NCBI RefSeq assembly: GCF_003148805.1
Contig: NZ_QGGX01000020.1
Span: forward strand, 1 to 64,000
DNA length: 64,000 nucleotides
Direction of reading: 5' to 3'
From: Aminobacter sp. AP02
GTDB taxonomy: Bacteria > Pseudomonadota > Alphaproteobacteria > Rhizobiales > Rhizobiaceae
Positions 1-64,000 of this stretch are shown here, piece by piece. Position 1 is the stretch's first letter. Each line of letters starts with the position of its first letter. The notes below the pieces were generated by a model. It was not told the origin of the DNA. It did not search any database and saw nothing but the letters and a program-made list of their open reading frames with translations. Made by a program: the position numbers and the translations under genes.

Positions 1-1
1 C

Positions 2-991
2 AACGTCGGAGGAAGCAAAGGGCCAGAGGCCGGTCTCTTTCTCATCACCGGGCCTGATTACCATGGCATGGTCCCGGCAGGCATGAAGCAGATCAAGGTC
101 GGGACGAGACTCGCCGTGGTCGCCAACCGCGTGTTCGTCAACGGAGACGCCGACCTGCCGAGCGCCCGCGCCGTACAGGAAGGGTTCAATTTGCTCCCGC
201 TGTCGGTATTCCAGAAGAACGGACTGAATTTCAAGCTTCCTGAGAAGGTCGACTACGAGCGTTTCGTGTTCACACCAACGGCTCCCGAGGCTTTGCAGCT
301 ATATGATCAGATCGGCTTTGGTATGCGCACGTTTCTCTCGGCGAGCGACGACTTCTCCGATTCCGATGTCGGAGCGGCGCAGCAAATCGGTCTGAGCGTC
401 GCCAACGGTTTCGAGTGGCAAAACCTGGATGAACCTACCAAGCGGGGACTAGCCAGAGCGGCGCTGGCTGCGGACGCCATCATCGCGAACACCTATGCGA
501 ATGCGGCTGAAACCGCCAATGGCTGGAGGTATACGATGGGCGGAGGCAGAGCGGGCTTCAACTACGCCGTGAGGGCCGCATTCTCCGCCAATCTCACCGG
601 AGCCAACGTGCCGGAGGAAATCCTCTATCCGAATACCCGTGTCGATGGAGCGGGCGCTTCGCTCACGGGCGAGCACAAATACGTCTTGCACTTCGATAAG
701 GACAATCTTCCGCCTGTCTCGGTGTTCTGGAATATGAGCATGTACGATGACAAGGAGTTCTTCATCGAGAACGACTTCAAGCGCTACAGCATTGGCAGCA
801 CCACCGAGGGCCTGAAGATCGAGCCGGATGGTTCCGTGACAATTCTCATCCAGAACGAGCGTCCGGCCGACACGTCTAACTGGCTGCCCGCGCCAAAGGG
901 GCCGTTCAATCTCACGATGCGGCTCTATGGATCGCAAACGCCAATCCTCAATGGCTCATATCGGTTGCCTGGTATCAAGCGAGTGGACTGA
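2..991 (+). CDS. DUF1254/DUF1214 domain protein, 5' partial
   Basis: The frame is open to the left edge, so the start lies outside the window. The in-window part covers the end of a DUF1254 domain (a GPDYHG...PAGMK motif, positions about 50-90) and a complete C-terminal DUF1214 domain ending with a NWLPAPKGPF motif and an LPGIKRV tail. These paired domains occur in secreted or envelope proteins of unknown function. A second gene of the same family follows after 42 bp, so the two are probably co-transcribed. The molecular role is not known. Base composition is lower in GC than the region right of 14.5 kb, which fits an accessory island. Confidence 0.85.
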   Translation, partial: NVGGSKGPEAGLFLITGPDYHGMVPAGMKQIKVGTRLAVVANRVFVNGDADLPSARAVQEGFNLLPLSVFQKNGLNFKLPEKVDYERFVFTPTAPEALQLYDQIGFGMRTFLSASDDFSDSDVGAAQQIGLSVANGFEWQNLDEPTKRGLARAALAADAIIANTYANAAETANGWRYTMGGGRAGFNYAVRAAFSANLTGANVPEEILYPNTRVDGAGASLTGEHKYVLHFDKDNLPPVSVFWNMSMYDDKEFFIENDFKRYSIGSTTEGLKIEPDGSVTILIQNERPADTSNWLPAPKGPFNLTMRLYGSQTPILNGSYRLPGIKRVD

Positions 992-1033
992 TCGGATCGG
1001 CCCGAGCGGGAAATCCGTGAAGGAATTTCGGGT

Positions 1034-2461
1034 ATGCAACGTTGGAGATATCCCATGCGAGCTTGGTTTCCTGCACTCATCGTCCTGCCGTTCCTCGTGT
1101 CCACAGCGGGGGCGGTGGATTTCACGCCAGACCAACTGCATGACAGAACGGTCGAACGCCGCGCCATCGAGGCCGTGAACTGGGGGATGCCCGTCGTCAA
1201 TTTCGACCGGATGTTCCAGGCGTTCAAGGACAAGGGTGGCGACTTCAACCAGGTCGTCTACTGGTCGGGGCTTCCGGACTGGAAGAACCAGATGCTGACA
1301 CCCAACCCGGATACGATCTATCTGCTGCCGTTCTACGACACCAAGAATGTCGGGCCGGTGGTCATCGAGATACCGCCTGCAGGGGATGCGGGATCGATTA
1401 CCGGAACGCTAATGGATGTTTGGCAGGCTGCGCTGGAGGATGTGGGACCTGCGGGTGCTGACAAGGGCGAAGGTGGCAAATACCTCATCCTGCCGCCGGA
1501 CTACAAGGAGGCCGTGCCGAAGGGATATATTGTCCTGCCATCATCGACTTACGAAGGCTACGGTCTTTTCCGTTCGACCGTGAAAGGTATCGGCCACGAA
1601 GCCATCAACAAGGCGGTGGACTACGGCCAGAGGATCAAGCTCTATCCCCTGTCGCAGGCCGCCAAACCAGACAGGACGACGTTCGTCGACGTGTTGGGTG
1701 TCGAGTTCGACTCGACGATTCGTTACGATCTGAGCCTCTATCGTTCGCTCGACCGCGTTGTGCAGTACGAGCCATGGCTTCCACGCGACAAGGTCATGGT
1801 CGATATGCTTCGCTCAATAGGCATTGAGAAAGGCAAGAAATTCGATCCGGATCAGAAGACCACGGACATTCTCGAAGCAGCGGTAGCGGAGGCCCACGCC
1901 TGGATCGACAGCCGTTACGAAACGGCGTTTGAACCGTATTTTGACAATGCGCATTGGTCGGTTCCTGCACCGCTGGACATGGTCAAGACGTCGGCGACAT
2001 TTTACGAGACGTCAGACACCTATCCCGTTGATTCCAGGGGGCTGACCAACTTTTGGGGGTTTTCCACCGTCAAACACCTTGGGACCGGTCAGTTCTATCT
2101 GATGTCGACGCAGGACAAGGCAGGGCAGCCACTTGACGGAAGCAAAAACTACAAATTAACAGTGCCTGCCCATGTTCCCGCGAGCCAGTATTGGTCTGCC
2201 GTTGTCTATGACAGGGCAACTCAGTCCCTCGTCAGAGACGTCCCATCTCCAGGCAAATCGTCCATGAGTGAGCGGCTAGCAGTAAATGCAGACGGCACAG
2301 TCGATCTCTTCTTTGGTCCTGCATCGCCAGCAGGCAAGGAAACGAACTGGACGCCGACCAAGCCAGGAGATCGGTTCGAAGTGCTGTTTCGGTTTTATGG
2401 GCCTCAGAAGCCGCTGTTTGAAAAAACCTGGAGCCTCCCGGATATCGAGCATGCAGAGTGA
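1034..2461 (+). CDS. DUF1254/DUF1214 domain protein with signal peptide
   Basis: A full-length member of the same family as its upstream neighbour, about 475 aa. It begins with a hydrophobic signal peptide (FPALIVLPFLVSTAGA) that predicts export. The N-terminal half is DUF1254 (an NPDTIY motif near residue 95) and the C-terminal part is DUF1214 (a NWTPTKPGDRFEVLFRFYGP stretch). The two proteins are clearly divergent rather than a recent duplication. The start is ambiguous: ATG 1034 has AAGGA about 9 bp upstream, while ATG 1055 has GGAG 6 bp upstream and gives a tighter signal peptide. Function unknown. Confidence 0.82.
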   Translation: MQRWRYPMRAWFPALIVLPFLVSTAGAVDFTPDQLHDRTVERRAIEAVNWGMPVVNFDRMFQAFKDKGGDFNQVVYWSGLPDWKNQMLTPNPDTIYLLPFYDTKNVGPVVIEIPPAGDAGSITGTLMDVWQAALEDVGPAGADKGEGGKYLILPPDYKEAVPKGYIVLPSSTYEGYGLFRSTVKGIGHEAINKAVDYGQRIKLYPLSQAAKPDRTTFVDVLGVEFDSTIRYDLSLYRSLDRVVQYEPWLPRDKVMVDMLRSIGIEKGKKFDPDQKTTDILEAAVAEAHAWIDSRYETAFEPYFDNAHWSVPAPLDMVKTSATFYETSDTYPVDSRGLTNFWGFSTVKHLGTGQFYLMSTQDKAGQPLDGSKNYKLTVPAHVPASQYWSAVVYDRATQSLVRDVPSPGKSSMSERLAVNADGTVDLFFGPASPAGKETNWTPTKPGDRFEVLFRFYGPQKPLFEKTWSLPDIEHAE

Positions 2462-2620
2462 ACGATTTGTTTATTGTGAATAGGCTGTGATCCCGTCGTG
2501 GCGGCAGTCCTTCGAACGACATAAGTCATGGCCAAGGTGCTGGTATGCCATCGCTTACCTTCCGTCAACGAAATGGTCATGTAATGTGGCGCGCGGCAGC
2601 AGCAATTGGCCGGAGACCTT

Positions 2621-3496
2621 ATGACCGTCCCCAAGTTTGAGAAGCAAAACCATCACTATGTACCGCAACACTGGCAGCGGGGATTTAGATCGAGTGGTGG
2701 ACATCTCTTCTGTCGGTGTGGGGACGACGTCTCAATCGTGTCGACACGTACGACGATGCAGGAGGACTATCTCTACACTGTCTTCGACCAGCAATGGCGA
2801 CCATCGGATGCGCTGGAGGATACGTTTTCTGTCGTCGAAGGGAAGGATGCGTTACTCTTCAAGAGGTTGATGACCCCTGGGTATACGCTGACATCTGATG
2901 ATCATGAGCATCTTTGCACGGTGCTCGCCATGCAGGCATCTCGTCATCCCGATATCCTTAAGCGCGGAAACACTCTAAGCCGTGAATTTGGCACCGTGTT
3001 GGCAAGCGTCCACAAGTATTCGGAAGCAGAATTCGTGCAGACTTTGGTTGATTACGGCTTCCCTGAGGAGGAGTCGGGCAATTTCTACATTGCTCTCAGC
3101 AGAGTGCCAGCGGAACAACTCGCCAATGAACTAGCTGAACTCCGTAGTCTCTCACCGCAGTCGCCCGATCTGCCGATGCAGGAAGCAGTCAAGGCGTGGG
3201 TGGAAATCAGAAAGGTTATCCTCACGATGGAGATGTCCCTTATCGATGCGATCTCTCCACTTGCATTCGTGCTGGGCGACACTCCGATCCCTCAGGACAA
3301 TCTAGGGCAAGGGTTTACCGTGCCGCTGTCGCAGACACTGGCCGTTAGGGTCACGCCATCTCAAACCGGCTGTCATCCGTCGATCACTCGACGTCTCGCG
3401 ACGCAAAATGACGTCGACGAGATCAACAGATGGCAATGGGAAAATTCTGCCCAGATCATCGTCGGATCATCCGTCAAGCTTTTGAAGAGCTTTTGA
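2621..3496 (+). CDS. DUF4238 domain-containing protein
   Basis: A 291-aa protein opening with a HHYVPQHWQRGF motif, the signature of DUF4238 proteins (H-x-V-P-x-x-x-x-x-x-F). Further family-like features are a DALE...E segment after about 60 residues and a long helical region. There is no signal peptide or membrane segment. The ATG at 2621 is preferred over an in-frame TTG at 2606 because GGAG lies 5 bp upstream of it. The family has no settled biochemical function but often sits in accessory and defence-rich regions, as here. It is convergent with the 352-aa gene at 3712. Confidence 0.7.
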   Translation: MTVPKFEKQNHHYVPQHWQRGFRSSGGHLFCRCGDDVSIVSTRTTMQEDYLYTVFDQQWRPSDALEDTFSVVEGKDALLFKRLMTPGYTLTSDDHEHLCTVLAMQASRHPDILKRGNTLSREFGTVLASVHKYSEAEFVQTLVDYGFPEEESGNFYIALSRVPAEQLANELAELRSLSPQSPDLPMQEAVKAWVEIRKVILTMEMSLIDAISPLAFVLGDTPIPQDNLGQGFTVPLSQTLAVRVTPSQTGCHPSITRRLATQNDVDEINRWQWENSAQIIVGSSVKLLKSF

Positions 3497-3711
3497 CGAT
3501 TTCGACCTCCAACGCGAGACGACTATTTGATGCCGTTCGCCTCCGACAGAAAGTTTGCACCGTCCAGAATGTCGTAGAATCGAGCCAATCTCAGACGAGG
3601 GTAGGAAATACGCTCTGTTTTGACCGCGAACGAGCTAAGTGGGAGCACTTCGATATCTCAGCCGAACGGGCAGAGTCCGAGCCATCGCAAACAGCAGGCT
3701 TACATGTAGTC

Positions 3712-4770
3712 CTACTTCCTCCCTGAATGGGAGGTGAAAAGATCACCCTGCTCAATGTCTGAAGCAATATAGCCGCCCAGAATTGCCTCTAGCGCATTTT
3801 CGTTTAATGCTTCTGACAGAAGATCGCCGTTGAATTCGAGGACGCGCAAGACCCTGATGTTCTTTGGCGATGTTGCTTTCCCTTGGAACGCCCACTGTAC
3901 CTTGATCGTATCCATAATGTGGATATTCAAACGTTCCGCCTTCACCAATCCCCAAAACTGTTCGTCTTCAATGCGGAAAAGTCGCTCGCGGCCCTTCAAA
4001 TCCTTGCCTTTCCAGGAACGTTGACGATCTTCTCTGTCCCAGTTTGGGGACGTTACCTTAAGATCGACAATCCCAGTCGACCAAGGCTCATCGTCTTCGT
4101 CTTCTCGGGGTGGAAGCGAAACCTGTAGACGGAGGAAATCGCTTCGGCCGACTGGGAAAACAGGCTCGTCTTCAAATCCCACTCCCCATATTTCGGGTGT
4201 GTCAGCACAAGCTTCGTAAAACTCATTCCGCGCGGCAAAGCCATCCCGGAAACGCGTCGTGGTTATCCCGACAGACTCTAATTCAGAGACATCCGTTTGC
4301 AGGAAGGATTTTGTCGTTTCGACAAGGAATTCAGCAGCGGCACGGCTCTTCACTTCGCCATCCGCTGGCGCTTCGTCGGAATCCTCGATAGCCTCATTAT
4401 CGTCATCGGAAACCATCTGCTCCCTGATTGCCGCACCTGCTTGCTCCGCCCAATGCGCCGGGTCCTGCAGTGTCAAGCCACGGATGAATGCCTGACCGAC
4501 ATCACTTTCTGTAAATGACCAAACGGCAAGCCACCCCCCAACCAGATAGACACCTATCCTGCTTTTGAAGGAGCCCTCCTGTGGGGCAAGCACCAGGATT
4601 TCATATTTCAGTTTTCCATCGAACAGCTCACTATTCAGTGACGCGATGATGGCTTCCGCCTGTTCGGCGGTGCGAACAAACGTATCGAGGGGTATGGCGT
4701 GTGCTGGCAAATCAAAATGAATCGGCAGGATGGCGAGTGCGCCATCCTCACTTGATTTCAACTGACCCAT
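3712..4770 (-). CDS. hypothetical protein downstream of HerA
   Basis: A 352-aa protein I do not recognise. Residues about 1-110 look like a compact globular domain, then comes an acidic low-complexity linker (DDDNEAIEDSDEAPADGE), then a second domain of about 200 residues rich in charged and aromatic residues. No catalytic motif, signal peptide or membrane segment is visible. ATG 4770 follows a good GGGAGGGG ribosome site. It lies on the same strand as the SIR2-HerA pair and 313 bp downstream, so it may be an accessory gene of that system or an independent cargo gene. Confidence 0.6.
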   Translation of the reverse strand: MGQLKSSEDGALAILPIHFDLPAHAIPLDTFVRTAEQAEAIIASLNSELFDGKLKYEILVLAPQEGSFKSRIGVYLVGGWLAVWSFTESDVGQAFIRGLTLQDPAHWAEQAGAAIREQMVSDDDNEAIEDSDEAPADGEVKSRAAAEFLVETTKSFLQTDVSELESVGITTTRFRDGFAARNEFYEACADTPEIWGVGFEDEPVFPVGRSDFLRLQVSLPPREDEDDEPWSTGIVDLKVTSPNWDREDRQRSWKGKDLKGRERLFRIEDEQFWGLVKAERLNIHIMDTIKVQWAFQGKATSPKNIRVLRVLEFNGDLLSEALNENALEAILGGYIASDIEQGDLFTSHSGRK

Positions 4771-5083
4771 CCCTGCGCCCCTCCCGACGTAGCAAACGAC
4801 GGCCGCCTACATTTGCATTGGCCTTAGCATCGACACATGAGCCGCCCTAGGTTTACCTGAGGCCGTTTCGTTTAGTCACGCTACCATGTCTGGATGCTTC
4901 CAAAAGGGATAGGTTTCGAAACACATTTCAGCAATTTATGTATGAGCGGCGTATCGGTCCTATCTCCGATGAAGGTAGGCGCTACGTGCTTTCTTTGAAC
5001 TTGAATGAGCCGTTGACACTGGGTACCCGCAAGGGATCCGTCCTGTGTCTAAAGTTATGTCATCGAAGGTATCCATCGGCGAC
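4771..5083. other. intergenic gap below herA
   Basis: This 313-bp stretch between herA and the 352-aa gene holds no convincing ORF or RNA. It is AT-richer than its surroundings and must include the end of the SIR2-HerA transcript and probably a promoter for the downstream gene. I see no strong terminator hairpin. Confidence 0.4.
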
Positions 5084-6862
5084 CTATGATCGCCCCCAGA
5101 ATGCCTGGTAGCGAGGGCCATGAGACTCGGGCTGCTGCCCCTTCTCAGGGCGGTCAACCAAAATAGGTAGCGGAGCGGGTAACTCGGGTCCGACGATGAT
5201 CGCCTCGCCCTGAGCAAGCGATGGGATGAATGCTGCGGCGTCGCGGTCCAGATCGCCGCATGCTCGCTCGATGGTCTCGCGATCACGGTCGTTGGTCAGT
5301 CGGTGGACGAAGAGAGTACCGAGCTGGCTTAGAACGTCTGGAGGCACATCTCTGGGGCGTTGCGTGGCTATAGCTGTTGTCAGTCCGTACTTTCGACCTT
5401 CCTTCGCGATAAGACCAAAGGCATCCAGCAACACATGATTTGTATCATCACCTATGGAGCGACCGATAAATTGATGAGCTTCATCGAGGAAACAGACGAG
5501 CGGGCATTGCTGAAACACGTTCTGCCGCGCCAAGCCGAGCAGGTAACGGCCAAGTGTGTTCAATAACAGTTCTCGGGTGTTGTACTTGAAGCTGACATGC
5601 TCGAACGAAAGAACGAGAGCGTGTTGGTTAGGGTCTGAAATGAAATCTTGGATCTCCATGCAGATGTCCGTCCCTTCGTCGGAGAAGAGGCATCTCATTT
5701 CTGGAGAAGAAAGATAATTCTCAATGCGAACGTTCAACGAGTTGCAGGTCCCTAACGCAAAATCGTCGTGTAGCCCGTAAGAACCCATGCCGTCGTTTGT
5801 ATGCTGCTTAACGCACTCTTCTTTGATCTGGTCGGAGAGGAGGTGGATGTCGAAATCGCAAAGGTGCGAATCTAGTTCGCTCGACAATTCGATGAGCGCC
5901 AATGACAGCGCATGACGACTGTTTCCGGCCTTTCTCACAACCCCGCTTGGGCGAAGCTCGACAAAACCACGCTGCCCAACCGCATAGCGTTCACTGCCAT
6001 CTTCCATGGCTTTGATCGTGTACCGTAAGGGTTTTCGCCGCAGTGCCGTTGCCAACCTAAGGCTTTTGATCGCGCTACGGAGATTTGGCCCCTGCATCTG
6101 CACCGATGGCGTCAAAAGAGCATACAGATCGATCTCTGACAATTGTCGGTAAGGAAATCTCGCAAGCGGTTGCTTCTTGTTTGCTTTGGAGAACGAAAAC
6201 TCCTTCGCACCAGACACCCTGCCTGCAAATTCCCCGGTTGGATCGAAGAGTATGCACTTGCCGCCCAGCCGGACTACTTCATTCAGAAGCTTTGACAACG
6301 TCCAACTTTTACCGCCTCCGGTAGCCCCGAATATTCCACAGTGCCGCCCAAACAATTTTTCCGGCGGCATGGCAATCGAAGCATCCGTAATGCCGGACAG
6401 CGTGCCGAGGTTCACTAACAAACGCTCGTCTTTTCCTTGCTCGATCTCTCCCTGAAGGGCGTCTCGAATAGCGGCCGCGAGTGCTCCACCATCAGCCAGA
6501 TAAATTCCGTCGCCTACACGCGGCTTTACGTTGATTCCACGCGTCACCTTGTGCGTGGCCTTGTTGACTGTCGCAAGAAGCTGGGCCCGACCTTGTGGTT
6601 CGACACTCGCATCACGTTCCATCTGGCGCTCGAGCACAGCACGCTGGCGCTCTGGGACGAAGACGTCTGTTATCCGGCCAAGGATCGTCTCATGATCGCA
6701 ATCGACGAACACGAAGTCTCCGGTTGCGCCTCTCGCCAAGCCTCGTTGCCCGCTGGCAGCTAACGCCTTTGGAATAGTCAGCTCAATCGAAGACGCGCTC
6801 ACCCTCGTCACGGTGCCAACACGCTTATCTGGATCGATCAGCGCGATTATTCGGTCGGTCAT
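5084..6862 (-). CDS. herA: HerA-type ATPase of SIR2-HerA (Nezha-like) system
   Basis: A 592-aa HerA/FtsK-fold motor ATPase. The N-terminal ~120 residues fit a HAS-barrel. Walker A is GATGGGKS at residues 179-186 and Walker B is the CFLDEAHQF segment near residue 460, followed by an ATQRP sensor. Its ATG overlaps the SIR2 stop as ATGA, so the two genes are translationally coupled. SIR2 plus HerA is the composition of the Nezha antiphage system, in which HerA forms a hexamer that docks SIR2 and the complex depletes NAD+ or attacks DNA on infection. The assignment follows from gene pairing and motifs; activity is inferred. Confidence 0.88.
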   Translation of the reverse strand: MTDRIIALIDPDKRVGTVTRVSASSIELTIPKALAASGQRGLARGATGDFVFVDCDHETILGRITDVFVPERQRAVLERQMERDASVEPQGRAQLLATVNKATHKVTRGINVKPRVGDGIYLADGGALAAAIRDALQGEIEQGKDERLLVNLGTLSGITDASIAMPPEKLFGRHCGIFGATGGGKSWTLSKLLNEVVRLGGKCILFDPTGEFAGRVSGAKEFSFSKANKKQPLARFPYRQLSEIDLYALLTPSVQMQGPNLRSAIKSLRLATALRRKPLRYTIKAMEDGSERYAVGQRGFVELRPSGVVRKAGNSRHALSLALIELSSELDSHLCDFDIHLLSDQIKEECVKQHTNDGMGSYGLHDDFALGTCNSLNVRIENYLSSPEMRCLFSDEGTDICMEIQDFISDPNQHALVLSFEHVSFKYNTRELLLNTLGRYLLGLARQNVFQQCPLVCFLDEAHQFIGRSIGDDTNHVLLDAFGLIAKEGRKYGLTTAIATQRPRDVPPDVLSQLGTLFVHRLTNDRDRETIERACGDLDRDAAAFIPSLAQGEAIIVGPELPAPLPILVDRPEKGQQPESHGPRYQAFWGRS

Positions 6863-8205
6863 ACCGCGTCGCCTCTAATCTGATCCAGGCGCATCTGGAG
6901 GCGTTGCCGATCTGACTCGCCGGGAATCGCGGGAACAGCATCCACCAAATCTTCAAACCGACCATTCAGCAGGGTGACACGCGGATCACCTTCCACGACT
7001 AGGCGCGCTATCTTGTTTTGGTATTTCCTTGTCGGCAGCCCGACGTCGAGGAGGTGTTGGGGCGCTGGATGCGCATCCAGCTTCCAAGCGGGAATGAATG
7101 ATGGGTCGACCAAGATTAGTCGGAGGGAGAGGTTTGATTCCAACGCAGACCAAATCGGAGCGCTGATATGGTCGTCGGCGAACCCGAAGCCTGCAACCAA
7201 AAGTGCGGTGTCAGGTTCACGAAGAGCTGCTTGAAATGCCGCGAACATGTCAAGGTATGGAGTTTCGAAAGCTTCCTGATATTTGGTCGACCTTGGATAG
7301 ATCAGTACGGGTTTCAGGGCCGGATCGTTGGCTTGGGAACGTATGACGACGCCATCGGAGCGGCGTCGCCAGTCAATCGAGCCGTGAAGCTTGTAAAGGT
7401 GAAAGACGCCATCGATGTAATCGGCCTTCGTACCGGACGTCTGCCGCCGTACAATATCATGCTGGAAGTAGTCTCGATTGAAACGCTGTTCTGCGCTATG
7501 TGAAAAGCCATCTACGAGTACGACACCCAGTCGAGATGCAGCCTCTTCGACGCAGAGATCGTAGTTGGTCGTGAAGACCTTTACGCGAGGCTTATCTATA
7601 GCGCGCTTCGCGAATTTCTGGATTAACCCTCTGTGGGCGAGCAAATCGGTCGTCTGATCCACAAAATCGACCTTCTCAAGGATTGCACCTTCGGCTTCCT
7701 TGATGAAGGTCTTCAATTTTCTGATCGGACCTTCGGGATCGGATTTCTCGCTCTCCTGGGCCCGAGCCTCCATCAATTCAAGTTTCATCTTGCAGAGGCT
7801 TAGGAGATTTTCGATGTCGCCAGCTCGTTGCTTACCATTTTCCTCCTGCGGTAAGGTGCCGATGACATCCAGGACGACATTGTCGAAATCTGAGTGGTCT
7901 ACTAAATTCTCCTCGCAGACCTTTGATCTGGCCGCGTGCCACAGATCGCTCATGCCGGGCGCTTGCTGTGGGCCAGCGTTTTTCGCGCAGAAGGAAGCAC
8001 CTGCCCCAAGGAGGGTCAAAACGTTGGTCGCGTGGACAGCCTGGGTAAGGACCTCGTTTACGCGCCCTTTTGCGCCCGCGATCCTTTTACTATTGGCGTC
8101 GTCAGGATCAGCCTCCTGATCTTCCCAAGCGAGCCATTTTCCTTCCCGAGTTAAGAGGCGGAGATTCTCCGCCGCGCCGGGCTTATCCGTCCAAAAGTCG
8201 CTCAA
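6859..8205 (-). CDS. SIR2-domain NADase/effector of SIR2-HerA system
   Basis: A 448-aa SIR2_2-type protein. Motifs in order: LLGAGAS (about 65-71) for NAD binding, TNYD, LHGSIDW with the expected catalytic His, and GFGFADDHI near residue 340. Such SIR2 proteins act as NAD+ hydrolases or nucleases in abortive antiphage defence. The reading frame begins at TTG 8205, with GGGAG 6 bp upstream; no better in-frame ATG precedes the conserved N-terminus. It is the first gene of a two-gene operon with herA (4-bp overlap). Its promoter must lie in the 480-bp divergent gap to the right. Confidence 0.88.
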   Translation of the reverse strand: MSDFWTDKPGAAENLRLLTREGKWLAWEDQEADPDDANSKRIAGAKGRVNEVLTQAVHATNVLTLLGAGASFCAKNAGPQQAPGMSDLWHAARSKVCEENLVDHSDFDNVVLDVIGTLPQEENGKQRAGDIENLLSLCKMKLELMEARAQESEKSDPEGPIRKLKTFIKEAEGAILEKVDFVDQTTDLLAHRGLIQKFAKRAIDKPRVKVFTTNYDLCVEEAASRLGVVLVDGFSHSAEQRFNRDYFQHDIVRRQTSGTKADYIDGVFHLYKLHGSIDWRRRSDGVVIRSQANDPALKPVLIYPRSTKYQEAFETPYLDMFAAFQAALREPDTALLVAGFGFADDHISAPIWSALESNLSLRLILVDPSFIPAWKLDAHPAPQHLLDVGLPTRKYQNKIARLVVEGDPRVTLLNGRFEDLVDAVPAIPGESDRQRLQMRLDQIRGDAV

Positions 8206-8685
8206 GCTTTACTCCCGACGCCAAAATCAACATACAACTGGAAGAACTAGCAACGTATTGTCGGGCGACGCAACAATGCTTCATTAAAATCCGGGATCGA
8301 ACATCTAGCGGCAGTCACGCAGATAGCTGCTGTTCTGCAGCCGACCCCAAGTCAGTCGTTCACGCTGGACTGCGGAGTGCTCGAAACCTGCCGTTCGTTG
8401 AGCGCTTGCATCAGCCATCCAAACGCTCAGCATAGCAAACGCCACTTCTATCGATTGGCCGCCGCGTGTCCTCATATCTCACGTCAACGATGATGTTGCA
8501 CTTCAGCATGAGCCTACGATCTCGACAAAGTGCGGGTTCTTGGAGCACGGTTCCTCGCGACCATGCCATCGCAGAAGCATCCTTTGTCACTGGCTTTTGC
8601 AGTACGCCGAAATCGTGACCCACAAGGAGGTCGCTGGCAACGAAAGTTAGAAACGACGTTCTGTTTCTGATCATGTGTGGCTGCT
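8206..8685. other. divergent intergenic region, no gene seen
   Basis: A 480-bp gap between the SIR2 gene (minus) and the HEPN-like gene (plus). It should contain promoters for both. Short ORFs in it lack ribosome sites and coding character. I find no tRNA, repeat array or clear hairpin. Confidence 0.4.
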
Positions 8686-9399
8686 ATGAAGCAGCGCATG
8701 ACACCGACCCGCAAAGCATACGATCTTTCTGCCATCGTCGATAAGCTCGAAGCAGGGCGATACAAGCCGCTGGTAAGAGCCATCAAGGCATTTCACGCGG
8801 CTGAGTCGGTCGGAATCGACCTCGCGGCTGCGGCGGAGTCCGTCAAACTTCTGAAGGGTCTCGACAAGGCAATTTCAGACGAGACATCTCACATGGGAAG
8901 CGCCTTGCTCGTCCACGCTGTTGTTGTCTACTCGCGCGCTACCCACTCGAAGGCAATCTCCCGGTTCAACGTTGGAGTCACGAGCGCGTACGACAACTTG
9001 CTGAAAGCGAAACACCGAGAAGTCGTGGATCTGCGCGACAAGTGCATTGCGCATTTTGGGCCTGGCAAGGACGGATGGCATGTGGAGCATGTCATTTACC
9101 TAGAAACCCCGAAAGGGAATGGCCTGACGATGACGCATCGGCGAACAAATTTTAGTTTGAGGACAATTGAAGACCTTGATGCCCTGCTGAGCGTCGCAAT
9201 TCCGCATGTGACTAAGCTACAGCGGGATCGCGCGAACGACCTCAACGCTGCCTTGAACGGGAATGACAAAGAGCTTTGGAAGCTTATCGACGGGCACGGA
9301 TTCGATTTGGATGGATTCCTTGCGCCTGCGGGAACGTCCGACAAAGCCTGGGACGACGGCGCGTTTTCGCAGAACCTCTGGGAACGCAAAAGCAGCTAG
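8686..9399 (+). CDS. HEPN-like hypothetical protein
   Basis: A 237-aa, mostly helical protein. It holds an RDKCIAH sequence (R117-x5-H123), which matches the R-x4-6-H motif of HEPN RNases and resembles the LRDKxIAH segment of AbiU2-like HEPN proteins. No partner minimal nucleotidyltransferase is adjacent. The start is uncertain: ATG 8686 and ATG 8698 are both possible, and a GTG exists at 8677. It is convergent with the reverse transcriptase and sits in a defence-rich island, so a toxin or abortive-infection role is plausible but unproven. Confidence 0.6.
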   Translation: MKQRMTPTRKAYDLSAIVDKLEAGRYKPLVRAIKAFHAAESVGIDLAAAAESVKLLKGLDKAISDETSHMGSALLVHAVVVYSRATHSKAISRFNVGVTSAYDNLLKAKHREVVDLRDKCIAHFGPGKDGWHVEHVIYLETPKGNGLTMTHRRTNFSLRTIEDLDALLSVAIPHVTKLQRDRANDLNAALNGNDKELWKLIDGHGFDLDGFLAPAGTSDKAWDDGAFSQNLWERKSS

Positions 9400-9472
9400 C
9401 GAGCTACACGGCGCAGCTATGATCCTTCCAACGTTTAGTGTTTGCGAAGGAGAACCATCAGCATGGGTCGCA

Positions 9473-10309
9473 TCAAGCGCCAGGGTCTGGCGTCGCTACG
9501 GATGGCAAATCCGCAGCGGCCTTTCTCCGACCCTCGACGTACGCCCTGCGACGTCGCCTCTTCGAGGCACCAACACGCCAAGTTGTCGACTTTACGATAT
9601 CACGATAAGTCTCAAACGCTTCTATCGCGGCTTCGCTACGCTCTTCTGCATAAAACTCGTCAACACGTCCGGGGAGGACTGCGGTAGCTCCGTTCTCCAG
9701 AGAGCAGTTGAAGATGTCGATCTCACCTGCAGGCTCGCGGGTCTTGTCGGCATTGAGCGTAAAACCAGCTTCGGCAACTGCCGCAACCAGACCGTCAAAC
9801 GCCACCTTCAGCTCAGCCTGATCGTTTCCGGACAGGCAGAGATCGTCCATGTAGACCGAGCATGAAATCGATGCCGGCAAGCTCCGTAGGAATGTGCCGA
9901 CAGGCGACTCCGCCAGAACCAGAGTTGCGAGAATGGGCGACTGGACAAACCCATAGGGCAGGACGTAGCCGCCGCCCTCGAAAGGGTTCTTCACGCACGA
10001 CCACTTCGCATAATGCTCAGGTTTCGGAACGCCGATAGCTTTCAGAACACGTTTCACGCGGTTTCTTCTGACGCTGTAGAAGAAGCGATTTATGTCAACG
10101 CGACAGAAAAATCCGTTCTTGCGGTGGAGATGAAGGGCCGCGACGTGGGAGCCCTCCTTGAAGTGATAGATGTAGCGGTCGAACTTATACTTCTTGGCTA
10201 CCTTCCGTTTGAGCTTGTTTCCAAGCTCAATGCTAAATTCGTTAGGCGCGAAGATCGGTTTGCCGTTCTTCCAATACGAATGCAGGAAATTTTCGAATGC
10301 CCCGGGCAT
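9473..10309 (-). CDS. reverse transcriptase, defence-type (class unassigned)
   Basis: A 278-aa RNA-directed DNA polymerase. Motif A is VDINRFF (catalytic Asp72), motif B is YGFVQSP (about 119-125), and motif C is YMDD (153-156) with both catalytic aspartates intact. There is no maturase, endonuclease or integrase domain, so it is not a group II intron RT. The C-terminus is short and very basic (KRRRRR). The size and motif B style suggest a retron or an Unknown-Group/DRT defence RT; I cannot assign the class. ATG 10309 is preferred over TTG 10336. A small membrane ORF overlaps its start in another frame. Confidence 0.82.
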   Translation of the reverse strand: MPGAFENFLHSYWKNGKPIFAPNEFSIELGNKLKRKVAKKYKFDRYIYHFKEGSHVAALHLHRKNGFFCRVDINRFFYSVRRNRVKRVLKAIGVPKPEHYAKWSCVKNPFEGGGYVLPYGFVQSPILATLVLAESPVGTFLRSLPASISCSVYMDDLCLSGNDQAELKVAFDGLVAAVAEAGFTLNADKTREPAGEIDIFNCSLENGATAVLPGRVDEFYAEERSEAAIEAFETYRDIVKSTTWRVGASKRRRRRAYVEGRRKAAADLPSVATPDPGA

Positions 10310-10421
10310 AGTTGACAACCTTGCTGACCAGCTCAATCAGGATATTCACATTCTTCAGGAGAAGAAGCGATACCGTCAAGGCCGATGCAGCAAGGTTCAG
10401 GCGCTTATGAATGTTCTTCAT
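10242..10421 (-). CDS. small single-pass membrane protein overlapping the RT start
   Basis: A 59-aa ORF, start ATG 10421, with GGAG centred about 6 bp upstream. The sequence has a basic N-terminus (MKNIHKR), a hydrophobic helix (about residues 10-30, LAASALTVSLLLL then NILIELV) and a basic tail. It overlaps the first 68 bp of the reverse transcriptase in another frame, so translation of the two could be coupled. Small membrane proteins do accompany some defence RTs, but no homologue is recognised here. It may alternatively be chance coding over an RT-linked non-coding RNA. Confidence 0.45.
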   Translation of the reverse strand: MKNIHKRLNLAASALTVSLLLLKNVNILIELVSKVVNYARGIRKFPAFVLEERQTDLRA

Positions 10422-10737
10422 ATGCCTCTCCATTGCTATCCTTCGGCACGCCAGCAACCTCATCTTCACGATGGAGTTGTCAACTGAGAGAACGGGAGTT
10501 CCCGAAGCCCAAGACTCGAGGTGCTTCCATCAGGTCGCCCCAAGAACCAAGGACCAGCGCGAGGTGCAGCCTAACGCCGAAGTCAACGCACATATACGAT
10601 TGCCGTCGCGACTCTTCAATGCCTTCGCCCCAACCGCGCGCCATCATGTTACCCGCCCAACCTCACGTTACCGTCGGGACGGACCGGTCGACTGGAACGG
10701 CCGCTTGCGTCTACACGGCGGCTACTAGTTGCCATGC
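10422..10737. other. non-coding stretch upstream of the RT
   Basis: About 315 bp between the small membrane ORF and the IS5 remnant, without a convincing gene. Retron and DRT reverse transcriptases often have a structured RNA template just upstream, so this is where one would be expected on the minus strand. I could not identify an msr/msd-type inverted repeat by eye. Confidence 0.35.
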
Positions 10738-10861
10738 CGCTTTCCACCCCATTGCCGCCAGGCGCATCATGCCATCGCAGTCCGTTGCGGATCACGAAGT
10801 TGATGCCGCTGATAATCCGACGATTATCGACCCGCGGCACGCCGTGCGACAGTGGAAACAC
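10738..10861 (-). pseudogene. IS5-family transposase remnant
   Basis: Reading leftwards from 10861 the frame gives FPLSHGVPRVDNRRIISG then NGLRWHDAP, the conserved N-terminal (DUF4096-like) region of IS5-family transposases. The similarity fades after about 40 residues and an in-frame stop immediately precedes it, so neither the true start nor the catalytic DDE region survives. The remnant abuts the stop of the M41 peptidase gene. It records a past insertion followed by deletion. Confidence 0.75.
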
Positions 10862-11602
10862 CTAGATCGGTGATCTTGACCCCAAACCTTCGAAGACCGA
10901 TTTCAGCAACTCGCCTTCCAGCGTGCCATTAGTTAGCAGCGTATCCACGACTATCTCAATCTCAGCATTATTGCGCGATATCAGGTTCCGCGCTTCCATC
11001 TCGGCGTCACAGAGTCTAGCGTTTACCCGCTGCGCGAGTTCTTTGTGTGAAAGGAGCGTCCAGGCGATGTCCTTGACGTCCAAGTAAACCAACGACAAGT
11101 CGCCACCAAAGCCGAACTTGGTCTCCATGTCGACCGCCAGTCGGGTAGCCATGGCCAGATCGCTCCGTGCATCTCCGCCAGAACCGGCAACCACATTGCC
11201 TAGGATTTGCTCTTCCGCCACCCGACCAGCAAGGTAGATCACAAGCATTTTTTCGAGGTGATCTTCGGTGGCCTCCTGTTCCAGCGGCTGCTCCATTCTC
11301 ATCCAGCCTCCGCCGCCCATCGTCTCGATGGATATTGCGGAGATGCGCCCAACTCCCAATGTCAGATGCGCAACGAAATGCCCTGCCTCATGGATTGCCA
11401 ATCGTCTGCGAACATGAGCGGGGAGAGGCGGCTTGGCTTGCCCCAATGCCTGAAGCAGATCATTGAACTCAAGAGTGCGATCAGCGCGGCGAGCCGCTTG
11501 CCTGCTTTCGCGCACAATGCGTTCGACATCTGCTGGGCTTAGCCCAGCTGCGCGGCGTCCGAGTTCGCGCAGAACCTGATCTGTATGTGACTGTGTATTC
11601 AT
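10862..11602 (-). CDS. FtsH-like M41 zinc peptidase, stand-alone subunit
   Basis: A 246-aa protein. Residues 71-75 are HEAGH, the M41 zinc motif, followed by AGRVAEE and a DARSDLAMATRLA segment that carries the third metal ligand as in FtsH. Residues about 10-50 (GLSPADVERIVRESRQAARR) match the second half of an AAA+ lid, the part normally inside FtsH. There is no membrane segment. ATG 11602 follows a strong GGAGAT site and starts 11 bp after the ATPase stop, so it is the third gene of the module. It presumably docks on the separate ATPase to make a two-chain protease. Confidence 0.85.
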   Translation of the reverse strand: MNTQSHTDQVLRELGRRAAGLSPADVERIVRESRQAARRADRTLEFNDLLQALGQAKPPLPAHVRRRLAIHEAGHFVAHLTLGVGRISAISIETMGGGGWMRMEQPLEQEATEDHLEKMLVIYLAGRVAEEQILGNVVAGSGGDARSDLAMATRLAVDMETKFGFGGDLSLVYLDVKDIAWTLLSHKELAQRVNARLCDAEMEARNLISRNNAEIEIVVDTLLTNGTLEGELLKSVFEGLGSRSPI

Positions 11603-11613
11603 GGTATCTCCGA

Positions 11614-13419
11614 TCAATTCAGCCATGAACGGAAAGGTTTCCCTGTCGAGCTGCTGTGGTCATACATATCTCCGCTTTTCGTCTCATTTGCCGACAGGAT
11701 CGGCAGTGCCGACATGACGACGCGGCTGATGTCCTGCCCCAGGTGAGTGCGGAAAATTCCCGAAAGGGCCTCGATATCGGGAAGCGGGATGTCGAACCGC
11801 TTTTCCAATCGGCCCGAGCGCAGCAGAGCCGCATCGATGTTGTCTACGCGATTTGTGGCCCCCAGCACGATGACCCCTTCTGTTTTGGCGATGCCGTCGA
11901 GAAGCTCCAAAGCCCTGTTGACGACGTTGTTCCAGTAGTCGCTGTATTCTCCGCGTGCGTGCCGATGTCCGAGACCGTCAGTCTCGTCAATGAACAGGAT
12001 GCAGGGTGCGAGATCACGGGCTTCCTCGAAGACGTTAGACATCCTTTCCAACACATCCCCGAGATGACCGCGCTGGAGCCAGGTGGCCGCAGAAGTGGCC
12101 ACCAATGGGATTTGTAGCGTGTTGGACAGCGCCCTGGCGAACGTGGTTTTGCCCGTTCCGGGCCGGCCGACGAGCAGGACCTTGCTCTGCACATCACGCC
12201 ATGCAATTCGATGTTCCTTGTAGTGGCCCAGATCGATTTGCAGATCGAGACCCCAGTCTCGTGCTTTGCCGTAGCCACTCAGGGTCGACAGATCATCGGC
12301 GAACACGCCCAATGCCTGGCGATCTTCCGGCTTTGCGGGCATGATTATGTCGCTTCCGGTAGGCTTACCTTTCTTCGTTTTACGGTCCTTGAGCGCGTCC
12401 CGCTGCTTGTCGACCGGACCTGCCCGCTCGACTTGTCGCTGTTTCTTGAAAAAGCTGATCTCCGAGATCTTGTACGCCATCTGCTTCGCAGAGAGATCAG
12501 GCCTGATTGCTATCGCAATGTCCGATAAGGATACAGCCGACAGGTCGAGAGCCCCGTCCAGGTCGGGAAGCTCCACGCTGGTCGCGTTCCGTGCTACCAG
12601 CCTGATCATTTCGTAATCCAGTGGACCACAGTCCAGCATCAAATGCGCCGCAGCACCCAGCTCTTCCGGAAACTGGTCGATTGTCCCGGCCAGCCCAAAC
12701 ATCGGATATCCCGTCATCAGCGAATACCCGATTTGCGATGATGTTTCGGAACGCTTCTGGTGACGGGAGAATAGAATGATTTTCCAATCGGTGGCTGGAA
12801 GTCTGGCGAAGGTGGGATGCTCCTTCGGGCCGTCAAGTGCATAACCATCGGCGAATTTCGCCATTCTCCCGAACAGGAGACCCTCTTCAAATAGCTGCTG
12901 GAAAATCCGGTCAAACTCCAGTGCCTGGCAAGCTATGGCGATGATCGGCTGGTCCTTTTTGAAGATGTCGAGCAACTGCCTTGCTGAGAGGCCCGACCTT
13001 TGCGCAGCGCGTTCCAACAGGAATATCGCCGCCAAATGGACCGGGCTGAGAGCTTCGGTCAGTTGGCAAAGAAGACGACGCGCTTTCGGATCTGAGGCCG
13101 ACCAGATTTCTCTACGCTCGATCTCAGACCTTTGCAGATACGGCGTTGGATCTGAAGACTGGGCGTCGTCGAGTGCATCGAACCTATACTCACCTGGACG
13201 GTCCAGTTCGGTTGCACGAAGCACATTCTTCATTTTCCTGACCGTAAGCACCTGGTCACCCCACCGGACAAGACGTTGCACGTCTCGGCCATTGACAGCC
13301 GTCGAGGACACTTCAAACATGCCAGCCAGGATGGCTTTTTGAATAGCGGCATCACGCGCGGCGCGCTTCGCCTGGCGGATAAGGAACCTTGAAAGTACGG
13401 ATATCATGGCGACGCACAT
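11614..13419 (-). CDS. soluble FtsH-like AAA+ ATPase
   Basis: A 601-aa protein with ~400 uncharacterised N-terminal residues, then an AAA+ module: Walker A GRPGTGKT (418-425), Walker B CILFIDETD, and an SRH with a GATNR segment and RSGRLEKRFD. The closest textbook relative of the AAA part is FtsH. The chain stops within the lid domain, whose remaining helices appear at the start of the next gene. It has no membrane anchor, unlike FtsH. ATG 13419 overlaps the upstream stop as TGATG, so translation is coupled. A longer GTG start at 13464 is less likely. Confidence 0.85.
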   Translation of the reverse strand: MCVAMISVLSRFLIRQAKRAARDAAIQKAILAGMFEVSSTAVNGRDVQRLVRWGDQVLTVRKMKNVLRATELDRPGEYRFDALDDAQSSDPTPYLQRSEIERREIWSASDPKARRLLCQLTEALSPVHLAAIFLLERAAQRSGLSARQLLDIFKKDQPIIAIACQALEFDRIFQQLFEEGLLFGRMAKFADGYALDGPKEHPTFARLPATDWKIILFSRHQKRSETSSQIGYSLMTGYPMFGLAGTIDQFPEELGAAAHLMLDCGPLDYEMIRLVARNATSVELPDLDGALDLSAVSLSDIAIAIRPDLSAKQMAYKISEISFFKKQRQVERAGPVDKQRDALKDRKTKKGKPTGSDIIMPAKPEDRQALGVFADDLSTLSGYGKARDWGLDLQIDLGHYKEHRIAWRDVQSKVLLVGRPGTGKTTFARALSNTLQIPLVATSAATWLQRGHLGDVLERMSNVFEEARDLAPCILFIDETDGLGHRHARGEYSDYWNNVVNRALELLDGIAKTEGVIVLGATNRVDNIDAALLRSGRLEKRFDIPLPDIEALSGIFRTHLGQDISRVVMSALPILSANETKSGDMYDHSSSTGKPFRSWLN

Positions 13420-13772
13420 CAATTGGATGACATGATGTGTGCTCTTTGACCCAGGCGATACCACCTCGACCGCGTACGCGCCCAGCTGAGCTCTTCGCTA
13501 AAAGCAACTATGTCGGATGTTACGATCTCACGTCGGTCGCCATGCAGAATTGGATGGCCAGATGAGAGCCCTGTTAGACAAGAGGTTCGGCGAAACCCTA
13601 AACCCCAGAATTCAAGAACTGGTGCCTCGTTAGGGAAAAGGGCGTCCGAGGGTCCGAGTTTTTCACGCCTGGCTATCTCAGCCAAATCCGCCGCTAATGC
13701 AAATAATCGTGCTGCCTCGAATTTCAGGATATTTCGAACCCGCTCATCAGTCTCCGGACCAAATACCAGCAT
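13419..13772 (-). CDS. DUF6634-like small protein
   Basis: A 117-aa soluble protein. Its C-terminal half, with a SGHP segment, then TSDIVAF and an SWARTRSRWYRLG ending, resembles small DUF6634 proteins of Rhizobiales; this is recalled, not searched. ATG 13772 is chosen because GGAGG lies 4-5 bp upstream; upstream in-frame codons would cover the operator array. It is the first gene of the operon with the AAA+ ATPase and the M41 peptidase, so it could be an adaptor, substrate or antitoxin-like partner of the split protease. Function unknown. Confidence 0.68.
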   Translation of the reverse strand: MLVFGPETDERVRNILKFEAARLFALAADLAEIARREKLGPSDALFPNEAPVLEFWGLGFRRTSCLTGLSSGHPILHGDRREIVTSDIVAFSEELSWARTRSRWYRLGQRAHIMSSN

Positions 13773-13840
13773 GTTTCCTCCTCTGATTCGCATTTGTGAA
13801 AGGGAGGCTGCAAAGGCTTCGCCCCTGGCCCGCGCATACA

Positions 13841-13894
13841 GAATGCATTCACGTGCATTTAAAATGCACCACAATGCATTTCAAGTGCATTTTT
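13841..13894. promoter_or_regulatory. TGCATT palindrome array (probable operator)
   Basis: The divergent gap between the DUF6634-like gene and the XRE gene holds GAATGCATTC (13841-13850), GTGCATTTAAAATGCAC (13853-13869), AATGCATT (13873-13880) and a half-site TGCATTT at 13886. The three palindrome centres (13845.5, 13861, 13876.5) are equally spaced by 15.5 bp, and same-strand TGCATT copies begin at 13844, 13854, 13875 and 13886, close to whole helical turns. It is most likely the binding site of the adjacent XRE regulator controlling both directions. Confidence 0.75.
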
Positions 13895-13939
13895 AGGAAA
13901 ATTTGGCGGAAAAAGATCGATTGGAATAAACATGAAAAA

Positions 13940-14188
13940 ATGGAAGTTCCCGCCGAATTGTTACGCGCTTCAAGGATCGCGCTTGGCATGAGCCAGGCAG
14001 AGCTAGCTCAGGAAGCTGGGGTGGCGCTGAGAACTGTTGCAAAAATGGAAACCAGCGGCACGGTCCGATGGGAAACCCTCCGGAAAATCCAAAAAGCATT
14101 GGAAGCGAAAGGCATAAGATTCTTGGATCGCGATGAGAAAAATGGCTTCGGATTAAGGTTGCCATCGGATTGGCCCAAGGCTCCCTGA
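13940..14188 (+). CDS. XRE-family helix-turn-helix regulator
   Basis: An 82-aa Cro/CI-type DNA-binding protein. The HTH covers about residues 5-60 (LRASRIALGMSQAELAQEAG, then LRTVAKME), followed by a short tail typical of single-domain XRE proteins that replaces a larger effector domain. ATG 13940 is the only in-frame ATG just before the domain; no strong ribosome site is visible. It is divergent from the split-protease operon with the TGCATT array between them, which suggests autoregulation and control of that operon. Confidence 0.85.
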   Translation: MEVPAELLRASRIALGMSQAELAQEAGVALRTVAKMETSGTVRWETLRKIQKALEAKGIRFLDRDEKNGFGLRLPSDWPKAP

Positions 14189-14507
14189 GCATAAATCACG
14201 GAGACCATCCGACCAACACCGAGATTGAAGATTTCTTATCGCAACCGAAGGCCAAAACGGCCGATACCACTACCCTCAAAGCCCCTCCCTGGCGGTCGGG
14301 GTCCGAGGCGGCTAACGCCGATAATGACGGCCTTCGGCCGCCTTCCTTTGAATAAAGGCTGGGCCTTGGCTTTAGTTTGATGCAACGCCAGGCCAGCCTT
14401 TATTCATCAAACGGAATTCGCCTATCGGCGAATGAGTTTGTGCCAGCATTCACTCGGTCCACAACTCTAGGTCTAGAACGGATATCGAATTTGTGAATGT
14501 GGCAGAA
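14189..14507. other. island terminal region with inverted repeats
   Basis: About 320 bp between the XRE gene and the comM fragment. It contains a long imperfect hairpin with arms AATAAAGGCTGG...GGC (14351-14370) and GCC...CCAGCCTTTATT (14387-14404), a palindrome ATTCGCC-TATC-GGCGAAT (14416-14433), and CATTCAC (14447-14453) facing GTGAATG (14493-14499). The first could be a terminator for the XRE gene. Together they may mark the end of the inserted element. A 61-aa ORF over 14170-14355 is not convincing. Confidence 0.55.
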
Positions 14508-15811
14508 GCAGCCACTACGACCTGCCCATCGCCCTTGGACTGATGGCCGCTCTCGGTGCCGTGCCGGGCGATGCGCTCGCCGCCTATGTCGTGCTCGGCG
14601 AGCTCTCGCTTGACGGCACCATAACGGCCGTGGCCGGCGCGCTTCCCGCGGCAATCGGGGCGAATGCCGAAGGCAAGGGGTTGATCTGTCCGGCGGCCAG
14701 CGGGCCGGAGGCCGCTTGGGCCGGCGCCGACATCGACATTCTCGCACCACGCAGCCTGATCGCCATCGCCAACCACTTCCGTGGCACCCAGGTTCTGTCG
14801 CGGCCCGAGCCCGGCATTCGTGCCACGGCGCGCGACCTGCCCGACCTTGCCGACATCAAGGGCCAGGAAAGCGCCAAGCGCGCGCTCGAGGTGGCTGCTG
14901 CCGGCGGCCACAACCTGATGATGGTCGGGCCCCCGGGTGCCGGCAAATCGATGCTGGCGGCGCGCCTGCCCTCGATCCTGCCGCCACTTTCGCCCAAGGA
15001 ACTGCTCGAAGTCTCGATGATCGCCTCGGTCGCCGGCGAACTGGCCGAGGGCAAGCTCACCGACAGGCGGCCGTTCCGTGCGCCGCATCATTCGGCTTCC
15101 ATGGCCGCGATGGTCGGAGGTGGCCTCAGGGCGCGGCCTGGCGAAGTGTCGCTCGCCCATCATGGCGTGCTGTTTCTCGACGAACTTCCGGAGTTCACGC
15201 CTCAGGTGCTCGATTCCCTGCGCCAGCCGCTCGAAACCGGTGAATGCATGATCGCTCGTGTCAATCACCGCATTACCTATCCCGCGCGCATCCAGCTCGT
15301 CGCGGCGATGAACCCGTGCCGCTGCGGTATGGCCGGCGAGCCCGGCTATCGCTGCCTGCGCGGCACGCGCTGCCAGAGCGACTACCAGGCGCGCATCTCG
15401 GGCCCGCTGCTCGACCGTATCGACCTGCGCATCGAGGTGCCGGCGGTGTCGGCGGCGGACCTGATCCGAACCGGCAAGTCGGAGGCAAGTGCCGATGTCG
15501 CCGCGCGTGTCGCGCGGGCGCGCACCATCCAGCGCGAGCGGCTGGAGCGCCATGGCGTCACTGGCGCGACCACCAATGCGCAATGCGCGGCCGGTTTGAT
15601 CGAAGACATCGCCACGCCCGATGCAGCGGGGCTCTCGCTGCTGAAAGATGCCAGCGAAAAGCTCAACTTTTCCGCCCGCGCCTATCACCGCGTGCTCAAG
15701 GTGGCGCGTACGCTTGCCGATCTCGACGGCAGTGACACCGTCGGCCGCATCCATCTTGCCGAGGCGATTTCGTACCGCATCAGCGCGGAGCGCGTGGCGC
15801 AGGCAGCGTAA
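14508..15811 (+). pseudogene. comM: comM/yifB, 5' end removed by island
   Basis: ComM (YifB) is a hexameric AAA+ helicase for branch migration in natural transformation, about 510 aa. Here the family sequence begins abruptly at SHYDLPIALGLMAALGA near 14510; about 90 N-terminal residues are missing and an in-frame stop lies at 14474. The rest is intact: Walker A GPPGAGKS, Walker B VLFLDELPEF, a Cys-rich MNPCRCG segment and the C-terminal Mg-chelatase-like domain. Restart at ATG 14543 is conceivable but would lack the N-terminal domain. GC rises sharply here, so this is the island-chromosome junction. Confidence 0.88.
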
Positions 15812-16042
15812 GGGGGGCTGACACACGGCAGGGGCACGGATCGCCGGACTGCGGCGGCGGGCAAAGTCCAAGGGCAGGAGGGAAGACCGCCCCTAACCAG
15901 GCGCGGCCTAAGTCGTCGCGCCGGTACTGCAAGCCAGTTGGCCAAGGAACAATCGGACGAACCAAATCACGCGCTTTGGCGCGCCTGTTTGCCAACACTC
16001 ATGCCGGGAGCGGCGACGCCAGGCATTGCGGCCGGGGAAACC

Positions 16043-16669
16043 TTACTTGACCGAGCCGACCAGCGTTGTCTGGCCTTCGCGGATGGTCACCCAGCGGCCG
16101 GTGTTTTCAGCCGACTGACGCTTCAGGTAATTGTAGCCGGTTTCGTCCCACTGGCGCACGGCGTCGGTCAGGTTGTCGAGGATGAAATCACCCTTGGAAG
16201 TGCGCACGGTCAGCACGGCGTGGCCTTCGCCGTCGGGCTTGCGCACCACGGTTATCAGCAGGTCGGACAGCGGCAGGCCTTCGCGGTTCAGCATACGGCG
16301 CTTTTCGAGCACATAGTCCTCGCAGTCGCCTTCGCCATTGGCCGGGTAGGTCCAGACCTCTTCGCGGCCATAGATGTCGATATCGTTCATCGGCTTGATC
16401 GCCGCGTTGACGGAGACATTGACGGCAACGATCTTGCGCCACAGCGCACCAGTCAGCTGTTCCGGCCCCGCGTCGCGCGACTTGATCGAGCATTCAGCCG
16501 GGTTGAGGCGGCAGAAATCATAATGGCCGATCGGCTGCGAGGTCAGACCGCCGGTGACCATCGGCTCGGACGCCATTGCGGCTCCAGCAGACAATACAAC
16601 GCCTGCCATCAGCCCGAAAAACAAACCAGCACGCCCCGCCGCGCACCGTACGCCTGCTGCGGAAATCAT
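16043..16669 (-). CDS. BTLCP transglutaminase-like cysteine peptidase
   Basis: A 208-aa exported protein with a signal peptide (about residues 13-33, ending SAGAAMA). The catalytic triad of bacterial transglutaminase-like cysteine peptidases (DUF920, family C93) is visible: Cys116 in GDCEDY, His150 in GHAVLTVR and Asp165 in ILDN. Members act in the periplasm, often with adhesin or secretion systems, but the substrate here is unknown. The ATG 16669 start gives a normal signal peptide. A CtrA-like site 26-40 bp upstream suggests cell-cycle control. Confidence 0.88.
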   Translation of the reverse strand: MISAAGVRCAAGRAGLFFGLMAGVVLSAGAAMASEPMVTGGLTSQPIGHYDFCRLNPAECSIKSRDAGPEQLTGALWRKIVAVNVSVNAAIKPMNDIDIYGREEVWTYPANGEGDCEDYVLEKRRMLNREGLPLSDLLITVVRKPDGEGHAVLTVRTSKGDFILDNLTDAVRQWDETGYNYLKRQSAENTGRWVTIREGQTTLVGSVK

Positions 16670-16694
16670 TTGCCCCGCTCGCCCCTTTACATCG

Positions 16695-16709
16695 TTAACA
16701 AAACGTTAA
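16695..16709 (-). promoter_or_regulatory. CtrA-like binding site upstream of BTLCP gene
   Basis: The sequence TTAA-N7-TTAA (16695-16698 and 16706-16709) is a perfect match to the CtrA consensus half-site pair. It sits 26 bp upstream of the BTLCP start codon in otherwise GC-rich DNA, where two TTAA with exactly 7 bp between them are unlikely by chance. Overlap with the promoter would allow repression or activation. Confidence 0.65.
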
Positions 16710-16785
16710 GGTCGAGAGGCGTGCGGAGTCAATCAAAGCTCGCGGGAGATTGCAGACATGGTTACCGCGAGCGTCGAGGAGCGAT

Positions 16786-16830
16786 AATTGTGCAACAAAA
16801 CAAGGAAGGCCCGGCGTTTCGCGCCGGGCC
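16786..16830 (-). terminator. phaZ terminator
   Basis: A perfect 9-bp stem GGCCCGGCG / CGCCGGGCC (16808-16816 and 16822-16830) with a 5-base loop. On the minus strand it is followed by a T-rich run, so it ends the phaZ transcript. Confidence 0.8.
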
Positions 16831-16865
16831 TCTTGTGGAAAAGTCAGATGCCGATGCCGAACGGG

Positions 16866-18137
16866 TCAGGCTTCGCGCACCAGCCTCGGCTTTGTTGCCT
16901 TGCGCGCGGTGGCGCCATAGCTGGCCATGAAGTCGACGATGCGCGGCACGATCTCGGCGCGGAAGCGCGAGCCGTTGAAGACGCCGTAATGGCCGACCGC
17001 CGGCTGCATGTAATGCGCTTTCATGTCGTCGGGTAGGTTGACGCAAAGATCGTGCGCGGCCTGGGTCTGGCCAAGGCCCGAAATATCGTCGTTTTCACCC
17101 TCGACGGTGAATAGCGCGACGTTGCGGATCGCCGAGGTGTCGACCGGCTGGCCGCGATGGGTCATCTCGCCCTTGGGCAAGGCGTGGCGCACGAACACCG
17201 TGTCGACGGTTTGCAGGTAGAACTCGGCCGTCAGGTCCATCACCGCCAGATACTCGTCGTAGAAGTCGCGATGCTTCTCGGCGCCGTCGCCATCGTTCTT
17301 CACCAGCTGCATGAAGAAGTCCTTGTGAGCGATGATGTGGCGGTCGAGGTTCATGCTCATGAAGCCCGACAGCTGCAGGAAGCCTGGATAGACATCGCGG
17401 GTGAAGCCGGGTGCGGGCCACGGCACCTGCATGATGACGTTGTCGCGGAACCAGTCGATGCTTTTTTGTTCGGCGAGTTCGTTGACGGCGGTCGGATTGC
17501 GGCGCGTATCGATCGGCCCGCCCATCAGCGTCATGGTCGCAGGCGCAAAACGGTCGCCGCGCGCTTCCATGACTGCCACTGCCGCCAATACCGGCACCGA
17601 GGGCTGGCAAACCGCCATCACATGGGTATCCGGCCCAAGGGCATGGAACATGTCGATGACATAGTCGATGTAGTCGTCGAGGTCGAACTTGCCTTCGGTC
17701 ACCGGAACCATGCGGGCGTCGGCCCAGTCGGTGATGTAGACGTCCGCATGCGGCAGCATCGCCTCGACAGTGCCGCGCAGCAGTGTCGCATAATGTCCCG
17801 ACATCGGTGCGACGATCAAAAGCTTGGGGTCGGGGCGGCGTCCCGTAGGCAGCGCGCGTTCGAAGCGGATCAGGTTGCAAAATGGCCGCGACCAGGCGAC
17901 TTTTTCGGTAACCGCCACCGGCTGGAAGTCGATTGTTGTCTTTTCCAGACCGAATTGCGGCTTGCCATAGCGGCGAGTGGTGCGCTCGAACAGTTCGGCC
18001 ATCGCCGCCACGGAGCGGCCCAGCGGCATGTGCGAAAACGGGTTCAGGGGGTTGGAGTAGAAAAGTTTGACCGCGTCGGCATAGGCGCGTGCCGGCTGGA
18101 AAGCGGCGTGGGTCGATTCATAAAGCTGGTAAAACAT
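16866..18137 (-). CDS. phaZ: intracellular polyhydroxyalkanoate depolymerase
   Basis: A 423-aa intracellular PHA depolymerase that mobilises stored polyhydroxybutyrate. It is an alpha/beta hydrolase with Cys177 as likely nucleophile in the MAVCQPSVP box, as known for this family, an Asp in the GENDDISG segment and a His in the VGHYGVF segment near the C-terminus. There is no signal peptide, which fits action on granules. ATG 18137 is chosen because GAGGA lies 5 bp upstream; the 30-residue extension to 18227 is not family-like. It is monocistronic with a strong terminator. Confidence 0.93.
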   Translation of the reverse strand: MFYQLYESTHAAFQPARAYADAVKLFYSNPLNPFSHMPLGRSVAAMAELFERTTRRYGKPQFGLEKTTIDFQPVAVTEKVAWSRPFCNLIRFERALPTGRRPDPKLLIVAPMSGHYATLLRGTVEAMLPHADVYITDWADARMVPVTEGKFDLDDYIDYVIDMFHALGPDTHVMAVCQPSVPVLAAVAVMEARGDRFAPATMTLMGGPIDTRRNPTAVNELAEQKSIDWFRDNVIMQVPWPAPGFTRDVYPGFLQLSGFMSMNLDRHIIAHKDFFMQLVKNDGDGAEKHRDFYDEYLAVMDLTAEFYLQTVDTVFVRHALPKGEMTHRGQPVDTSAIRNVALFTVEGENDDISGLGQTQAAHDLCVNLPDDMKAHYMQPAVGHYGVFNGSRFRAEIVPRIVDFMASYGATARKATKPRLVREA

Positions 18138-18187
18138 GAAGTCCTCATACGGCCATGCGGGAAGGCGAGCCGGCCGGAGGCCCGTCA

Positions 18188-18226
18188 TGCGATGCAGCGA
18201 AGGTAACAAACATCTGCTGCGATGCA
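18188..18226. repeat. direct repeat GCGATGCA upstream of phaZ
   Basis: GCGATGCA occurs at 18189-18196 and 18219-18226, 30 bp apart, in the leader region of phaZ. Such TGC-rich repeats can be PhaR-type operator elements, but this is only a suggestion. Confidence 0.3.
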
Positions 18227-18431
18227 ATATCTCACTTGGCGTGAAACAGGGTCATTCTTTAGTCCAAGCTGTTGAAAAACCGTTTCCATCAGCGCCGCCG
18301 GCTCAGCATTGGCCAGCCTTGACGTTGTGCGCCGCGGTAGTTCGGCGAGTCGGTCCTTCCGGACGCGTGCAAGCCCGCATCCGGGCCAAAGTGGCCCGGA
18401 GTTCTTGCAACATCAGACGTGTCGGATTGGG

Positions 18432-18719
18432 CTAGATACCCTCGACCAGCATGATCTCGCCGTCGGCGAATTGCTGGCGGATTGACTTGGCGTGCTGGTA
18501 TTCCGGCGAGAAATAGCAGTTGCGCGCGTCCTTCATCGAGGCGAACTCGATGATGACGTTGCGGGCGCGGCCCGGACCCTCGACCGCTTCATGGGCGCCG
18601 CCGCGGGCGATGAACTTCGCGCCGAAGCGCTCGAAGGCAGGCTTTGCGGCGGCAACGTAACCCTTGTAGCCCTCGGGGTCGCGGACATCGACGCGCGCGA
18701 TCCAGTATGCCTTGGTCAT
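18432..18719 (-). CDS. DUF1330 domain-containing protein
   Basis: A 95-aa protein with the ferredoxin-like alpha/beta fold of the dimeric alpha-beta barrel superfamily. The family pattern is visible: AYWIARVDVRDPEGYKGYV at the start, ARGG and a VIIEF strand, and YSPEYQ near the end. The function is not established; members occur beside many metabolic genes. It lies 24 bp downstream of pyrF on the same strand, probably in one transcript. Confidence 0.88.
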   Translation of the reverse strand: MTKAYWIARVDVRDPEGYKGYVAAAKPAFERFGAKFIARGGAHEAVEGPGRARNVIIEFASMKDARNCYFSPEYQHAKSIRQQFADGEIMLVEGI

Positions 18720-18743
18720 GATTTTCTCCCCGACACCAGGTTT

Positions 18744-19442
18744 TCAGGCCGAAGCCATTTCTTCGAGGATAGCCTGTGCGGCGGCCCGCCTGTCAACCGC
18801 GCCGACGATCGGGCGGGCGACAACGAGGTGGCTCGAGCCGTTGCGGATGGCGTCGGCGGGGGTGACGACGCGCTTCTGGTCGCCATGGTCGCTGCCAGCC
18901 GGACGGATACCCGGCGTGACCACGGCCATGTTGTGCCCAACGATACGGCGCACGGCGGACGCTTCGCTGGCCGAACAGACGATGCCGCCCATGCCGGCGT
19001 TGAGCGCTTGCTCGGCGCGGTGCAGCACCAGCGTATGCGGGTCGAACTCGTAACCCGCCTCGATCATGTCCTTGTCGTCCATCGAGGTCAGCACCGTCAC
19101 CGCGAGCAGGCGCAGTTCGCTGCCCTCGGCAGCCTTGACCGCCGCCTTCATTGCCTTGGGATAGGCGTGCAGGGTCAGCATGGTCATGCCCATCTTGACG
19201 ATGTTTTCGACGCCCTTGGCCACCGTGTTGTCGATGTCCAGAAGCTTCATGTCGAGGAAGACTTTCGTGCCCCCGCTCGCCAGTTCACGCGCGAAATCGA
19301 GCCCGCCGGCAAAGGCGAGCTGGTAGCCGATCTTGTAGAAATTGGCTGTGCCTTCGAGGTCGCGCACTGCCTTTTCCGCTTCCTTCACGGTCGGCAGGTC
19401 GAGCCCGACGATCAGCCGGTCGCGCATCGCTTCGATTGTCAT
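18744..19442 (-). CDS. pyrF: orotidine 5'-phosphate decarboxylase
   Basis: A 232-aa TIM-barrel enzyme that makes UMP from OMP, the last step of de novo pyrimidine synthesis. The catalytic [11 protein letters not shown] motif (Lys and Asp array) is present near residue 60, as is the phosphate-binding TPGIRP segment and a [11 protein letters not shown] phosphate loop at the end. ATG 19442 with GAGGAGA about 9 bp upstream is taken instead of the 35-residue longer frame, which has no family similarity. Cytoplasmic. Confidence 0.95.
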
Positions 19443-19596
19443 GGTTCGTGTCTCCTCGACAGCAGTGCCGCCCGTTCGATCAGGGGCCGGCACGGCCGTC
19501 CCGTGCCCTCTTGCAGGCTGTCGCACCCTCACAGGGTGCGCCAACATCGTGGCGACGGGTATAGGGGCGATCAGCCTGTCAAATCAAGCACGCCGC

Positions 19597-20202
19597 TCAG
19601 TGCTTTGCGCGGCGATAGACCCAGAGCTGCGTCGGCGGAATATTGCGGATGATGAAGTCGAAATGCTCGACCGTGTAGTTGCCCAGCCCCGGGGGGATTG
19701 GCGATTTCGGTCCATAAGTAAGCTGTATCACCGGCCTGCCTGCCGGAATGCGCCTGAGCAGGCCTTCGAGATAGGCCACGCGGCTGGCGACAGGAAAATT
19801 GAGCAGCGGCACGCCCGATATGACTGAGTCGAAGACTACGTCGCTCTTGTCGCCGAGCGTCTTGTCGAGGTCGAAGGCATCGCCCTCGATGACGTTGACG
19901 CGCGGATACAGGCGACGCAGGTGCTGGACGAAATCAGATGAATATTCAACGGTGTAGAGATGCTCAGGCTTCACGCCGTGAGCCAGGATCGCCTTGGTGA
20001 TGACGCCGGTGCCGGGGCCGACCTCCAGCACTGGCAAGCCCGACTTGGTGTCGATGACCGAAGCCATGCGCTTTGCGGTGACCGAACTCGTCGGCACGAT
20101 CGAACCAACGGCCTTCGGCTTGTCGATCCAGCCCTTGAAGAACTTCAGTTCGTCGTCGAACTTGGCCGCAAGGGTTTTACGCAATCCGGAACCGCGTGGC
20201 AT
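19597..20202 (-). CDS. pmtA: phosphatidylethanolamine N-methyltransferase
   Basis: A 201-aa SAM-dependent methyltransferase of the rhizobial PmtA type. The SAM motif I is VLEVGPGTGVIT (about 57-68), followed by EYSSDF and EGDAFDLD motifs. It starts with a basic amphipathic region that could bind membranes. PmtA methylates phosphatidylethanolamine towards phosphatidylcholine at the inner membrane, which matters for rhizobial host interaction. It is placed next to pyrF and dnaJK, as I recall for related genomes. Confidence 0.85.
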   Translation of the reverse strand: MPRGSGLRKTLAAKFDDELKFFKGWIDKPKAVGSIVPTSSVTAKRMASVIDTKSGLPVLEVGPGTGVITKAILAHGVKPEHLYTVEYSSDFVQHLRRLYPRVNVIEGDAFDLDKTLGDKSDVVFDSVISGVPLLNFPVASRVAYLEGLLRRIPAGRPVIQLTYGPKSPIPPGLGNYTVEHFDFIIRNIPPTQLWVYRRAKH

Positions 20203-20301
20203 CGCTTCGATCTCCTCACCGTTGCTGCGGGAGAAATAACAGCAACCCAGCCCAGCGCAAGCGGAAAGCTAACTCAATTTCCGTTACGGCAGAAACAATT
20301 C

Positions 20302-21435
20302 TCACTTATCCCCGAAGGACTCGAAAAAGTCCTTCATGCGCGAGAAGAAGCCGCTCGATTGCGGCGAATTCTCGGTCGAGGACAGCTTCTCGAACTCTTC
20401 GAGCAATTCACGCTGGCGCCTAGTCAGGCTTTGCGGCGTCTCGACCGCGGTCTGGATGTAGAGATCGCCGACCTGCGGCTGGCGCAGGATCGGCATGCCC
20501 TTGCCCTTGAGGCGGAACTGGCGCCCGTTCTGGGTGCCTTCGGGTACCTTGACGCGTGTCTGGGTGCCATCGAGCGTCGCCACCTCGAACGAGCCGCCAA
20601 GGGCTGCCGTGGTCATCGAGATCGGCACCTTGCAGTAGAGGTCGGCACCGTCGCGCTGGAAGAATTCATGCGGCTTGACCGACAAGAAGATGTAGAGGTC
20701 GCCCGAAGGGCCGCCGCGCAGCCCGGCTTCGCCTTCGTTGGCTAGGCGGATGCGGGTGCCGTCCTCGATGCCCGAGGGAATGTTGACCGACAGCGAGCGC
20801 TCTTCGGTGACGCGGCCCTGGCCAGCGCACTTGCCGCACGGATCCTTGATGGTCTGGCCGCGGCCCTGGCACTGAGGGCAGGTGCGTTCGATCGAGAAGA
20901 AGCCCTGGCTCGCGCGCACCTTGCCGTGGCCCTGGCACATCGAGCAGGTCACTGGCTGCGTGCCGGCCTTGGCGCCGGAACCGGCGCATTCGGTGCACAG
21001 GATCGAGGTTGGCACGCGGATCTGCGCGGTCTTGCCGGCGAAGGCTTCCTCGAGCGTGATTTCCATGTTGTAGCGCAGGTCGGCACCGCGCTCGCGCCCG
21101 CCTGACGAGCGGCGGCGGCCGCCGCCCATCATGTCGCCGAAGATATCCTCGAATATGTCGGCGAAGCCGCCGGCGCCAAAGCCCTGGCCACCGCCATTGC
21201 CCATGCCGCCATTTTCGAAGGCGGCATGGCCGAATCGATCATAGGCGGCGCGCTTCTGGGGGTCCTTCAGCGTCTCGTAGGCTTCGTTGATTTCCTTGAA
21301 CTTGTGCTCGCACGCATCGTCGCCCGGATTGCGGTCGGGATGGAACTGCATGGCGAGCTTGCGGAAGGCCGACTTGAGCTCCTTGTCGTCAGCACCCTTC
21401 TGGACGCCCAGCGTTTCGTAGAAATCAGCTTTCAT
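20302..21435 (-). CDS. dnaJ: chaperone DnaJ
   Basis: A 377-aa Hsp40 co-chaperone. The J domain holds the HPD motif (FHPDRNPG, near residue 32), a Gly-rich region follows, then four zinc-binding CxxCxGxG repeats ([32 protein letters not shown]) and the C-terminal substrate-binding domains. It stimulates DnaK ATPase. It is on the same strand as dnaK, about 210 bp below it, with a terminator hairpin between, so it may rely partly on read-through. Confidence 0.97.
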
Positions 21436-21592
21436 GTTTTCTCGCTGCCCGGCTGCTCAATGTCTCTGCGTGGTCTTGCATGGCATTGCTTTGCCGGTTC
21501 TTTTCTCGGCGACAGGCCTTCGATTTAGTAAGTCGAAGCCCGCTACGCCAGAGTTGGTGCGGCCTGGGCCGCATTTTTTCGGTTCGGGTTGC

Positions 21593-21624
21593 AAAAAAGC
21601 CCGGCCAAACCGCCGGGCTTTTTT
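21593..21624. terminator. terminator between dnaK and dnaJ
   Basis: A 12-bp stem AAAAAAGCCCGG / CCGGGCTTTTTT with an 8-base loop, bounded by A and T runs, so it can work in both directions. It follows the dnaK stop by about 20 bp and probably attenuates transcription into dnaJ. A second GC hairpin with a T tract in the plus direction lies at 21560-21577. Confidence 0.85.
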
Positions 21625-21646
21625 GTCAGAGCCTTGAAATGGGCAC

Positions 21647-23563
<1,917 letters not shown>

Positions 23564-23687
23564 TTTTGTATCTTCTCTCCGCTAAGCAGGCTCTCTGGAC
23601 CCATGAAGGCGTTCCGACGAAAGCCCCTGTTCACTCGAAATACCGCTCCGGACACCGGTTTTCCGGGCCGAAGCGGTGTTGCGGCGT

Positions 23688-23716
23688 ATATAAGAACAGG
23701 CTTCTGGCAGCGCAAG
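23688..23716 (-). promoter_or_regulatory. RpoH-type promoter of dnaK
   Basis: On the minus strand CTTG (23716-23713) and CTTATAT (23694-23688) are separated by 18 bp, a fair match to the alphaproteobacterial RpoH consensus (CTTG, then C-rich -10 ending TAT). It lies 125 bp upstream of the dnaK start, in the gap divergent from the HtpX-type peptidase gene. Confidence 0.6.
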
Positions 23717-23778
23717 CGTTCTGCAACTTTCCTTGCGCAGGACTCGGCAAAAGCCTGTGGCAAGCTCATATTCCATAC

Positions 23779-24888
23779 ATGAGTGAGCCGCATTCCATCA
23801 ATCTCCTCGAGCACCGGCGCAATCATGCGGTCAATGCGCTGCAGACATGGCTGCTCGGTGCCGGCAGCCTGCTTTTGCTCGGCGTCACCGCCTGGGCCTT
23901 CGCCGGTAGCACCGGCATCCTGTATGCCATTGTCTTTGGCGCGCTCTCCATGTGGGCGGTCCGGCGCATTAGCCCGCAAATGGTCCTGTCGATGTACAAG
24001 GCACGACAGGTCACCCCGGCAGATTTTCCGGCCGGCTTCCGCATCGTCGAGGAACTTGCCCGCCGCGCCGAACTGCCGGCCACGCCGAAACTCTACGTCA
24101 TACCGTCCAAGATGATGAACGCCTTCGCCGTCGGTCGCCGCAACGACGCGGCGATCGCCGTCACCGATGCGCTCGCCCGCACGCTGACGCCGCGCGAACT
24201 GGCCGGCGTTCTCGCCCATGAGATCAGCCACATCGCCCATGAGGACGTGAAGGTGATGGCCTTTGCCGACATGGTGTCGCGCTTCACCTCCTTCATGTCG
24301 ACGGTCGGACTGGTGTCGTTGTTCTTCAATCTGTTCGGTTTTGCCGGGGGCTTCCGCACCCAGGTACCGTGGCTGGCTGTTGTGGTGCTGCTTGCCGCGC
24401 CAACTGTCGGCGGCCTGCTGCAGATGGCGCTTTCGCGCACCCGTGAATTCGAAGCCGATCTCGGTGCGGCAGCCCTCACCGGCGACCCCGACGGTCTAGC
24501 CTCGGCGCTGACCAAGCTCGAGCGCGCTCAGGGCCGATTGTGGGAAAACATCCTTCTGCCGAGCGGGCGCATTCCCGATCCCTCGGTGCTGCGCCCCCAT
24601 CCGCTGACGGCGACACGCATAGCCCGGCTCAGGGCGCTCAGAACCGCCGAGATACCCGACGAGTTGGTGGCAGGTAGCACTGCCGGGCGGCGACATGTTC
24701 CGCGACCTTCGATAATCCCGAAAATCCGCGCGCATCCCGGTACCTATCTCCCGCGTGGCGCGCGCGGTTTCATCAATGCCGCCAACACCGATTTCGCCGA
24801 CGACACCCGACCAGCCAGCGACGCCCCGCTCAACCCGCCTGCCAGCGCACCACGTATCCGCGTGACGCGCGGCGGGGTGTGGTGGTGA
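23779..24888 (+). CDS. htpX: HtpX-type M48 zinc metalloprotease
   Basis: A 369-aa inner-membrane peptidase. Two hydrophobic segments lie near residues 25-60, then the M48 zinc motif HEISH (near 155) and a third ligand Glu in SRTREFEADLGA. Further hydrophobic stretches flank the active site. HtpX proteins degrade damaged membrane proteins under heat or envelope stress, and the divergent neighbour dnaK is a heat-shock gene. ATG 23779 is the first in-frame ATG with family-like sequence; the ribosome site is weak. It is longer at the C-terminus (about 70 disordered residues) than E. coli HtpX. Confidence 0.85.
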   Translation: MSEPHSINLLEHRRNHAVNALQTWLLGAGSLLLLGVTAWAFAGSTGILYAIVFGALSMWAVRRISPQMVLSMYKARQVTPADFPAGFRIVEELARRAELPATPKLYVIPSKMMNAFAVGRRNDAAIAVTDALARTLTPRELAGVLAHEISHIAHEDVKVMAFADMVSRFTSFMSTVGLVSLFFNLFGFAGGFRTQVPWLAVVVLLAAPTVGGLLQMALSRTREFEADLGAAALTGDPDGLASALTKLERAQGRLWENILLPSGRIPDPSVLRPHPLTATRIARLRALRTAEIPDELVAGSTAGRRHVPRPSIIPKIRAHPGTYLPRGARGFINAANTDFADDTRPASDAPLNPPASAPRIRVTRGGVWW

Positions 24889-25575
24889 TTTTGTGAGGTC
24901 GAGCGTGAATAGATTTTCCACGGGTTGGCAAGTTTTTTGTTGGGGCGCGTTGCCCCGGCTGTGATGATTGCGGCTGTTGCGACCACGGTTGCCGTTTCGA
25001 GGCATCCAGAGATCTGGGCCATCGATGTAGCTTCGTCGTCGAGGCAGCTGCCGCCGGGGTCCAAAGCTACCACGTCCAGGAGCTGTCACCCTCTGTCAGT
25101 TACCAGCGTGGATAGCCGAGCCCCTTCCACCACGCCCTCCGGAGCCATCGTATAATCATGCCAGTTCCTCCCATGGGAACGCCGGTCGCGACGGTGATCT
25201 GTGGGGAGGAACCGGCGCCTCCGGTGACGAGCCAACGTAGCTCGCTACCCGGCGAGGTTCCGTCCAATGGTTCCCCTCCTGGGACTACGCCCGGGGTGCG
25301 CTGGACGAGCGCTAGTGGGGCCGACGATGGGCGAAAATGCCTGGAGACGGCCTGCGGAAGCGGAACGGGCGGGAACAGAAATCGCCGGCGGGACGCGAGG
25401 TTCGCGCCACATAATTGTTATCGGAAGGCACGGCCTCGCGCCCCGCTTCCCGAACCACCTCCCTTTGACGGGAGTGCTCTTTGACAATGGCCAGGCGCAA
25501 AAGCGAGCGTGGCGGTGAAGAAGTGTGTTGGCCGAAGCGGGAACCTGCTCCGAAAAAGCTGGGTGATGGCCTTGC
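24889..25575. other. 687-bp convergent intergenic region
   Basis: Between the ends of htpX and the TauE/SafE gene. It holds no standard-length gene I can support. Visible items are a 19-codon ORF with a strong ribosome site (25100-25159, minus), an inverted pair GTAGCTT / AAGCTAC (25027-25033 and 25065-25071), and a GGGGCGCGTTGCCCC hairpin near 24941. I looked for RNase P RNA, tmRNA and SRP RNA consensus elements and found none. Confidence 0.5.
25100..25159 (-). CDS. possible Trp-rich micropeptide
   Basis: A 19-aa ORF, MIIRWLRRAWWKGLGYPRW, starting at ATG 25159 with GGGAGG 7 bp upstream, an ideal ribosome site. It has four Trp, four Arg, one Lys and no acidic residue, so it would be cationic and amphipathic. 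It could be a leader peptide, a membrane-active peptide or chance. No downstream gene on the same strand would be regulated by it. Confidence 0.35.
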   Translation of the reverse strand: MIIRWLRRAWWKGLGYPRW

Positions 25576-26343
25576 TTACAGAAACTCCATGAGTCCGCGC
25601 CGCACAAGATCGAGCGCCAGTACGGTAATCGCGATCTTGAACCACTTGCGAAAACTTTCCTCCGGCATGCGTTCGAGCAGCTTGGTGCCGTAGACGGTGC
25701 CGAAATAGCCGGAGACGATCATCGCGGCTATCAGCGGCAGCCAATCCCAGAAGGCGAAGCCGGCGAGACCGAAGACGATGATCTTGAGACCGTGCTGGGC
25801 CACCATGCCGGCGGCATGGGTTGCCACCAGGGCCTTGCGGTCGTTGGCGAAGAATTGCGCGAACAGCACCGAAACCAGCGGCCCGGTGGCACCGACCAGC
25901 ATTCCCACGAGGGCCACCGCGACGCTCGCCACGGCAAGGCCGGCGCGGGTCAGCTTTTCGATGCCGGGAATCTTGGCCCACGTAATGGAGATGACGAAGG
26001 CGCCGAGCACCAGTTTAAGCAGAGCGTCGGGCAGCTGGATGACGACAAATGCGCCGATGACGGCACCCACCATGCTGCCCGCGATGAAGGGCGCTGCGAC
26101 ATCCATGCGCACATTGACGCGCTGGTGCCAGGCGCGGCCGGTATTGGAGCCGAGCTGGACAGCACCATGGACCGGGATGAGCGCGGCCACGGGCACGAAC
26201 AGCCCCATCAGCGTCAGCATGGCAATGCCCCCGCCGACGCCGAAAGCTGCGGTCAGCGCCGAGGTGAAGGCGCTGGCGACGACGAGTGTTGCCGCGACAA
26301 GCGGCTCGAGTCCCTGGGGCAGGAGAGTGGCGAGGGCGTCCAT
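25576..26343 (-). CDS. TauE/SafE family sulfite/anion exporter
   Basis: A 255-aa membrane protein with about eight hydrophobic helices and the two family repeats. The first is marked by AAFGVGGGIAMLTLMGL and GAVQLGSNTGRA, the second by GMLVGATGPLVSVLFA and a THAAGMVAQHGLK segment. TauE/SafE proteins move sulfite, sulfonates or other small anions; the substrate here is unknown. ATG 26343 is used because the 102-residue upstream extension reads as non-family sequence over the neighbour. It directly follows the epimerase gene. Confidence 0.85.
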   Translation of the reverse strand: MDALATLLPQGLEPLVAATLVVASAFTSALTAAFGVGGGIAMLTLMGLFVPVAALIPVHGAVQLGSNTGRAWHQRVNVRMDVAAPFIAGSMVGAVIGAFVVIQLPDALLKLVLGAFVISITWAKIPGIEKLTRAGLAVASVAVALVGMLVGATGPLVSVLFAQFFANDRKALVATHAAGMVAQHGLKIIVFGLAGFAFWDWLPLIAAMIVSGYFGTVYGTKLLERMPEESFRKWFKIAITVLALDLVRRGLMEFL

Positions 26344-26360
26344 GCGCCCTCGGTCCGCGC

Positions 26361-27332
26361 TCAGGCCTCCCGGCGCGTGAACTGGCCGGCGTAGCGGTAG
26401 CGCCAGAGGTAGCTCGGCAGGATCGAGGCGGTGGACTTGGGCGAAATGCCGATAGCAGCGATGGCGCGGCCCTCGTCCTGCGCGGCCTTCGACACGACAT
26501 TGTCGGAGCGCAGCAGCATGACCTGGTCCTTGGTCAGCAGCGGGTTGGGCAGCAGGCCGAGCACGGAGGCCTGCAGGTTCGCGGCCCACCACGACATCGG
26601 CAACAGTATGCGCTTGCGGTCGATGACCTCGAGCATTTCTTCCATGCACTGCTTGAAGCTCAGGACCTGCGGACCGCCAAGCTCATAGACCGAACCGCCC
26701 TTGACCTTGCCGTCTACTGCGCGGGCAACGGCCTCGGCGACGTCGCCGACATAGATCGGCTGGAAGCGGGTTTCCCCGCCGCCGATGAGCGGCAGAACCG
26801 GCGAGAAACGGGCCATGTTGGCGAAGCGGTTGAAGAAGCCATCCTCAGGTCCGAAGACGATCGACGGCCGATAGATGACGGCATCGGGCATGGTGTCCAG
26901 GACGGCCTTTTCGCCACGCGCCTTGGTCTGGGCGTATACGGACTCGGAGTGCGCATTGGCGCCGAGTGCCGAGACGTGGGTCAGCGAAGCACCGACAGCG
27001 CGGGCGGCTTCGGCAACGGCGCGGGCGCCGAATTCATGCACCGTCGAGAATCGCTGGCGTCCGCTTTCATGCAGGATGCCGACGAGATTGATGACATGCG
27101 ATGCGCCCTGTACCGCGCGGTCGACCGACCAGCGCACGCGCAGATTGGCCTGAACCGGTTGGATCTGGCCGACATTGCCCAGCGGCTGCAGGTGGAAAGC
27201 GAGATCGGGGCGGCGGCAGGCGACGCGTACCAGATACCCGCGCTGCGCCAGCGCCCGCACGACATGGCGGCCGAGGAAGCCGGATCCGCCAAATACGGTC
27301 ACGAGTTGCGGGGTCTGCAGTATTTCGGTCAT
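26361..27332 (-). CDS. NDUFA9-like NAD(P)-binding epimerase family protein
   Basis: A 323-aa extended SDR. The Rossmann motif is FGGSGFLGRHVV (about 14-25); NLVGIL, HVSALGA and YAQTKARGE follow, and the C-terminal part has the RPSIVFGPEDGFFNRFA segment typical of the NDUFA9 branch (accessory subunit 9 of complex I). Bacterial members are often linked to membrane or quinone functions, but the activity is unproven. ATG 27332 is chosen by domain start. Confidence 0.87.
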   Translation of the reverse strand: MTEILQTPQLVTVFGGSGFLGRHVVRALAQRGYLVRVACRRPDLAFHLQPLGNVGQIQPVQANLRVRWSVDRAVQGASHVINLVGILHESGRQRFSTVHEFGARAVAEAARAVGASLTHVSALGANAHSESVYAQTKARGEKAVLDTMPDAVIYRPSIVFGPEDGFFNRFANMARFSPVLPLIGGGETRFQPIYVGDVAEAVARAVDGKVKGGSVYELGGPQVLSFKQCMEEMLEVIDRKRILLPMSWWAANLQASVLGLLPNPLLTKDQVMLLRSDNVVSKAAQDEGRAIAAIGISPKSTASILPSYLWRYRYAGQFTRREA

Positions 27333-27485
27333 CGCTGGCTCCGGTCGCCAAAAGGGGCATGCCAAAAAGGGCACGGATGTAGCGTTTCTTAGCCCGTTTC
27401 GCGAAAAAGGCAATCATCGACAGACTGCGCGGAGCGGCCCGCGCCGATGTGGCGCGGGCTTGTGGTTTGCCTTGGGAGGCGAGCT

Positions 27486-27944
27486 CTAGAATTCGCGGCC
27501 GAGACGCGCGTCGACCGAGTGTCGGTTGCCGCCGCGCACGGCGAAGAACAGGAAGATCGCGGCCCAGATGATCGACTTTTCCGCGCCCTGGTAGCCCTGG
27601 CCCATGGTGATCCAGTGGAACCAGACGGTGACGAGAAGAACGAACATGGCGGCGAATGCGGCCGGGCGCGTGAACAGGCCGATGACGATCAGAGTGCCGC
27701 CGAAGAACTCGGTGCAGGACAACAGCAGCGACCAGAAGGCGCCGGGGTAGAAGCCGAGGCCTTCGACCATGCCGGCAGCGCCGAACGGGTCGGAGATCTT
27801 GCCGAGGCCGTGGGTGACAAGGGCTGCGCCGGCGACGACGCGCAGGATCGTCTCGGCGGCATCATGCAGGTTTGAATAGAGGCCACGAAGTGCGGGAATG
27901 AAGAGTCGGCGGCCGGAATTTTCGGTCGTCAGGGTCAAGGACAT
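27486..27944 (-). CDS. DoxX family membrane protein
   Basis: A 152-aa protein with four predicted membrane helices. It shows the DoxX pattern: RVVAGAALVTHGLGKI, GFYPGAFWSLLLSCTEFFGG and GLFTRPAA. DoxX proteins are integral membrane proteins tied to thiol and redox stress; no catalytic role is established here. ATG 27944 has GGAGA just upstream. It is divergent from csbD, sharing an intergenic region with GTCAA repeats. Confidence 0.88.
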   Translation of the reverse strand: MSLTLTTENSGRRLFIPALRGLYSNLHDAAETILRVVAGAALVTHGLGKISDPFGAAGMVEGLGFYPGAFWSLLLSCTEFFGGTLIVIGLFTRPAAFAAMFVLLVTVWFHWITMGQGYQGAEKSIIWAAIFLFFAVRGGNRHSVDARLGREF

Positions 27945-28015
27945 GTCTCCGTTTGCGGGGCTACGCATGATCGAATGTTGCAACGCACCAACGCAGCAAA
28001 GGTTACGTCACGGTC

Positions 28016-28057
28016 AAGTCAACAAGGTTTGATATAAATATGATTGACAAAGTCAAC
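28016..28057. repeat. AAGTCAAC repeats between doxX and csbD
   Basis: AAGTCAAC occurs at 28016-28023 and 28050-28057, 34 bp apart, and the second is part of the palindrome TTGAC-AAA-GTCAA (28044-28056). The position in the divergent gap suggests an operator for the DoxX gene. The binding protein is not known. Confidence 0.35.
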
Positions 28058-28070
28058 TTTGAAAAATGTT

Positions 28071-28096
28071 GGAACCTGTCGGCAGCGGGAGGCGTT
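28071..28096 (+). promoter_or_regulatory. EcfG (general stress) promoter of csbD
   Basis: GGAAC (28071-28075), 17 bp, then CGTT (28093-28096) is an exact match to the alphaproteobacterial EcfG consensus. It lies 52 bp before the csbD start, giving a leader of about 45 nt. CsbD genes are known general-stress genes. Confidence 0.85.
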
Positions 28097-28147
28097 CACC
28101 CCTCAGTGCGGCGGACCTGTCGTGCCTATTCCAAAAGGAGAAATGCA

Positions 28148-28345
28148 ATGAATTGGAACCAGATCGAAGGCAATTGGGAGCAGTTCAAGGGCAAGATTCA
28201 GAGCCAGTGGGGCAAGCTCACCGATGACGATCTCGACGTCATCAAGGGCAAGCGCAAGGAACTCGCCGGCCGTCTCCAGGCACGCTACGGCAAGGCCCAG
28301 GAAGATGCCGAGAAAGACATCGACACCTGGCTGTCGCGCCACTGA
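28148..28345 (+). CDS. CsbD family stress protein
   Basis: A 65-aa hydrophilic helical protein with the family pattern MNWNQIEGNWEQFKGKIQ, then GKRKELAGRLQ. CsbD-like proteins are strongly induced under general stress but have no defined biochemical role. The start has AAAGGAG 7 bp upstream. An exact EcfG promoter precedes it and an intrinsic terminator follows, so it is a single-gene unit. Confidence 0.95.
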   Translation: MNWNQIEGNWEQFKGKIQSQWGKLTDDDLDVIKGKRKELAGRLQARYGKAQEDAEKDIDTWLSRH

Positions 28346-28371
28346 ACCGTTACTTGCAACATCGCTTGTTC

Positions 28372-28397
28372 AAAGCCCCGCCGCGTGCGGGGCTTTC
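28372..28397 (+). terminator. csbD terminator
   Basis: A 10-bp stem AAAGCCCCGC / GCGGGGCTTT (28372-28381 and 28387-28396) with a 5-base loop. It also lies at the end of the opposing Ldh gene and can serve both. Confidence 0.85.
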
Positions 28398-28401
28398 TCG
28401 T

Positions 28402-29421
28402 TCACCCGGACTGCCGCGCTGAGAACTCGGCAATGCGCGCATGCACCGGCGCCGGCACGGTGATGCCTTCGGCTTCCGATCGGGCGCGTGCGGCGGCTTT
28501 TGCCGGGCCGGGAATGTGGACGCCGTAACGGCCCGACAGCCGATCGAGCTGGACGCGCATGCGGATATCGAACCCGGGGTCAAAAAGCTTGGGGTCGAGC
28601 GCCACAATAAACAGGCCTGTATCAGGCGACTGGTGACCCTCGGTGATCGAGGGAGCGTCGAGCGACCAGTTGGCGCCCGATACGCCGGCGGCAAGCACCT
28701 CGACCATCAACGCGATGTTGGCGCCGCGTGCGCCGCCGAAAGCCAGCAGCACGCCCTTCATCGCCTTCTTGGCGTCGGTCGTCGGTTTGCCCCTTGCATC
28801 GAGCGCCCAGCCCTCGGGAATGGGCTCGCCGTCATGGGCTGCCTTGCGGACATTGACGAACGCCGTGGCGCTCGACGACTGGTCGATGATGAGCGGCGGG
28901 CCGTCGACGACCGGGGCCGCCAGCGATATCGGATTGGTGCAAAAGACCGGCTTGGTCGATCCGGAGCCGGCGACCAATGCCGGCCCGTTGGTTGCGGCCA
29001 GCGCCACCAGGCCCGCTTCGGCGAGGCGGCCGGTGAAATAGCCGAGCGCGCCGCAGGTATAGGTATTCTTTTGCGAGAAGATGGTGACGCCGAACAGGTG
29101 CGCCGCCTTGGCGATGTCGTTGAAGCTGCGGTCGAAGCCGGTATGCGCTGCGCCGCCTTGCCCGTCGGACAGGTAGATGGCGAGAGCGGGCCGATGGATG
29201 ACCGGTTCTGCCTTGCCATCGATACGCCCGGCCTGAAGGGCCTCGAGATAATCGATGTAGTGGGCAAGTCCGACGCTCGGCTGGCCGTCGGCCTCGGCGG
29301 CGACGGCGGCAAGCGCGATGGAACGCGCCGTTTCTTCGCTGGCGCCGGCACCGATGGCTGCCGAGATGCACAGCGAACGTGCCTCGTCGAGGCTGAGTGT
29401 GACAGTCTTGGTATGCGGCAT
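28402..29421 (-). CDS. Ldh-family NAD(P)-dependent oxidoreductase
   Basis: A 339-aa enzyme of the malate/L-lactate dehydrogenase-like (Ldh_2) family, which reduces 2-keto acids or cyclic imines such as piperideine- and pyrroline-2-carboxylate. Family marks are the N-terminal EADGQPSVGLAHYIDYL with the catalytic His, TNGPALVAGSGS and the C-terminal SPDTGLF segment. The start ATG 29421 lies 6 bp below the permease stop, so it is the last gene of the ABC importer operon. Given that context and the AruI-like gene nearby, a role in basic amino-acid or opine breakdown is inferred. Confidence 0.85.
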   Translation of the reverse strand: MPHTKTVTLSLDEARSLCISAAIGAGASEETARSIALAAVAAEADGQPSVGLAHYIDYLEALQAGRIDGKAEPVIHRPALAIYLSDGQGGAAHTGFDRSFNDIAKAAHLFGVTIFSQKNTYTCGALGYFTGRLAEAGLVALAATNGPALVAGSGSTKPVFCTNPISLAAPVVDGPPLIIDQSSSATAFVNVRKAAHDGEPIPEGWALDARGKPTTDAKKAMKGVLLAFGGARGANIALMVEVLAAGVSGANWSLDAPSITEGHQSPDTGLFIVALDPKLFDPGFDIRMRVQLDRLSGRYGVHIPGPAKAAARARSEAEGITVPAPVHARIAEFSARQSG

Positions 29422-29426
29422 GGGCG

Positions 29427-30236
29427 TTATCCCAGTCTGGCCGGAATCCGCGCCTCCAGTTTTCGGAAGGCGAAGACGAGAATGCCGGTGATGATCAGAT
29501 AGATAAGCGCGAGCAGCAAGAGCGGCTCGTAGACGATGAAGGTGTCCTGGCGAACGCGTGAAGCGACGGCATAGATGTCGATCACCGTGATGGTGGCGAC
29601 CAGCGGTGTCGCCTTGAGCTGGAGTACGGTTTCGCCGGCCAATGTAGGCAGCGCGCGGCTGACCGCCTGCGGCAGCCAGATCCGGCGGAAACGCTTCCAA
29701 GGGCTCATGCCGAACGCGCGGGCAGCCTCCAATTGACCCCGTGGCACGCCGGCAAAGGCACCGCGCATGACCTCGCCCTCATAGGCGGCATAAGACAAGG
29801 TCAGCGCCACGACTGCATAGGGCCAAGCTTGCCGCAGGATCGGCCATAGATCGGACTGCCTTATCCATGGATATTGCGGAAACAGCGATCCGAGGCCGTA
29901 GTAGAGCAACCAGAGCTGGAGCAGCAGCGGGGTGCCGCGGATGACCGTGCAGAACGCCTTCGCCGGCCAGGCGAGCCAGAACGGGCCGGCGGCCTGGGCA
30001 AGTCCGAGCGGGATGGCGAGCATGAAGCCGAGCGTGCAGGTCACCACCAGGATCCAGATGGTGCGCCAGATGCCGAGCAGCGCGAGGTCGAAATAGTTGG
30101 GCAGCCAGTCCCAGCGCATGAAGAAGATGGCCGAGAGTACCAGTGCAACGGCGATAGCGATCAGCACGATCCGGTGCGGCTGCAGCCATTCGGACCGCCC
30201 CGTGGAAGTTGATTCTGCTCGGGCTGCGGCGCTCAT
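29427..30236 (-). CDS. polar amino-acid ABC transporter permease (HisM type)
   Basis: A 269-aa permease with about five membrane helices. The EAA-type loop EAARAFGMSPWKRFRRIWLPQA near residue 165 contacts the ATPase. The RGTPLLLQLWLLYYGLG segment is typical of HisM/OccM permeases for basic amino acids and opines. Its start overlaps the previous permease by 4 bp. It forms the membrane pair with the HisQ-type gene. Confidence 0.9.
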   Translation of the reverse strand: MSAAARAESTSTGRSEWLQPHRIVLIAIAVALVLSAIFFMRWDWLPNYFDLALLGIWRTIWILVVTCTLGFMLAIPLGLAQAAGPFWLAWPAKAFCTVIRGTPLLLQLWLLYYGLGSLFPQYPWIRQSDLWPILRQAWPYAVVALTLSYAAYEGEVMRGAFAGVPRGQLEAARAFGMSPWKRFRRIWLPQAVSRALPTLAGETVLQLKATPLVATITVIDIYAVASRVRQDTFIVYEPLLLLALIYLIITGILVFAFRKLEARIPARLG

Positions 30237-30991
30237 TGGCCGCTCTCCGTCACCGGAGGCATGCCGCGCCGGGCCCAGCGTTCGATGCGGCCGATGATGA
30301 CGTTGGAAAACAGCGTCAGCAGCAGATAGAGCACGCCCGCGGCGACGAAGAAGGTAAAATAGGCCTTGGTCGTGGCGCCGGCCTGGCGGGTTTCCTGGGT
30401 CAGCTCATTGAAGCCGACGACGGCCAGAAGCGCGGTGTCCTTGGTGGCGATGAGCCAGAGATTGGCGAGGCCGGGAATGGCGAAGGGCAGCATCGCCGGC
30501 AAGGTGATGCGGCGCAGCATCTTGCCGGGCGGCATGCCATAGGCGCGGGCAGCCTCGATCTGGCCTTGCGGGATGGCAAGGATGGCACCGCGGATGACTT
30601 CTGTGGCATAGGCGCCCTGGACGACGCCGAGCACGCAGATGCCGGCGACAAGGCCGGATATGTCGATGGGCGCATAGCCGAAGCTGTCGAGCGCGCGGTT
30701 GATGAGGTCGGTGCCGGCATAATAGAGCAAGAGGATCAGCACCAGTTCCGGCACGGCGCGCACGACCGTGGTGTAGATCTCCATCAGGTCGCGCACCATC
30801 GGGCTGCCATAAAGTTTGCCCCAGGCGCCGGCGATTCCGATCGCGAGACCTAGGCCGAAGGCCCCGACAGCGATCTGGATGGAGTTGGCGAGCCCGCGCA
30901 AGAGATTGGCGCCCCAGCCGGGCGGCGAGATCGACAGCAGCTCGATGGTGGCTGATTGCAGCATCGGGTTCAGGAGGTTCTCGATCGGCAT
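30233..30991 (-). CDS. polar amino-acid ABC transporter permease (HisQ type)
   Basis: A 252-aa permease, partner of the downstream HisM-type gene. Visible features are the YTTVVRAVPELVLILLLYYAGT segment and the EAA loop EAARAYGMPPGKMLRRITLPAM. Both belong to the HAAT/PAAT transporter family. It lies about 98 bp below the binding-protein gene, separated by a strong hairpin that should lower its expression relative to the binding protein. Confidence 0.9.
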   Translation of the reverse strand: MPIENLLNPMLQSATIELLSISPPGWGANLLRGLANSIQIAVGAFGLGLAIGIAGAWGKLYGSPMVRDLMEIYTTVVRAVPELVLILLLYYAGTDLINRALDSFGYAPIDISGLVAGICVLGVVQGAYATEVIRGAILAIPQGQIEAARAYGMPPGKMLRRITLPAMLPFAIPGLANLWLIATKDTALLAVVGFNELTQETRQAGATTKAYFTFFVAAGVLYLLLTLFSNVIIGRIERWARRGMPPVTESGQ

Positions 30992-31033
30992 GCTCCTCGA
31001 TGGCGCCTCAGGAAAACGATGAGCGGCGGTGAC

Positions 31034-31065
31034 AAAAAACCTCGCCCCGGCTTGCGGGGCGAGGG
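31034..31065 (-). terminator. intercistronic hairpin below the binding protein
   Basis: Stem CCTCGCCCC / GGGGCGAGG (31040-31048 and 31056-31064), followed on the minus strand by six T. It is a typical terminator-like element between a binding-protein gene and its permeases, allowing high binding-protein and lower permease levels. Confidence 0.75.
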
Positions 31066-31088
31066 TGGCTATGTGGCGTCAGCGGACG

Positions 31089-31868
31089 TCACTTGCCGTA
31101 AATGTCGAAGTCGAAATATTTCTTGGTGATCTCGGCATATTTGCCATTGTCGCGCAGGGCCTTGATGGCGGCGTTGAACTTTGCCTTCAGCGCCTCGTCG
31201 CCCTTGCGCAGGCCAACGCCGACGCCAGGTCCGAGCACTTCGAGGTCTTCGGCGACGTCCCCCTTCATGTCGCAGCAGGCCTTGCCCGCGTCGGTGTCAA
31301 GGTAGGTCTTGAGCGACAGCGAATCCGCTTGCACCGCGTCGATGCGGCCGGCGGCGAGGTCCGCCTGTGCCTCATCCTGCGTCTGGTAGATCTTGATCTC
31401 GGCGGCGCCTTCGCCGAAGTGCTTCTTGGCGTATGCCTCATGCACGGTCGACACCTGCACGCCGATGATCTTGCCCTTCAGCCCTTCCGGCGTGGCGTCG
31501 AACTTGGCGTCCTTGGCGCCGATAATGCCGGTGGGTGTGTTGTAATATTTGTCGGAGAAGTCGATCGACTTCTTGCGCTCGTCGGTGATCGACATCGAGT
31601 TGATGATGGCGTCGATCTTTTTGGAATTGAGCGCCGGAATGAGGCCGTCCCACGCTGTCATGGTGATGGTGCATTCAAGCTTGGCCTCGGCGCAGAGCGC
31701 TTCGATCATGTCGATCTCCCAGCCGCCCCATTTACCGGAAGCGTCGGGCGATTCGAAGGGCGGGTAGGGTTCGGGCGCCATGCCGACCTTGATCGCCTCG
31801 GCGCTGGCGCCTCCCGCGCTCAAGCCAAGAACCAAGGCCAGGGCCGCTGTAGCAAGCAGTGCTTTCAT
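31089..31868 (-). CDS. amino-acid ABC transporter substrate-binding protein
   Basis: A 259-aa periplasmic binding protein of family 3. It has a signal peptide ending in GGASA, then the ligand-domain pattern YPPFESPDASGKWGGWEIDMIEALC, MSITDERKKSIDFSDKYY and GKIIGVQVSTVHEAY. The pattern is that of Lao/Occ-type proteins for lysine, arginine, ornithine or opines. The ligand cannot be told from sequence alone. It is the second gene of the operon, after the ATPase. Confidence 0.9.
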   Translation of the reverse strand: MKALLATAALALVLGLSAGGASAEAIKVGMAPEPYPPFESPDASGKWGGWEIDMIEALCAEAKLECTITMTAWDGLIPALNSKKIDAIINSMSITDERKKSIDFSDKYYNTPTGIIGAKDAKFDATPEGLKGKIIGVQVSTVHEAYAKKHFGEGAAEIKIYQTQDEAQADLAAGRIDAVQADSLSLKTYLDTDAGKACCDMKGDVAEDLEVLGPGVGVGLRKGDEALKAKFNAAIKALRDNGKYAEITKKYFDFDIYGK

Positions 31869-31920
31869 GCTGTCACTCCCGTTTGTCGTCGTTTCGGATG
31901 TTCCCCTGATTTCGTCCGCG

Positions 31921-32733
31921 CTATCCGATGCTGCGGATGAATTGCTTGAGGCGCTCCGATTTCGGAGCGCCGAATATCTGTTCGGGCGGGCCTTCTTCCT
32001 CGACCACGCCGTTCCAGAGATAGATCACATGTGTCGCAACCTCGCGGGCGAACTTCATCTCATGGGTTACCAACACCATGGTGCGGCCCTCGCGGGCGAG
32101 GTCGCCGATGACCTTGAGCACTTCGCCGACCAGTTCAGGATCGAGTGCAGAGGTCGGTTCGTCGAACAGCATGACGCGCGGCTGGACGGCAAGCGCTCGC
32201 GCGATCGCCGCGCGCTGCTGCTGGCCACCTGAGAGATAGGCGGGATAAACATCGCGCTTTTCGGCGAGGCCGACACGGGCCAGGAGCTTTTCGGCTTCGA
32301 CGATGGCGTCACTGCGCTTGACGCCCAAAACATGCACCGGCACCTCGATGACGTTTTCGATCAGCGTCATGTGGCTCCACAGATTGAAGCTCTGGAACAC
32401 CATGCCAAGCCGCGAGCGGATGCGCTCGATCTGGCGCCGGTCGGCCGGCACGCTGTCGCCCAGGCTGTTGGGCTTGAGCCGGATCTGCTCGCCATTGACG
32501 CGGATGATGCCGCTGGTGGGGTTTTCCAGGCAGTTGATGCAGCGCAGCAGCGTCGACTTGCCCGAGCCCGAGCCGCCGATGATCGCCACCACCTCGCCGT
32601 CGCGGGCAGACAGCGAAACGCCCTTCAGCACATGCAACTGGCCGAACTTCTTGTGCAGGTTTTCGACATGGATGGCTTCGGCGGCGACGCCGTCTGTGGG
32701 GGCAGGGCGTTGGGCTGCAACAACTGCAGCCAT
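31921..32733 (-). CDS. amino-acid ABC transporter ATP-binding protein
   Basis: A 270-aa ABC ATPase. Walker A is GGSGSGKST, the signature is YLSGGQQQRAAIARAL, Walker B is VMLFDEPTSALD, and the H-loop is in VLVTHEM. It belongs to the HisP/OccP type. It is the first gene of the importer operon and is divergent from the TetR gene. The intergenic region of about 270 bp between them includes an AT-rich stretch (32895-32940) where the TetR protein may bind. Confidence 0.93.
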   Translation of the reverse strand: MAAVVAAQRPAPTDGVAAEAIHVENLHKKFGQLHVLKGVSLSARDGEVVAIIGGSGSGKSTLLRCINCLENPTSGIIRVNGEQIRLKPNSLGDSVPADRRQIERIRSRLGMVFQSFNLWSHMTLIENVIEVPVHVLGVKRSDAIVEAEKLLARVGLAEKRDVYPAYLSGGQQQRAAIARALAVQPRVMLFDEPTSALDPELVGEVLKVIGDLAREGRTMVLVTHEMKFAREVATHVIYLWNGVVEEEGPPEQIFGAPKSERLKQFIRSIG

Positions 32734-33002
32734 CAGCGATGGCCCCAGTGCGTGAACGTTTTCCCGTCAGCGTGCAATCGGCTGCTCATGGTTCGCGTCG
32801 CGATGTCCCCGGGCGGTGAGGATGGACCTTCAAGCCTTGCGGCGTCAACGGCACCATTCCCGCTTCTTGTCGCCATTACGGCACTTGCGACGTTGTTATG
32901 CAAGTGTATAAATATTGGTACGATCAAACTTTCTCCGGAAGATGCGAAGGTGATGGCACACGGCTCACTGCCCATGGCGCCGTCGCGCCAGGTAATTGCG
33001 CG

Positions 33003-33650
33003 ATGACGGTCGCTGGCCGGCGAAAATTCCGTCGCGAAGGCGAGGAGCGCCGGCGGCAGGATCTGATCGAGGCGACCCTCGATTGTGTCGCTGAACACGG
33101 GCTGCAGGGTGCTACCGTCAGGGCGATAGCATCGCGCGCCGGCGTGACAGCCGGGCTGATACGGCACTATTTCCCCGGCAAGGAAGAGCTTCTGCAGGCA
33201 TCCTATGCGACGATCATGGGGCGCATGACCGAGCTTGCGAAGACGGCACTCGCGACCGTCGAGCAGGATCCGCGGCGGCGCCTCGCGGCATTCCTCGAGG
33301 CAAGCCTAGTGCCTCCGGTCATCGATGTCAGGACATTTTCCATCTGGGGGAGCTTCATCGGCCGGGCAGGGTCGGACCCGGCGCTGGGCGTCGCTCACCG
33401 GGCTGGCTATCTCGGTTTCCGCGACGAGGTCGAAACGTTGGTCGCCGAGGTGTTCTCGGGCTCGGGGCGGCTGGCGAGTGCAGGCGAACTGCGCAGGCAC
33501 GCTATCGCCATCAACGCCATCATCGACGGATTGTGGGTCGAAGGCTGCCTGGCCGGCGACATGTTCGAGAACGGCGAACTGGCCGAAATCGGGATCGGCT
33601 CGGTCGAAGCGATGCTCGGCTTGAGATTGCGGCGGGAGGAACTGGCATGA
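33003..33650 (+). CDS. TetR-family regulator (BetI-like)
   Basis: A 215-aa repressor. The HTH is GATVRAIASRAGVTAGLIRHYFPGKEELL (residues about 36-64), typical of TetR/BetI. The C-terminal half is a helical ligand domain. Its stop overlaps the next start as ATGA, so it is co-translated with the TPP enzyme. It probably controls its own operon and perhaps the divergent ABC operon. No ribosome site stands out before ATG 33003. Confidence 0.88.
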   Translation: MTVAGRRKFRREGEERRRQDLIEATLDCVAEHGLQGATVRAIASRAGVTAGLIRHYFPGKEELLQASYATIMGRMTELAKTALATVEQDPRRRLAAFLEASLVPPVIDVRTFSIWGSFIGRAGSDPALGVAHRAGYLGFRDEVETLVAEVFSGSGRLASAGELRRHAIAINAIIDGLWVEGCLAGDMFENGELAEIGIGSVEAMLGLRLRREELA

Positions 33651-35224
33651 CGACGATCGGCGAAGCTCTCATCGAGTTGCTCGAGGCCTATGGCGTCGAC
33701 ACGGTATTCGGTATCCCTGGCGTGCATACCATCGAACTCTATCGCGGGCTGGCGCGGTCGAAGATCCGCCATATCACGCCGCGCCACGAGCAGGGCGCCG
33801 GCTTCATGGCCGATGGTTATGCTCGAGCGTCAGGGCGGCCAGGCGTCGCCTTCGTCATCACCGGTCCGGGGCTGACCAACACCATCACGGCGATGGCCCA
33901 GGCGCGGGCCGACTCCGTGCCGATGCTGGTGATTTCAGGCGTCAACGCCACACCGACGCTCGGCAAGGGGCTCGGCTATCTGCACGAACTGCCGGATCAG
34001 CTGGGCATGATGGCAAAGGTGGCGTTGTCGTCGAAGCGGGTGACTGAGGCAGCGGAACTGCCTGGAGCTGTATCAGAGGCCTTCGAGATTTTTGCGACCC
34101 GGCGGCCCGGCCCGGTGCATATCGAGATCCCGCTCGATGTGATGGGCAGGCCGGCGGATGGGCTGAAACCGTTGCCGAAGCGCGAGATTGCGCAAGTCGT
34201 TGACGAGACGGCGATTGCCGAGGCCGTTCACCTGATCCGCGAGGCGAAGCGACCGCTGATCCTCGCTGGCGGTGGCGCGAAAGGCGCTGAAGCGGCGCTT
34301 TTTGGGCTGGCCGAGAAACTCGATGCGCCGGTCGTGACCACGGCCAACGGTCGCGGTTTGCTGCACGGCCGCGGCCTCAGCGTGCCCGCGAGCCCCAGCC
34401 TGAAAGCGGTGCGGTGCCTGATCGCCAATGCCGATCTGGTGATTGCCGCCGGCACCGAGTTCGGTCCGACCGACTACGACATGTATGGCGATGGCGATTT
34501 TGTGCTGCCGAAAAACCTCATCCGGATCGACATCGATGGCGCGCAGCTTGGACGGCGACCGGCCGCCGTTTCGATCCTGGCCGATGCGGTTGAGGCTCTT
34601 GAGAGACTGAAAGCCGGACTTGGAAGCGAGGGGCGATCGGCTGAAGGTGCCGCACGCGCCAAGGCAGCGCGGGAGGCTGCGTGGGAAGAGATCGGCCCAA
34701 CCATGCGCGAGCAGGTCAAAGCCGTCGAGACGATCCGGGCCGCACTGCCCGGCTCGATCATCGTTGGCGACTCCACCCAGCCGGTCTACGCCGCCAATCT
34801 CTACTACGACCATGACCGTCCGGGCGGCTGGTTCAACGCCGCGACGGGCTATGGCGCGCTCGGCTATGGCCCGCCGGCGGCGATAGGCGCTGCTTTGGCT
34901 GTACCCGATGCGCCAGTCGTTTGCCTGAGCGGCGATGGCGGTTTCCAGTTCACGCTGCCGGAACTGGGAGCAGCGCTCGATGCGAATGCGCCCGTCATCT
35001 TCGTCGTGTGGAACAATCGCGGCTATCGCGAGATTGAAACCTCGATGCTCGATGCCGGCATCGAACCTGTCGGCGTGTCGCCGGTGCCACCGGACGTGCT
35101 GCTGGTTGCGCAAGCCTATGGCCTCCAGGCAGAGCGCCTGTCTGACATCGGAGCGCTTGACGGTGCGCTGAAGAAAGCACGCTCGACGGCAAAACCCTGT
35201 CTGATAGAAATTACCGTCGAATAG
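33647..35224 (+). CDS. TPP-dependent decarboxylase, AruI-like
   Basis: A 525-aa acetolactate-synthase-fold enzyme. The N-terminal FGIPGVHTIELYRGL and RHEQGAGFMADGYARASG segments carry the TPP-activating Glu; the TPP motif GDGGFQFT...NNRGY is at about 425-460. Overall it most resembles 5-guanidino-2-oxopentanoate decarboxylase (AruI) of arginine transaminase catabolism, rather than biosynthetic IlvB. Substrate assignment is by similarity recalled from memory. GGGAGGA precedes the start. It forms an operon with TetR and an SDR. Confidence 0.78.
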   Translation: MTTIGEALIELLEAYGVDTVFGIPGVHTIELYRGLARSKIRHITPRHEQGAGFMADGYARASGRPGVAFVITGPGLTNTITAMAQARADSVPMLVISGVNATPTLGKGLGYLHELPDQLGMMAKVALSSKRVTEAAELPGAVSEAFEIFATRRPGPVHIEIPLDVMGRPADGLKPLPKREIAQVVDETAIAEAVHLIREAKRPLILAGGGAKGAEAALFGLAEKLDAPVVTTANGRGLLHGRGLSVPASPSLKAVRCLIANADLVIAAGTEFGPTDYDMYGDGDFVLPKNLIRIDIDGAQLGRRPAAVSILADAVEALERLKAGLGSEGRSAEGAARAKAAREAAWEEIGPTMREQVKAVETIRAALPGSIIVGDSTQPVYAANLYYDHDRPGGWFNAATGYGALGYGPPAAIGAALAVPDAPVVCLSGDGGFQFTLPELGAALDANAPVIFVVWNNRGYREIETSMLDAGIEPVGVSPVPPDVLLVAQAYGLQAERLSDIGALDGALKKARSTAKPCLIEITVE

Positions 35225-35257
35225 GCCGCGCTGCGCGGCCGGTCGCGGGAGTTGAGC

Positions 35258-35965
35258 ATGACGAGAAGTTTCGAAGGCCGGCACGTCGTTGTATCAGGCG
35301 CAACCGGTTCGCTGGGAGCTGCGGTAACCAGGCACTTGCTTGGCGAAGGTGCTGTCTGCCATCTGCCCGTCAGCCGGGCGAAAGCGCCGGAGGGTTTCGA
35401 ATTCGCCGGTCATGAACGCGTGCATATCGCCACCGGCGTCGACCTGACCGACGCCAGGGCCGTCGATGCCTTCTATAAGGCCGTCCCCAGCCTCTGGGCC
35501 TCGATCCATTCAGCCGGCGGCTTCGACATGGCGCCGATCGACAAGGTCGATCCCGACCAGTTCGGCCAGATGATGGACATTAACGCCAAGACCGCCTTCT
35601 TGTGCTGCCGTGCTGCTGCCCGCTCGATGCTTGCCGGCAAGGCCGGCGGCCGCATCGTCAACGTCTCCGCGCGTGCCGGCATCGAACCGCGCAAGGGTGG
35701 CGGAATGGCCGCTTATGCGGCGAGCAAGGCCGCCGTTGCGGCGCTTACCTTTGCCTTAGCCGAGGAGCTGAAGGGCGCTGACATATTGGTCAACGCCGTG
35801 GCGCCGTCCACGCTCGACACGCGGGCGAACCGCGCCGACATGCCCAAGGCGGATTTCGCCAAATGGGTCAGCCTGGAAGCTGCGGCGGCTGCCATCGCGC
35901 ATCTCGCTTCGCCTGCCAACCTGGTCACCAGCGGCACGGTGGCGGCCCTTTACGGACGAGCCTAG
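35258..35965 (+). CDS. SDR family oxidoreductase
   Basis: A 235-aa classical short-chain dehydrogenase. Cofactor motif SGATGSLGAAV (about 13-23), HSAGGF, and catalytic YAASK are present. GGGAG lies 7 bp before ATG 35258, favouring it over TTG 35252. It is the third gene of the TetR operon, so it may oxidise or reduce the aldehyde or alcohol formed after the AruI-like decarboxylase; this is inferred from context. Confidence 0.85.
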   Translation: MTRSFEGRHVVVSGATGSLGAAVTRHLLGEGAVCHLPVSRAKAPEGFEFAGHERVHIATGVDLTDARAVDAFYKAVPSLWASIHSAGGFDMAPIDKVDPDQFGQMMDINAKTAFLCCRAAARSMLAGKAGGRIVNVSARAGIEPRKGGGMAAYAASKAAVAALTFALAEELKGADILVNAVAPSTLDTRANRADMPKADFAKWVSLEAAAAAIAHLASPANLVTSGTVAALYGRA

Positions 35966-36021
35966 CGGGCCGCTGGCGCAGGAAAACTGCGATCGGCTGA
36001 CCGGTCGGACGCAGGGGCGCT

Positions 36022-37161
36022 TTAGTGCGCGAGCCCGCCACTTGCGACGCCGAGCAGCCTTGCCGGCAGGTAGATGACCAGCGAGGCAGCCCCGGTGATG
36101 ATGTTGGTGCTGTCGGCGAGAAGGGTCTCGCCCTGGGCGCCTTCTCCGCGCACGCCGATGTCACGGTTCAGGGCCCCGCTGGCAGCCAGCGCCATGAGTG
36201 TTGGCGAGCTGGCGAAGACGTCGTGGCTGCCGCCATCGAGATCGGAAGTGTCGAGAACGGTGATGTTTTCGTCCTGCAGCGCCTGGATGTCAGCTCCGCT
36301 GCCTACGCGGGGGTGCCCCCCCGTAAGCCTGCCCGAAACGCCGAGCGCCTTGTCCTTGCGCGACACCAGGATGGTGAAGGGACGCGGCAACGGGTCGATG
36401 TCGCGCACCTGGCTCTGGAACACGTCGATGTCGATGTCGGGCGCAGCCAGGATCACCCCGCCGAGACGGTTGATGTATTGTTGGCGTCCACTGAGTGCCA
36501 GGCTGCGCAGCGCCTCCATCACCACATATGTGCCCATCGAATGGCCGACCAGGACGATGCGCTTGGCCTTGGTGCGGGTCGCGATCTCGATGGTTTCGGC
36601 AAGCCCGTCGCGGCTGTAGGCGGCACTGTCGCGATCATAGACGTAGAGCGGCAGCGAACCGCCCGAGGGCCAGGCGTAGTGTAGTGCCACCGCCTTGACG
36701 TGGTAGTCGTTCATGATTTGCGCGTTGCGGAAGACGCTGTCGGCGAAATTGTTGTTGTAGCCGTGGACGAAAATGGCGATTTCGCGCTCATTTGCCGGGC
36801 GCTTCGCCAGCGCCGCGTCCAGCGCGTCGACGAATTGCTGCTTGTCGTCATAGGGCTGGAAGCTGCGGGCGAGGAAATCGCGCGCCGGATTGGGCGCGCG
36901 GTCGCTCTTTTCGACCTTGCCTGGGACGTGGGTCTTGGGGATGCCGATCTCGAACTTGGCGAAGTTGAGCGATTTCGCCCGGGCAGCCGAAAAAGGCGCT
37001 GCGAGGTCATCGGAGCGCGCACGCATAGTCGAGACGTAGACCGGCACCACAACCGCCGACTCGCCCTCCCGGCTGTCGCCGAGGCCGAGTACGGCTCTGC
37101 CGGCACAGCCGGACACCACCAGCAACACGAGAAAGAACGTCAGAAAACGCAACTTGGTCAT
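36022..37161 (-). CDS. alpha/beta hydrolase lipoprotein (DUF900)
   Basis: A 379-aa lipoprotein. The N-terminus is a signal peptide with lipobox VSGC (Cys about residue 19). The DUF900 hydrolase core holds IFVHGYNNNF and the nucleophile elbow GHSMGTYV, with an Asp/His toward the C-terminus (SHDVF). It should be anchored in the membrane facing the periplasm. The substrate is unknown. ATG 37161 is chosen for the signal peptide. Confidence 0.88.
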   Translation of the reverse strand: MTKLRFLTFFLVLLVVSGCAGRAVLGLGDSREGESAVVVPVYVSTMRARSDDLAAPFSAARAKSLNFAKFEIGIPKTHVPGKVEKSDRAPNPARDFLARSFQPYDDKQQFVDALDAALAKRPANEREIAIFVHGYNNNFADSVFRNAQIMNDYHVKAVALHYAWPSGGSLPLYVYDRDSAAYSRDGLAETIEIATRTKAKRIVLVGHSMGTYVVMEALRSLALSGRQQYINRLGGVILAAPDIDIDVFQSQVRDIDPLPRPFTILVSRKDKALGVSGRLTGGHPRVGSGADIQALQDENITVLDTSDLDGGSHDVFASSPTLMALAASGALNRDIGVRGEGAQGETLLADSTNIITGAASLVIYLPARLLGVASGGLAH

Positions 37162-37334
37162 GGCCGGGCTCGGGATGCTGGGCAGGGCTTGCTGACTTAA
37201 GAGCAGCAAATCCTACCCACGGCAAGCTTGAAGCGGCCGATCCATTTTCTTTGGATGCATTCGGATGCTCTGTGAAGCATTCTGGCATCACTCATGGCTT
37301 TTCTGGTCGTTCAGGCGGGGCCATAAGCGACGTT

Positions 37335-38303
37335 TCAGCTCGCGGCTACATACGCATAGCCCGTGCCCTTCTTCTCGGCATAACCAATTCCCGGATAAGG
37401 CCAGTGGAAGCCAAGCATCTTGATCTTGTCGGTGGCAGCCCGGTCGAGAAACGTCTTGCGGGTCTGGATGGCAAGGTCGGGAATGCTGTCAAAGCCGAAA
37501 CGCCATTCTGGGTGCGGGAAGGCTATCGGTACCGCAACGATGGCGTCGCCGACGATGATCAGCATTTCATCGCCGGGGATCTCGAACGAGACGTGGCCGG
37601 GTGTATGGCCGGGCGTGTCGAGCACCCGGATGCCGGCATGGACCTCGTCGCCCGGCTTGAACATCGTCACCTTCTCTTTTACCGCCGTGAGGTTGTTCTG
37701 CGCACCGAGAACGAAGGGCTGCATGGCCTCGGGCACCTTGGTGACAAGGTCCTTGTCCATCCAGAAGTTCCATTCGGCGGCGGCCGCATAGTAGGCAGCC
37801 TTCGGGAAGGTGAGGTTCCCGTCCGTGCCAAGCGTTCCCCAGATATGGTCGGGATGCGCGTGGGTGAACACGACCTTGGTGATGCTGTCGGGTTGGATGC
37901 CCGCTAGTGCGAGGTTTGCAACCAGCTTGCCTGCAGTGGGTTGGAAGTTCGCGCCAGACCCTGTGTCGAACAGGATCGTGTCGGCTCCCGAGCGGATCAC
38001 AGCGACATTGGCGTCGGGCTTGATTTCGGTGCCGGTGATGCCGGCGGCGTCGAGCAACTGCTTGAGCGCGTCCGGCGGCGCGTCGGGCGCGAGGATGCTG
38101 GTGGGAAAGACCAGGTGGCCGTCGCTCACCACCGTGATGTCGAGCGCACCCCGCTTGAAGCTGTATGGCCCGGCCAGCGCAAGCGCCCGAAGTGGCAAAA
38201 CACCGACAGTGACAAGGGTGGCCGCGGCTGTGAGAAAGCGCCGGCGGCTGTGCCCGTGCCAATCACGATCGACGAGGGGGAGGCTCTCATGGCCGGCGCC
38301 CAA
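37335..38303 (-). CDS. Tat-exported MBL-fold metallo-hydrolase
   Basis: A 322-aa metallo-beta-lactamase-fold protein. It has a twin-arginine signal (SRRRFLTAAATLV, residues about 19-31), then the zinc motif THAHPDH (near 148), DTPGHTPGH, and GDAIV. The family includes lactonases and quorum-quenching-like hydrolases; the substrate is unknown. The only in-frame start before the Tat motif is TTG 38303, which touches the T tract of the rpsA terminator and has no ribosome site, so the start is uncertain and translation may be poor. Confidence 0.8.
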   Translation of the reverse strand: MGAGHESLPLVDRDWHGHSRRRFLTAAATLVTVGVLPLRALALAGPYSFKRGALDITVVSDGHLVFPTSILAPDAPPDALKQLLDAAGITGTEIKPDANVAVIRSGADTILFDTGSGANFQPTAGKLVANLALAGIQPDSITKVVFTHAHPDHIWGTLGTDGNLTFPKAAYYAAAAEWNFWMDKDLVTKVPEAMQPFVLGAQNNLTAVKEKVTMFKPGDEVHAGIRVLDTPGHTPGHVSFEIPGDEMLIIVGDAIVAVPIAFPHPEWRFGFDSIPDLAIQTRKTFLDRAATDKIKMLGFHWPYPGIGYAEKKGTGYAYVAAS

Positions 38304-38304
38304 G

Positions 38305-38334
38305 AAAAAACCCGCCGGATCGCTCCGGCGGGTC
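38305..38334 (-). terminator. rpsA terminator
   Basis: Stem CCCGCCGGA / TCCGGCGGG (38311-38319 and 38324-38332) followed by TTTTTT on the minus strand. It ends rpsA just before the MBL gene's TTG start. Confidence 0.88.
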
Positions 38335-38362
38335 TTTCAGTTCACGACAATGAGCGGATGGC

Positions 38363-40060
38363 TCAGTTGTTGCGGTTCTTCAGGGCTGCGCCCAGGATGT
38401 CGCCGAGCGAAGCGCCGGAGTCGGTCGAGCCGTACTGAGCGACTGCTTCCTTCTCTTCAGCGATTTCCAGCGCCTTGATCGAGACCTGCAGCTTGCGGGT
38501 CTTCTTGTCGAAGGCGATGATGCGGGCGTCAACCTTCTGGCCGACGACGAAGCGCTCGGGGCGCTGCTCGTCACGGTCACGCGACAGGTCGGAACGCTTG
38601 ATGAAGGTCTCGATGCCGCTCTCGACGAGACGGACTTCGAGGCCACCATCCTTGATGCCGATGACTTCGCAGGTGACGACGGCGTTCTTGCGCAGTTCGC
38701 CCGAGGTCGCGGCTTCGGTCACGGTGTCGCGGCCGAGCTGCTTGATGCCGAGCGAGATGCGCTCCTTGTCGATGTCGACGTCGAGAACCTGAGCCTTGAC
38801 CATGTCGCCACGGTTGTACTCTTCGATGACCTGCTCGCCCGGACGGTTCCAGTCGAGGTCGGACAGGTGCACCATGCCGTCGACGTCGCCGTCGAGACCG
38901 ATGAACAGGCCGAATTCGGTCTTGTTCTTGACTTCGCCTTCAACTTCGGTGCCGACCGGGTGGTTACGGGCGAATGCTTCCCACGGATTCTCGAGCGTCT
39001 GCTTGAGGCCGAGCGAGATGCGGCGCTTGGCCGGATCCACTTCGAGCACGACCACGTCGACCTGCTGGGTGGTCGACAGGATCTTGCCGGGGTGCACGTT
39101 CTTCTTGGTCCACGACATTTCCGAAACGTGGATGAGGCCTTCGATGCCCGGCTCGAGTTCGACGAACGCACCGTAGTCGGTGATGTTCGTGACGGTGCCG
39201 GTGATCTTCTTGCCGATCGGGAACTTGGTGCCGATGTCCGACCACGGATCCGACTCGAGCTGCTTCATGCCGAGCGAGATGCGGTGGGTTTCCTGGTTGA
39301 TGCGGATGATCTGCACCTTGACCGTCTGACCGATGTTGAGGATTTCGGTCGGATGGTTGACGCGGCGCCAGGCCATGTCGGTAACGTGCAGCAGGCCGTC
39401 GATGCCGCCGAGGTCAACGAACGCGCCGTAGTCGGTGATGTTCTTGACCACGCCCTCGACAACCTGACCCTCTTCGAGGTTCTGGACGATCTCGGAGCGC
39501 TGCTCTGCACGGCTCTCTTCGAGAACGGTGCGGCGCGACACGACGATGTTGCCACGACGGCGATCCATCTTGAGGATCTCGAAGGGCTGCGGGTTGTGCA
39601 TGAGCGGGGTGACGTCGCGGATCGGACGGATGTCGACCTGCGAACGCGGCAGGAAAGCAACGGCGCCGTCGAGATCGACGGTGAAGCCGCCCTTGACCTG
39701 GTTGAAGATGACGCCTTCGACGCGCTCACCCTTGGTGAACTTCTCTTCGAGCTTGACCCAGCTCTCTTCGCGGCGAGCCTTGTCGCGCGACAGCATGGCT
39801 TCGCCAAGCGCGTTTTCGATGCGCTCGACATAGACCTCGACGGTGTCGCCAACCTTGAGCGAGCCGTCCTTGGCCTTGGCGCCGAATTCCTTAAGCGGAA
39901 CGCGACCTTCGACCTTCAGGCCGACGTCGATGATGGCCATGTCTTTTTCGATGGCCGTGACGATACCCTTGACGACCTGGCCTTCGCCCGAATGACCGTC
40001 CGAGAAGGACTCTTCGAGCAGGCTCGCGAAATCGTCGCGGGAGGGATTAGCTTGTGACAT
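38363..40060 (-). CDS. rpsA: 30S ribosomal protein S1
   Basis: A 565-aa protein made of six S1 RNA-binding repeats. Repeats are marked by recurring DYGAFVDLGGIDGLLH, DYGAFVELEPGIEGLIH and FGLFIGLDGDVDGMVH segments. It binds mRNA leaders on the 30S subunit. It is the normal neighbour of cmk in rhizobia. Length and repeat number match the family. Confidence 0.98.
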   Translation of the reverse strand: MSQANPSRDDFASLLEESFSDGHSGEGQVVKGIVTAIEKDMAIIDVGLKVEGRVPLKEFGAKAKDGSLKVGDTVEVYVERIENALGEAMLSRDKARREESWVKLEEKFTKGERVEGVIFNQVKGGFTVDLDGAVAFLPRSQVDIRPIRDVTPLMHNPQPFEILKMDRRRGNIVVSRRTVLEESRAEQRSEIVQNLEEGQVVEGVVKNITDYGAFVDLGGIDGLLHVTDMAWRRVNHPTEILNIGQTVKVQIIRINQETHRISLGMKQLESDPWSDIGTKFPIGKKITGTVTNITDYGAFVELEPGIEGLIHVSEMSWTKKNVHPGKILSTTQQVDVVVLEVDPAKRRISLGLKQTLENPWEAFARNHPVGTEVEGEVKNKTEFGLFIGLDGDVDGMVHLSDLDWNRPGEQVIEEYNRGDMVKAQVLDVDIDKERISLGIKQLGRDTVTEAATSGELRKNAVVTCEVIGIKDGGLEVRLVESGIETFIKRSDLSRDRDEQRPERFVVGQKVDARIIAFDKKTRKLQVSIKALEIAEEKEAVAQYGSTDSGASLGDILGAALKNRNN

Positions 40061-40230
40061 TGGATCTCCTGGTGCGTCCCGTCTTGCGGGAGCGGCGCCG
40101 TGGGTTAGCGTTGCGTTGACCTGTCAACATCCCGGGCCAAAGGCCCTTGGCCGCCTGAAGCGGCAAATCGGCGCAAGAAGAATGCGGACAGGTCGGTTAA
40201 GTGGCGAAATCCGGGGATTTCTGCCTGCTC

Positions 40231-40869
40231 TCAGCTTCCGAGGACACGATCGACGATATCCCTGGCTGCAGAAAACGCGGCTTCTATATCCATTTCTGAC
40301 GTATCGAGCAAGTGTGCGTCGTCGGCGGGCCGCAATGGAGAGTCGGCGCGGCCTGTGTCGCGCTCGTCGCGGCGCACGATATCGGCCAGGATGCCGGTGA
40401 AATCGGCGGTGCCGCCATTGGCCTCGATCTCGGCGAGGCGGCGCTGGGCGCGAACCTCGGCACTTGCGGTGACATAGAGCTTCACGTCGGCGTCGGGGCA
40501 GACCACGGTGCCGATGTCGCGCCCGTCGAGCACCGCACCTTGCGGCGCGCGCGCGAATTCACGCTGCTTGTCGACCAGGATTTTTCTCACTTCGGGGATC
40601 ACCGCAACCCTGGATGCCGCTTCGCCGACGGCGTGCGCCGACAGCACTTTGCGGTCGAGATGGCCAAGCTCGACGAGCCTTGCGGCCTCGATGGCGTGGG
40701 CGACGTCGTCGAGCGGCCAACCCTTTTCGATCAGCATGTGGGCGACGGCGCGATAGGTCAGCCCGGTGTCGAGCAGCGCCAGATGGTAGTAGTCGGCGAG
40801 GCGACGGGCGAGGGTGCCCTTGCCGGCGCCTGCCGGGCCGTCGATGGCAATGGTTATGGAGGTCGACAT
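40231..40869 (-). CDS. cmk: cytidylate kinase
   Basis: A 212-aa NMP kinase that phosphorylates CMP and dCMP. The P-loop is [10 protein letters not shown] (9-18), then [24 protein letters not shown] and a C-terminal [17 protein letters not shown] segment for substrate binding. It starts at ATG 40869. It lies between an unusual SDR and rpsA, whereas in related genomes it normally follows aroA directly. Confidence 0.97.
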
Positions 40870-40889
40870 GTCTTCGCGCGGATCCTTGG

Positions 40890-41591
40890 TCAGACGCCGC
40901 GCATCAGGCCGCCATCGACCTTCAGGCTCTGGCCGGTGATGTAGGCAGCCCCCTCGGAGGCAAGGAATGCGATGGTGGCGGCGATCTCTTCCGCCGTGCC
41001 GTAGCGCTGCATCGGCACGCCGTCGCGGCGCTCGTCGGTCTGCGGCAGGCTGTCGATCCAGCCCGGCAACACGTTGTTCATGCGGACATTGTGCGGGGCG
41101 TACTGATCGGCGAAGAGTTTGGTGTAGGCGGCGAGGCCGGCGCGGGCGACCGCCGAAGTCGGAAACATCGCCGCCGGTTCGCCGACCCATGCGGTCGAAA
41201 TGTTGACGATGGCGCCGCCCTTCTGGTCGACCATGATCGGCGCCACCAGCCGCGTCGCGCGCACCACGTTCATGAAATAGACGTCGATGCCGGTATGCCA
41301 CTGCTCGTCGGTGATCTCGAGCAGCGGGGCGCGTGGGCCATGGCCGGCGCCGTTGACCAAAACGTCGATGCGACCCCACTTGTCCATGGTCAGGCCGACG
41401 AAGCGCTTGAGGTCGTCGTTCGACTGGTTGGAGCCGGTGAAGCCGAGCCCGCCGAGCTCCTTGGCAAGTGCTTCGCCCTTGCCTGACGAGGACAGTACGG
41501 CGACGGAATAACCGTCCGCCGCCAGCCTGCGCGCCGCCGCAGCCCCCATGCCGCTGCCGCCGCCGACGATCATAGCCACTTTATCAGACAC
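40890..41591 (-). CDS. SDR-fold protein lacking the YxxxK active site
   Basis: A 233-aa protein with the SDR Rossmann motif ([12 protein letters not shown]), an NGAGHGP segment, a NIST segment and a C-terminal GQSLKVDGG. At the place of the canonical Tyr-x3-Lys it reads SAVAR, so both the catalytic Tyr and Lys are replaced (Ser and Arg). It may therefore be an atypical or non-catalytic SDR. I recall similar sequences in other rhizobia, so this is likely a conserved clade rather than decay. Confidence 0.8.
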
Positions 41592-41625
41592 GCAATTCTC
41601 CCTGTTCCTGACCGGCCTCGAACTG

Positions 41626-42657
41626 TTAGCGCCTGGGCGCTTTCGGGAGGCCTTTTGACTGCTTCACCAAATCCGCGATGGTCCGGTCGGCCGCTTCCTG
41701 GCGGGCCAGCTTTCGTGCCTGATCGAACCTTCCATATTCCGCCTCGGCGAATTGTCTAGCGGCCGAGGCACTCACCGAGCCGCCCGTTCGCAGCACAGTT
41801 CGCCCCAAATTGGCAAGCTGCCTGTCGAGCAGATCTTGTGCGTCCAGCATGACAACGAGGCGCCCAAGGTCGAGCTGATCCTCGAAGATGTCGAGGAGGA
41901 TCGTCGTCAGCCGATTCAGCTCACGTATTTCTGTCTCGCCGAGATAGTTCTTGGAGACGGTTACGTCTGCCTTGCGAATACTGTCGCCTTGCCAGGACAT
42001 AAGTCCCATGTTTGCCACAGCGTGGTCGGCCCTCTCCGAGATGATCTCGGCCGGCGTGTGCGAGGTTACCGCGTAGACGAGCTTGGCCTGGGTCCTCTGA
42101 TAGAACTCGCGGGCAGCTTCCTTGTTGGCGTCATAGTCCTGGCACATGGCGCAGATCTGGCGAAGTTCCCGGTAGATGTTGGCTTCGTCCGACCGGATGT
42201 CACGGATGATCTCGCGAAGCTCGGAAACGCGGTCCCTTGCCTCGGCCTGCTTGAGACGGGGTGCGTCGACCACAAAGCCTTTCTTTGCGAACTGGACGAG
42301 AATGCCAGTGGCCCAGCGCCTGAAGATCGTGGCTTGCGCCGAAGAGACGCGGTAGCCGACGGAGATCACTACATCGAGATTGTAGAGTGTGGCTGGTCTG
42401 CCGCTAGTTGTTTGCGTTTTCCGCAAAGAACTAGGCTCGTCCAGCTCTCCCTCCTCAAACACGTTCGTGATGTGTCGCGAGATGGTCGATACGTCTTTGC
42501 CAAATAGCTGCGCAATCTGGGCCTGGGGCATCCACAGGGTCTCGCCTTCGTAGCGAATGTCCAGGCGAAGGCCCTTTTCGGAATCATAAACCAGAAAGCG
42601 ATCGCCGGATTCTGCATCCTCAACCAGACGAACCGGCCCCGCGTTTTCCTTGCTCAT
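41626..42657 (-). CDS. rhuM: RhuM family protein
   Basis: A 343-aa virulence RhuM-family protein. It has an N-terminal DNA-binding-like region (LWMPQAQIAQLFGKDVSTISRHITNVFEEGEL), a conserved LYNLDVVISVGYRV segment, and FRRWAT. The C-terminal part has NYLGETEIRELNRL and a coiled stretch. The family is common on mobile elements and pathogenicity islands; its biochemical role is not settled. ATG 42657 has a weak AGGTGG upstream. Its GC is lower than its neighbours, and it splits aroA from cmk. Confidence 0.9.
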   Translation of the reverse strand: MSKENAGPVRLVEDAESGDRFLVYDSEKGLRLDIRYEGETLWMPQAQIAQLFGKDVSTISRHITNVFEEGELDEPSSLRKTQTTSGRPATLYNLDVVISVGYRVSSAQATIFRRWATGILVQFAKKGFVVDAPRLKQAEARDRVSELREIIRDIRSDEANIYRELRQICAMCQDYDANKEAAREFYQRTQAKLVYAVTSHTPAEIISERADHAVANMGLMSWQGDSIRKADVTVSKNYLGETEIRELNRLTTILLDIFEDQLDLGRLVVMLDAQDLLDRQLANLGRTVLRTGGSVSASAARQFAEAEYGRFDQARKLARQEAADRTIADLVKQSKGLPKAPRR

Positions 42658-42735
42658 ATAGCCACCTGTCCTGCGCGAGAACATATTGGCAACGTTGCTA
42701 TGACAGTCCGCGCTCGGACTCAAGTAGGCTTGCGC

Positions 42736-44214
<1,479 letters not shown>

Positions 44215-44249
44215 CTAAGGGGACGAAAATCTAGAAAACGAGGCCTGAC

Positions 44250-44636
44250 GTGGCAAAATCCGAGCTTGGCACAAAGCGCATCGACCCTGAGACGGGTCGC
44301 AAATTCTACGACCTGAACAAAGACCCGATCGTCTCGCCCTATACCGGCAAGACCTATCCGCGCTCCTATTTCGAAGACAGCAAGGCTTCGGCCGTTCTGG
44401 AAGAGGACGAGGAAGTCGAGACCAAGGAGCTCGATCCGGAAGAGGAAGGCGCAGAAGTCGTGTCGCTCGAGGATGCCGACGATGAGGCGAAGGGCGGCGA
44501 CGACCTGCCGGATCTCGATGACGACGATGTCGATCTCGGCGACGATGACGACGACACCTTCCTTGCCGACGAGGAAGAGGAAGACGACGACGTCTCCGAC
44601 ATGATCGGCGTCGGCGACGACGAAGACGAGATCTGA
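44250..44636 (+). CDS. TIGR02300 (FYDLN acid) family protein
   Basis: A 128-aa protein. It begins KSELGTKRIDPETGRKFYDLNKDP, the signature of the family, with PIVSPYTGK, and then a long highly acidic tail of Asp and Glu (residues about 50-128). It is confined to alphaproteobacteria; the function is unknown. The start is GTG 44250. It is divergent from aroA and precedes a tRNA gene. Confidence 0.93.
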   Translation: MAKSELGTKRIDPETGRKFYDLNKDPIVSPYTGKTYPRSYFEDSKASAVLEEDEEVETKELDPEEEGAEVVSLEDADDEAKGGDDLPDLDDDDVDLGDDDDDTFLADEEEEDDDVSDMIGVGDDEDEI

Positions 44637-44784
44637 TCAAGCTTTTCGGGAAACCGAAAAAAGGTTTCGATCAAGGCTTGCCAATGGTCGAATGCGGCGC
44701 TAGAAGCCGCCAACAAATGCGGTGCGGACGACAAATTCGCACCGACCTCTTCGCCGGAAACGGCGCCGGCTGACTGCCGGGTGT

Positions 44785-44860
44785 GGGGCCATAGCTCAGC
44801 TGGGAGAGCGCCTGCATGGCATGCAGGAGGTCAGCGGTTCGATCCCGCTTGGCTCCACCA
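44785..44860 (+). tRNA. tRNA-Ala (anticodon GGC)
   Basis: A 76-nt cloverleaf including an encoded CCA. Acceptor GGGGCCA pairs with TGGCTCC, the D arm is GCTC...GAGC, the anticodon stem is CCTGC / GCAGG with loop ATGGCAT (anticodon GGC), and the T arm is AGCGG TTCGATC CCGCT. Confidence 0.97.
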
Positions 44861-45167
44861 AATCAGTCTTTCTAATTCCTGAAATCATCGTTTGCTTGAT
44901 TGCCGGCTCTTGCCGCAACGCGCGTCGGCGATTCGCTATGCGAACATCAGGCCACAATTGGCTTTGCGGGCACGTTGGTTGCCGTCGCTCCCCCGGCAAC
45001 GATGGCGAAAGCGGTCATTGGCCTTTTCACGCTTCGCGCACGCCGGTCAAACGACCGTCAAACGCTGGGATCACGCCTGCGTGGCAATCTACCGTCCGCA
45101 GGGTCCAGAGGGCGCCAGGTTGAACACCAGCTCTCCGATCGTCTGCGAAGCAACAACGGAGGCTTAC
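44861..45167 (+). other. intergenic region after tRNA-Ala
   Basis: About 307 bp between the tRNA and a small exported-protein gene. No gene or RNA is supported. tRNA 3' ends are frequent integration sites, but I see no integrase or repeated tRNA end here. Confidence 0.4.
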
Positions 45168-45308
45168 ATGACCAGGATAATTCTTGCGTGGATAGCAGCC
45201 CTCACAACCGTCACGCTGGTTTACGCTGGCGGCATTGCGGGAAGAGAATGCCATGAAGTCAACGGTCATCAATCTTGCGTTAAGATGAATGACACTGACG
45301 GACGTTGA
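45168..45308 (+). CDS. small exported protein
   Basis: A 46-aa ORF, ATG 45168, with GGAGG 5 bp upstream. It starts with a signal-like segment (MTRIILAWIAALTTVTLVYAGG), and the mature part has two Cys (REC...SCV) that could form a disulfide. It was not matched to any family. Coding is supported by the ribosome site and the signal peptide only. Confidence 0.5.
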   Translation: MTRIILAWIAALTTVTLVYAGGIAGRECHEVNGHQSCVKMNDTDGR

Positions 45309-45671
45309 GAAGGCTTAAAGCCCCACTCTGGCCATCGCGCCGCCGATAGTACGGTTGTCGATCCGCGCGGCGGATGGCCGAGAGATGCGAAGGCCTACGA
45401 CTCAGTAGGCCTTCACAAGACGCGACCTGGGCGCGTAGCTGTTTTTCCCGGCATCGTCAGGGTGACCCCTATGTTTTGTCGTTCCCCGGCAGACCGGCAC
45501 GGGGGCATTCAACCCCTCATCAACGGGATGGCCGCCGGACCGCGCGGCGCAGCCGGATGATTCGACGCAGCTTGCCTCGGCCCGAACTGCTTTTGACCGC
45601 GCCTTCACTGGTCGTGGCCGGGTTGGCGCAGATCATCAGCATCAGTTGGCTGGCAGGCTATCCCGAAGCTG
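45309..45671. other. intergenic region with hairpin
   Basis: About 363 bp between the small exported protein and the D-threonine-aldolase-like gene. A perfect 10-bp stem GAAGGCCTAC / GTAGGCCTTC (45389-45398 and 45405-45414, 6-base loop) lies in it without a T tract. It may stop both convergent transcripts. No other feature is seen. Confidence 0.5.
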
Positions 45672-46892
45672 TCATGTCTGGCAGCTGCGGGCGTCGACCG
45701 GCAGTGTCTGGGCTTCGCCGCCTTCGCTGCGAAGCGTAAAGCTGTCGAAATTGGCGATCGTGGCGCAGGAATGATTGGGGAATACCCGGACGCGGCTGCC
45801 GAGCGGCAAGCCGCGGCCCGACACCGGCACGAAGCCATGCTCCTCCGACATTCTTTCGAGCGTCCACACGCCGGCGTCGCTGCCGCCATCGGCGCCGATG
45901 ACAATGCCGAAGCTGTTGCCGCCCATACCATGCGCGCCGCGGTCTGAACTCATGGTCTTCGACCCGGCATCGATGATGAAATGTTTGTCATTCGAGGCGA
46001 CGACCCGGGCAACGACGGAAAGCGCCAGATCGTCGGCGCTGCAGATGCCGAGCCTGAGCGCGGTGCCATCAAGAAAGACATAGTTGCCCGGCCTGACGCA
46101 GTCGACCGCCTGAAGCGGTGCGCCTACACATGTCGGAGTTGCCCCCACCGAGATGCAGGCTACCTCGATGCCGTGGCTTTTCAGCTCGGTCGCGAGGCCC
46201 GTCATGGCCGCTGCCTCGTCACGGGCGACTCGGGCAATACCGCCAGCATCGGTAGCGGCATAGGAGTGACCGGCGTGCGACAGCAGGCCGGCGAAACGCA
46301 GGCCCTCCGCTTCGACGATGCGCACGCAGACATCGAGCGCCGCTGGATCATGCGGCTTCAGGCCGACACGGCCGAGGCCGACATCGACCTTGAGGAACAC
46401 ACCGATTTCGACGCCGTGGCGCGTCGCAGCCGCGGACAGCGCATCGACGCCGGTTTCGCTTGCCGCGATGGTGCGCAGCTCGGTTCCACGTGCCTTCACA
46501 GCCGGCAGCAGGCGGTCGAGCGATTCGGGGCTTACGATCGGGTAGGCAAGAATGATCGACGGGATGCCCGCCTCGACGAAGACCATCGCTTCGCTCGGTT
46601 TGGACGCGGTGATGCCGCGTGCGCCCAAAGCCAGCTGCTGTTGCGCCAGATAGATGCTCTTGTGCGTCTTGACGTGGGGAAACATGTCCAGGCCGGCCGC
46701 GTCGACGCGGCTTTGCATGGACCGCATGTTGCGCTTCACCCGCATCTCGTCGACCTCGACATAGGGCGTCGGCAAAACGGCGGCGGCTGGCCGCCGCAGG
46801 CCATCAATCTTGAACTGGGACACCGTGTCAATATGGGCCGTTGCGCTGCCAGCCGCGGAGGCGTGCGCCAGCGACACTTTTGAAGTGGACAT
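45672..46892 (-). CDS. D-threonine aldolase / D-serine dehydratase-like PLP enzyme
   Basis: A 406-aa fold-III PLP enzyme of the DSD1/D-threonine aldolase group. The PLP Lys is in FPHVKTHKS (near residue 75), LKVDVGLGRVG and GGNSFG line the barrel, and FPNHSCATI near the C-terminus carries the metal-binding His and Cys. It should act on a D-beta-hydroxy amino acid. It follows the two Dpp-type ATPases on the same strand, tying it to uptake of D-residue peptides. Confidence 0.87.
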   Translation of the reverse strand: MSTSKVSLAHASAAGSATAHIDTVSQFKIDGLRRPAAAVLPTPYVEVDEMRVKRNMRSMQSRVDAAGLDMFPHVKTHKSIYLAQQQLALGARGITASKPSEAMVFVEAGIPSIILAYPIVSPESLDRLLPAVKARGTELRTIAASETGVDALSAAATRHGVEIGVFLKVDVGLGRVGLKPHDPAALDVCVRIVEAEGLRFAGLLSHAGHSYAATDAGGIARVARDEAAAMTGLATELKSHGIEVACISVGATPTCVGAPLQAVDCVRPGNYVFLDGTALRLGICSADDLALSVVARVVASNDKHFIIDAGSKTMSSDRGAHGMGGNSFGIVIGADGGSDAGVWTLERMSEEHGFVPVSGRGLPLGSRVRVFPNHSCATIANFDSFTLRSEGGEAQTLPVDARSCQT

Positions 46893-46939
46893 TTGGGAAT
46901 GCTCTGATTTTGGAAGAGGAACTCTTGATGGAACCGCCG

Positions 46940-47896
46940 TCAGCCTGTCGCGACCTGGCGCACGAAATGGGTCGATGAGATTTGATGCATCGGCAGCTCG
47001 ACAGGCACGAAATCAGGCGCGCGCATGGCGCTCGGGATTTCGTCTGACATCGGCTGGCGTCCCTGCGGGCGGCGCGTCGGATCGGCGATGGGCACCGTCG
47101 ACAACAGCTTGCGGGTATAGGGATGTTGCGGATTGTTAAAGACCGAGCGGCGATCGCCGATCTCGACGATTTCGCCGAGATACATGACCGCGACGCGATG
47201 GGCGATGCGCTCGACCACCGCCATGTCGTGGCTGATGAACAAAAGCGAAATCTGCATGTCGCGCTGTAAATCCATCAGCAGATTGATGACCTGCGCCTGG
47301 ATCGTAACGTCGAGCGACGCAACGGCCTCGTCGGCGACGATGAGACGGGGATTGAGCGCCAATGCGCGTGCGATGCAGATGCGCTGGCGCTGGCCGCCGG
47401 AAAACGCATGCGGATAGCGCTCGAGAAGCTCAGGCGCGAGCTCGACCTTGGCCATCAGTTCGGCGGCGCGGGCCCGCATGGTCTTCAGCGAGCCAAGCTT
47501 GTGAACCCTCATCGGGTCCATCAGCGATTGCTCGATGGTCATCCTCGGGTTGAGCGAGGAGAACGGATCCTGGAAGACCATCTGCGCCTCGCGGCGAAAC
47601 CGCGCCACGACCTGGCGCGGCGCGCCGATCAATTCGGTGCCGTCGAAGCGGATCGATCCTGAACGCGGCTTGTCCAACTGCATGAGCGAACGCGCGACGG
47701 TGGATTTGCCACAGCCCGACTCGCCGACCAGCGCCAGCGTCTCACCGGGGAAGATATCGAAGGAAACATTTTCCACGGCATGGACGCGGCCGGAGACATG
47801 GCCGAACAGGCCCGCCTTGAGGTCGAACCTCGTCACCAGGTTGCGGACTTCGACGAGCGGCTGGCGGGTGTCCTTGCGCGGGACGGATGCGTTCAT
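46940..47896 (-). CDS. peptide ABC transporter ATP-binding protein (DppF type)
   Basis: A 318-aa ABC ATPase of the oligo/dipeptide type. Walker A is GESGCGKST, the signature is FSGGQRQRICIARAL, Walker B is LIVADEAVASLD. It carries the C-terminal oligopeptide-type extension (YTRKLLSTVPIADP). Its ATG overlaps the DppD-like stop by 4 bp. With that gene it powers permeases encoded on the opposite strand. Confidence 0.93.
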   Translation of the reverse strand: MNASVPRKDTRQPLVEVRNLVTRFDLKAGLFGHVSGRVHAVENVSFDIFPGETLALVGESGCGKSTVARSLMQLDKPRSGSIRFDGTELIGAPRQVVARFRREAQMVFQDPFSSLNPRMTIEQSLMDPMRVHKLGSLKTMRARAAELMAKVELAPELLERYPHAFSGGQRQRICIARALALNPRLIVADEAVASLDVTIQAQVINLLMDLQRDMQISLLFISHDMAVVERIAHRVAVMYLGEIVEIGDRRSVFNNPQHPYTRKLLSTVPIADPTRRPQGRQPMSDEIPSAMRAPDFVPVELPMHQISSTHFVRQVATG

Positions 47897-48825
47897 TTGC
47901 TTACCTCGGCGAGCTGACGCTCGGGCTCAAACACCAGCAACGGGAATTTTTCCGGAGCATGTTTGTCGGCCATGCTGCCGAGCCGCGGCACTGCCGAAAT
48001 CAGGGCGCGGGTATAGGCATGTTTCGGTTTGGCGAAGACGTCATAGACAGAGCCGGTCTCGACGATCTCGCCTTTCAGCATGACGCAGACCTTGTCGGCG
48101 ACTTCGGCGACGACGCCCATGTCGTGGGTGATGAACAGCACCGACATGCCGATCTCATTCTGCAGGGCGCGAACAAGATCGAGGATCTGCGCCTGGATCG
48201 TCACGTCGAGCGCCGTCGTCGGCTCGTCGAGGATCATCAGCGAGGGCCTGCATGCGAGCGCGATGGCGATCATGACGCGTTGGCGCATGCCGCCCGAAAG
48301 CTGATGCGGATACTGGTCGAGCCGGCGTTCGGCGTCGGGAACGCGGACAAGCTTGAGCGTGTTTAGGGCAATCTGACGTGCTTGCTCCGGCGTCTTGTCC
48401 TGATGGTGGATCACCGCCTCGGCAATCTGGTCGCCAACGGTGAAGACCGGATTGAGGCTCGACATCGGATCCTGGAAGACGATCGAAACCTCGGCGCCCC
48501 TCAGGGCCTCAACGCGTTTTTCGGAAAGGGTGGCGAGGTCGGTGACCTTGCCGTCCTTGAAGCGCATCAGCACCCGGCCGCCGGTTATGGCGGCCCCGTC
48601 GTATTCTGTCAGCCGCATGATTGTCATCGCCGTCACCGACTTGCCCGACCCGGACTCGCCCACCAGCGCCACCGTCTCGCCGCGCGAGATGGTGAAGGAG
48701 ATGCCGCGGACAGCGCGCACGTTCGCCTTGGAGCGGACCGCGAAGGAGACTTCGAGGTCCTCGACCGAAAGAACCACGTCCTCGGGCAGTGCAAGTGGTG
48801 TGGTCTTGGCAGGGATCATCGGCAC
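47893..48825 (-). CDS. peptide ABC transporter ATP-binding protein (DppD type)
   Basis: A 310-aa ABC ATPase. Walker A is GESGSGKS, the signature is [15 protein letters not shown], Walker B is [12 protein letters not shown], and the C-terminal part has the [13 protein letters not shown] extension. The start may be GTG 48825 or ATG 48819; neither has a strong ribosome site. It is the first gene of the minus-strand unit DppD-DppF-aldolase. Confidence 0.93.
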
Positions 48826-49085
48826 ATGGACCCAGTTTCAACGATGGACGTCGCGGGGCATCGAACGCAACGGTGCTGCAATCTGTCAATAGGGCGCAAA
48901 GGGGCGACCGACGCTTGCCAAGGGACGGTCGGCGCGGTTTGGTGCGGACGATACGGCGGACCACCGGGTCAAAACCAGCGAAATCAACGTGTAGCGATGG
49001 GCACGGCCAAAACTATGCATGTCATGCATTGCGCCACCTGTCTTCGCATATCGTGTCCGACAGGCAATTCGAGGCGCTTGGACGG

Positions 49086-50039
49086 TCAGGCCGCGTCCAG
49101 GGTGGGCTCGAAACCGCTCTTGTACTGGGGCAGCTCGGCACATTCCTTGAGATGCTGCCACAGCGCGTCGCCGTCATGGCTGCCGCCGCCAATGCGCCGG
49201 AAGATTCGGATCTCGATTTCGAGCGACATTTGCGGACCGCCGATCTGGACGAGCTGGCCGTGCTTCATCGCCTCGGCGACGCAAATCTGCGGCAGCCAGG
49301 CTACACCGCGTCCGGCAACGGCCATGTGCTTCAAGCCGTCTGCAAGCGCCGACTGGTAGACCGTGCTGAGATTGAGCGGGCGGCGCCAGCGCGACTGGAT
49401 CAGCGTCGCCAGCTTGCCGATATAGCCGTCGCTCCAGGAGTAGGCGAGGTAAGGAATTTCGGTGCTTTCCGGCACGTCGATGTCGAACAGCGCGCGGCCG
49501 TTCTCGTCGGTCCCCGACACCAGGATCAGTCGGTCCTTGCCGATCTGTAACGATTCGAATGGCCCACCTTCGAGAACTGGCGGGCCGTCTGGATGGACAT
49601 AGGTGATGGCGAAATCGCATTGGCCCGAGCACAAATGGTCGACGCTCTCGAGGAAATCCGCCGCATGCATGCTGGTGCGCAACGGCATGCGCGAGATCAG
49701 AGGCGAACTGATCCATTTCGGGAAGAAATACATCGCCAGCGTATGCAGCGACGTGAAGGTCAGCATCGCCGAGCTCTCGCCGGCGACATTTCGGCAGTCA
49801 GTGCGCAGGCGATAGGCCTCGCGCACCAACCGCTGGCAGCCCGGCAGAAACATGTTGCCGGCCCGGGTCAGCTGCACCGGGTAGGTGCTGCGGTCGATCA
49901 GGTCGGCGCCTATCCAGCTTTCAAGCGACTTGATGCGGCGGCTGAAGGCAGGTTGGGAGATGTTCCGTGCCGTTGCGGCCGTCGAGAAATTCCGCGTCGC
50001 GGCGATTTCCAGAAAATCTTCAAGCCATTGCAGTTCCAT
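49086..50039 (-). CDS. LysR-type regulator
   Basis: A 317-aa LTTR. The N-terminal winged HTH is ELQWLEDFLEIAATRNFSTAA then SQPAFSRRIKSLE; the C-terminal half is a co-inducer-binding domain. It lies between the two arms of the D-peptide locus and is divergent from the binding protein, so it likely senses a peptide or amino acid and controls that promoter. ATG 50039 gives the standard LTTR start; ATG 50051 is a possible alternative. Confidence 0.9.
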   Translation of the reverse strand: MELQWLEDFLEIAATRNFSTAATARNISQPAFSRRIKSLESWIGADLIDRSTYPVQLTRAGNMFLPGCQRLVREAYRLRTDCRNVAGESSAMLTFTSLHTLAMYFFPKWISSPLISRMPLRTSMHAADFLESVDHLCSGQCDFAITYVHPDGPPVLEGGPFESLQIGKDRLILVSGTDENGRALFDIDVPESTEIPYLAYSWSDGYIGKLATLIQSRWRRPLNLSTVYQSALADGLKHMAVAGRGVAWLPQICVAEAMKHGQLVQIGGPQMSLEIEIRIFRRIGGGSHDGDALWQHLKECAELPQYKSGFEPTLDAA

Positions 50040-50161
50040 GCCGGCCCTCATGCGTGTTTTGCATAGTCCATCCTATCTACACATTGGACAGACCGGCAAG
50101 CGCTCTTCTAGCCTTTCCCTAACGAGAAGAAGAAAACTTCCTCCGCCATCAGAAGGGAACG

Positions 50162-52093
50162 ATGATGAAACTTGCCTTAGCGCTGGCTGTGGGTATGGGG
50201 CTTGCCGTCGCGGCGGCACCTGCCATGGCCGAGACAAAGAACCCCGGCACATTCGTCTTCATGTGGACCGACGACATCCAGTCGTTCGATCCGGCCTACA
50301 TTGCCAATACGCCGAGCTCCTATGGCGCGCTGAACATCTACAGCCGGCTGCTGAATTTCAATGGCTCGAAGATCTCCGAATTCGTGCCGTCGCTGTCGAC
50401 GGAGGTGCCGTCGCTGGAGAACGGCCTGATCAAGCAGGGCGACGACGGCTCGGTGAGCTACACCTTCCCGATCCGCAAGGGCGTCTTCGCCCACAAGGTT
50501 GGCGTCAAGGGCGCCGACGGCAAGGTCAGCTGGGAGTACTACGACAAGCTGACCGATGCCCAGAAGGCAACGATCGAGCCGGGTTATGGCCAGATCACGC
50601 CCGAAGACGTGCGCTATTCGCTGCTGCGCGCCATCCTCCAAGGCCAATCCTGGATGTCGAACGCGATCACCGAGGTGATCACCGCAGGCAAATACACCGA
50701 CATCGCCAAGTGGGTGGAGACGGAAGGCAAGGTCAAGACGTTCGCCGAGGCCAGCCCCGAAACACTGCGCAAGGTCTATGACCAGCTTTCGGAGCAGATC
50801 GTCGTCGACGGCGACAACGTCACGCTCAAGCTGCCGAAGTCGTTCCCGGCGACGCTCGGCGTCATTGCGCTGCCCTTCGGCACCTCGATCCTCGACAAGG
50901 AATGGGTTGCTTCGGTCGGCGGCTGGGATGGTTCGGGCGACACGTGGAAGGCGCATTATCGCCCCGAGCTCGGCGCCAACCCGCTATTTGCAGAGGAAAA
51001 CGGCACCGGTCCGTTCATGCTCGAGGAGTGGGACCGCACCGACCGCCGCATCACGCTGAAGCGTTTCGACAACTACTTCCAGGGCCCGGCCAAGCTGGAG
51101 CGCGTGGTCATGCGCACCGTGCCGGAATGGACGACGCGGCGCCTGCAGCTCTTGTCGGGCGACGCCGATTTCGTCACCGCACCCGTCGAGTTCATCGACG
51201 AGCTCAGCAAGACCGACGGCGTGAAGGTCATCGACGGCCTGCAGAAGGTGTTCTCGCGCGGCATCTTCTTCGCATGGCCGCTCGACGACAACGACAACCC
51301 GGCGATCGGCAGCGGCAAGCTGGACGGTCAGGGCATCCCGCCTGATTTCTTCGCCGACATCGACGTGCGCAAGGGCTTCAACTATGCCCAGAACTACGAT
51401 GCGCTGATCAACCAGGTGCTACTCGGCAAGACGGTGCAGTCGCGCGGTCCGACGGTGCGCGGCATCATGGGCTATCGCGCGGATTCGCCTGTTTACAGCT
51501 ACGATCCCGCCAAGGCCGAAGAGCACTTCAGGAAGGCCTTCGGCGGCAAGCTGTGGGACACCGGCTTCACCTTCACCGCCTATGTGACGGAAGGCTACCC
51601 GCAGCTGACCGCGGCGCTCTCGGCGCTGCAGATGGGCCTGTCGCGCATCAATCCGAAGTTCAAGATGCAGATCCAGGCACTGCCCTGGGCGTCGGTTTCC
51701 GACAAGCTCAACAACCGCGAAAAGCCTGCGGCTCCGCTGACTGTCATGGGCTGGGGTCCCGACTATTCCGATCCGGGTGGCCCGCTCGGTGCGGCAAGCT
51801 ACTATCTCTCGCCCACCGGTCTGGTCGGCGGCATGGTCGGCCAGGGCTACCGCGATCTCATGGCGGAGAAATTCAAGCCGCTATTGGATGAAGCGTGGGC
51901 CTCGAGCGATCCGGCCGTGCGCGAGCCGATCTACGCCAAGCTGCAGGAAATGTCCTACGACTACGCCACCACGCAGTTCCTGTGGGAGGACTTCGGCTAC
52001 GTCGTCACCCGCAGCAACATCGACGGCTATGTCGACAACATGATCCTCTACGGCGCCTGGGACTTCTACCCGGTGACCAAGGCCAACAACTGA
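50162..52093 (+). CDS. peptide ABC transporter substrate-binding protein
   Basis: A 643-aa periplasmic binding protein of the SBP_bac_5 family. It has a signal peptide ending in APAMA, then the family-5 pattern (DDIQSFDPAYI; WKAHYRPE..GTGPFMLEEWDR). It is larger than DppA-type binding proteins (about 535 aa), which suggests a bulky peptide ligand. AGAAGGGA precedes the start. It opens the plus-strand operon of permeases and hydrolases. Confidence 0.9.
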   Translation: MMKLALALAVGMGLAVAAAPAMAETKNPGTFVFMWTDDIQSFDPAYIANTPSSYGALNIYSRLLNFNGSKISEFVPSLSTEVPSLENGLIKQGDDGSVSYTFPIRKGVFAHKVGVKGADGKVSWEYYDKLTDAQKATIEPGYGQITPEDVRYSLLRAILQGQSWMSNAITEVITAGKYTDIAKWVETEGKVKTFAEASPETLRKVYDQLSEQIVVDGDNVTLKLPKSFPATLGVIALPFGTSILDKEWVASVGGWDGSGDTWKAHYRPELGANPLFAEENGTGPFMLEEWDRTDRRITLKRFDNYFQGPAKLERVVMRTVPEWTTRRLQLLSGDADFVTAPVEFIDELSKTDGVKVIDGLQKVFSRGIFFAWPLDDNDNPAIGSGKLDGQGIPPDFFADIDVRKGFNYAQNYDALINQVLLGKTVQSRGPTVRGIMGYRADSPVYSYDPAKAEEHFRKAFGGKLWDTGFTFTAYVTEGYPQLTAALSALQMGLSRINPKFKMQIQALPWASVSDKLNNREKPAAPLTVMGWGPDYSDPGGPLGAASYYLSPTGLVGGMVGQGYRDLMAEKFKPLLDEAWASSDPAVREPIYAKLQEMSYDYATTQFLWEDFGYVVTRSNIDGYVDNMILYGAWDFYPVTKANN

Positions 52094-52169
52094 TTGGCAG
52101 CCGGTAAGCCGGGCGATCCCATTCGCCCGGCTTACCGCTCGTTTATCCGAAACCGGAATCCGTGCACCC

Positions 52170-53207
52170 GTGCTGACCTACGCCCTCAGACGACTGATGA
52201 TGCTGCCCATCGTCCTGTTCGCTCTGTCATTGATGATCTTTGCGCTGCAGATGTCGCTGTCGCCGACGCAGCGCCTGGCAGCCTACGCGCCGTCGCCCGA
52301 CTACCTCAAGGGTGGCCAGGAGAGCATCCGCAGAATGATCGAGCAGTACGGGCTGAACGATCCTTTCTACATCCAGTACGGCCGCTGGATCGGCGGCGTG
52401 CTGACCGGCAATCTCGGCTGGTCGGAGACCGCCCGCCAGCCGGTGTCGACGGCGTTGATGTCGCTGTTTCCGGCGACGGTGGAACTGGTGGTACTGGCCT
52501 TCATTCCCTGCCTGCTGATCGCAATCTTCCTTGGTTCCCGCGCTGGCATCCATCTCAATCGCTGGCCCGACCACCTCATCCGCATCTTCACCATCCTCGG
52601 CTGGTCGTTCCCGGTCTATGTCTTCGGCCTGCTGATGCTGCTGGTGTTTTACTCCGCGCTCGACTGGTTCCCGCCCGGCCGGCTCAGCCAGTGGGCGCAG
52701 ACAACCGTCAGCTCGGGCGATTTCGTGCGCTACACCGGCGCCAACACCGTCGATGCGCTGCTGAACGGCAACCTGGCGATCTTCTGGGATTCGCTGCGCC
52801 ATCTCGCGGCGCCGGTCATCACGCTGACCTATGTCAACGTCGCCAGCATGACGCGGGTGATGCGCACCTCGATGCTCGAGACGTTGCGCCAGGACTATGT
52901 CCGCACCGCCCGCGCCAAGGGCCTGCCGCGCCGCGTCGTCGAGCTCAAGCATGCCCGGCGCAACGCGCTGTTGCCGGTGGCCACCATTGCCGGCATGGAA
53001 CTGGCCGTCATGATGGGCGGCGTCGTCATCACCGAGACCATCTTCGACTATGCCGGGCTCGGCCAGTTTGCCGCAAAGACCGCGGCCAATCTCGATTTCC
53101 CGGCGGTCCTGGGCTTCGGGCTCTACTTCGCGGTCGTGCTGGTGTTGATGAACCTGATCGTCGACCTGATCTATCCGCTGCTCGATCCGAGGGTGAAGAC
53201 GCAATGA
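52170..53207 (+). CDS. peptide ABC transporter permease (DppB type)
   Basis: A 345-aa permease with six membrane helices. The N-terminal MLTYALRRLMMLPIVLFAL helix, the EAA loop (VRTARAKGLPRRVVELKHARRNAL) and the GVVITETIFDYAGLGQF segment are DppB-like. It starts with GTG 52170. It pairs with the next gene to form the channel. Confidence 0.92.
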   Translation: MLTYALRRLMMLPIVLFALSLMIFALQMSLSPTQRLAAYAPSPDYLKGGQESIRRMIEQYGLNDPFYIQYGRWIGGVLTGNLGWSETARQPVSTALMSLFPATVELVVLAFIPCLLIAIFLGSRAGIHLNRWPDHLIRIFTILGWSFPVYVFGLLMLLVFYSALDWFPPGRLSQWAQTTVSSGDFVRYTGANTVDALLNGNLAIFWDSLRHLAAPVITLTYVNVASMTRVMRTSMLETLRQDYVRTARAKGLPRRVVELKHARRNALLPVATIAGMELAVMMGGVVITETIFDYAGLGQFAAKTAANLDFPAVLGFGLYFAVVLVLMNLIVDLIYPLLDPRVKTQ

Positions 53208-54076
53208 AGGCCCTTCGCTACCTCGCGCGCAATCCGGTCTCACTCCTGGGTGTCGTGATCCTTCTGGCCTTCGTGCTGGTCGCAGTCTTCGCGCCGATGC
53301 TGGCGCCCCCGCAGAGCTTCCAGCTTTCGCCCTATGACACGCCGCGTGCCGGCTTTCTGGCAACGCCAATGCCGCCGTCGCGCGATGCGCTGTTCGGCAC
53401 CACGCAAGGCCAGTACGACATCTTCTACGGCGTCGTCTGGGGCACCCGCACGGCGTTCAAGATCGGGCTCGGCGTCGTTGCGATCTCGGTACTGATCGGC
53501 ACCGTGGTCGGTGCAGTCGCCGCCTATTATGGCGGGCTCGCCGAAGAAATCCTGATGCGCATCGTCGACGTGTTTATGGCGGTACCGTTCCTGATCGCCG
53601 CGATGGTGCTGACGGCGCTGCTGGGCAAGGGCATCTGGCCGATCACGATTGCGCTGACCACTTTCGGCTGGATGAGCTATGCCCGCATCGTGCGCAGCGA
53701 AATCCTGAGAATCCGCGAGATGGATTACATCCACGCGGCCAGGAGCTACGGCGCGAGCGATCTCAGGCTGATCGTGCTCCACATCCTGCCCAACGCCATG
53801 TTCCCGGTGCTGGTGCTGGCGACGATGGCCACCGGCTCGATGGTGCTGTCGGCTTCGGCGCTCAGCTTCCTCGGCGTCGGGACCGAAGAAGGTTACGCCG
53901 ACTGGGGCCAGTTCATCGCCTATTCGCGCAACTGGATCGTCGGCCAGCCCGGTAACCCGTTCCAGTTCTGGTATACGCTGGCTTTCCCGGGTGCCGCTGT
54001 CTTCCTGTTCGTGTTGTCGTGGAACCTCGTCGGCGACGCGCTGCGCGACATGCTCGACCCACGCCATTCCCATTGA
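53204..54076 (+). CDS. peptide ABC transporter permease (DppC type)
   Basis: A 290-aa permease. It has an N-terminal helix (NPVSLLGVVILLAFVLVAVFAP), the EAA loop (YIHAARSYGASDLRLIVLHILPN), and ALSFLGVGTEEGYADWGQ near the end. ATG 53204 overlaps the DppB-like stop as ATGA. It completes the importer whose ATPases are on the opposite strand. Confidence 0.92.
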   Translation: MKALRYLARNPVSLLGVVILLAFVLVAVFAPMLAPPQSFQLSPYDTPRAGFLATPMPPSRDALFGTTQGQYDIFYGVVWGTRTAFKIGLGVVAISVLIGTVVGAVAAYYGGLAEEILMRIVDVFMAVPFLIAAMVLTALLGKGIWPITIALTTFGWMSYARIVRSEILRIREMDYIHAARSYGASDLRLIVLHILPNAMFPVLVLATMATGSMVLSASALSFLGVGTEEGYADWGQFIAYSRNWIVGQPGNPFQFWYTLAFPGAAVFLFVLSWNLVGDALRDMLDPRHSH

Positions 54077-54098
54077 AATCCCCCAAGGAGCATTTGCC

Positions 54099-55775
54099 AT
54101 GCCTTCCCTGTCCGCCGCTTCGATCGAGCTGTTCGAGGACCTGATCCGCTACGAGGTCGAGGACAAGGCGATCCCGTCGATCTCATATGCGCTCGTCGAC
54201 CGCGACGGCGTTTTGGCCGAGGGACATATCCAGCGCCACGACCGCCATTTCGACATGCGCGAGGACACCTGCTTCCGCATCGGCTCGATCACCAAGACCT
54301 TCACCTCGCTGGCGATGATGCAGCTTGTCGAAAAGGGGCTCGTCGACATCGACGTCGACGTTTCGACCTACCTGCCCGGCTTCCATCCAATCAATCCGTT
54401 CGCCGGTGCCGAGGGCGGCCCGCATGGTTCCGTGATCAGCCTGCGCAAGCTGATGACCCACACCTCCGGTCTCGTGCGCGAGCCGAAGAGCGGCCACTAT
54501 CTCGACGCCACCCGGCCGCCGCTGGAGGACACGGTCAACGAACTTGCCACTTCGACGCTCAAGCAGGATCCGAGCATCGGCATCATGCACTACTCCAATG
54601 CCGGCATCGCCGTCGTCGGCAGGGTCATGGAGGTGGTGACAGGCCAGAGCTATTCCGACTATGTCGCCGAAAACATCATGAAGCCGCTCGGCATGAACCA
54701 GTCCTCCTGCGGCATGGCGCCAGGCATCCGCGAGCGGCTTGCGCCGGCCGACATGTGGACGCTGGACGGCGACACGCCGGCCCCGGTGTTCAGCCTCGGC
54801 GGCTCGCCGGCGGGCAACATCTTCTCCACCACCGGCGACATGGCGCGTTACGCCCAGTGCCTGCTGCGCGGCGGCTTCAACGCCGAGGGCCAGTCGATCA
54901 TCTCGCCGGCCTCGCTGCGCGAGATGTGGACGCCATTCGGCAAGCGCCCCGACAGCCTGGACAAGTCGATGGCCGGATACGGCCTGTGCTACGGCGCCGG
55001 CGAGGTCGACGGCTGGGAGTCGGTCGGCCATGGCGGCGCGGTCTACGGCTATGCCTCGCACATGTTGATCCTGCCAGGTGCTGGCATCGGCGTGCTGATG
55101 TTCGCGACGTTAGACTTCGCCAACCAGATCGCCTCGCGGCTCGGCGTCGACGGCCTGCGCATAGCACTTGCCGAGCGCAAGATGGGCAAGCCGCTGCAGC
55201 GCATGCAGCGTCCGCCCGTCATCGCCGAGGAGCAGTTCAGGACCCTGCCCGGCTATTACAGCGACGACGCCACCAAGGAGGTCGTCGAGGTCAAGGCGAA
55301 GGACGGCAAGCTCTATTTGATGGGTGACGGCGTGCCGCTGCAGATCCGCCCGGTATCAGGCAACGACTTCGTCATCGACGGCCGCATCTACGGACGCGGC
55401 GCCGGTTATGCCCACATGAACCTGTCTTTCCCCGAAGCGGGCAAGCTTGTGTGGAAGGACGCCAGCTGGACGCGCATCGAGGCGCCGGCCGACGAGACGG
55501 TGCCGGACGAGATCGCGCCGCATCTCGGCGAATACGGACCTGACTTCAACATCACCTATCTCAGCTACAGCCATGGCGGGCTGAAGTGCCTCATCGAGTA
55601 CTTCTGCACTCATGCTTGCGAGCCTGTCGAAGAAGGGCGGTTCCGCATGCACGGCAAGCTCTATGAGGACGAGATGCTCGAGCTCGACGCCGTCGACGAC
55701 CATGGCAAGCGCGGCATCCGCGTCGGCCCGATGTTCCTCGAGCGGCGTCCCCTTTCGCGGGCAGAGGCGGCCTGA
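54099..55775 (+). CDS. S12 serine hydrolase, D-aminopeptidase-like
   Basis: A 558-aa penicillin-binding-protein-fold hydrolase. SITK (Ser63-x-x-Lys66), YSN (Tyr165-Asn167) and HGG (His311) form the family S12 active site, nearly the spacing of Ochrobactrum D-aminopeptidase DAP. A C-terminal beta region of about 200 residues follows. There is no signal peptide, so it acts in the cytoplasm on imported peptides. AAGGAG precedes ATG 54099. Activity on D-residue peptides is inferred from family and neighbours. Confidence 0.85.
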   Translation: MPSLSAASIELFEDLIRYEVEDKAIPSISYALVDRDGVLAEGHIQRHDRHFDMREDTCFRIGSITKTFTSLAMMQLVEKGLVDIDVDVSTYLPGFHPINPFAGAEGGPHGSVISLRKLMTHTSGLVREPKSGHYLDATRPPLEDTVNELATSTLKQDPSIGIMHYSNAGIAVVGRVMEVVTGQSYSDYVAENIMKPLGMNQSSCGMAPGIRERLAPADMWTLDGDTPAPVFSLGGSPAGNIFSTTGDMARYAQCLLRGGFNAEGQSIISPASLREMWTPFGKRPDSLDKSMAGYGLCYGAGEVDGWESVGHGGAVYGYASHMLILPGAGIGVLMFATLDFANQIASRLGVDGLRIALAERKMGKPLQRMQRPPVIAEEQFRTLPGYYSDDATKEVVEVKAKDGKLYLMGDGVPLQIRPVSGNDFVIDGRIYGRGAGYAHMNLSFPEAGKLVWKDASWTRIEAPADETVPDEIAPHLGEYGPDFNITYLSYSHGGLKCLIEYFCTHACEPVEEGRFRMHGKLYEDEMLELDAVDDHGKRGIRVGPMFLERRPLSRAEAA

Positions 55776-55783
55776 GCAGGAGC

Positions 55784-56875
55784 ATGACCGCACCCTTCAA
55801 GATGGAATCGCCCATCGGCGCCCGCATGGTGATCGGTGGGCGCGAGGTCGACTATTTTTGCGGCACCTCGTATTTCTGCCTGCACGGCCACCCCGAGGTG
55901 ATCGAGGCGGCATGTGCTGCGACCAGGCAGTATGGCATGGGGCCGGGCACGCTGGCCCATATGCAGGTCTATGCCGACCTGCAGGAGCGGCTGCGCCAGT
56001 GGTTCGGCACCGAAGAGGTCGTCTACATGATCTCCGGCTATGCCAGCCCGCTGGTATTGCTGCAGGGGCTGCGCGAGGATTTCGACCTCGTCTTCATCGA
56101 TGCCGCGACGCACTACAGCACGCGCGATGCGATCCCGACGCTCGGCAAGCCGATCCGCGAGTTCCGCCATGGTGACGCCGGCGACCTGGCCGAGCAGATG
56201 TCGTGCCATGTCTTGCCGAAACAACGGCCGGCGGTGCTGACCGACGGTGTGTTCCCGTCCTCCGGCAGGCTGGCTCCTCTTAACGACTACCGGCAGGCGA
56301 TGGCGCCCTATGAGGGTGCGCTTCTGTGCATCGACGATTCGCACGGCGTCGGCGTGCTCGGCGAAACCGGACGCGGTTCGCTGCAGCATGCCGGGCTCGA
56401 AGGCGCGGGCAATTTCCTTGCCGGCACCATGAGCAAGGCGTTCGGCGCCCTCGGCGGGGTTGTTCCCGGCGACCAGGCACTTGCCGAAAAGATCACGCGC
56501 AATGCGATGATCATGCGTGGTGCTTCGCCAGCACCGCCCGGGCTCGCTGCTGCTGCGGCCGCTTCGCTGAGGATACTACAGACAACGGACAAGCGCGCCA
56601 GGCTGGCGCGCAATGTCAGCCACATGCGCAACGGTCTGCGCGGTCTCGGATTCGAGGTTGTCGACACGCCGGTACCCATCGTCACCATCAAGGGTGTCAC
56701 TGATCTCGAGCTTCTGCGCGACCGTCTTGCCGAGCGCGACATCATCGTCAGGGTGCAACAGCCGGGTGGCTACTCCGATGCGTCCGCCGTGCCGACCATG
56801 AGGCTCGCGGTGTTTTCCGAGCATTCGTCCACCCAGATCGACAGGCTTTTGCAGTCGATGGCCGAGCTTATTTGA
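55784..56875 (+). CDS. PLP-dependent aminotransferase class I/II, AONS/KBL-like
   Basis: A 363-aa alpha-oxoamine-synthase-like PLP enzyme (8-amino-7-oxononanoate synthase or 2-amino-3-ketobutyrate CoA ligase group). PLP contacts are DDSHGVGVLG (Asp185, His187) and Lys218 in GTMSKAFGALGG. It is somewhat short at the N-terminus. It has an 8-bp gap after the hydrolase gene, so it is in the same operon. Acting on glycine, threonine or alanine released from peptides is plausible; biotin synthesis is unlikely in this context. Confidence 0.85.
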   Translation: MTAPFKMESPIGARMVIGGREVDYFCGTSYFCLHGHPEVIEAACAATRQYGMGPGTLAHMQVYADLQERLRQWFGTEEVVYMISGYASPLVLLQGLREDFDLVFIDAATHYSTRDAIPTLGKPIREFRHGDAGDLAEQMSCHVLPKQRPAVLTDGVFPSSGRLAPLNDYRQAMAPYEGALLCIDDSHGVGVLGETGRGSLQHAGLEGAGNFLAGTMSKAFGALGGVVPGDQALAEKITRNAMIMRGASPAPPGLAAAAAASLRILQTTDKRARLARNVSHMRNGLRGLGFEVVDTPVPIVTIKGVTDLELLRDRLAERDIIVRVQQPGGYSDASAVPTMRLAVFSEHSSTQIDRLLQSMAELI

Positions 56876-56892
56876 AACGACAGGATACGATC

Positions 56893-57690
56893 ATGAAGGT
56901 TTTCATCAGCGCCGATATCGAGGGCACCGCCGGCATTACCGCCTGGGACGAGGCCAAGAAGGGGCACCCCGAATATGAGGAGTTCCGCGAATACATGACC
57001 GACGAGCTGGTCGCCGCCTGCGAAGGCGCGCGGGCTGCCGGTGCCAAGGAAGTGGTAGTCAAGGACGCGCACTCCACCGCCCGCAACCTGATCCTGTCTA
57101 AGCTGCCGGCCTATGTCAGCATCTTCAGGGGTTGGAGCGGCCACCCCGACATCATGATGTTCGGTATCGACAAGAGCTTTTCGGCGGCACTTTACACCGG
57201 CTACCACAACAAGGCCGGCACCGACACCAACCCGCTGGCGCATACGCTCACCGGCACGGTATCCAGGCTGCTGATCAATGGCGAGGTGGCGTCGGAGTTC
57301 ACGCTGAACGCGTTCTGCGCCGCGCGCTATGGCGTGCCGTCGGCGTTTCTTTCGGGCGATGCCGGCATGTGCGCCGAAGCCAAGGCGATCGTCTCGGGCA
57401 TCGGAACCGTGGCCACCAGCGAAGGCTTTGGCCCTGCGACCAGGTCGCTGACGCCGAAAGCCTCGGTGGCGGCCATCCGCGAAGGCGTGGAGAAAGCTCT
57501 GTCGGGCGATCTCAAGGGCTGCCTCCCCAAGCTTGCCGACCGCTTCGAACTGGTCGTCGAATACACCAATCCGATCGAGGCCTATCGCGGCAGCTGGTAC
57601 CCTGGAGTCGAACACGTGGCAGCGCGCACGCTGCGCTTTACGGCGAGCGACTTCTTCGAAATCCAGCGCGCAATACGCTTCATCGTCTAG
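56893..57690 (+). CDS. M55 D-aminopeptidase (DppA type)
   Basis: A 265-aa zinc peptidase of family M55, whose founding member is Bacillus D-aminopeptidase DppA, specific for D-Ala peptides. It shows FISADIEGTAGI at the start (metal Asp/Glu), KDAHSTARNL, a GYHNKAGT segment and GEVASEFTLNA. AGGAT lies about 7 bp before ATG 56893. It is the last gene of the operon. With the S12 hydrolase it gives two unrelated D-peptidases in one locus. Confidence 0.9.
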   Translation: MKVFISADIEGTAGITAWDEAKKGHPEYEEFREYMTDELVAACEGARAAGAKEVVVKDAHSTARNLILSKLPAYVSIFRGWSGHPDIMMFGIDKSFSAALYTGYHNKAGTDTNPLAHTLTGTVSRLLINGEVASEFTLNAFCAARYGVPSAFLSGDAGMCAEAKAIVSGIGTVATSEGFGPATRSLTPKASVAAIREGVEKALSGDLKGCLPKLADRFELVVEYTNPIEAYRGSWYPGVEHVAARTLRFTASDFFEIQRAIRFIV

Positions 57691-57714
57691 ATGCGCGGAA
57701 TGACCCGGTGTTGG

Positions 57715-58455
57715 TCAGTTGGACGCCTTGGCTTCCGACACCAGCACCGGGTCGCTGCGGTAGCGGTCGGGAAACAGCCGCCTGAGATTTTCGATCTTCG
57801 GCAGGTCGTTGTAGACGATGTAGGGATAGGTCGGGTTCAGGGCGAGAAAGTCCTGGTGATACGCCTCGGCCGGATAGAAGGCGTGGCCGGGTTCGATGCT
57901 GGTGGCGATCGCAGCATCATAGATCCTGGCCTTGTCGAGCTGCGCGATATAGGCCTTGGCAACCGCCGCCTGTTCAGCGTTGGCCGGAAATATCGCCGAG
58001 CGATATTGCGTGCCAGTGTCAGGTCCCTGGCGGTTCAACTCGGTCGGGTCATGCGCGACCGAGAAATAGATCTGCAGGATCCGGCCATAGCTGATCTTGT
58101 GCGGGTCGAAGGTGATCTTCACCGACTCCGCATGGCCGGTCGAGCCGGTACTGACCGTGTTGTATTGCGCGGTGCTGCTGTCGCCGCCGGAGTAGCCTGA
58201 GACGGCATCCTTGACACCCGAGACATGCTGGAAGACGCCTTGCACCCCCCAGAAGCAGCCGCCTGCCAGTACCGCCACTTCCGAGCTGGCTTGCGCCGGC
58301 TCGTCGAGTGCCGGGGCCGGGATCCGTATCCCCTCCTGGGCCGCGCTCGGTGCTGCGACAAAAGCCCAAGCGCCGACTGCAGCAGCAGCTGCTGAAAGCC
58401 AGAATGCCTTGCGGTGCCGGGTGGCGATCTTCGCTCTTGAAAGTGCCTTGGTCAT
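57715..58455 (-). CDS. msrA: peptide methionine sulfoxide reductase A, exported
   Basis: A 246-aa MsrA. The catalytic Cys67 is in GGCFWG, followed by the TGHAESVKITFDP and HQDFLALNP segments of the family. It has an N-terminal extension with a basic region and a signal peptide (ending PSAAQ), so it should act in the periplasm, repairing oxidised methionine. ATG 58455 has GGGAGAA about 7 bp upstream. It is convergent with the DppA-like gene. Confidence 0.93.
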   Translation of the reverse strand: MTKALSRAKIATRHRKAFWLSAAAAAVGAWAFVAAPSAAQEGIRIPAPALDEPAQASSEVAVLAGGCFWGVQGVFQHVSGVKDAVSGYSGGDSSTAQYNTVSTGSTGHAESVKITFDPHKISYGRILQIYFSVAHDPTELNRQGPDTGTQYRSAIFPANAEQAAVAKAYIAQLDKARIYDAAIATSIEPGHAFYPAEAYHQDFLALNPTYPYIVYNDLPKIENLRRLFPDRYRSDPVLVSEAKASN

Positions 58456-58693
58456 CGGTGTTCTCCCTATGCCGGGCCGTTGCACAAGATACGAAGGCTG
58501 AGTGGGTTTTGTTATGGGGAACAAGCGAGGTCACGCGCAAGTGAATGGGCCTCGGCAAATCAGTGCAAGGCCCCCTGCTCACGAAGCAAGGGCCCCTCGC
58601 TCAAATGCGCGATGCTACCTTGCCGCCATATGGTCTGCGCATTACGGATTGGTAGGCCAACGCCACTATCTGGTCACGGTGACGCCCATAAAA

Positions 58694-58726
58694 AGGCCGA
58701 CCCCAGGGCAACCGCAGGGTCGGCCT
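58694..58726 (-). terminator. terminator of the SDR gene
   Basis: Stem AGGCCGACCC / GGGTCGGCCT (58694-58703 and 58717-58726) followed by TTTTT on the minus strand. It ends the minus-strand pair of dehydrogenase genes. Confidence 0.8.
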
Positions 58727-58742
58727 GGAACAGCTTGCCGGC

Positions 58743-59558
58743 TCAGTTGGACTGGCGGTGACGCGGATAGCTGCCGGCGTCGGGCGCGTTGGCGAAGCTC
58801 TGCAAGGTCTGCCCGCCGTCTATCAGCCAGTCGACGCCGGTGATGTGGCGCGCCTCGTCGGAGGCGAGGAAGGCGACGGCCGCCGCCACGTCCTCAGGCT
58901 GACCGATGCGGCGCAGCGGAATGCGGTCGGCAAAGCGCTGGATGCCGGTAACATAGGCCTCGCGGTCGTTTGACGGCACGCCAAGCGTTGTTTCGATGAC
59001 GCCGGGGCAGATGGCGTTGACGCGGATGCCGTAGGCGGCTGCGTCGAGCGCGGCGACCCGGGTGAGCCCAACGACGCCATGCTTGGTCGAGGCATAACCG
59101 GCGCCACCCGACAGCACGTCCCAGCCGGCCATCGACGAACCCATATTGACGATCGAGCCTTCGATGCCGGCGGAAATCATCGCCTTGAGCGAGGCCTGGA
59201 GCACCAGGAACATGCCGCGCAGATTGATCCGCACGATGCGGTCCCACTCCTCGACGGGCAGTTCGTGGACAGGCGCTACCTTTCCGGATATGCCGGCATT
59301 GTTGAACACCGCATCAAGCCGGCCAAAGGCCTCAACAGTCGTTGCGACGGCCTGTTGCGCCGCAGTCTCGTCGGAAACATCCGCCGTGACGGCAATCGCC
59401 TTGTTGCCGAATGCCGAGGCGACTAGCGCGGCGCGTTCACCGTCGAGGTCGACGACCGACACGCGGCCACCCTCATCGATGAAGCGGCGCACCGCAGCGC
59501 TGCCGATCGCGCCGCCACCGCCGGTGACCAGAACGACCTTGCCTTCGAAACGCATCAT
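58743..59558 (-). CDS. SDR family oxidoreductase
   Basis: A 271-aa classical short-chain dehydrogenase. TGGGGAIGSAA, NNAGISG and the catalytic YASTK with upstream Ser are all present. C-terminal DWLIDGGQT is typical. The substrate is unknown. It is 15 bp downstream of the extended SDR gene on the same strand, so both are probably co-transcribed and act in one sugar- or alcohol-oxidation path. Confidence 0.88.
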   Translation of the reverse strand: MMRFEGKVVLVTGGGGAIGSAAVRRFIDEGGRVSVVDLDGERAALVASAFGNKAIAVTADVSDETAAQQAVATTVEAFGRLDAVFNNAGISGKVAPVHELPVEEWDRIVRINLRGMFLVLQASLKAMISAGIEGSIVNMGSSMAGWDVLSGGAGYASTKHGVVGLTRVAALDAAAYGIRVNAICPGVIETTLGVPSNDREAYVTGIQRFADRIPLRRIGQPEDVAAAVAFLASDEARHITGVDWLIDGGQTLQSFANAPDAGSYPRHRQSN

Positions 59559-59573
59559 CTTCGTCTCCTGTCT

Positions 59574-60413
59574 TTATTTGCCGTAAGCGCGCCAGGAATG
59601 GCGCGGCGCAAAGCCGAGCGTTTCCAGCGCATGCGTATTGTCGATGACCGTGTCATGGCTCGAAAGCGGGCGCTTCAGCGGCGATGCCGGGAAGGCGCGC
59701 TTGACCAAAGCTTCCGTCTCTTCCTGCGAATAGGTGTCGGCAGCGCTGAGGAAGGTGCGCAGATGGCCCTCGCCCTGCCAGGCCAGAGCCTTGACGAAGG
59801 CATCGGCGGCGTCGCGCGCATCGAGATAGCTCCACAAGTCACGGGCCGCTTCCGCGAGATTGCGGCGCGGACCGACGCTGTCGAAGAAGCTTTCCGGCGT
59901 CTGGATCCAGGGCATACGTAGGCTGACCGCCGAAAACGCGCCCCGGCGGACAGCCGCTTCGACGATCTCTTCGCCGAGCCATTTCGACAGGCCATAGGCG
60001 TCCTGCGCACCGATCGGGTGGTTGTGGTCTATCGGCAGATAGGCAGGATCGACGAAGTTTTCCGCAAAGGGATAACCGAGCACGCTGAAGGACGAGGCGT
60101 AGATGAAGCGCTTTGCCCTCGAAAGCGCGGCCGCTTCGATGACATTGTAGGCGATCGCCATGTTGGTCTTGAATACTTCAGCCGGCGCCTTGCCGAGCGG
60201 GCGCGGGATCGCCGCGATATGGGCGATCGCATCGCAGTCGCGGACCAACTGCAGTGTCAGGCCGAGATCGGTGAGGTCGGCGCTGACATGAGCCCATGCG
60301 CCTTCGGCAGGCGCGACCGTGTCGATGCCGAGCACGTCGTGGCCGGCGGCGACAAAGGCTGAGGCGACGTGGCGGCCAAGCAGTCCGCTTGATCCGGTAA
60401 TGACGATTTTCAT
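59574..60413 (-). CDS. NAD-dependent epimerase/dehydratase family protein
   Basis: A 279-aa extended SDR. TGSSGLLGRHVA (7-18), ASSFS and DAYGLSKWLGEE (Tyr-x3-Lys) motifs are present. Members include uronate dehydrogenases and nucleotide-sugar epimerases. It is the first gene of a two-gene unit with the neighbouring SDR. Cytoplasmic; the substrate is unknown. Confidence 0.85.
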   Translation of the reverse strand: MKIVITGSSGLLGRHVASAFVAAGHDVLGIDTVAPAEGAWAHVSADLTDLGLTLQLVRDCDAIAHIAAIPRPLGKAPAEVFKTNMAIAYNVIEAAALSRAKRFIYASSFSVLGYPFAENFVDPAYLPIDHNHPIGAQDAYGLSKWLGEEIVEAAVRRGAFSAVSLRMPWIQTPESFFDSVGPRRNLAEAARDLWSYLDARDAADAFVKALAWQGEGHLRTFLSAADTYSQEETEALVKRAFPASPLKRPLSSHDTVIDNTHALETLGFAPRHSWRAYGK

Positions 60414-60669
60414 CTCAGGCTCCTCTTGTCGGTCAGGCGTGCCGCGGGCAAATATTGTTGATGGTCAAACAATCGGACACCGCAAACGGTTCCGCTTGTC
60501 AATGCATTTCTTGCCGGGGATAAGCGCCGGATGAAGTCGCAAGTCGGTTGGCGATGCGCGCCGGCCCGCCATATTGTGACAAGCTGCCAGCTCAAGGATT
60601 GACTTGGAAGTCGTCACGGTTTTTTGTATGACCACCAACAATCGGCAGTTTCGCTGAAGAGGTAGGATC

Positions 60670-61314
60670 ATGTCACTGGACAGCTTTTCGTCACATCGCC
60701 AGGACGCAGGGGTCAAGATCGATCCGGCGCGCGTGGCGGTGATCGTCGTCGACATGATCAATGATTTCTGCAAGCCGGGTGGCGCCATGGTGTTGCCGGG
60801 CTACGAGACGCTCGTCGGTCCGCAACTGAGCGTGATCGAAGCGGCACGTGCCGCGGGTGCGCCGGTTGTCTGGGTCCATGATGCGCATCGCCGCAACATG
60901 CGCCGCGACCGCGAGTGGCTGAAGCGCGCGCCGCATTGCGTCGAGGGCACCTGGGGAACCGAGGTCATCGACGATCTCGGCGCTCAAGATGACGAGATCC
61001 ACGTCATCAAGCGCCGCTACTCGTCGTTCTTCCAGACCGACCTCGACATGACGCTGAAGGATATGATGGTCGACCAGATCATCGTCTTCGGCGTGGTCAC
61101 CAACATCTGCGTGCGGTCGACCGTGCATGACGCGTTCTTCAATGGTTATGAAGTCGTGGTGCCCGCCGACTGCTGTGCCGCCACTGGTCCGCGCGAGCAG
61201 GAAAGCACGCTCTATGATATCTCGACCCATTTCGGCGTCGTCAGCGATGCGGCAAGTGTTGTGAGAGCGCTGCGTGACGGCGCTTTCGTCGAAAATACCA
61301 CCATCGCCGCATAA
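60670..61314 (+). CDS. isochorismatase-family cysteine hydrolase
   Basis: A 214-aa cysteine hydrolase. Asp in VVDMINDFC, Lys in IKRRYSSFF and the nucleophile Cys in TNICVRST form the triad of the isochorismatase/nicotinamidase group. A maleamate amidohydrolase (NicF) or nicotinamidase-like role fits the enamidase-like neighbour, but the substrate is not proven. ATG 60670 has AGAGG upstream. It begins a three-gene plus-strand unit. Confidence 0.88.
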   Translation: MSLDSFSSHRQDAGVKIDPARVAVIVVDMINDFCKPGGAMVLPGYETLVGPQLSVIEAARAAGAPVVWVHDAHRRNMRRDREWLKRAPHCVEGTWGTEVIDDLGAQDDEIHVIKRRYSSFFQTDLDMTLKDMMVDQIIVFGVVTNICVRSTVHDAFFNGYEVVVPADCCAATGPREQESTLYDISTHFGVVSDAASVVRALRDGAFVENTTIAA

Positions 61315-61444
61315 CCGTTGGGGTCGGCGAATCTCAGGTTTCAAGCCAGGAGTTGGAAGCGCCGTGACAACCCTCGACGAAGCCCAGAAATTCAAGCGCC
61401 AGACGGCGCGGGCGGCCAATCAGCCGCTGAGCCGCGAAGAGACG

Positions 61445-61906
61445 ATGACCCAATACACCAAGACCGGTTACGACCTGGACGCCCATCCCGCCTACGTCGT
61501 GCGCCGCGCCCATCAGCGCGCCACGCTTTGCTTCCAGCAGGTTATGGCGGGCGAGGACCTGTCGCCGACACAGTTTGCGGCCCTTGCCACCGTCCTCAAG
61601 CATGGCGAAGTTTCGCAGAACCATCTCGGTCGCATGACGGCGATGGATCCCTCAACTATCAGCCTGGTGGTGCGCAAGCTCCTGAAGCAGGGGCTGATCA
61701 AGCGCAGCGCCTCCGACACCGACCAGCGTCTGACGATCATCACCCTGACGGACGAAGGCACGCGTTATACGCTGGAGCGGCTCGCACGCAGTGTCGAAGT
61801 CGGCCAGAGACTGCTTTCGCCGCTGACGGCGGCCGAACAGGCGACGCTGCTCAGACTGCTCCAACGTATCAGCGGCGACGAACCGGGCGGCGTGGAAGGC
61901 AAATGA
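61445..61906 (+). CDS. MarR-family regulator
   Basis: A 153-aa winged-helix repressor. The pattern is LSPTQFAALATVLKHGEVSQNHLGR then MDPSTISLVVRKLLKQGLIKR and DQRLTIITLTDEG. ATG 61445 is preferred, with GAAGAGA upstream; an in-frame GTG at 61364 gives 27 more residues and is possible. Placed between an isochorismatase-type and an enamidase-type enzyme, it is a likely regulator of that pathway, like NicR in nicotinate degradation. Confidence 0.88.
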   Translation: MTQYTKTGYDLDAHPAYVVRRAHQRATLCFQQVMAGEDLSPTQFAALATVLKHGEVSQNHLGRMTAMDPSTISLVVRKLLKQGLIKRSASDTDQRLTIITLTDEGTRYTLERLARSVEVGQRLLSPLTAAEQATLLRLLQRISGDEPGGVEGK

Positions 61907-62013
61907 CAGGCTGACCTGGCACCTCTTCAAACCATTCTCCGAAGCGACCGATTGCCGGCCTTGGGCCGGATCGACCGCCTCATGCCCCCAAACAGACGCA
62001 AGGAACGCCATCG

Positions 62014-63216
62014 ATGTCGCCTGAACCGCAAAACAAGGCTGCCGCCGCAGACAAGCTCGTCATTCGCAACGTCGGCCTGATGCTCAGCGGCGACCTCGCC
62101 CAACCGATCCTCGATGCCGACACCATTGTCGTCGCAGAAGGTCGCATCGCGGCGCTAGGCAAGGCTGGCGACCTCGATCTCGGGGGCGCGACCCGTAGCA
62201 TCGATGCTCAGGGCTGTGTCGTAACACCAGGTCTGATCGACAACCACGTCCACCCCGTTGCAGGTGACTGGACACCGCGCCAGAACCAGATCGGCTGGAT
62301 CGATTCGACGCTCCATGGCGGTGTCACCACCATCATCTCGGCCGGCGAGGCGCATTTTCCGGGCCGGCCGCGCGATATCGTCGGCATAAAGGCGCTGGGC
62401 ATCGCCGCACAGCGAACCTTTGCAAATTTCCGTCCTAGCGGCATGAAGATCATCGCGGGCGCGCCGGTGCTCGAACCCGGCATGACCGAGAACGATTTCC
62501 GCGAACTGGCCGAGGCAGGCGTGACGTTGATCGGCGAAGTCGGCCTCGGCGGCGTCAAGGACGGCCCGACCGGCAAGCAGATGATCGCCTGGGCTCGCAA
62601 ATACGGCATGACCTCGATGACCCACACCGGCGGCCCTTCGATCCCCGGTTCGGGCCGCATCGGCGCCGATGTCGTGCTCGAAGTCGATGCCGACGTCGTG
62701 GCGCATGTGAATGGCGGTCCGACGGCACTGCCCGATGAAGAGATCCGCCGCATCTGCGAAGAAGGCACGCGCGCGCTGGAGATCGTGCATAACGGCAACC
62801 TGCGCACCGGCCTGTTCGTGCTCTCCATCGCCAAGGAGCGCGACGAGCTCGACCGGGTCATCCTGGGTACCGATGGGCCGGCAGGATCGGGCGTTCAGCC
62901 GCTCGGCATCCTGCGCACCATCTGCCACCTCGCCTCGCTGGGCGACGTGCCGACGGAAGTGGCCTTCTGCTTTGCGACTGGTAATACTGCGCGGGTGCGC
63001 AAGCTCGATGACCGTGGCTTGATCGCCGCCGGCCGCGCTGCCGACCTGGTGTTCATGGATCAGGCAGCAGGCGGCATAGGCAAGGATTTCCTCGAAAGCC
63101 TGGCGCGTGGCAACCTGCCCGGCATCGGCATGATCATGGTCGACGGTGTGGTGCGCACGGCCCGCAGCCGCAACACGCCGCCGGCGATCCGCGTGCCGGA
63201 AATCGTCGCGGTCTGA
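62014..63216 (+). CDS. amidohydrolase, enamidase-like
   Basis: A 400-aa metal-dependent amidohydrolase. DNHVHP, GEVGLGG, THTGGPSIPGS, HVNGGPTA and the late GTDGPAGSG Asp are the metal-site segments. The HGGVTTIISAGEAHFPGRP segment and the RSRNTPP tail closely match, from memory, the enamidase of bacterial nicotinate fermentation, which opens a reduced 6-oxonicotinate ring. It follows the MarR gene on the same strand. A role in breakdown of an N-heterocycle is inferred. Confidence 0.82.
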   Translation: MSPEPQNKAAAADKLVIRNVGLMLSGDLAQPILDADTIVVAEGRIAALGKAGDLDLGGATRSIDAQGCVVTPGLIDNHVHPVAGDWTPRQNQIGWIDSTLHGGVTTIISAGEAHFPGRPRDIVGIKALGIAAQRTFANFRPSGMKIIAGAPVLEPGMTENDFRELAEAGVTLIGEVGLGGVKDGPTGKQMIAWARKYGMTSMTHTGGPSIPGSGRIGADVVLEVDADVVAHVNGGPTALPDEEIRRICEEGTRALEIVHNGNLRTGLFVLSIAKERDELDRVILGTDGPAGSGVQPLGILRTICHLASLGDVPTEVAFCFATGNTARVRKLDDRGLIAAGRAADLVFMDQAAGGIGKDFLESLARGNLPGIGMIMVDGVVRTARSRNTPPAIRVPEIVAV

Positions 63217-63499
63217 TCGCCAGGCACCTGAGGAAAAGAGGTGATCCTGATCGCTGAAGCCGCTCGCAGCAGGCCGTTGCGGGTGGTTTTCCTTGCCGCA
63301 TCTTTTAGCGGTATCGGAAGTCGCTGCCACGAGAGCTCGCCTTAGTATCGAGTATCGAAATGCGGGGAGATTGAGAATTTCGCAATCTCGAAGGAGCTGA
63401 CGGCACTATTCCAACGTAGGAAAACTATTTGGAATATTGACCCAATATTTGGATTGCCAAACGAAGCTACAATAAGAAACATCAACCCGTTCATTTTGG
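63217..63499. other. AT-rich gap with possible gene remnant
   Basis: 283 bp of which the right two thirds are markedly AT-rich. A plus-strand frame from about 63340 to 63540 reads as protein-like sequence (for example WNIDPIFGLPNEATIRNINP) but has no start codon. It could be a decayed gene or foreign sequence. Confidence 0.3.
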
Positions 63500-64000
63500 A
63501 TGGCCAATTCATTGCGCACCGCAACATTGACGCGATCGATGTCGGCAAGCGATTGGGGGCAACTCCTGCTCCTCGGCCTACTTTGGGGTGGCTCTTTCTT
63601 CTTTGCGCGCATTGCGGTGGCGGAGATTCCGCCGCTGGCCCTCGTGTTTTATCGGGTGACAATTGCGGCGTTGGTCCTGCACCTCTGGCTGAGGATGCGC
63701 CGCATTTCCTTCTCCCCTGTTTTGGCTCGGCCAGGTTCCTTCCTGGTCCTCGCGTTGCTCAACAATGTGATCCCGTTTTCTCTGATCTTCACGGGGCAAA
63801 CGGAAGTTGGGGCTGGCCTTGCTTCCGTGTTCTACGCCACGACGCCGCTTTGGACGATCCTTGTCGCAAACCTGCTGACGGCGGATGAAAAGCTGACGGC
63901 TACCAGGCTCGGTGGCGTGGGGCTTGGGCTCGTCGGAGCGGCGGTCATGGTCGGTCCCGGCCTTCAGTCCAGCATGGGCGGCCCAGTGTGGGCCAAGCTC
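63500..64000 (+). CDS. EamA/DMT family transporter, 3' partial
   Basis: The frame starts at ATG 63500 (alternative ATG 63539) and stays open to the window end, giving 167 residues. It shows the first EamA repeat: LLLLGLLWGGSFFFARIA helix, VFYRVTIAALVLHLWLRM, and later NVIPFSLIFTGQ, then VFYATTPLWTILVANLL. These are drug/metabolite exporters with ten membrane helices. The second repeat lies beyond the window. Confidence 0.88.
   Translation, partial: MANSLRTATLTRSMSASDWGQLLLLGLLWGGSFFFARIAVAEIPPLALVFYRVTIAALVLHLWLRMRRISFSPVLARPGSFLVLALLNNVIPFSLIFTGQTEVGAGLASVFYATTPLWTILVANLLTADEKLTATRLGGVGLGLVGAAVMVGPGLQSSMGGPVWAKL

What the first reader, a model, noticed from the sequence alone, without database searches (positions are those of the whole stretch)
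10862..14188. Two-chain FtsH-like protease module with its own regulator
A soluble AAA+ ATPase with a ~400-residue N-terminal domain and a separate M41 peptidase divide one FtsH-like machine, with the AAA+ lid split between the chains. Translational coupling, a DUF6634-like first gene and a divergent XRE regulator with a symmetric operator make this look like a self-contained, inducible module in a defence island. It could be a new defence or stress protease system.
Basis: partly seen in the sequence, partly recalled or inferred. Interest (0 to 1): 0.75.

Follow-up and report, generated by a model that had tools for sequence, protein, structure and literature searches.

The report
Two-chain soluble FtsH-like protease module
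Next to other anti-virus genes, this soil bacterium carries a protein-shredding machine of the FtsH kind that seems to have lost its membrane anchor and is encoded as two separate chains, probably as part of an inducible defence or mobile-DNA conflict system.

Summary
DUF6634, an AAA+ ATPase and an M41 peptidase form an apparent operon, facing a divergent XRE gene across two palindromes also seen in a 78% ortholog. The gene split is not a lone frameshift: 22 of 44 family loci, including a second copy in this genome, break at the same place in the AAA+ lid. They form one clade (100/100) with two apparently re-fused members. In seven of them DUF6634 lies between the chains. Catalytic residues are invariant in the rows aligned; all four genes are under purifying selection. 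No FtsH-like anchor is evident by hydropathy. The N-terminal region is tentatively a second, degenerate AAA module. DUF6634 adjoins the protease at 22 of 35 sites; XRE faces DUF6634 at 11. Neighbours of 41 other loci match 69 PADLOC families against 1 for as many chromosomal control proteins; the window's module lies beside SIR2-HerA and a reverse transcriptase. Best reading: a soluble two-chain FtsH-like protease, with DUF6634 as probable adaptor, serving anti-phage or mobile-element conflict. Function is inferred. Many split copies travel with plasmid or integrase genes and fused relatives occur in viral contigs, so a mobile-element role is the main rival.

The parts
10862..11626 (-). M41 zinc peptidase chain (254 aa); carries the C-terminal part of the AAA+ lid at its N-terminus
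   Evidence: Pfam M41 E 7e-17; profile vs FtsH structures E 8e-31; H79, E80, H83 and D156 invariant in 22 rows
11378..11392 (-). HEAGH zinc-binding/catalytic motif
   Evidence: sequence; alignment A2
11456..11575 (-). second part of the AAA+ lid, encoded on the peptidase chain
   Evidence: AAA_lid_3 residues 18-57, below cut-off here, above cut-off in the paralog (29.1 vs 27.2); alignment with FtsH
11614..13407 (-). AAA+ ATPase chain (597 aa), stop overlaps the M41 start by 13 nt
   Evidence: Pfam AAA E 6e-30; start conserved in the ortholog, dN/dS 0.18; Walker A/B, sensor 1 and arginine-finger columns invariant in 20 rows
11716..12276 (-). active AAA+ domain up to the first lid helix
12421..13059 (-). 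N-terminal region, tentatively a degenerate AAA-like module without Walker A; its second half is shared with fused relatives
   Evidence: AF2 model aligned along p97 D1-D2; hhalign split vs fused N-terminal regions 95.8%, E 7e-9 over 93 columns; profile test against the AAA domain not significant
13419..13772 (-). DUF6634 protein (117 aa), first gene of the apparent operon
   Evidence: PF20339 36.1 bits over cut-off 27; next to the protease at 22 of 35 sites
13853..13869 (.). operator palindrome GTGCATTTAAAATGCAC
   Evidence: largely conserved in L037
13874..13890 (.). second, imperfect operator palindrome, 21 bp from the first
   Evidence: partly conserved in L037
13940..14188 (+). divergent XRE/Cro-type regulator (82 aa from ATG 13940)
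   Evidence: Pfam HTH_3 E 2e-7 on the longer listed frame; ortholog in L037

Best explanation
The operon encodes a cytosolic, ATP-driven protease of the FtsH type made of two chains. SHOWN by sequence: an AAA+ ATPase with intact ATP-binding and arginine-finger residues; a separate M41 zinc peptidase with intact catalytic residues; an AAA+ lid divided between them at a place conserved across a whole clade; a DUF6634 gene in front; an XRE gene facing it over a double palindrome. INFERRED: the two chains dock through the shared lid, so the ATPase ring is completed only when the peptidase binds, giving an FtsH-like double ring. DUF6634 is an adaptor or specificity factor that hands substrates to the ring. 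XRE represses the operon until an invader or stress relieves it. The biological role is anti-phage or anti-mobile-element conflict, by degrading an invader protein or an essential host target.
For: The split rows are one clade (100/100) with a conserved lid break. DUF6634 lies between the chains in L038-L042, L047 and L055, so a programmed frameshift cannot be the general explanation. Two nested members are fused with about 20 extra residues in the lid (231-232 from Walker A to HExxH against 210-215 in 19 other fused rows), as expected of a re-fusion, which implies that the chains work together. FtsH-type motifs are invariant in the aligned rows. Peak hydropathy of the window ATPase is 1.52 against 2.41 for the genome's own FtsH. 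DUF6634 adjoins the protease at 22 of 35 sites, one of these degraded. Defence context: window neighbours SIR2 and HerA (PADLOC 1.8e-85, 7.3e-141) and an RT; in G009 the module lies between an MmeI-type type IIG RM gene and a PDC-S06 gene. Test beyond these: 103 neighbours of 41 other loci match 69 PADLOC families (Gabija, Shango, Hma, DISARM and others) against 1 family (mad3, 2 members) for 103 control proteins.
Against: No functional data. PADLOC gave no match for the M41 chain or DUF6634, and its IetA hits cover only the AAA domain. Many split loci, including four on plasmids, share neighbours c1, c3, c4 and in part integrase-like genes or repABC, as a mobile-element backbone would. Viral contigs carry fused relatives, and a PHROGs family of unknown function matches both chains (phrog_30773), so the activity is not confined to host defence. 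DUF6634 and XRE occur without an FtsH-like gene (L177, L179). Hydropathy is no clean discriminator: 13 of 44 raw family frames reach 1.6. The defence comparison used whole-chromosome controls, so accessory regions in general would look enriched, the tool counts models rather than proteins, and Pfam on the same neighbours lists mostly ordinary families among the commonest (ABC permeases 4, GGDEF 3 of 103).
Confidence: 0.5

Rival explanations
1. Mobile-element maintenance: the protease controls the life cycle of the integrative element or plasmid that carries it, for example by degrading a repressor, partition or integration protein, and defence genes are only fellow cargo.
For: c1 is found in 21 of 44 loci, c3 and c4 in 12 each, integrase-like c7 in 6 and c12 in 4 (more). 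Split copies on four rhizobial plasmids, one beside repABC. Some fused copies near TniA/TnsB- and TniQ-like genes. Fused relatives in viral contigs.
Against: In the window and G009 loci no c1, c3 or c4 cluster member was found and the two sit in different defence neighbourhoods. Neighbour sets are rich in defence models. Gene order and partners vary.
Confidence: 0.3
2. Toxin-antitoxin-like or abortive unit: the protease (or DUF6634) is harmful when freed, and XRE with DUF6634 or the protease holds it in check.
For: Divergent XRE facing DUF6634 at 11 sites; Bosea copy next to an Xre/MbcA/ParS-type gene.
Against: The gene number and order vary. No toxin-like fold was recognised, but the DUF6634 model had no confident structural match at all.
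Confidence: 0.12
3. Accessory stress or quality-control protease duplicating housekeeping FtsH in the cytosol.
For: Intact FtsH-type catalytic residues.
Against: Patchy distribution (29 of 151 relatives), a long branch between the family and the genome's own FtsH, island location.
Confidence: 0.08

Closest known systems
FtsH / M41 AAA+ zinc proteases (TIGR01241)
   Same: AAA+ domain with Walker A/B, sensor 1 and arginine fingers, M41 peptidase with HExxH and a third Asp ligand, same order of domains
   Different: Two chains with a lid split between them, no evident membrane anchor, a long N-terminal region that may be a degenerate AAA module; 113 and 69 bits against the equivalog cut-off of 600
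Fused FtsH-like relatives of this family (no name found)
   Same: Same AAA-M41 core, partly homologous N-terminal region, DUF6634 and sometimes XRE nearby
   Different: Single polypeptide; in several loci with a metallophosphoesterase or a possibly TnsA-like gene
IetAS (AAA ATPase IetA + S8 protease IetS, anti-phage; description recalled)
   Same: Two-gene ATPase plus protease; AAA domain matches an IetA model at 68 bits
   Different: Peptidase is an M41 zinc enzyme, not subtilisin-like; similarity confined to the AAA domain
Cdc48/p97 tandem AAA+ ATPases
   Same: Predicted model of residues 118-568 aligns along p97 D1-D2
   Different: First module lacks Walker A; no sequence-profile support

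Membership tests
FtsH / M41 | HExxH motif plus third Asp zinc ligand | tested here: met
   H79, E80, H83, D156 invariant in 22 rows; aligned with an FtsH structure's sequence
FtsH / M41 | AAA+ domain with Walker A, Walker B, sensor 1 and arginine fingers | tested here: met
   invariant columns in 20 rows; motif names recalled
FtsH / M41 | ATPase and peptidase in one polypeptide | tested here: not met
   two genes in 22 of 44 loci incl. the window
FtsH / M41 | N-terminal transmembrane anchor | tested here: not met
   peak hydropathy 1.52 for the 597-aa chain vs 2.41 for own FtsH; hydropathy only, no dedicated TM predictor
FtsH / M41 | score above the FtsH equivalog model cut-off | tested here: not met
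   113.3 and 69.1 bits vs 600; each chain alone cannot fill the model
IetAS | IetA ATPase over its whole length | tested here: not met
   best model matches only residues 424-577
IetAS | S8 serine protease partner | tested here: not met
   partner is Pfam M41
Cdc48/p97-type tandem AAA | two AAA modules | tested here: inconclusive
PF20339 DUF6634 | score above the gathering cut-off | tested here: met
   36.1 vs 27 bits
Anti-phage defence system | recurrent location among defence genes | tested here: met
   69 vs 1 PADLOC families, 103 proteins each; controls are chromosomal, not other accessory regions
Anti-phage defence system | protects a host against phage | not testable with these tools
   needs plating assays

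The most novel reading that the evidence does not exclude
A new kind of anti-phage system: a soluble AAA+ zinc protease with two AAA modules whose ATPase ring is completed in trans by its peptidase chain, targeted by DUF6634 and switched on through an XRE/double-palindrome operator, with the split version in one family and fused versions across Alphaproteobacteria and beyond.
Probability: 0.35. Interest if true: 0.82.

Novelty: new variant of a known kind. Interest (0 to 1): 0.62.

Why it matters
FtsH is described with an N-terminal transmembrane domain followed by ATPase and protease domains (passages of PMC9020784). A cytosolic relative whose ATPase and peptidase are separate genes, split inside the AAA+ lid, would let the question of how ring and peptidase communicate be tested by mixing two natural chains. 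If the defence role holds, M41 proteolysis joins the list of anti-phage activities, and DUF6634, a family with no paper in the library searched, gains a role as a partner of AAA+ machines.

Full report
WHAT IS THERE. On the minus strand run DUF6634 (13419-13772), an AAA+ ATPase (11614-13407) and an M41 peptidase (10862-11626); an XRE regulator (13940-14188) points the other way. Between DUF6634 and XRE lie two palindromes 21 bp apart (13853-13869, 13874-13890). In the G009 ortholog most of both is kept while part of the intergenic DNA has drifted. All four genes are under purifying selection against G009 (dN/dS 0.15-0.20).

THE SPLIT IS REAL. Searching 151 related genomes with the ATPase gave 44 matches in 29 genomes at E <= 1e-40. 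Wide flanks were taken for the 43 places outside the window. Together with the window, 22 loci carry ATPase and M41 as two genes (L037-L057 and the window) and 22 carry them in one reading frame (L058-L079; L067 is interrupted, L070 is cut by its contig end). In L050 and L054 the ATPase itself is in two frames. The split ATPases end after the first helix of the lid ('..GILxHHLGxDL') and the peptidase chains start with a free stretch followed by 'LAxxAxGxTGADIERIVREARxxARR'. That second piece is recognised as AAA_lid_3 weakly in the window's M41 (20.1 bits) and above cut-off in the paralog (29.1 vs 27.2). The genome itself holds this second, 38-43% identical split module on another contig.

A tree of 43 family rows plus FtsH puts all 22 split rows in one clade (100/100) with two fused rows nested inside, L058 and L059 (L067 was left out). 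Those two have 231-232 residues from Walker A to HExxH, 19 other fused rows have 210-215, so they look like a secondary re-fusion of the split form. In seven split loci (L038-L042, L047, L055) a DUF6634 gene lies between the two chains, in part overlapping their raw frames. Further split pairs are on four rhizobial plasmids and in L081, L183 and L233. In a class-wide sample the split-chain M41 profile matched 7 of 385 genomes at 1e-40; judged by open-frame length only, the window's own genome alone has the short separate frame. In a phylum-wide sample it matched 38 of 398 at 1e-30, and short frames occurred only in the window's own family. The split thus appears to be a lineage feature of one Rhizobiaceae-like family, while fused relatives are wider: a contig assigned to Gemmatimonadota (L083) and viral contigs also carry them. 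A relative in the same genus is Aminobacter aganoensis (L080 has the contig length of G006:C11).

PARTNERS. DUF6634 was found at 35 places in 26 of 151 genomes and in 0 of 14 control genomes. Seventeen lie within 2 kb of an ATPase match; four more adjoin a more distant fused relative and one a degraded one, so 22 of 35; seven of the 13 others are in one genome (G086). At L166, L177 and L180 a DUF6634 gene lies next or close to an AAA+ ATPase with no M41. These three and a 512-aa protein in L233 are one family (32-59% identical), and in L233 that protein stands between DUF6634 and the split pair. This makes DUF6634 look like a general partner of AAA+ machines. XRE faces DUF6634 head to head at 11 sites: window, L037, L074, L076, L175, L176, L177, L179, L181, L233, L235. 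AF2 gives DUF6634 a long helix and five strands (pLDDT 79.7) with no confident structural match.

CONTEXT. The window's module stands beside SIR2 and HerA genes and a reverse transcriptase; the island splits comM: its N-terminal 78 codons are on contig C27, the rest starts at window 14508. In G009 the module lies between a type IIG restriction enzyme and a PDC-S06 gene, with GmrSD nearby. To test this beyond the prompting loci I scanned 103 neighbours of 41 other loci and 103 proteins from 17 hand-placed chromosomal stretches of 15 related genomes, 13 of which hold the family: 69 PADLOC families at 1e-20 against 1. The tool counts models, not proteins; the 25 listed include Gabija, Shango, Hma, DISARM, BrxH and type II methyltransferase models. 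Pfam on the same neighbours also shows many ordinary families. Against a pure defence reading, many split loci share the neighbours c1, c3 and c4, and several have integrase-like genes, and one plasmid copy is beside repABC. Some fused copies sit in Tn7/Tni-type surroundings.

MECHANISM. Two chains that complete one lid most simply mean that the ATPase is only finished when the peptidase binds. That is my inference from position and from the re-fused copies; nothing here shows binding. Adaptor, inducer and target are inferences too. I give 0.5 to a two-chain protease in defence or element conflict, 0.3 to element maintenance.

KNOWN OR NEW. Searches of the open library (listings) and passages of a review of FtsH did not show this arrangement. 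Membership in FtsH proper fails on single chain, anchor (by hydropathy) and model score; it should work like FtsH by its catalytic motifs. I rate it a new variant of a known kind.

Noticed in passing
window 14508-15811, G000 contig C27:43719-43952 (L278), and L079 3263-4168: comM (yifB, Mg-chelatase-like) is split by the island after codon 78; a comM frame also lies a few kb from the fused module of another genome (L079), so comM may be a recurrent insertion spot.
   Followed up: partly
window 9473-10336: A reverse transcriptase (RVT_1 E 1.5e-16) of 287 aa beside the module; matches many defence RT models weakly, no clear class.
   Followed up: no
window 5084-8205: SIR2-like and HerA-like genes with overlapping ends, matching PADLOC SIR2 and HerA models strongly.
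   Followed up: no
L233 5550-11083: Extended operon: XRE facing DUF6634, a second AAA+-family protein of 512 aa, the split ATPase-M41 pair, then a metallophosphoesterase-like frame.
   Followed up: partly
L177 2878-7926: XRE facing DUF6634, AAA+ ATPase without M41, metallophosphoesterase-like gene, next to a Lamassu LmuB gene: same operon type without the protease.
   Followed up: partly
L050, L054, L162: In these split loci the ATPase's N-terminal region and AAA domain are in separate frames (annotated as two overlapping proteins in L162): decay, sequencing error or a three-chain form.
   Followed up: no
cluster c1, e.g. L057 11165-12178: Unnamed ~350-aa protein with a PD-(D/E)XK-like stretch (read by eye) present in 21 of 44 loci, usually next to the module; no Pfam or PHROGs match.
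   Followed up: partly
cluster c6, e.g. L069 7122-7748 and L165 10915-11529: ~210-aa possibly TnsA-like protein upstream of several fused copies; its weak Bosea match is annotated as TnsA endonuclease N-terminal domain.
   Followed up: partly
L184-L232 (viral contigs): Viral contigs carry fused M41-AAA proteins, several nearer to this family's model than to the genome's own FtsH (profile against single sequence, so only a rough comparison).
   Followed up: no
G086, six contigs (L167-L172): One genome carries seven DUF6634 genes, some with c1, c4 or integrase-like neighbours, with no FtsH-like gene found in the stretches taken.
   Followed up: no
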